A DNA stretch of 13,294 bases from NCBI GenBank assembly GCA_030634785.1, contig DAOWAC010000010.1, forward strand, positions 1 through 13,294, written 5' to 3'. Below the pieces are notes generated by a model. It saw only the letters and a list, made by a program, of their open reading frames with translations, made no database searches and was not told the DNA's origin. A program made the position numbers and the translations under genes. Origin of the DNA: Chloroflexota bacterium (GTDB taxonomy: Archaea > Iainarchaeota > Iainarchaeia > Iainarchaeales > GCA-2688035). Below are positions 1 to 13,294 of this stretch, piece after piece; the first letter of the stretch is position 1, and each line of letters opens with the position of its first letter.

Positions 1-411
1 AAATTTCAAAAATTTCTTAAAGAATTTAAGAAAGAAAAAGATTCGCTTGTTGAAGGATTTGATGAAAAAGCAGAACGCTTTTCCGAAATTGAACTTTACT
101 TTTATGCAATAAGAGCAAAGTATGAAAGCATCAAAAGCTATGTAATAAATGAAATAAGTGAAATGCGGCCGCATAAAACAATTATACTTTTGCAGATTTT
201 GCCAAGGGGCAGATTAAGATTTAGTGCAAGAAGACAGGATTGTAAAGTAAAAGTAAACGATTTGCTTGTGGAAGCAGTTAAGGGAATTCCAGACAGTAAT
301 GCAGGCGGTCATGCTCCTGCCGCAGCAGGAAGCATTCCAAGACAGTATGCAAAAAAATTCAAAAACAATGTTATTGCAATTCTTGAAAAAAAATACAAAA
401 CAACTGCTTAA
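1..411 (+). CDS. DHH/DHHA1-family phosphoesterase, C-terminal part (5' truncated by the window)
   Basis: The frame is open from the first base to a TAA at 409-411, giving 136 residues of a protein whose N-terminus lies outside the window. The recognisable part is near the end: a GGHAPAAAGSIP stretch matches the GGH-x-x-A-A-G motif of the DHHA1 domain, the substrate-binding domain that follows the catalytic DHH domain in RecJ-like nucleases, nanoRNases and related phosphoesterases. The first 55 or so residues are a charged, probably helical segment rich in Lys and Glu. The catalytic DHH motifs would lie upstream and cannot be seen, so whether the enzyme is a RecJ/GAN-like exonuclease or a small-oligonucleotide phosphatase is open. 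The gene converges on its neighbour with only 5 nt between the two stop codons. Confidence 0.75.
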   Translation, partial: KFQKFLKEFKKEKDSLVEGFDEKAERFSEIELYFYAIRAKYESIKSYVINEISEMRPHKTIILLQILPRGRLRFSARRQDCKVKVNDLLVEAVKGIPDSNAGGHAPAAAGSIPRQYAKKFKNNVIAILEKKYKTTA

Positions 412-416
412 TTAAT

Positions 417-833
417 TCAGCGAAGTCCTGCTTTTCTTCTCTCAAAGTAATCTGCACATTTGTCACTGCAAAAGGTAAACATTTTATTGTTTACTTCTTT
501 TTCAACTGTTTTTTCAGGATCTATTTGCTTTCCACAAGTGCTGCAAATTCCTTCTTCTGAATTTTCATAACCTTCCATAAAACCAGCTTCTGCAGGAGTA
601 ATTTCATCCTCTGCAAGCTGTTCTGCAGCATCTTCTTTGTTGTAAACATCTTCAGTATCCTTTTCAGCAATATCATCTTCCTGCTGTTTTTCAACTACCT
701 TTTCTTCCTCTGAAACATTACTGTTATCTACGCCTTCATTTCCGTCTGTTTGCCCGTCGTCCACTTCCTCGTCTTCAAGGTCATCTTCAATTTCTTCATC
801 TTCTTCCTTTTTATCCTTTTCTTCGTCAGCCAT
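417..833 (-). CDS. Acidic protein with C-terminal TRASH/YHS-like zinc knuckle
   Basis: The product is 138 residues. Residues 2-85 are extremely acidic (long runs of Glu and Asp, few hydrophobics) and probably disordered. The C-terminal 45 residues hold Cys97-x2-Cys100-Gly and, after a Lys-Met-Phe-Thr-Phe stretch, Cys122-x3-Cys126, then an aromatic-rich ADYFE segment. This is the layout of TRASH/YHS metal-binding knuckles, which bind zinc or other metals and occur in metal sensors, metal-handling proteins and ribosome-associated factors. The ATG at 833 is chosen because a perfect GGAGGT Shine-Dalgarno ends 7 nt upstream; a TTG further up would overlap that site. There is no DNA-binding or transport domain, so the role is unknown. 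The acidic tail could bind a basic partner or metal ions, but that is inference. Confidence 0.8.
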   Translation of the reverse strand: MADEEKDKKEEDEEIEDDLEDEEVDDGQTDGNEGVDNSNVSEEEKVVEKQQEDDIAEKDTEDVYNKEDAAEQLAEDEITPAEAGFMEGYENSEEGICSTCGKQIDPEKTVEKEVNNKMFTFCSDKCADYFERRKAGLR

Positions 834-840
834 AATAATT

Positions 841-846
841 ACCTCC
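841..846 (-). promoter_or_regulatory. Shine-Dalgarno site of the acidic TRASH-like protein gene
   Basis: On the minus strand this reads GGAGGT, fully complementary to the archaeal 16S rRNA 3' end, 7 nt before the ATG at 833. It decides the start codon. It is also the strongest Shine-Dalgarno seen in the window, where several other genes look leaderless. Confidence 0.75.
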
Positions 847-883
847 AATAAATAAACAGTTCACTAATTTATTAACTTTTTTG

Positions 884-890
884 TATAAAA
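884..890 (-). promoter_or_regulatory. Probable TATA box of the acidic TRASH-like protein gene
   Basis: The minus strand reads TTTTATAC here. A start site about 26 nt downstream would fall near 861 and give a leader of roughly 28 nt containing the GGAGGT site. The divergent nitroreductase gene begins at 900, so its own TATA element would have to be the weaker TTTATTA near 867-873, about 30 nt before its ATG. Prediction from spacing only. Confidence 0.45.
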
Positions 891-899
891 GAATATACT

Positions 900-1475
900 A
901 TGGGTAGTTATTTGAATATTCTGAAAAAGCGCACTATCAGAAGATTTCAGCCAAGACCTGTTTCCTTTTCCCTGCTTAAAAAATGTGTTAATGCTGCAAG
1001 ATTAAGCCCTACCGCAAGAAATGAGCAGCCATTGGAGTTTGTTGCAGTAAATGACACAACGCAGGTTACAATGCTCAATGAAGCAGTGCATTTTGGCGGA
1101 GTAGTAAAAGAAAAAGGCCGTGTGAAAGGAGAGGAACCAAAGGCATTTATTATTATAATTGCTGACAAAGAACGGGCTGATGCAAAGTATATTGGAATGG
1201 ATGTTGGAATTGCAGCAGAAACCATTGTGTTGACTGCCTTTGAGTCAGGAATTGCATCCTGTGTAATGGGAACAATTGAACGGGAGCGCATTAAAGGCGT
1301 TCTTGAAATTCCAAACAGTTTTGAGGTACCGCTTGTTATTGCGTTGGGTTATCCACTGGAAAAGTCAGTTGCAGAAGATGAAACAAAGGGCATTCCCTAT
1401 GGTGTTGACGAAAAAGGAATAATGCACATTCCAAAAAGGCCTTTGGAAAAAGTGCTGCATAGGAACAGGTTTTAA
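900..1475 (+). CDS. Nitroreductase-family FMN-dependent oxidoreductase
   Basis: The 191-residue product has the nitroreductase fold signature. The N-terminal KKRTIRRFQPRPV (residues 9-21) matches the R-x-S/T-x-R-x-F motif that binds the FMN phosphate. A SPTARNEQP segment (36-44) corresponds to the flavin-contacting S-P-S-x-x-N-x-Q-P motif. The C-terminal half has the usual GIASCVMG and ALGYP segments, the latter ending the core domain. Such enzymes are cytoplasmic homodimers using NAD(P)H to reduce nitro compounds, quinones or flavins; the true substrate cannot be read from sequence. Length is normal for the short form of the family. There is no Shine-Dalgarno, so the mRNA may be leaderless. 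The start fits the usual N-terminus of the family. Confidence 0.88.
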   Translation: MGSYLNILKKRTIRRFQPRPVSFSLLKKCVNAARLSPTARNEQPLEFVAVNDTTQVTMLNEAVHFGGVVKEKGRVKGEEPKAFIIIIADKERADAKYIGMDVGIAAETIVLTAFESGIASCVMGTIERERIKGVLEIPNSFEVPLVIALGYPLEKSVAEDETKGIPYGVDEKGIMHIPKRPLEKVLHRNRF

Positions 1476-1483
1476 AAGAAAGA

Positions 1484-1491
1484 ATTATAAA
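1484..1491 (+). promoter_or_regulatory. TATA box of the triple-HTH gene
   Basis: The sequence ATTATAAA, preceded by a purine-rich AAAGAAAG that would suit a BRE, is centred 26 nt before the ATG at 1514. That spacing puts the transcription start on or next to the ATG, so the transcript is probably leaderless. There is no Shine-Dalgarno upstream of the ATG. Confidence 0.6.
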
Positions 1492-1513
1492 GAAATGACA
1501 CCTAATAGTTCTT

Positions 1514-1996
1514 ATGCCTGGAAAACTATCAACTGCTGTTGCTAACCGCAGGAAACGGTTTATTAAAAAAGCCGTTGCAAAAGGGGTTGCCCAGAAAAAT
1601 ATAGCCACAAGACTTAAGATAACTCCTGGCAGAGTATCCCAACTTTCCAAAGGAATGAAAAAAGGAAAGAATGCAAGAACGGTTTTGGCAGACAACAGAA
1701 AAAGGTTTGTAGCAAAAGCCATTGGATATACAAAAGCAACCGAGGCCCAGATTGCTGAAAGGGCAGGAATAACCGCGAGGCATACCAGAAGAATTGTAAG
1801 AATGCAGGGCAGTAAGCAAAGAAAGTACAAACTCAAGACAGGGCCTAAAGGATTTGATACAAAAAGAAAGCTTTCTAAAGAAAACATTGATGAAATCAGG
1901 CAGATTGCAAAAGAACAAAAATTGAGCCAACACAAGCTGGCAAAAATGTTTGGAGTTACACAACCGCGCATACAGCAGATTCTTAAAAAAAATTAG
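1514..1996 (+). CDS. Basic protein of three tandem helix-turn-helix units
   Basis: The 160-residue, strongly basic product seems to be three HTH units and little else. Unit 1 (about 11-47) contains the recognition-helix-like ITPGRVSQL. Unit 2 (about 60-96) contains AQIAERAGITARHTRRIV. Unit 3 (about 122-158) contains HKLAKMFGVTQPRIQQIL. Units 1 and 2 both open with an N-R-(R)-K-R-F-(I/V)-x-K-A stretch, which suggests internal duplication. The HTHs resemble those of transposases, resolvases and sigma-like regulators, but no catalytic or ligand domain is present. It is most likely a DNA-binding protein, perhaps a regulator or an architectural factor. It has its own leaderless promoter and converges on the por operon. 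No named family was recognised. Confidence 0.75.
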   Translation: MPGKLSTAVANRRKRFIKKAVAKGVAQKNIATRLKITPGRVSQLSKGMKKGKNARTVLADNRKRFVAKAIGYTKATEAQIAERAGITARHTRRIVRMQGSKQRKYKLKTGPKGFDTKRKLSKENIDEIRQIAKEQKLSQHKLAKMFGVTQPRIQQILKKN

Positions 1997-2013
1997 AATA
2001 AAACACCAACAGC

Positions 2014-2020
2014 TTTTTTT
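2014..2020 (+). terminator. Poly-T terminator after the triple-HTH gene
   Basis: Seven consecutive T residues on the plus strand, 17 nt after the stop codon, fit the intrinsic oligo-T termination of archaeal RNA polymerase. No strong hairpin precedes them. The tract lies between two convergent genes. Confidence 0.5.
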
Positions 2021-2042
2021 CAATGTTGAACAAAATCAAAAA

Positions 2043-2957
2043 TCAGAACAGACAGTCAAAAGCCTTTTTGCCTTCTATTCCTACAAGGAAATCGTATCTT
2101 GTGTCAACATATTTCTGAATCTCTTTAACCTGTTCTGGCTTCAGGTGCTTAAAGCGACCCTGAACCTTGAGATAATCCAGCACAGGTATTGCCTTGTCCT
2201 TTTCAATTTTTTGAGTAAAAGTTAGTACACCGTCTTCTATTTCATACAGTGGAAAAACCCTTGAATTTACTGCAAGTTTTGCAATTTCGATTGTTGCCTC
2301 TGGTTTAGTATACCATCCAACAGGACAGACACTGAATGCATGAATATAAGAGGCATTAGGCGTTGCCAGTGCCTTTTTGACCTTTTTGTGCAAATCAAAA
2401 ACATTTACAGGACTTGCTGTTGCAACATACTTTATGCCATGAGATGCAACAATAAACGGCAATGGCTTTTTTGGTTCTTGTTTTCCAGCAACCTTTGAAC
2501 CGGCAGGACTTGTAGTAGTACTTGCATACAATGGAGTTCCACCACTTCTTTGAATTCCAGTGTTCATATAAGCTTCATTGTCAGTGCACACATAAGTAAA
2601 CTTGTGACCTCTTTCAAGTGCTCCGCTTAATGCACCAAAACCAATGTCAAAAGAAGCACCGTCTCCTCCAAAAACAAGCAAATTTGTCTCGTCTCTCTTG
2701 CCTTGCTTTTTTAATGCTGCATCAATTCCTGAAGCAATTGCTGAATTATTTTCAAAAGCTCCATGAATCCAAGGAATGCCCCAAGAAGTTTGAGGATAAG
2801 GTGTTGAAACAACTTCCATACAACCGGTTGACATTACTGCAATAGTGTTTGGTCCGGCTGCCTTTACAACATGTCTTATCATTAAGGCTTCACCACAACC
2901 AGCACAGGCTCTGTGACCTGAAACAAAATATTCTGCGTAAGGTAGTCCTTTAATCAT
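2043..2957 (-). CDS. porB: Pyruvate:ferredoxin oxidoreductase, beta subunit
   Basis: The beta subunit binds thiamine diphosphate (TPP) and one [4Fe-4S] cluster, and catalyses pyruvate decarboxylation with electron transfer to ferredoxin. Counting from the ATG at 2957 (304 residues), cluster ligands are Cys18 and Cys21 (in CAGCG), Cys46 and Cys211. The TPP/Mg signature is G98-D99-G100 followed by DNEAYMNTG at about 126-134. This matches the archaeal PorB layout and length. An in-frame TTG at 2969 would overlap porA by 8 nt and has a GAGAGTGG sequence upstream; the ATG, 4 nt after the porA stop, is preferred. It is the last gene of porGDAB. A related 2-oxoacid substrate cannot be fully excluded, but similarity is closest to pyruvate enzymes. 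Confidence 0.93.
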   Translation of the reverse strand: MIKGLPYAEYFVSGHRACAGCGEALMIRHVVKAAGPNTIAVMSTGCMEVVSTPYPQTSWGIPWIHGAFENNSAIASGIDAALKKQGKRDETNLLVFGGDGASFDIGFGALSGALERGHKFTYVCTDNEAYMNTGIQRSGGTPLYASTTTSPAGSKVAGKQEPKKPLPFIVASHGIKYVATASPVNVFDLHKKVKKALATPNASYIHAFSVCPVGWYTKPEATIEIAKLAVNSRVFPLYEIEDGVLTFTQKIEKDKAIPVLDYLKVQGRFKHLKPEQVKEIQKYVDTRYDFLVGIEGKKAFDCLF

Positions 2958-2961
2958 TCTT

Positions 2962-4107
2962 TCAGTCAAAAAGCCACTCTCCCTTCTGCTTTCCTTGCGC
3001 TAAATCTTTGAAAACCTTTTCAAAATGTTTTACAGTAATGTCCATTCCTCCAAGTCCTGCAATATAACTGTTTATTGTAATGTCATTGCAGTAAATTGCA
3101 CTTCTTATATCAGTAAACAATGGACCTTTCTGTCCTAAAGAAATATGCCTGTCAAGAACTGCTGCTGCTTTAAGTCCTTTGATTGCTTTTTGCAATTCTT
3201 TTTCAGGAAAAGGCCTAAGGCATCTTATCCTTATTAGCCCTACTTTTTTGCCTTCAGCTCTAAGTTTGTCAATTGCAACTTTTGCTGTTCCGCACAATGT
3301 TCCCATCCCAATTACGGCATATTCTGCATCCTTCATTTTGTAAAGGTCAAGCAATCCGTCACCATAAGAACGTCCAAAAGCTTTTGCAAACTTTGAATTG
3401 ACTGCTTTTACTACTTCAAGAGCATTAATCATTGCATCCTGCTGTTGTTTTTTAAAATGCATAAAAGAGTCAGGGAATCCAATTGGTCCAAAGCTCATTG
3501 GCTTTTTTACATCAAGCTTGTAAACTGGCTTGAATTTTGGCAAAAATTTGTCAACCTCTGCCTGTGAAGGAATATCAACAGGTTCAAACACATGTGAAAG
3601 AGTAAAGCCGTCAAAGTTTACCATTAAAGGTAACTGCACATTACTGGCTTCACTTATTAAAAATCCCTGAATTATAGCATCAAGTGCTTCTTGACTGCTT
3701 TCAACCCATAATTGAATCCAACCCTGGTCTCTTGCACTTACAGCATCACTATGGTCATTCCAAATGCTTATTGGAGCACTCAATGCACGGTTTGCCACAG
3801 CCATTACTCCAGGAAACCTCATCCCGCTTATTATTGGAAGAATTTCATACATTAAAAAAAGACCTTGACTTGCAGTTGCAGTAAAACATCTGCTTCCTGC
3901 TGCAACTACTCCAATCATTGCTGAAGCTGCTGAATGTTCTGATTCCACATCAATCATTGCACAGTCAAGCTCGCCGTTATTTATCATCGATGCAAGGTCT
4001 TCAACAACATGAGTTTGTGGAGTGATGGGATACATAGGGATAACATCAGGTCTGCAGAGCTTTGCACCAAGTGCAATTGCCTGAGATGCTTCAATAACTT
4101 TCTTCAT
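2962..4107 (-). CDS. porA: Pyruvate:ferredoxin oxidoreductase, alpha subunit
   Basis: This 381-residue protein carries the pyrimidine-binding half of the TPP site and the domain II fold of the enzyme. The YPITPQ motif at 26-31 is diagnostic, and the VESEHSA segment (54-60) supplies the conserved Glu (Glu57) that contacts the aminopyrimidine ring. The GDGLLDLYK and YAVIGMGTLCGTAK segments in the C-terminal third match the transketolase C-terminal-like domain of archaeal PorA. Its ATG overlaps the porD stop codon in an ATGA, indicating translational coupling. With PorB it forms the catalytic core making acetyl-CoA in the cytoplasm. Confidence 0.94.
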   Translation of the reverse strand: MKKVIEASQAIALGAKLCRPDVIPMYPITPQTHVVEDLASMINNGELDCAMIDVESEHSAASAMIGVVAAGSRCFTATASQGLFLMYEILPIISGMRFPGVMAVANRALSAPISIWNDHSDAVSARDQGWIQLWVESSQEALDAIIQGFLISEASNVQLPLMVNFDGFTLSHVFEPVDIPSQAEVDKFLPKFKPVYKLDVKKPMSFGPIGFPDSFMHFKKQQQDAMINALEVVKAVNSKFAKAFGRSYGDGLLDLYKMKDAEYAVIGMGTLCGTAKVAIDKLRAEGKKVGLIRIRCLRPFPEKELQKAIKGLKAAAVLDRHISLGQKGPLFTDIRSAIYCNDITINSYIAGLGGMDITVKHFEKVFKDLAQGKQKGEWLFD

Positions 4108-4412
4108 TTCTTTTCAACCTCTTTTTCTATTGCTTTTACAGGGCATTGATGCATGCAAATAAGGCAGCCCTTGCAGTAGTCATAATTAATGCTTACCTTG
4201 CCTGTTTTTTTGTCAATTCTTATGGCTGAATCAGGACAATATTGCCAGCATAAATAACACTTAATGCATTTTTTCTGGTCTATAACAGGCCTGAAAGTTC
4301 TCCAGTCACCAGTCTTGTTTTTTACGCTGCTCCCTGGCTCTGTAACAACCGCTCCTGGAGTAAATTTTTCTTTCTTTTTTACAATCTTTTTTGCCATAAT
4401 CTTTTTCACCAT
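4104..4412 (-). CDS. porD: Pyruvate:ferredoxin oxidoreductase, delta subunit (2x[4Fe-4S] ferredoxin)
   Basis: The small subunit carries electrons from the catalytic core to external ferredoxin. Two typical clusters of cysteines are visible: C-I-K-C-Y-L-C-W-Q-Y-C-P and C-K-G-C-L-I-C-M-H-Q-C-P, each C-x2-C-x2-C-x3-C-P, for two [4Fe-4S] centres. The N-terminal 25 residues are very Lys-rich, followed by a GAVVTEPGSS segment and a GDWRTFRPVID lead-in that is standard for PorD. The ATG at 4412 starts 4 nt after the porG stop; another in-frame ATG at 4397 is a possible start. From 4412 the product is 102 residues, normal for the family. Confidence 0.92.
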   Translation of the reverse strand: MVKKIMAKKIVKKKEKFTPGAVVTEPGSSVKNKTGDWRTFRPVIDQKKCIKCYLCWQYCPDSAIRIDKKTGKVSINYDYCKGCLICMHQCPVKAIEKEVEKK

Positions 4413-4416
4413 AAAA

Positions 4417-4974
4417 TTATTTGCATCCTTCGGCAACAGCTTTTGCTGCCTTTTTGTTTAATTCTGCAACTGCAGCTTTTCCTTTTGCAATAAATAATTC
4501 ATCAATTGCCTTGTTTAATGCATCCAAAGAAACTTCATTGCTTAGAGCACAAAAAGCTCCAAGGGAAGCAATGTTTACAAACGGCTTGCCAATTACGTCC
4601 AATGCAATCTTAGTAATGTTTATTGCATGAACGTTTACATTGCCAAGCTTTTTTTTCAATTCTTTAGAGCTTTTGTCACTGTTTACAATTACAAGCCCGT
4701 TTTTTTGCAGACCTTTTGTTACGTCAACAGAGTCGAAAAGAGAACTGTCAAGAACAATTACATAATCAGGATCGTAAACATGCTGCCTTAGGTTTACCTG
4801 CTTTTCATCAATTCGAACATAGCTTTCAACAGGAGCTCCTGTTCTTTCAACCCCAAAGTTTGGAAAAGCCTGGCTATATTTTCCGTCGTGAAATGCGGCA
4901 ATTGCAAGAACCTGAGTGCTTGTTACAGCCCCCTGTCCGCCTCTTCCATGCAATCTAATCTCTTTTAATGTCAT
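4417..4974 (-). CDS. porG: Pyruvate:ferredoxin oxidoreductase, gamma subunit
   Basis: The 185-residue product begins with the family signature RLHGRGGQGAVTS and continues with FPNFGVERTGAPVESYVRI, both hallmarks of the gamma domain. It has no metal ligands of its own and helps assemble and bind CoA in the complex. It is the first gene of porG-porD-porA-porB, with 4-nt gaps or overlaps between members, so one mRNA is expected. No Shine-Dalgarno precedes the ATG. The promoter lies in the 73-nt divergent spacer shared with the acylphosphatase gene. Confidence 0.94.
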   Translation of the reverse strand: MTLKEIRLHGRGGQGAVTSTQVLAIAAFHDGKYSQAFPNFGVERTGAPVESYVRIDEKQVNLRQHVYDPDYVIVLDSSLFDSVDVTKGLQKNGLVIVNSDKSSKELKKKLGNVNVHAINITKIALDVIGKPFVNIASLGAFCALSNEVSLDALNKAIDELFIAKGKAAVAELNKKAAKAVAEGCK

Positions 4975-5012
4975 AAAAAATGCACTTGCTTCAAATAACT
5001 GCTTAAAGAAAG

Positions 5013-5020
5013 AATATAAA
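5013..5020. promoter_or_regulatory. AT-rich TATA region shared by porG and the acylphosphatase gene
   Basis: AATATAAA on the plus strand reads TTTATATT on the minus strand. Its centre is 32 nt before the acylphosphatase ATG at 5048 and 42 nt before the porG ATG at 4974. It could serve either direction; porG may instead use the weaker GTTATTT near 4994-5000. The plus-strand context TTAAAGAAAGAATATAAA closely resembles the sequence before the triple-HTH gene. Confidence 0.45.
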
Positions 5021-5047
5021 CTTTGTATTAATAAGTTTAATGGTTAA

Positions 5048-5320
5048 ATGGTAGAAATAAATGCTTTGGTTTTAGGAAGAGTTCATGGCATTGGATTCAG
5101 ATACTTTACAGTACAAAAGGCAAAAAAGCTTGGATTGAAAGGATTTGTAAAAAATGTTCCGGGTGGAAAAGTTGAAGTTGTAGCACAGGGAAGCAAGGAA
5201 AAACTTGAATTGCTTGTAAAGATTCTGGAAGAAGGACCTTGCCTTGGACATGTTGAAGAAGTAAAAGTTGAATGGCAAAAGGAAACAAAAAAGTTTGACG
5301 AATTTTCAATAGAATTCTAA
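5048..5320 (+). CDS. acyP: Acylphosphatase
   Basis: This 90-residue enzyme hydrolyses acyl phosphates such as acetyl phosphate, carbamoyl phosphate or 1,3-bisphosphoglycerate. The signature GRVHGIGFR (10-18) holds the catalytic Arg18, and GLKGFVKNVPGGKVEV contains the catalytic Asn36. Length and motif spacing are those of a complete single-domain enzyme. The ATG at 5048 is in frame; another ATG at 5040 is not. It lies head to head with the por operon, which makes acetyl-CoA. A link through acyl-phosphate metabolism is possible, but acylphosphatases are too widely scattered for that to be strong. Confidence 0.92.
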   Translation: MVEINALVLGRVHGIGFRYFTVQKAKKLGLKGFVKNVPGGKVEVVAQGSKEKLELLVKILEEGPCLGHVEEVKVEWQKETKKFDEFSIEF

Positions 5321-5330
5321 TTTTCGCATC

Positions 5331-5338
5331 TTTTTTTT
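5331..5338 (+). terminator. Poly-T terminator after the acylphosphatase gene
   Basis: Eight consecutive T residues begin 10 nt after the stop codon, a typical archaeal oligo-T terminator. The tract overlaps the stop codon of the convergent membrane-protein gene. Confidence 0.55.
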
Positions 5339-5822
5339 AAACTGCTTTTAATTCAAGTGCAATCTGTTCAGAAAAAGCCTGACCGTTTATTACGGTGGAA
5401 ATTGTTAAAAAATATGTTCCGCTGTAAACAGGATTGCCTGAATTTGGACTAATTGCAAAAGGGCTCAAAGTTCTATTTTCTCCCTTTCCCAAAGTTATAA
5501 TTTTCCTTGTTACAGGAAAAATTGAAATTGCATCACTTGCTTCGGTTTCAACAGAAACAACAACATTTTCTGCAGTTGCACCCGTGATATTGTTAACCGA
5601 AACGGTCAGAAAGCTAGTCATATTATTTTTCAAATCCAAAGGGTTTGGTTCAAGAACTACAGTAATTGCCTTTGGTTCCAAAGCAGGCAAAATCAGCAAA
5701 AACGTTATTGTAATAACAAAAATTACTGCAAAAATTCCAAGAATAGGATACTTGACTTTAGTCCAGTCAAACTTAAAATTAAACTTAAGATTTGACTTGT
5801 GCTTTCTATCATACATGCTCAT
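5337..5822 (-). CDS. Membrane-anchored protein with extracytoplasmic beta domain
   Basis: The 161-residue protein has a Lys-rich N-terminal cytoplasmic stretch, one strongly hydrophobic segment at about 26-48 (YPILGIFAVIFVITITFLL...), and a C-terminal part of about 110 residues outside the membrane. That part is made of alternating hydrophobic and polar residues, with ITVVLEPNPLDL, FLTVSVNNITG and YFLTISTVING, resembling Ig-like or CARDB-like beta sandwiches of archaeal surface proteins. There are three N-glycosylation sequons (Asn67, Asn78, Asn116), consistent with exposure outside the cell. The start could be either of two ATGs two codons apart (5822 or 5816). No enzymatic motif is seen; function is unknown. 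Confidence 0.75.
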   Translation of the reverse strand: MSMYDRKHKSNLKFNFKFDWTKVKYPILGIFAVIFVITITFLLILPALEPKAITVVLEPNPLDLKNNMTSFLTVSVNNITGATAENVVVSVETEASDAISIFPVTRKIITLGKGENRTLSPFAISPNSGNPVYSGTYFLTISTVINGQAFSEQIALELKAV

Positions 5823-5870
5823 AATTAACCAGATAATAATAGCCTTTTTTGGTTAATAAAACTTGCTTTT

Positions 5871-6179
5871 TTAGGGAAGAGTAAACAGCTTATCGTCATT
5901 CTTTCCGTCCAAAAAGCCCGCTCTTACACCTGCATCAAGCCATGCATGAGCATAAGAATACGCAGCCAGTGCCAGAGCAGTTTCTCCTTTTTCTTCAAAA
6001 TGCCTTCCGTCACTCAAATAATTTTCAGCCATTGAAAGAAAATCGTTTGCTCTTACAAAATCTCTTGTTCCCTTAAATGCTTTTACAGAAACCTTAAGCA
6101 AAGCAGCCTCAGTAAGCGCCCTATATCTTGCAGTTTTTTCCTTTAAAGATTCAGCCTTTGCAACATTTTTTTCAGCCAT
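5871..6179 (-). CDS. DUF357 family protein
   Basis: The 102-residue helical protein ends with the diagnostic DUF357 stretch: ENYLSDGRHFEEKGETALALAAYSYAHAWLDAGVR (quoted in part as YLSDGRHF, GETALALAAYSYA and WLDAGVRAGFL). This archaeal family forms a small helical bundle of unknown function. Before the hairpin element was inserted, the gene evidently overlapped the end of dphB by 8 nt (ATGGCTGA). A GGTGAT Shine-Dalgarno lies 4 nt before the ATG and is part of the 23-bp repeat. The former overlap with dphB suggests co-translation and perhaps a shared role, but no function in diphthamide synthesis is established. Confidence 0.87.
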   Translation of the reverse strand: MAEKNVAKAESLKEKTARYRALTEAALLKVSVKAFKGTRDFVRANDFLSMAENYLSDGRHFEEKGETALALAAYSYAHAWLDAGVRAGFLDGKNDDKLFTLP

Positions 6180-6196
6180 TTAAATCACCCAAAGCC
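6174..6196. repeat. 23-bp direct repeat, copy 1 (DUF357 side)
   Basis: This is an exact match to 6265-6287. On the minus strand it contains the GGTGAT Shine-Dalgarno and ATGGCT start of the DUF357 gene. Read in the dphB frame it is also the dphB 3' end; the next bases complete a TGA, which reveals the ancestral dphB stop. Confidence 0.93.
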
Positions 6197-6264
6197 GTCA
6201 CGCCCGGCTGGTGCGAGTACGATTGCCTATTGGCAATCCTACATGCTCGCTTCACTCGCAAATT
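6197..6264. mobile_element. 68-bp GC-rich hairpin element (MITE-like or REP-like) between dphB and DUF357
   Basis: The 68 nt between the two repeats are about 54% G+C, far above the flanks. They fold well: GATTGCC-TATT-GGCAATC is a perfect 7-bp stem with a 4-nt loop (6221-6238). It extends through GTA/TAC past one C-C mismatch, and GCGAG/CTCGC outside. TGCGAGT and ACTCGCA form an alternative outer pair. No open reading frame of use and no clear terminal inverted repeats are present. The flanking exact 23-bp duplication marks it as an insertion. The family is not recognised. Confidence 0.65.
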
Positions 6265-7024
6265 AGCCATTTAAATCACCCAAAGCCTCTTTTTCTTTAT
6301 CAGTTAAGGCAACAGCAATTACAAGAGATTGTGGAAACAAAGCAAAACTGTTTCTCTGCATTTTTTCCAAATCACCAGACATAACCATTTGCTTAGAATT
6401 ACCCAAAGCATACAATCCAATCAAAGTTGCCTTTTGCAGTATATCCTTTCCTTTCTTTTTTTCAATCTTTGCAAGAAGTGACAAAGCTTCTGAAACAGTC
6501 ATCTTGTAACCTTTTTCTATATCAATATCCAAAAGACAAAAACTATGCATTTCTGCATTAAAATTTGACTCAATTATATCATAAAAAGATTCAGGAGCAT
6601 AATTTTCTTTCGGAGCAACAATAGTACAAGCTCTTCCAAAACGATACTGGTCCAAACCAGTTGAACCAACAAAATCAAAAATTGAAATTCCAGGCAAAGC
6701 AATTGTCTTAACCCCAAGCTTTTTTGCATCAAGCAAAAGCTGAATATGAGTTGTTGCACTCAAAGCATTGCCAAAAACAAGCAAGGCAACATCTTCACCA
6801 CTTTTTTTAGCAGCCTTTAACACAAGAGAAAAGCCTTCTTCAATTCCCTTCCTGTCCAAAGCAACTATTTCCTTGCCAACAATTTTCTTAAGCTCTTCAA
6901 TAGTCCCCTCTGCATAAGTCGAAGTATAAGTATCCAAAAACACCTGCTTACACTTGACAATTGCTTTATTTGCTTCAATAGTCAAATGCCCTGGCTTTAA
7001 ACCAATCCCAATTAAATAAAACAT
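6263..7024 (-). CDS. dphB: Diphthine synthase
   Basis: DphB uses S-adenosylmethionine to methylate the precursor side chain on a histidine of elongation factor 2, a middle step of diphthamide synthesis. The 253-residue product starts with MFYLIGIGL and has DTYTS (31-35), an ATTH motif (90-93), STGLDQYRFG (121-130), NYAPESFYDII (141-151) and FCLLDI followed by MTVSEALSLL (175-184). These align well with archaeal DphB over its whole length. The usual G-D-P before ATTH is here Gly85-Asn86-Ala87, an unusual change in a conserved pocket. The stop is now TAA, two bases of which come from the inserted element; the older stop was TGA. A TATA box 26 nt before the ATG suggests a leaderless mRNA. Confidence 0.9.
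   Translation of the reverse strand: MFYLIGIGLKPGHLTIEANKAIVKCKQVFLDTYTSTYAEGTIEELKKIVGKEIVALDRKGIEEGFSLVLKAAKKSGEDVALLVFGNALSATTHIQLLLDAKKLGVKTIALPGISIFDFVGSTGLDQYRFGRACTIVAPKENYAPESFYDIIESNFNAEMHSFCLLDIDIEKGYKMTVSEALSLLAKIEKKKGKDILQKATLIGLYALGNSKQMVMSGDLEKMQRNSFALFPQSLVIAVALTDKEKEALGDLNG
6265..6287. repeat. 23-bp direct repeat, copy 2 (dphB side)
   Basis: Identical to 6174-6196 and 91 bp away. It encodes the last residues of DphB (about ALGDLNG). It also still carries a silent copy of the GGTGAT Shine-Dalgarno and ATGGCT start of DUF357, which now leads straight into a TAA. Confidence 0.93.
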
Positions 7025-7045
7025 AAAAAAAATGTACTGGGAAAA

Positions 7046-7345
7046 CTATTTAAAGAAAGTAATTTGCCTATTTTTATTTTTATTCTTCGGAAAACGCTTT
7101 TTTTTTATTTCTTTGAACTCTATAAAGCTTTCTTTATAATTGTTTGCAAGAGAATTGGTTTTATTTGCCAAATCGGCCCAAGCCCGACTTTTCTTAAAAT
7201 CACCGCTTTTCCCTGCAGACTTTGACTTTTGCATAGTTTGCACCGACTGAAGCCTTAAATCCTTCATTGATTGACTGTGAAAAGATATTCTTCCTTTCAG
7301 AAATGACTTTGTTCTTCTTTTAGTAGGGGAAAGCAATTCAATCAA
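7046..7345 (-). CDS. Small basic protein, unknown function
   Basis: The frame stays open for about 100 codons in a very AT-rich region, which supports a real gene. The product is Lys/Arg-rich and low in hydrophobics. A central helical stretch (SMKDLRLQSVQTMQKSKSAG, AWADLANKTNSLANNYKESF) is followed by a highly basic tail with KKKRFPKNKNKN. A TTG at 7345 would overlap the upstream stop codon by 8 nt, as seen at other junctions here; an ATG at 7267 is the next choice. Its stop codon abuts the dphB TATA box. It probably shares an mRNA with the kinase-deaminase fusion. Nucleic-acid binding is suggested only by charge. Confidence 0.55.
   Translation of the reverse strand: MIELLSPTKRRTKSFLKGRISFHSQSMKDLRLQSVQTMQKSKSAGKSGDFKKSRAWADLANKTNSLANNYKESFIEFKEIKKKRFPKNKNKNRQITFFK
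7047..7054 (-). promoter_or_regulatory. TATA box of dphB
   Basis: The minus strand reads TTTAAATA, preceded by CTTTC, centred about 26 nt before the dphB ATG at 7024. This is the expected spacing for a leaderless archaeal transcript; no Shine-Dalgarno precedes the ATG. It touches the stop codon of the upstream gene. Confidence 0.6.
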
Positions 7346-8999
7346 CTCTTTTCTTTCCTGCAACTGCCTTGTCAGCAATTACCATAAAATTCTTATGTGG
7401 TTTCAATGCAACAGCAGGCCATTTCATAAAATCTTTGCTTTTTAAAGTATTTAATACTGCCTTTCTTTTGTGCTTTCCAGATGCAAGCAAAAGAATCTCT
7501 GCACTATTTTCCCTAATAGTCTTTAATCCAACAGTGATTGCTTTGAGAGGAGCAATATTTTCTGAAAAACATCCGCCATTAACTTTTCTTGTATGATGCT
7601 TAAGTTTCACCAACCTTGTTAGTCCATAAGAGCAGGAACCTGGTTCATTGAATGCAACATGACCATTTTCCCCAATTCCCAAAATGCACAAATCAATTCC
7701 TTTTCTTCCAATAACAGTTTCATACTTTGCCGCTTCTTTCTTTAAATTCTTTACAGAACCATCAAGCAAATGAATGTTCTGCTTTCTTGCATTAACTTTT
7801 GAAAGAAAATTATTCATTAAAAAATAAGAAAAACTATTTTTGTCACTCTTCTTTAAACCAACATATTCGTCCAATGCAAAAAAACTTGCCTTGCTAAAAT
7901 TAACTTTGCCTTTTTTATAAGCCGAGACAAGAAGCTTGTACAACTTCTTTGGTGTTTTACCGGTTGGCAAAGCAATTGAAGCATTTGGCTTTCGCTTCAG
8001 CAAATTTATAACGTGCTGTGCTGCAACCTTGCTCAGCTCATCATAATTGCGTGCAACAACAAGCGTTGGCTTATTGTGAATTGAGATAAAGTGTTTGACC
8101 GCGCTTACACTTGGCGCAGCAAGACCGTGCACTTGGACTTTTTTTGCCGCAACAAAGTTTCCTGAACGCATACAATTGTCAAGCGACCAATCGTTCATCA
8201 AGCCTAAAACAAAACCAGCATTGAATGCATCGCCTGCACCGGTTGTGTCAACAACTTTGCCTGCAACAGACTTAAACTGTTCTGGTTTAAAATCTTTCAC
8301 GAAAAGACTTGCACCTTTACCAGCCTGCTTTACTACAACAACATTTGAACCCTTATTAAACAACGAAACAACACGCTTTTGCATCGTGCTTCCTTTTGCA
8401 ATGTGTTTGAGTTCCAAATCATTGACGAAAAGAAAATCAATAAATGGAAGGAACTGCGAAATGCTCCAAATTCTTTTTGTGTCAAAGCAAGTGTCAAAGC
8501 AGACAATTACATTGTGCTTTTTTATTTTTTTTAAAAGAGTTTTAAAGCCAGACCTTAAATTTGGCAAATGATAAAAGCCTCCGAAGAAAACTACGTCACC
8601 CTGTGTTAAACCAGGCAAAAGCATTTTTTCAATTCGCTTTGCAGTTAATTCTTTCAAACAGCTTTTAGTAGATTGAATGGCTCTTTCACCGCGCCTGTCA
8701 ACAAGAATAATACTAAAGGCATTTCTTTCATTACAGGAAATAAGAGAACGTTTAACATTTGCTTTTGAAAGATTTTTTTTCAAAAAAGAGGTTGCAAAAT
8801 CCTTTCCAATAGCACTAAGGAGTTTTGGCTTAAAACCAAGTTTTGAACCAATTACGGCAAAATTAGCTGCATTCCCCCCAATACTAAAGTTAAGGTCTTT
8901 TAGCGAATGCTCTTTACCAAATTCGACTGGGTTCTTAATTTCCTGCAAAACATCAATGCAAAGATCCCCTACAGAAAAAACTTGCCTTTTTTCAACCAT
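7338..8999 (-). CDS. PfkB-family sugar kinase fused to glucosamine-6-phosphate deaminase (NagB) domain
   Basis: This 553-residue protein joins two enzymes. Residues 1-305 form a ribokinase/PfkB kinase: IGGNAANFA (40-48), then DTTGAGDAFNAGF (251-263) with the anion hole and catalytic base Asp257. Residues 310-553 form a NagB-type isomerase: PTGKTP (345-350), FALDEYVG (374-381) with Asp377-Glu378, and GIGENGHVAFNEP (441-453) with His447 and Glu452, the residues of the ring-opening and proton-transfer machinery. Both active sites look intact. Predicted chemistry is phosphorylation of a sugar (probably glucosamine) and conversion of glucosamine-6-phosphate to fructose-6-phosphate plus ammonia. 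The kinase substrate is inferred from the fusion. The neighbouring deacetylase supports an amino-sugar role. The ATG at 8999 lies about 33 nt from a shared TATA element. Confidence 0.9.
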   Translation of the reverse strand: MVEKRQVFSVGDLCIDVLQEIKNPVEFGKEHSLKDLNFSIGGNAANFAVIGSKLGFKPKLLSAIGKDFATSFLKKNLSKANVKRSLISCNERNAFSIILVDRRGERAIQSTKSCLKELTAKRIEKMLLPGLTQGDVVFFGGFYHLPNLRSGFKTLLKKIKKHNVIVCFDTCFDTKRIWSISQFLPFIDFLFVNDLELKHIAKGSTMQKRVVSLFNKGSNVVVVKQAGKGASLFVKDFKPEQFKSVAGKVVDTTGAGDAFNAGFVLGLMNDWSLDNCMRSGNFVAAKKVQVHGLAAPSVSAVKHFISIHNKPTLVVARNYDELSKVAAQHVINLLKRKPNASIALPTGKTPKKLYKLLVSAYKKGKVNFSKASFFALDEYVGLKKSDKNSFSYFLMNNFLSKVNARKQNIHLLDGSVKNLKKEAAKYETVIGRKGIDLCILGIGENGHVAFNEPGSCSYGLTRLVKLKHHTRKVNGGCFSENIAPLKAITVGLKTIRENSAEILLLASGKHKRKAVLNTLKSKDFMKWPAVALKPHKNFMVIADKAVAGKKRVD

Positions 9000-9027
9000 A
9001 TGTTACAACCTAATAGGACTTAATTGG

Positions 9028-9035
9028 TATTTAAC
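9028..9035. promoter_or_regulatory. TATA element between the kinase-deaminase and deacetylase genes
   Basis: GTATTTAA on the plus strand (TTAAATAC on the minus strand) lies about 28 nt before the deacetylase ATG at 9059 and about 33 nt before the kinase-deaminase ATG at 8999. Its near-symmetry could let it act in both directions, so the two genes may be co-regulated. A GAGGT touching the deacetylase ATG is too close to work as a normal Shine-Dalgarno. Confidence 0.5.
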
Positions 9036-9058
9036 TTTTTGCACCCATTATTTGAGGT

Positions 9059-9694
9059 ATGGTAAAGGCAATTGCAATAGTAGCACACCCTGATGACGAA
9101 ACAATATGGTGCGGTGGCACTATTTTAATGCACCCTGAATGGAACTGGACTGTTTTAAGCCTTTGTCGTATCCGTGACAAAGATAGGGCCCCCAAATTTA
9201 AAAAAGTCTGTAAGAAGCTTGGAGCAAAATGTGCAATGAGTGATTTGGAAGACGAGTATCCTGAAAGAAAACTCAAGTCACTTGATGAAGTAAAAGAACG
9301 CGTACGAGCAATGATGAAACAGTTAAAGCTTGAAAACGAATTCGATTACGTGTTCACGCACGGAGCGAACGGCGAGTACGGACACAACAGGCACAAGGAA
9401 GTGAATCGTACAGTGCACGCAATGATTAAGGACGGCGAGCTGCACGCGAAGAAAGTTTTCTTCTTCTGTTATAAGAAAGCGCACGACGGCTTTTACTGTG
9501 TCGCGAACGAGCGCGATGCAGACGCGAACACGCGATTGAACGCGCAAATCGCACAATCGAAACACTTATTAATCAGTTTAGAGTATCAATTTAGTAATGG
9601 AAGCTTCGAAGAACGCAGTACACGCGCGATCGAGAGTTTCAAAGTGAAGCAATATGAAATCAATGGTACTCTATCCTTACCCGCCGGAACTTGA
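9059..9694 (+). CDS. PIG-L/LmbE-family deacetylase
   Basis: The 211-residue enzyme has the zinc-binding signature of PIG-L/LmbE N-acetylglucosamine deacetylases. AHPDDE (9-14) gives His10 and Asp13 as ligands and Asp12 as the likely base. THGANGEYGHNRH (100-112) supplies the third ligand from His109 or His112. Family members remove acetyl groups from GlcNAc in glycolipids, diacetylchitobiose, mycothiol precursors and similar compounds. Divergent pairing with the kinase-deaminase fusion suggests the deacetylated amino sugar goes on to fructose-6-phosphate; alternatively it acts on a glycoconjugate with the following glycosyltransferase. The second half of the gene uses CpG-rich codons unlike any neighbour. 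Its last 41 nt overlap the glycosyltransferase gene. Confidence 0.88.
   Translation: MVKAIAIVAHPDDETIWCGGTILMHPEWNWTVLSLCRIRDKDRAPKFKKVCKKLGAKCAMSDLEDEYPERKLKSLDEVKERVRAMMKQLKLENEFDYVFTHGANGEYGHNRHKEVNRTVHAMIKDGELHAKKVFFFCYKKAHDGFYCVANERDADANTRLNAQIAQSKHLLISLEYQFSNGSFEERSTRAIESFKVKQYEINGTLSLPAGT
9299..9636. other. CpG-rich compositional patch inside the deacetylase gene
   Basis: A hand count finds about 40 CpG dinucleotides in these 338 bp, against about 5 in 340 bp of the next gene (10141-10480) and about 5 in the first 240 bp of the same gene. Codons shift to GCG, CGC, TCG, CAC, AAC and GAC while the frame and protein motifs remain intact. The boundaries are fairly sharp on both sides. Confidence 0.85.
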
Positions 9695-10838
9695 TGGCAT
9701 TAGCATTCAAGGAGAAATGCTTTACAGAGGACTACTTAAAAACGGACAGGAAACTGTGCCATGCGACAGAGGAGCTGTTGCAGAAAAAGAACTTCTTTAC
9801 AAAACATTCAAACCCGATGTCGCAATTGGAATCGGTTATTGGGCAGACGCTCCTCGTCTTATTGAACATCCGCTTGAATATGGAATTCAGCCAGTGCCAT
9901 GGCTTAATGCAGACGGATGGGTTGCAAACTACCACGAATTATTAGATTCTTTACCTTTAATGCTTACAACCAGCCAGTGGGTTAAGGAAATGTATTATAG
10001 GGACGGTTTGAAAAACAAAAACATTTACCCAATGCCTATTGGAATTGATACGACTCAAATGAGACCAATTCCAAAAACTGACCCGCGCATTATTGAAGTT
10101 AGAGAAATGCTTGGAGTAAAACCTGACGAAAAGATGATTTTGACATCAGGCGGAGACACAACAAGCAAGGGATTTCAGGAAGTTCTGCAGGCACTTGGAA
10201 AAATTAACGGAGACTTTCCAAAGTGGAAATATATTGGAAAAACATGGGAAAAAGGAAAGCCAATGTACCACTGCAAAAAAGAAATTGAAATAATGAACGA
10301 GCTTGACATGAAGAAAAAAGTTGACTTCTTAGATGGAGCATTGTCAAGAGAATTTATGTGCTATTTGATTAATGCATGCGATGTTTATGCAGCTCCAAGC
10401 AGAATTGAGGGCTTTGGAATGATTCAAGTTGAAGCAATGGCTTGCGGAAAGCCTGTTCTTTCAATTGATGCAATGGGAATGAAGGATACAATCATTCATA
10501 ATCAAACAGGATTCCTTGCAAAGGTTGGAGAAGAAGTAAAACTTAAAGAAGAATGGGCTTACAAGTGGATGGGATTTGATAAAAAGCACATTGTTAAGTT
10601 TGATAAACCAAAAACTCTTGCTTACAGAGCAGATGTTGACGACTTAGCAAAATATTTGTACAGAATGCTTACCGAAGATGATTTAATGAAAAAGATGGGT
10701 GAGAATGCAAGAAAGCACGCTGTAGAAAACTTTGATTACCTTAAGACCTCAAAGGACATAAATGACCTGATTGAAAAAAAGCTTGACTTGAAAAGTCCTA
10801 GCCAAGCACAGGCAACTGTTTCTGTTCAAGAGCCTTAA
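9654..10838 (+). CDS. GT4-family glycosyltransferase
   Basis: The 394-residue protein has the two-domain GT-B layout. The N-terminal domain starts with MVLYPYPPELDG, the usual first strand followed by an acceptor loop. The C-terminal domain has TSGGDTTSKGF (164-173), a donor phosphate-binding loop region, and SRIEGFGMIQVEAMACGKPVL with the E-x7-E pair Glu252/Glu260 typical of GT4 retaining enzymes. No membrane segment is present, so it acts in the cytoplasm or at the membrane surface. Donor and acceptor cannot be read from sequence. Its start overlaps the deacetylase gene by 41 nt, or 32 nt if the ATG at 9663 is used, so the two are likely coupled. The last 41 nt overlap the convergent hydrolase gene. 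Confidence 0.9.
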   Translation: MKSMVLYPYPPELDGISIQGEMLYRGLLKNGQETVPCDRGAVAEKELLYKTFKPDVAIGIGYWADAPRLIEHPLEYGIQPVPWLNADGWVANYHELLDSLPLMLTTSQWVKEMYYRDGLKNKNIYPMPIGIDTTQMRPIPKTDPRIIEVREMLGVKPDEKMILTSGGDTTSKGFQEVLQALGKINGDFPKWKYIGKTWEKGKPMYHCKKEIEIMNELDMKKKVDFLDGALSREFMCYLINACDVYAAPSRIEGFGMIQVEAMACGKPVLSIDAMGMKDTIIHNQTGFLAKVGEEVKLKEEWAYKWMGFDKKHIVKFDKPKTLAYRADVDDLAKYLYRMLTEDDLMKKMGENARKHAVENFDYLKTSKDINDLIEKKLDLKSPSQAQATVSVQEP

Positions 10839-11940
10839 CAGCAAAAAGAAAAGCACCTGCACTCCAAGCATGATAATCGCTTCCAGAAGCTTTTTTAGTT
10901 AGTGGATTAATCCATTCATTAAATTCCCATTTGTGTTTTGAACCAAGCTTGTTTGCTTCTGCTAAAAGTATAAGATTTTCTTTAGCTTTTTCAAATTTGC
11001 GCAATTTTACAAGAGCTCCAACATAAAAACCACCAATAAACGGCCATATTCCTCCGTTTAGATAATGATGTGGAGTTTCTGCAAGACATTTTGAAAAATA
11101 ACTATGCCATTCTTTATCGCCTCTTTTTATCGGCGGATAAATGGCTCTTATTGGATAAGGTTTGTCTACTTGTTTTTTTTCAACAAAATCAACAATTCTT
11201 TTTGCCTGCTTTTTGGTTGCAAAACCTCCGCAGATTGCAAGAGAATTTCCCAAAGCATCAAACCAAGTTTCCTGTTCAATGTCTCCATCATGGTTTTTCC
11301 AAACCCATGGATAAAAATATCCTAAATGATGATTAAACATTTGAATCTTTGGAGGAGTTTGTCCTGAAGAAGCTTTGAGTACGTTTTTAAGCTCACTTTT
11401 TTTGCCATACATCTTTAATGCTGCAAAATAAAGTGCTATTGAATTAATTGTGTGACCGTACTTGTGCGGAAAAGCATCCTGCCAATCAGAGGTAGGTAAT
11501 TGTTCTGGTAAAAAGTCTTCTCCTGCATCCTGACAGCCAAGCCATTCAAAAGCTTGTTTAATATGCATTTTGTGTTTTGAAAAAAGTTTTGAATCCTTGT
11601 AATTTTTTTTATAAAATTGCAAACCCCAAAGATACCACAGAGTACTGTCCATTGTTGCAAACGTAACCTGCGTTGGTCTTTTACTAAACAAGTCAACACA
11701 ATTTGGAATCTGTCCATGCTTGCTTTGGTGTTTTGCAAGCGTGTTTAAAGTTATAGCAAACTGTTGCTTGAATTCTTCTTCTTTGTCATAACAGCTTGTT
11801 CCAAGCAATCCAATCATTGAATCTCTGGCAAAAACACTATTATAACCATCTTTGCCACCTGAAGCATAAGTACCATTTGGAGTAGAGCAAAACATCATTG
11901 TTTCCTTTGCCCTTAAAACTCCTTCACCAATTAAATCCAT
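10798..11940 (-). CDS. (Alpha/alpha)6-barrel glycoside hydrolase, amylo-alpha-1,6-glucosidase/invertase-like
   Basis: The 380-residue protein has the repeated-helix motifs of six-hairpin glycosidases: NSVFARDSMIGLLG (34-47), TMDSTLWYLWGL (96-107), TSDWQDAFP (150-158), NGGIWPFIGGFYVGAL (295-310), EFNEWINP (339-346) and HAWSAGAFLFA (357-367). These resemble debranching-enzyme C-terminal domains and neutral invertases more than GH15 glucoamylases. No signal peptide is seen, so an intracellular glycan or oligosaccharide substrate is likely. The ATG at 11940 is preferred over upstream TTG codons because a TATA box lies 26 nt upstream, inside what a longer reading would make coding. The end overlaps the glycosyltransferase gene tail to tail. 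Exact bond specificity is unknown. Confidence 0.82.
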   Translation of the reverse strand: MDLIGEGVLRAKETMMFCSTPNGTYASGGKDGYNSVFARDSMIGLLGTSCYDKEEEFKQQFAITLNTLAKHQSKHGQIPNCVDLFSKRPTQVTFATMDSTLWYLWGLQFYKKNYKDSKLFSKHKMHIKQAFEWLGCQDAGEDFLPEQLPTSDWQDAFPHKYGHTINSIALYFAALKMYGKKSELKNVLKASSGQTPPKIQMFNHHLGYFYPWVWKNHDGDIEQETWFDALGNSLAICGGFATKKQAKRIVDFVEKKQVDKPYPIRAIYPPIKRGDKEWHSYFSKCLAETPHHYLNGGIWPFIGGFYVGALVKLRKFEKAKENLILLAEANKLGSKHKWEFNEWINPLTKKASGSDYHAWSAGAFLFAVKALEQKQLPVLG

Positions 11941-11950
11941 GCCAAAATAA

Positions 11951-11965
11951 GGTATTAACTCATAT
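11951..11965. repeat. 15-bp direct repeat, copy 1 (hydrolase promoter)
   Basis: Exact match to 12698-12712. On the minus strand it is the sequence just downstream of the hydrolase TATA box. The two copies bracket the toxin-antitoxin genes. A 15-bp match could still be chance in AT-rich DNA. Confidence 0.5.
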
Positions 11966-11970
11966 AAAAA
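11963..11970 (-). promoter_or_regulatory. TATA box of the glycoside hydrolase gene
   Basis: The minus strand reads TTTTTATA, centred 26 nt before the ATG at 11940. It fits a leaderless transcript and settles the start codon of the hydrolase. Confidence 0.6.
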
Positions 11971-12045
11971 AGCTGCGATTTTATTACAAGTTAGAAAAAT
12001 CAGGATTTGCAATCAAAATTATTAAATGAATTGTTTAAGTGTGCT

Positions 12046-12318
12046 TTATCTTTTGTAAATGTAATCATGATGCTGCAAATCTTCAAACTTGACTTTTTTG
12101 GTTTTTTTGTCAAATTTGAAAACCAGAACAAAATGTGAAAGAATATGCACTCTTTTGAATTCTTTCAAATCATAGGACAAATTTTTGTAATGCGCTATAT
12201 TATTATTGGAACAGATTTCATCAATCTTCTTAAGAGTTGCTTCATATCTTAACCTGTCTTTTTTAACCAGTTTTTTTAGAATTTTCTTAAGCTTAATGCT
12301 TAGCTCAAATTCATGCAT
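12046..12318 (-). CDS. RelE/ParE-like toxin
   Basis: The 90-residue basic protein begins with a Lys-rich helical half. It ends with the RelE-fold strand pattern: KRVHILSHFVLVFKFD (55-70), then FEDLQHHDYIYKR (78-90). The terminal H-H-D-x-I-Y motif is common in archaeal RelE-like proteins. Such toxins are ribosome-dependent mRNA endonucleases, neutralised by the partner encoded just upstream. The ATG at 12318 lies in an 8-nt overlap with the antitoxin stop (ATGCATGA); a TTG two codons earlier is less likely. Assignment rests on the fold pattern and on gene pairing. Catalytic residues are not conserved enough in this family to confirm activity. Confidence 0.75.
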   Translation of the reverse strand: MHEFELSIKLKKILKKLVKKDRLRYEATLKKIDEICSNNNIAHYKNLSYDLKEFKRVHILSHFVLVFKFDKKTKKVKFEDLQHHDYIYKR

Positions 12319-12553
12319 CTTCAAGAGCCGCCCTTAACCCCTTCACACTTGAAAACTTCTCAAACTTGCCTCTATCAACTTTTTGAATTTCTTCCTTGTA
12401 TTCAGGTCTTAGTTCAGGCTCAAGAAACACTTCTTCAAACTTTGAAACAACAAGATTGGCTGCCTCTGACTTATTTCCCAAGCCATATTTTCCCTTTACA
12501 ATAGTCAAAACCCTGTCCTGCCGTTCACCAAAATCAACTACAGCTTTAGTCAC
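12311..12553 (-). CDS. DUF2683-type antitoxin
   Basis: The 80-residue protein has a short beta strand (VVDFGERQD), two helices (RVLTIVKGKYGLGNKSEAANLVVSKFEEVF) and the conserved FLEPELRPEY motif (43-52) of DUF2683 proteins, which pair with RelE-like toxins in archaea. The N-terminal half looks like a ribbon-helix-helix DNA-binding unit, and the C-terminal part would wrap the toxin. The start is GTG, 4 nt after a GGTGA Shine-Dalgarno. As usual for such pairs the antitoxin is first, and it probably represses its own promoter; a TATA-like TTTTTATT lies at about 12584-12591. Confidence 0.83.
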   Translation of the reverse strand: MTKAVVDFGERQDRVLTIVKGKYGLGNKSEAANLVVSKFEEVFLEPELRPEYKEEIQKVDRGKFEKFSSVKGLRAALEDA

Positions 12554-12794
12554 AAAATCACCAATACAATTAATAACAAAATGTAATAAAAAGCTATGTT
12601 TTGCCTTTTTGCGAAAAATATTAGTATTTACAAATTTTTAAAAATAATGACATCATAAACACTGCAAATTACCAAATTTAGTTATAATGAAATGCAGGGT
12701 ATTAACTCATATTTAAATTAAGCGATTCGCATTGGGTGTACCCCAACTTGATTGTTAGATAAAAATTAGTTCCAAGCCTGAAAGAATAGGAAAT
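12554..12794. other. 241-bp intergenic region
   Basis: This AT-rich gap holds the probable antitoxin promoter (12584-12591, minus strand). It also holds copy 2 of the 15-bp repeat (12698-12712), next to a TTTAAATA that reads as a TATA box on the minus strand, and a small hairpin TTGGG-TGTAC-CCCAA near 12733-12747. It is also the 3' flank of the PfpI-like gene. No RNA gene or open frame of note was found. Confidence 0.6.
12698..12712. repeat. 15-bp direct repeat, copy 2 (intergenic)
   Basis: Exact match to 11951-11965. As at copy 1, an AT-rich TATA-like sequence (TTTAAATA on the minus strand) lies immediately upstream, so it looks like a second or former promoter of the same kind, now without its gene. 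Confidence 0.5.
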
Positions 12795-13294
12795 TTAGCT
12801 TAAATGTTTTAGAATTTCTTTTACAAAAGCAGGCAAGTCTGCAGGCGTTCTGGAGGTTATTAAGTTATTATCCACAACCACAGCCTTATCTTCATACTTA
12901 GCCTCTGCAGCTATTAAGTCATCCTTCATGCCTTTGTAACAGGTTACCTTTTTTCCTTTTATAATAAATGCCGATATCAGAACCCATGGCCCGTGACAGA
13001 TTGCAGCTACAACTTTATTTTTCTTATACATTTCTTTGACAAAAGCCACTGCAGCAGTATCCATTCTAATCTTTTCCGCACCCCTTGTCCCACCTGGAAT
13101 TATCACAGCATCAAAATCAGCTGAATTTAAATCAGCAGTCTTCAAATCACATTCAGTAAGATAACCATGCTTACTTGACCTGCCTTCTCCGTCCAAAGAA
13201 GCAAGCTTAACGTCATGCCCTTCTTCCAAAAACCTCAGTTTAGGATACCATAATTCCATATCCTCATATCCTTCGCCAGCCAAAATCAATATCT
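12795..13294 (-). CDS. DJ-1/PfpI-family protein (5' end cut by the window)
   Basis: The frame runs off the right edge; the visible part begins ILILAGEGYEDMELWYP, so only a residue or two are missing from the usual M-K-I-L-I-L start. The nucleophile elbow AAICHGPWVL supplies the catalytic Cys and adjacent His. The Glu of EGYEDMEL matches the conserved Glu that pairs with the Cys. IIPGG(T)RGAEK and ITSRTPADLPAF are also standard PfpI segments. Members are intracellular proteases, deglycases or glyoxalases, often hexameric in archaea; the exact activity is uncertain. The length of about 166 residues is normal. It reads toward the toxin-antitoxin pair with a 241-bp gap. Confidence 0.9.
   Translation of the reverse strand, partial: ILILAGEGYEDMELWYPKLRFLEEGHDVKLASLDGEGRSSKHGYLTECDLKTADLNSADFDAVIIPGGTRGAEKIRMDTAAVAFVKEMYKKNKVVAAICHGPWVLISAFIIKGKKVTCYKGMKDDLIAAEAKYEDKAVVVDNNLITSRTPADLPAFVKEILKHLS

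Follow-up and report, generated by a model that had tools for sequence, protein, structure and literature searches.

Short, non-coding, multicopy elements of intergenic DNA are known as MITEs and as small repeats such as ERIC, Correia and the Sulfolobus SM elements. REP/BIME sequences are hairpin repeats in the intergenic DNA of one lineage and are moved by RAYT (Y1) transposases. SINEs are structured and have a fixed 3' end, a variable 5' end and target duplications of variable length. Casposons take tRNA ends as targets and are flanked by target duplications of 14–15 bp. In known tRNA islands, the repeats span the T-arm through the 3' end of the tRNA gene (PMC4383910, PMC8371274), and the Islander procedure, as outlined there, rejects island candidates smaller than 2 kb (PMC4383910).

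The elements that we describe here form a family of mobile elements that are short (roughly 55–110 bp), non-coding and structured, and that occur in one Diapherotrites (Iainarchaeota) lineage. They share with MITEs, ERIC, Correia and SM elements a short, non-coding, multicopy and intergenic nature, direct repeats at some copies and, presumably, movement in trans; they differ in having no terminal inverted repeats, in variable repeats of 16 to ~45 bp that accompany about one copy in ten, in a fixed 3' hairpin foot and in exact placement at tRNA ends. As lineage-bound intergenic hairpins they are similar to REP/BIME sequences, but they have direct repeats, and Y1 transposases were not found in five of the nine main carrier genomes (defined below). 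The fixed 3' and variable 5' ends and the variable duplications are SINE-like, whereas the host is archaeal, the element has no tail and no reverse transcriptase was found in the main carriers. Casposons are similar in tRNA-end targets and duplications; unlike them, the family has longer and variable duplications and no Cas1 in the main carriers. Common to tRNA-targeted islands and to this family are a displaced T-arm-to-3'-end fragment behind a tRNA gene (the two having the same orientation at the copies L003, L235 and L072, although not at the protein-gene copies, including that of the window) and units in tandem; however, the family measures 55–110 bp, uses many unrelated targets and carries no integrase inside (the 68 bp in the window contain no ORF of their own), nor is there a common att core, except for an 8-bp core in L024 and L068. 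The family is thus MITE-like in being small and non-autonomous, with individual features that resemble those of tRNA islands and SINEs.

The window, i.e., the whole stretch of DNA analyzed (13,294 nucleotides), is the entire contig C150 of the host genome G000 (79.5% complete, 176 contigs). Re-reading it bore out the original prediction of an exact 23-bp direct repeat, AGCCATTTAAATCACCCAAAGCC, at 6174–6196 and 6265–6287 around a 68-bp GC-rich non-coding segment, the GC content of which is 54.4%, compared to 34.8% in the 500-bp flanks on either side. The features of the locus are:

5871..6179, minus strand: DUF357 protein gene (ORF; PF04010), with the start codon within the right repeat copy
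6174..6196, minus strand: right (3') copy of the 23-bp repeat, with a GGTGAT Shine-Dalgarno-like stretch and the DUF357 start codon inside
6193..6209, minus strand: P3 hairpin AGCCG(GGCGTGA)CGGCT, the most conserved part, the last four bases of which (GGCT) are common with the repeat
6197..6264, minus strand: element core, 68 bp, without its own ORF (GC step, match to model R1, sister copies)
6212..6218, no strand assigned: P1 arm TGCGAGT, complementary by sequence to 6254–6260 and not formed in single-sequence folds
6221..6238, no strand assigned: P2 hairpin GATTGCC(TATT)GGCAATC, the variable hairpin of the family, present in single-sequence folds and with covariation
6254..6260, no strand assigned: P1 arm ACTCGCA, complementary by sequence to 6212–6218 and not formed in single-sequence folds
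6263..7024, minus strand: dph5, diphthine synthase, named dphB in the original prediction (ORF; TIGR00522)
6265..6287, minus strand: left (5') copy of the 23-bp repeat, the 3' end of dph5, with a single copy in the empty site of genome G004

The element core lies on the minus strand with the P3 hairpin side as its 3' end, and scores 33.4 bits (E = 1.9e-4 within its own genome) against the covariance model R1, which was built from 15 copies. As anticipated, dph5 ends in TAA, to which the repeat contributes one base and the element two, and the Shine-Dalgarno-like GGTGAT of DUF357 is present in the right repeat copy. The duplication had also been claimed to copy exactly the part shared by the two genes; both genes are indeed whole, but "exactly" does not hold, because the 23-bp repeat is longer than the 8-nt gene overlap that it contains. 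It should be noted that other copies of the element usually terminate, on the 3' side, in GGCT (minus strand), which makes up four of the 23 bp here, and the duplication in the window may consist of 19 bp plus 4 bp of microhomology instead of 23 bp.

The DUF357 gene is present in 36 of 38 genomes, with 30 loci among the matches listed. The congener G004 (85% identical at the protein level) has an empty site at dph5/DUF357 (GAGGCTTTGAGTGATTTGAATGGCTGA), the junction of which, AAAGAGGCTTTGAGTGATTTGAATGGCTGAATC, contains a single repeat copy and the 8-nt overlap ATGGCTGA; this is the overlap that had been predicted from removal of the segment and one repeat, and the relative without the element that had been sought. 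A motif scan with up to 3 mismatches detected no element at the DUF357 loci L083–L111, i.e., in G004 and 28 others, and this, together with the empty site, indicates that the insertion is derived in G000. The element at dph5/DUF357 is a derived insertion, with the target duplicated and both reading frames surviving, and we consider an insertion with target duplication at this junction to be highly probable. An immobile element, i.e., a structured signal (RNA or DNA) that is conserved at the ends of genes, the repeat having arisen by ordinary tandem or segmental duplication, would be consistent with apparent orthologous sites that keep the element across several species (tRNA-His, tRNA-Gly, L020/L231 and L008/L116). 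However, the G004 empty site with its single repeat copy already disfavors it, simple tandem duplication included, and the element-free gatA/IMPase junction in genome G005 and the recurrence of the element at unrelated targets, with matching repeats there, also argue against it; we regard an immobile element as very improbable.

Searching for the segment elsewhere yielded further copies in the same genome and in relatives. The minus-strand 3' part, CACCAGCCGGGCGTGACGGCT (with ambiguity codes), matched 13 places in the host genome with up to 3 mismatches, compared to none for the backward pattern. The P3-side pattern AGYCGGGCGTGACGGCT, with up to 2 mismatches, produced 84 matches in 14 of 54 genomes, and its backward control produced 5. 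A stricter pattern was found in 9 of 87 phylum genomes, of which six belong to a single genus, two to another genus in the family, and one, G028, to a different family; these nine genomes, G000–G006, G014 and G028, 79–97% complete, are the main carriers. Matches to R1 occurred in 15 of the 54 genomes: 14 in the host genome, 8–14 in each congener, 4 in G006, 4 in G014, 23 in G028, and one to five weak matches in each of six further genomes. The motif was also located in 12 stretches of named records, labeled Candidatus Diapherotrites (5), "archaeon" (2), Chloroflexi (3), Thaumarchaeota (1) and Bacteroidia (1). The Chloroflexi and Thaumarchaeota labels are probably wrong, given that these records agree with G004 and G003, of the same genus. 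The Bacteroidia record (L173) was rejected as a carrier, since its match (22.6 bits, inside coding sequence by eye) is a chance one. One exact pattern had no matches in viral contigs, and blastn against phages and plasmids returned one match of 25 and 21 bases, respectively, taken as chance. Rfam gave four matches in the window at 6000–6450, all under the gathering score and none on 6197–6264, and at nine other loci three tRNA matches and no match to the element. The family was not described in the literature searched (subscription journals and preprints were outside its scope).

From an initial pool of 127 matches, 24 were dropped (partial P2-only matches, weak fragments, duplicates, two L073 matches and four of G028) and L121 was added from the motif scan, resulting in 104 rows. 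For the fuller set, the L073 and the four G028 matches were restored, more G028 copies were added and the duplicates L216 and L141 were removed, resulting in 119 distinct copies. At one orthologous-looking site, two elements are in tandem in G000 (L008) and one element of another type is present in G002 (L116); here elements seem to have been replaced in place. A second hairpin element type of ~76 nt, with ends AGCCTTTT..AAAAGGCT (tRNA sense), lies behind tRNA-Ala(GGC) at L121:370-441 and 787-859 and in L002 (minus strand); a tRNA-Ala fragment from the T-arm to the 3' end is repeated with it, and it is in tandem in G002. In L133 and L137, element copies lie within a tRNA-Tyr gene that ARAGORN reads with an intron.

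We compared the repeats at other copies to those at control positions. A repeat score of at least 16 was reached by 11 of 104 rows versus 0 of 272 controls in a first round, and by 11 of 119 distinct copies versus 2 of 646 controls in a fuller round; at least 20 was reached by 8 of 119 copies and by none of the controls of either round (0 of 646 and 0 of 272). The window repeat, with a score of 23, is therefore not attributable to chance. L135, a tandem array of the element itself, was set aside from the 11. Repeats in the remaining ten copies, two of them composite, vary from 16 to ~45 bp, which answers the proposed comparison of duplication lengths; because their sequences are mutually unrelated and such repeats are rare in controls, they look like target duplications. 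The copies are:

L001 (window), repeat at the dph5 end: 23 bp
L004, repeat at the gatA end (gatA/IMPase): 23 bp
L080, repeat at the ribosomal L24e end: 29 bp
L231 (likely orthologue L020), end of a predicted 138-aa ORF: 36 bp by scan, with likeness to ~45 bp by eye
L117, end of an ORF ending YWAWQK: 22 bp
L003, L235 and L072, tRNA 3' ends: 23, 20 and 16 bp, respectively
L121 and L211, composite tRNA cases: long repeats

In L001, L004 and L117, the repeat also holds the start of the next gene, so that both genes were kept three times. L004 and L117 sit where two genes overlap by ATGA, and their repeats extend over both the stop and the start codon; the gatA/IMPase junction of G005, without the element, has an ATGA overlap. 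It should be noted that gatA is followed by two IMPase paralogues in G002–G004 (L301, L302 and L303) and by one in G000 and G005; given the extra paralogue, the history of this locus is more complex. No repeat scoring 16 was found at 108 of the 119 copies. In G028, the best score was 8 in 24 rows and 14 for L246 (4 of 646 controls reach 13). The missing repeats of most copies are perhaps due to the old age of these copies.

The two ends of the element behave differently: visual inspection shows a constant 3' end, ..CGGCT, and a variable 5' end, with leaders of different lengths and P1 absent in some copies. No terminal inverted repeats were found, i.e., the ends GTCACGCC.. and ..CGCAAATT are not inverse, and P1 pairs inside while P3 lies outside P1. 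In L001 and L004, the target itself starts with GGCT; this 4-nt overlap at the 3' junction is present in 2 of 10 copies (P = 7e-4, for ten copies chosen by the analyst). These ten are repeats chosen as independent, with L135, L211, L121, L020, L024 and L058 left out as tandem, composite, orthologous, paired or weak.

In 22 of 119 copies, the distance between the right end, i.e., the 3' hairpin foot, and a tRNA gene end is -1 to +3 nt; for the left end, this is so in none of the 119. Ten of the 22 are at tRNA 5' ends in sense and 12 at 3' ends in antisense; together they represent ~16 separate tRNA loci, some of them common to several species. The chance expectation is 0.04 for 104 copies, a rough figure that assumes 46 tRNA genes in 1.2 Mb. 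L149 and L136, at 14 and 18 nt from a tRNA, were not counted as abutting. Except for the composite L211, no duplication was seen at the tRNA-abutting copies. The tRNA 3' fragments that the element abuts in L121 and L211 are displaced and presumably useless; this favors targeting, rather than selection alone.

In the family layout, P1 (TGCGA.GC/GC.TCGCA) is placed around the variable hairpin P2, and two bases on follows P3, AGCCG(GGCGTGA)CGGCT, which may bear some resemblance to the Alu domain of SRP RNA. The expectation that the segment forms hairpins agrees with both lines of evidence, although to different degrees: single-strand folding is moderate compared to shuffles (z = -1.9 for DNA, plus strand, and -2.3 for RNA, minus strand), whereas compensatory change in the family is strong. 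Over 91 aligned matches, 90.1% of cells are paired, and 242 cells are doubly changed versus 60.0 +/- 9.5 in shuffled data (reached by 0 of 500 shuffles), in an alignment that is fitted to the model, with a bias in its favor. The initial, unconstrained alignment has 31 doubly changed cells versus 12.3 +/- 2.5 shuffled; its number of further pair types was not above shuffles (460 of 500 reach it), whereas its other measures were. Alignment A2 was used, and A1, which mixed two element types, was dropped. Both-side changes occur in all five pairs of P3, and the outer P1 is the weakest helix of the family, with 68.9% of cells paired. We used G-U versus A-C cells as a strand test for RNA, with mixed results. 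The test favors RNA in P2 (30 versus 3, with 20 of the 30 G-U cells from one pair), but not elsewhere (22 versus 44 in P1, 10 versus 13 in P3, and 66 versus 68 over all helices).

A SINE-like retroposition, in which the element RNA would be copied by a reverse transcriptase at a nicked target, is consistent with the fixed 3' hairpin end, the variable 5' end, the variable duplications, the 3' microhomology, the lack of terminal inverted repeats and the tolerance of P2 to G-U over A-C. On the other hand, the contribution of one pair to the P2 count and the lack of a G-U excess over all helices weaken the RNA signal, and the reverse transcriptase RVT_1 was detected in 0 of 9 main carriers (79–97% complete) and in 3 of 54 genomes overall. 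Supply of such an enzyme from another source is conceivable. We consider retroposition to be quite unlikely. Cas1 was likewise found in 0 of 9 main carriers, at the same completeness. The Y1 transposase is present in four of the nine (G002, G004, G005 and G014) and was not found in G000, G001, G003, G006 and G028, and PF00589 (Phage_integrase) is present in 50 of 54 genomes. As partners of the element, RVT_1, Cas1, Phage_integrase and Y1_Tnp were all rejected: none of them goes with the element, and Phage_integrase is nearly universal. No parent transposon with the same ends was noticed in the loci that were read.

The main rival explanation is one of recombination. The element together with a gene 3' end would form a tiny circle, which a tyrosine recombinase (XerA or an extra integrase) would integrate at matching gene ends, and the repeats would represent attL and attR. 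Several observations point in this direction: the repeats of L003, L235 and L072 span the T-arm to the tRNA 3' end; the element is in sense at all nine assignable gene-end repeats (L001, L004, L080, L231, L117, L024, L003, L235 and L072; L068 and L230 could not be assigned, and the element is antisense in the composite L121 and L211); an identical leader and the 8-bp core GGCGGACT within 12-bp repeats are common to L024 and L068; L008 is a tandem of the form element-repeat-element, in which the L003 repeat is present in a decayed form; and L121 has tandem units at tRNA-Ala. In addition, an element-like match (at least 21 bits) lies beside an integrase gene in 3 of 10 chosen regions, L288, L293 and L296, but L288 was picked since the element was already known there, and the matches in L293 and L296 are weak (21–23 bits). 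Conversely, about ten unrelated repeat sequences need as many specificities, perfect identity over 22–29 bp at protein-gene ends is unexpected from secondary att use, circles of about 90–130 bp are very small, and the near-universal PF00589 makes its presence uninformative. We regard the circle explanation as possible, although not likely. In L288:832-1909, L293:5084-6663 and L296:4091-5710, the integrase gene lies by a tRNA or tRNA-like fragment, with an element-like hairpin abutting or near; for L288 and L293, the tRNA pieces were recognized by visual inspection and do not appear among the ARAGORN results. Two integrase ORFs, of 721 aa (G004:C11) and 710 aa (G026:C6), have the Phage_integrase match split in two, perhaps by an intein.

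One-ended insertion remains, given that the element has no terminal inverted repeats, and that RVT_1 and Cas1 were found in none of the nine main carriers and Y1 in four of them. Our preferred reading, which we hold with modest confidence, is a non-autonomous element whose insertion involves a staggered cut and the joining of one end, at the 3' hairpin, with the enzyme in trans. The enzyme would cut the target with a stagger of roughly 16–45 nt; the 3' hairpin foot (..CGGCT) would be joined to one target strand, aided where the target starts with GGCT; the loosely defined 5' end would be joined last, and gap filling would produce the direct repeat. Ends of tRNA genes and of other genes would be the preferred or best tolerated targets. 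In the window, the repeat spans the dph5 end and the ribosome-binding site and start of DUF357, leaving one copy for each gene. It should be noted that the L024/L068 pair and the L008 tandem look more like circle recombination than like fresh target duplication. A more specific version, in which the element moves in the form of structured RNA or of single-stranded DNA, with one-ended insertion at the hairpin foot into tRNA termini and gene ends and with duplications of 16–45 bp, i.e., in a SINE-like manner within a reduced archaeal genome and by an enzyme class unrecognised there, appears rather unlikely to us.

Overlaps between genes are abundant in small archaeal genomes, and an insertion there should be lethal. 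The family shows a route of entry, since the duplicated target leaves each gene with its own copy of the overlap; this is the case at L001, L004 and L117, and for the first of these the empty site is clean. That the 3' hairpin joins tRNA termini exactly, in the absence of the expected enzymes, points to an unrecognised integration mechanism and provides a defined system for finding it.
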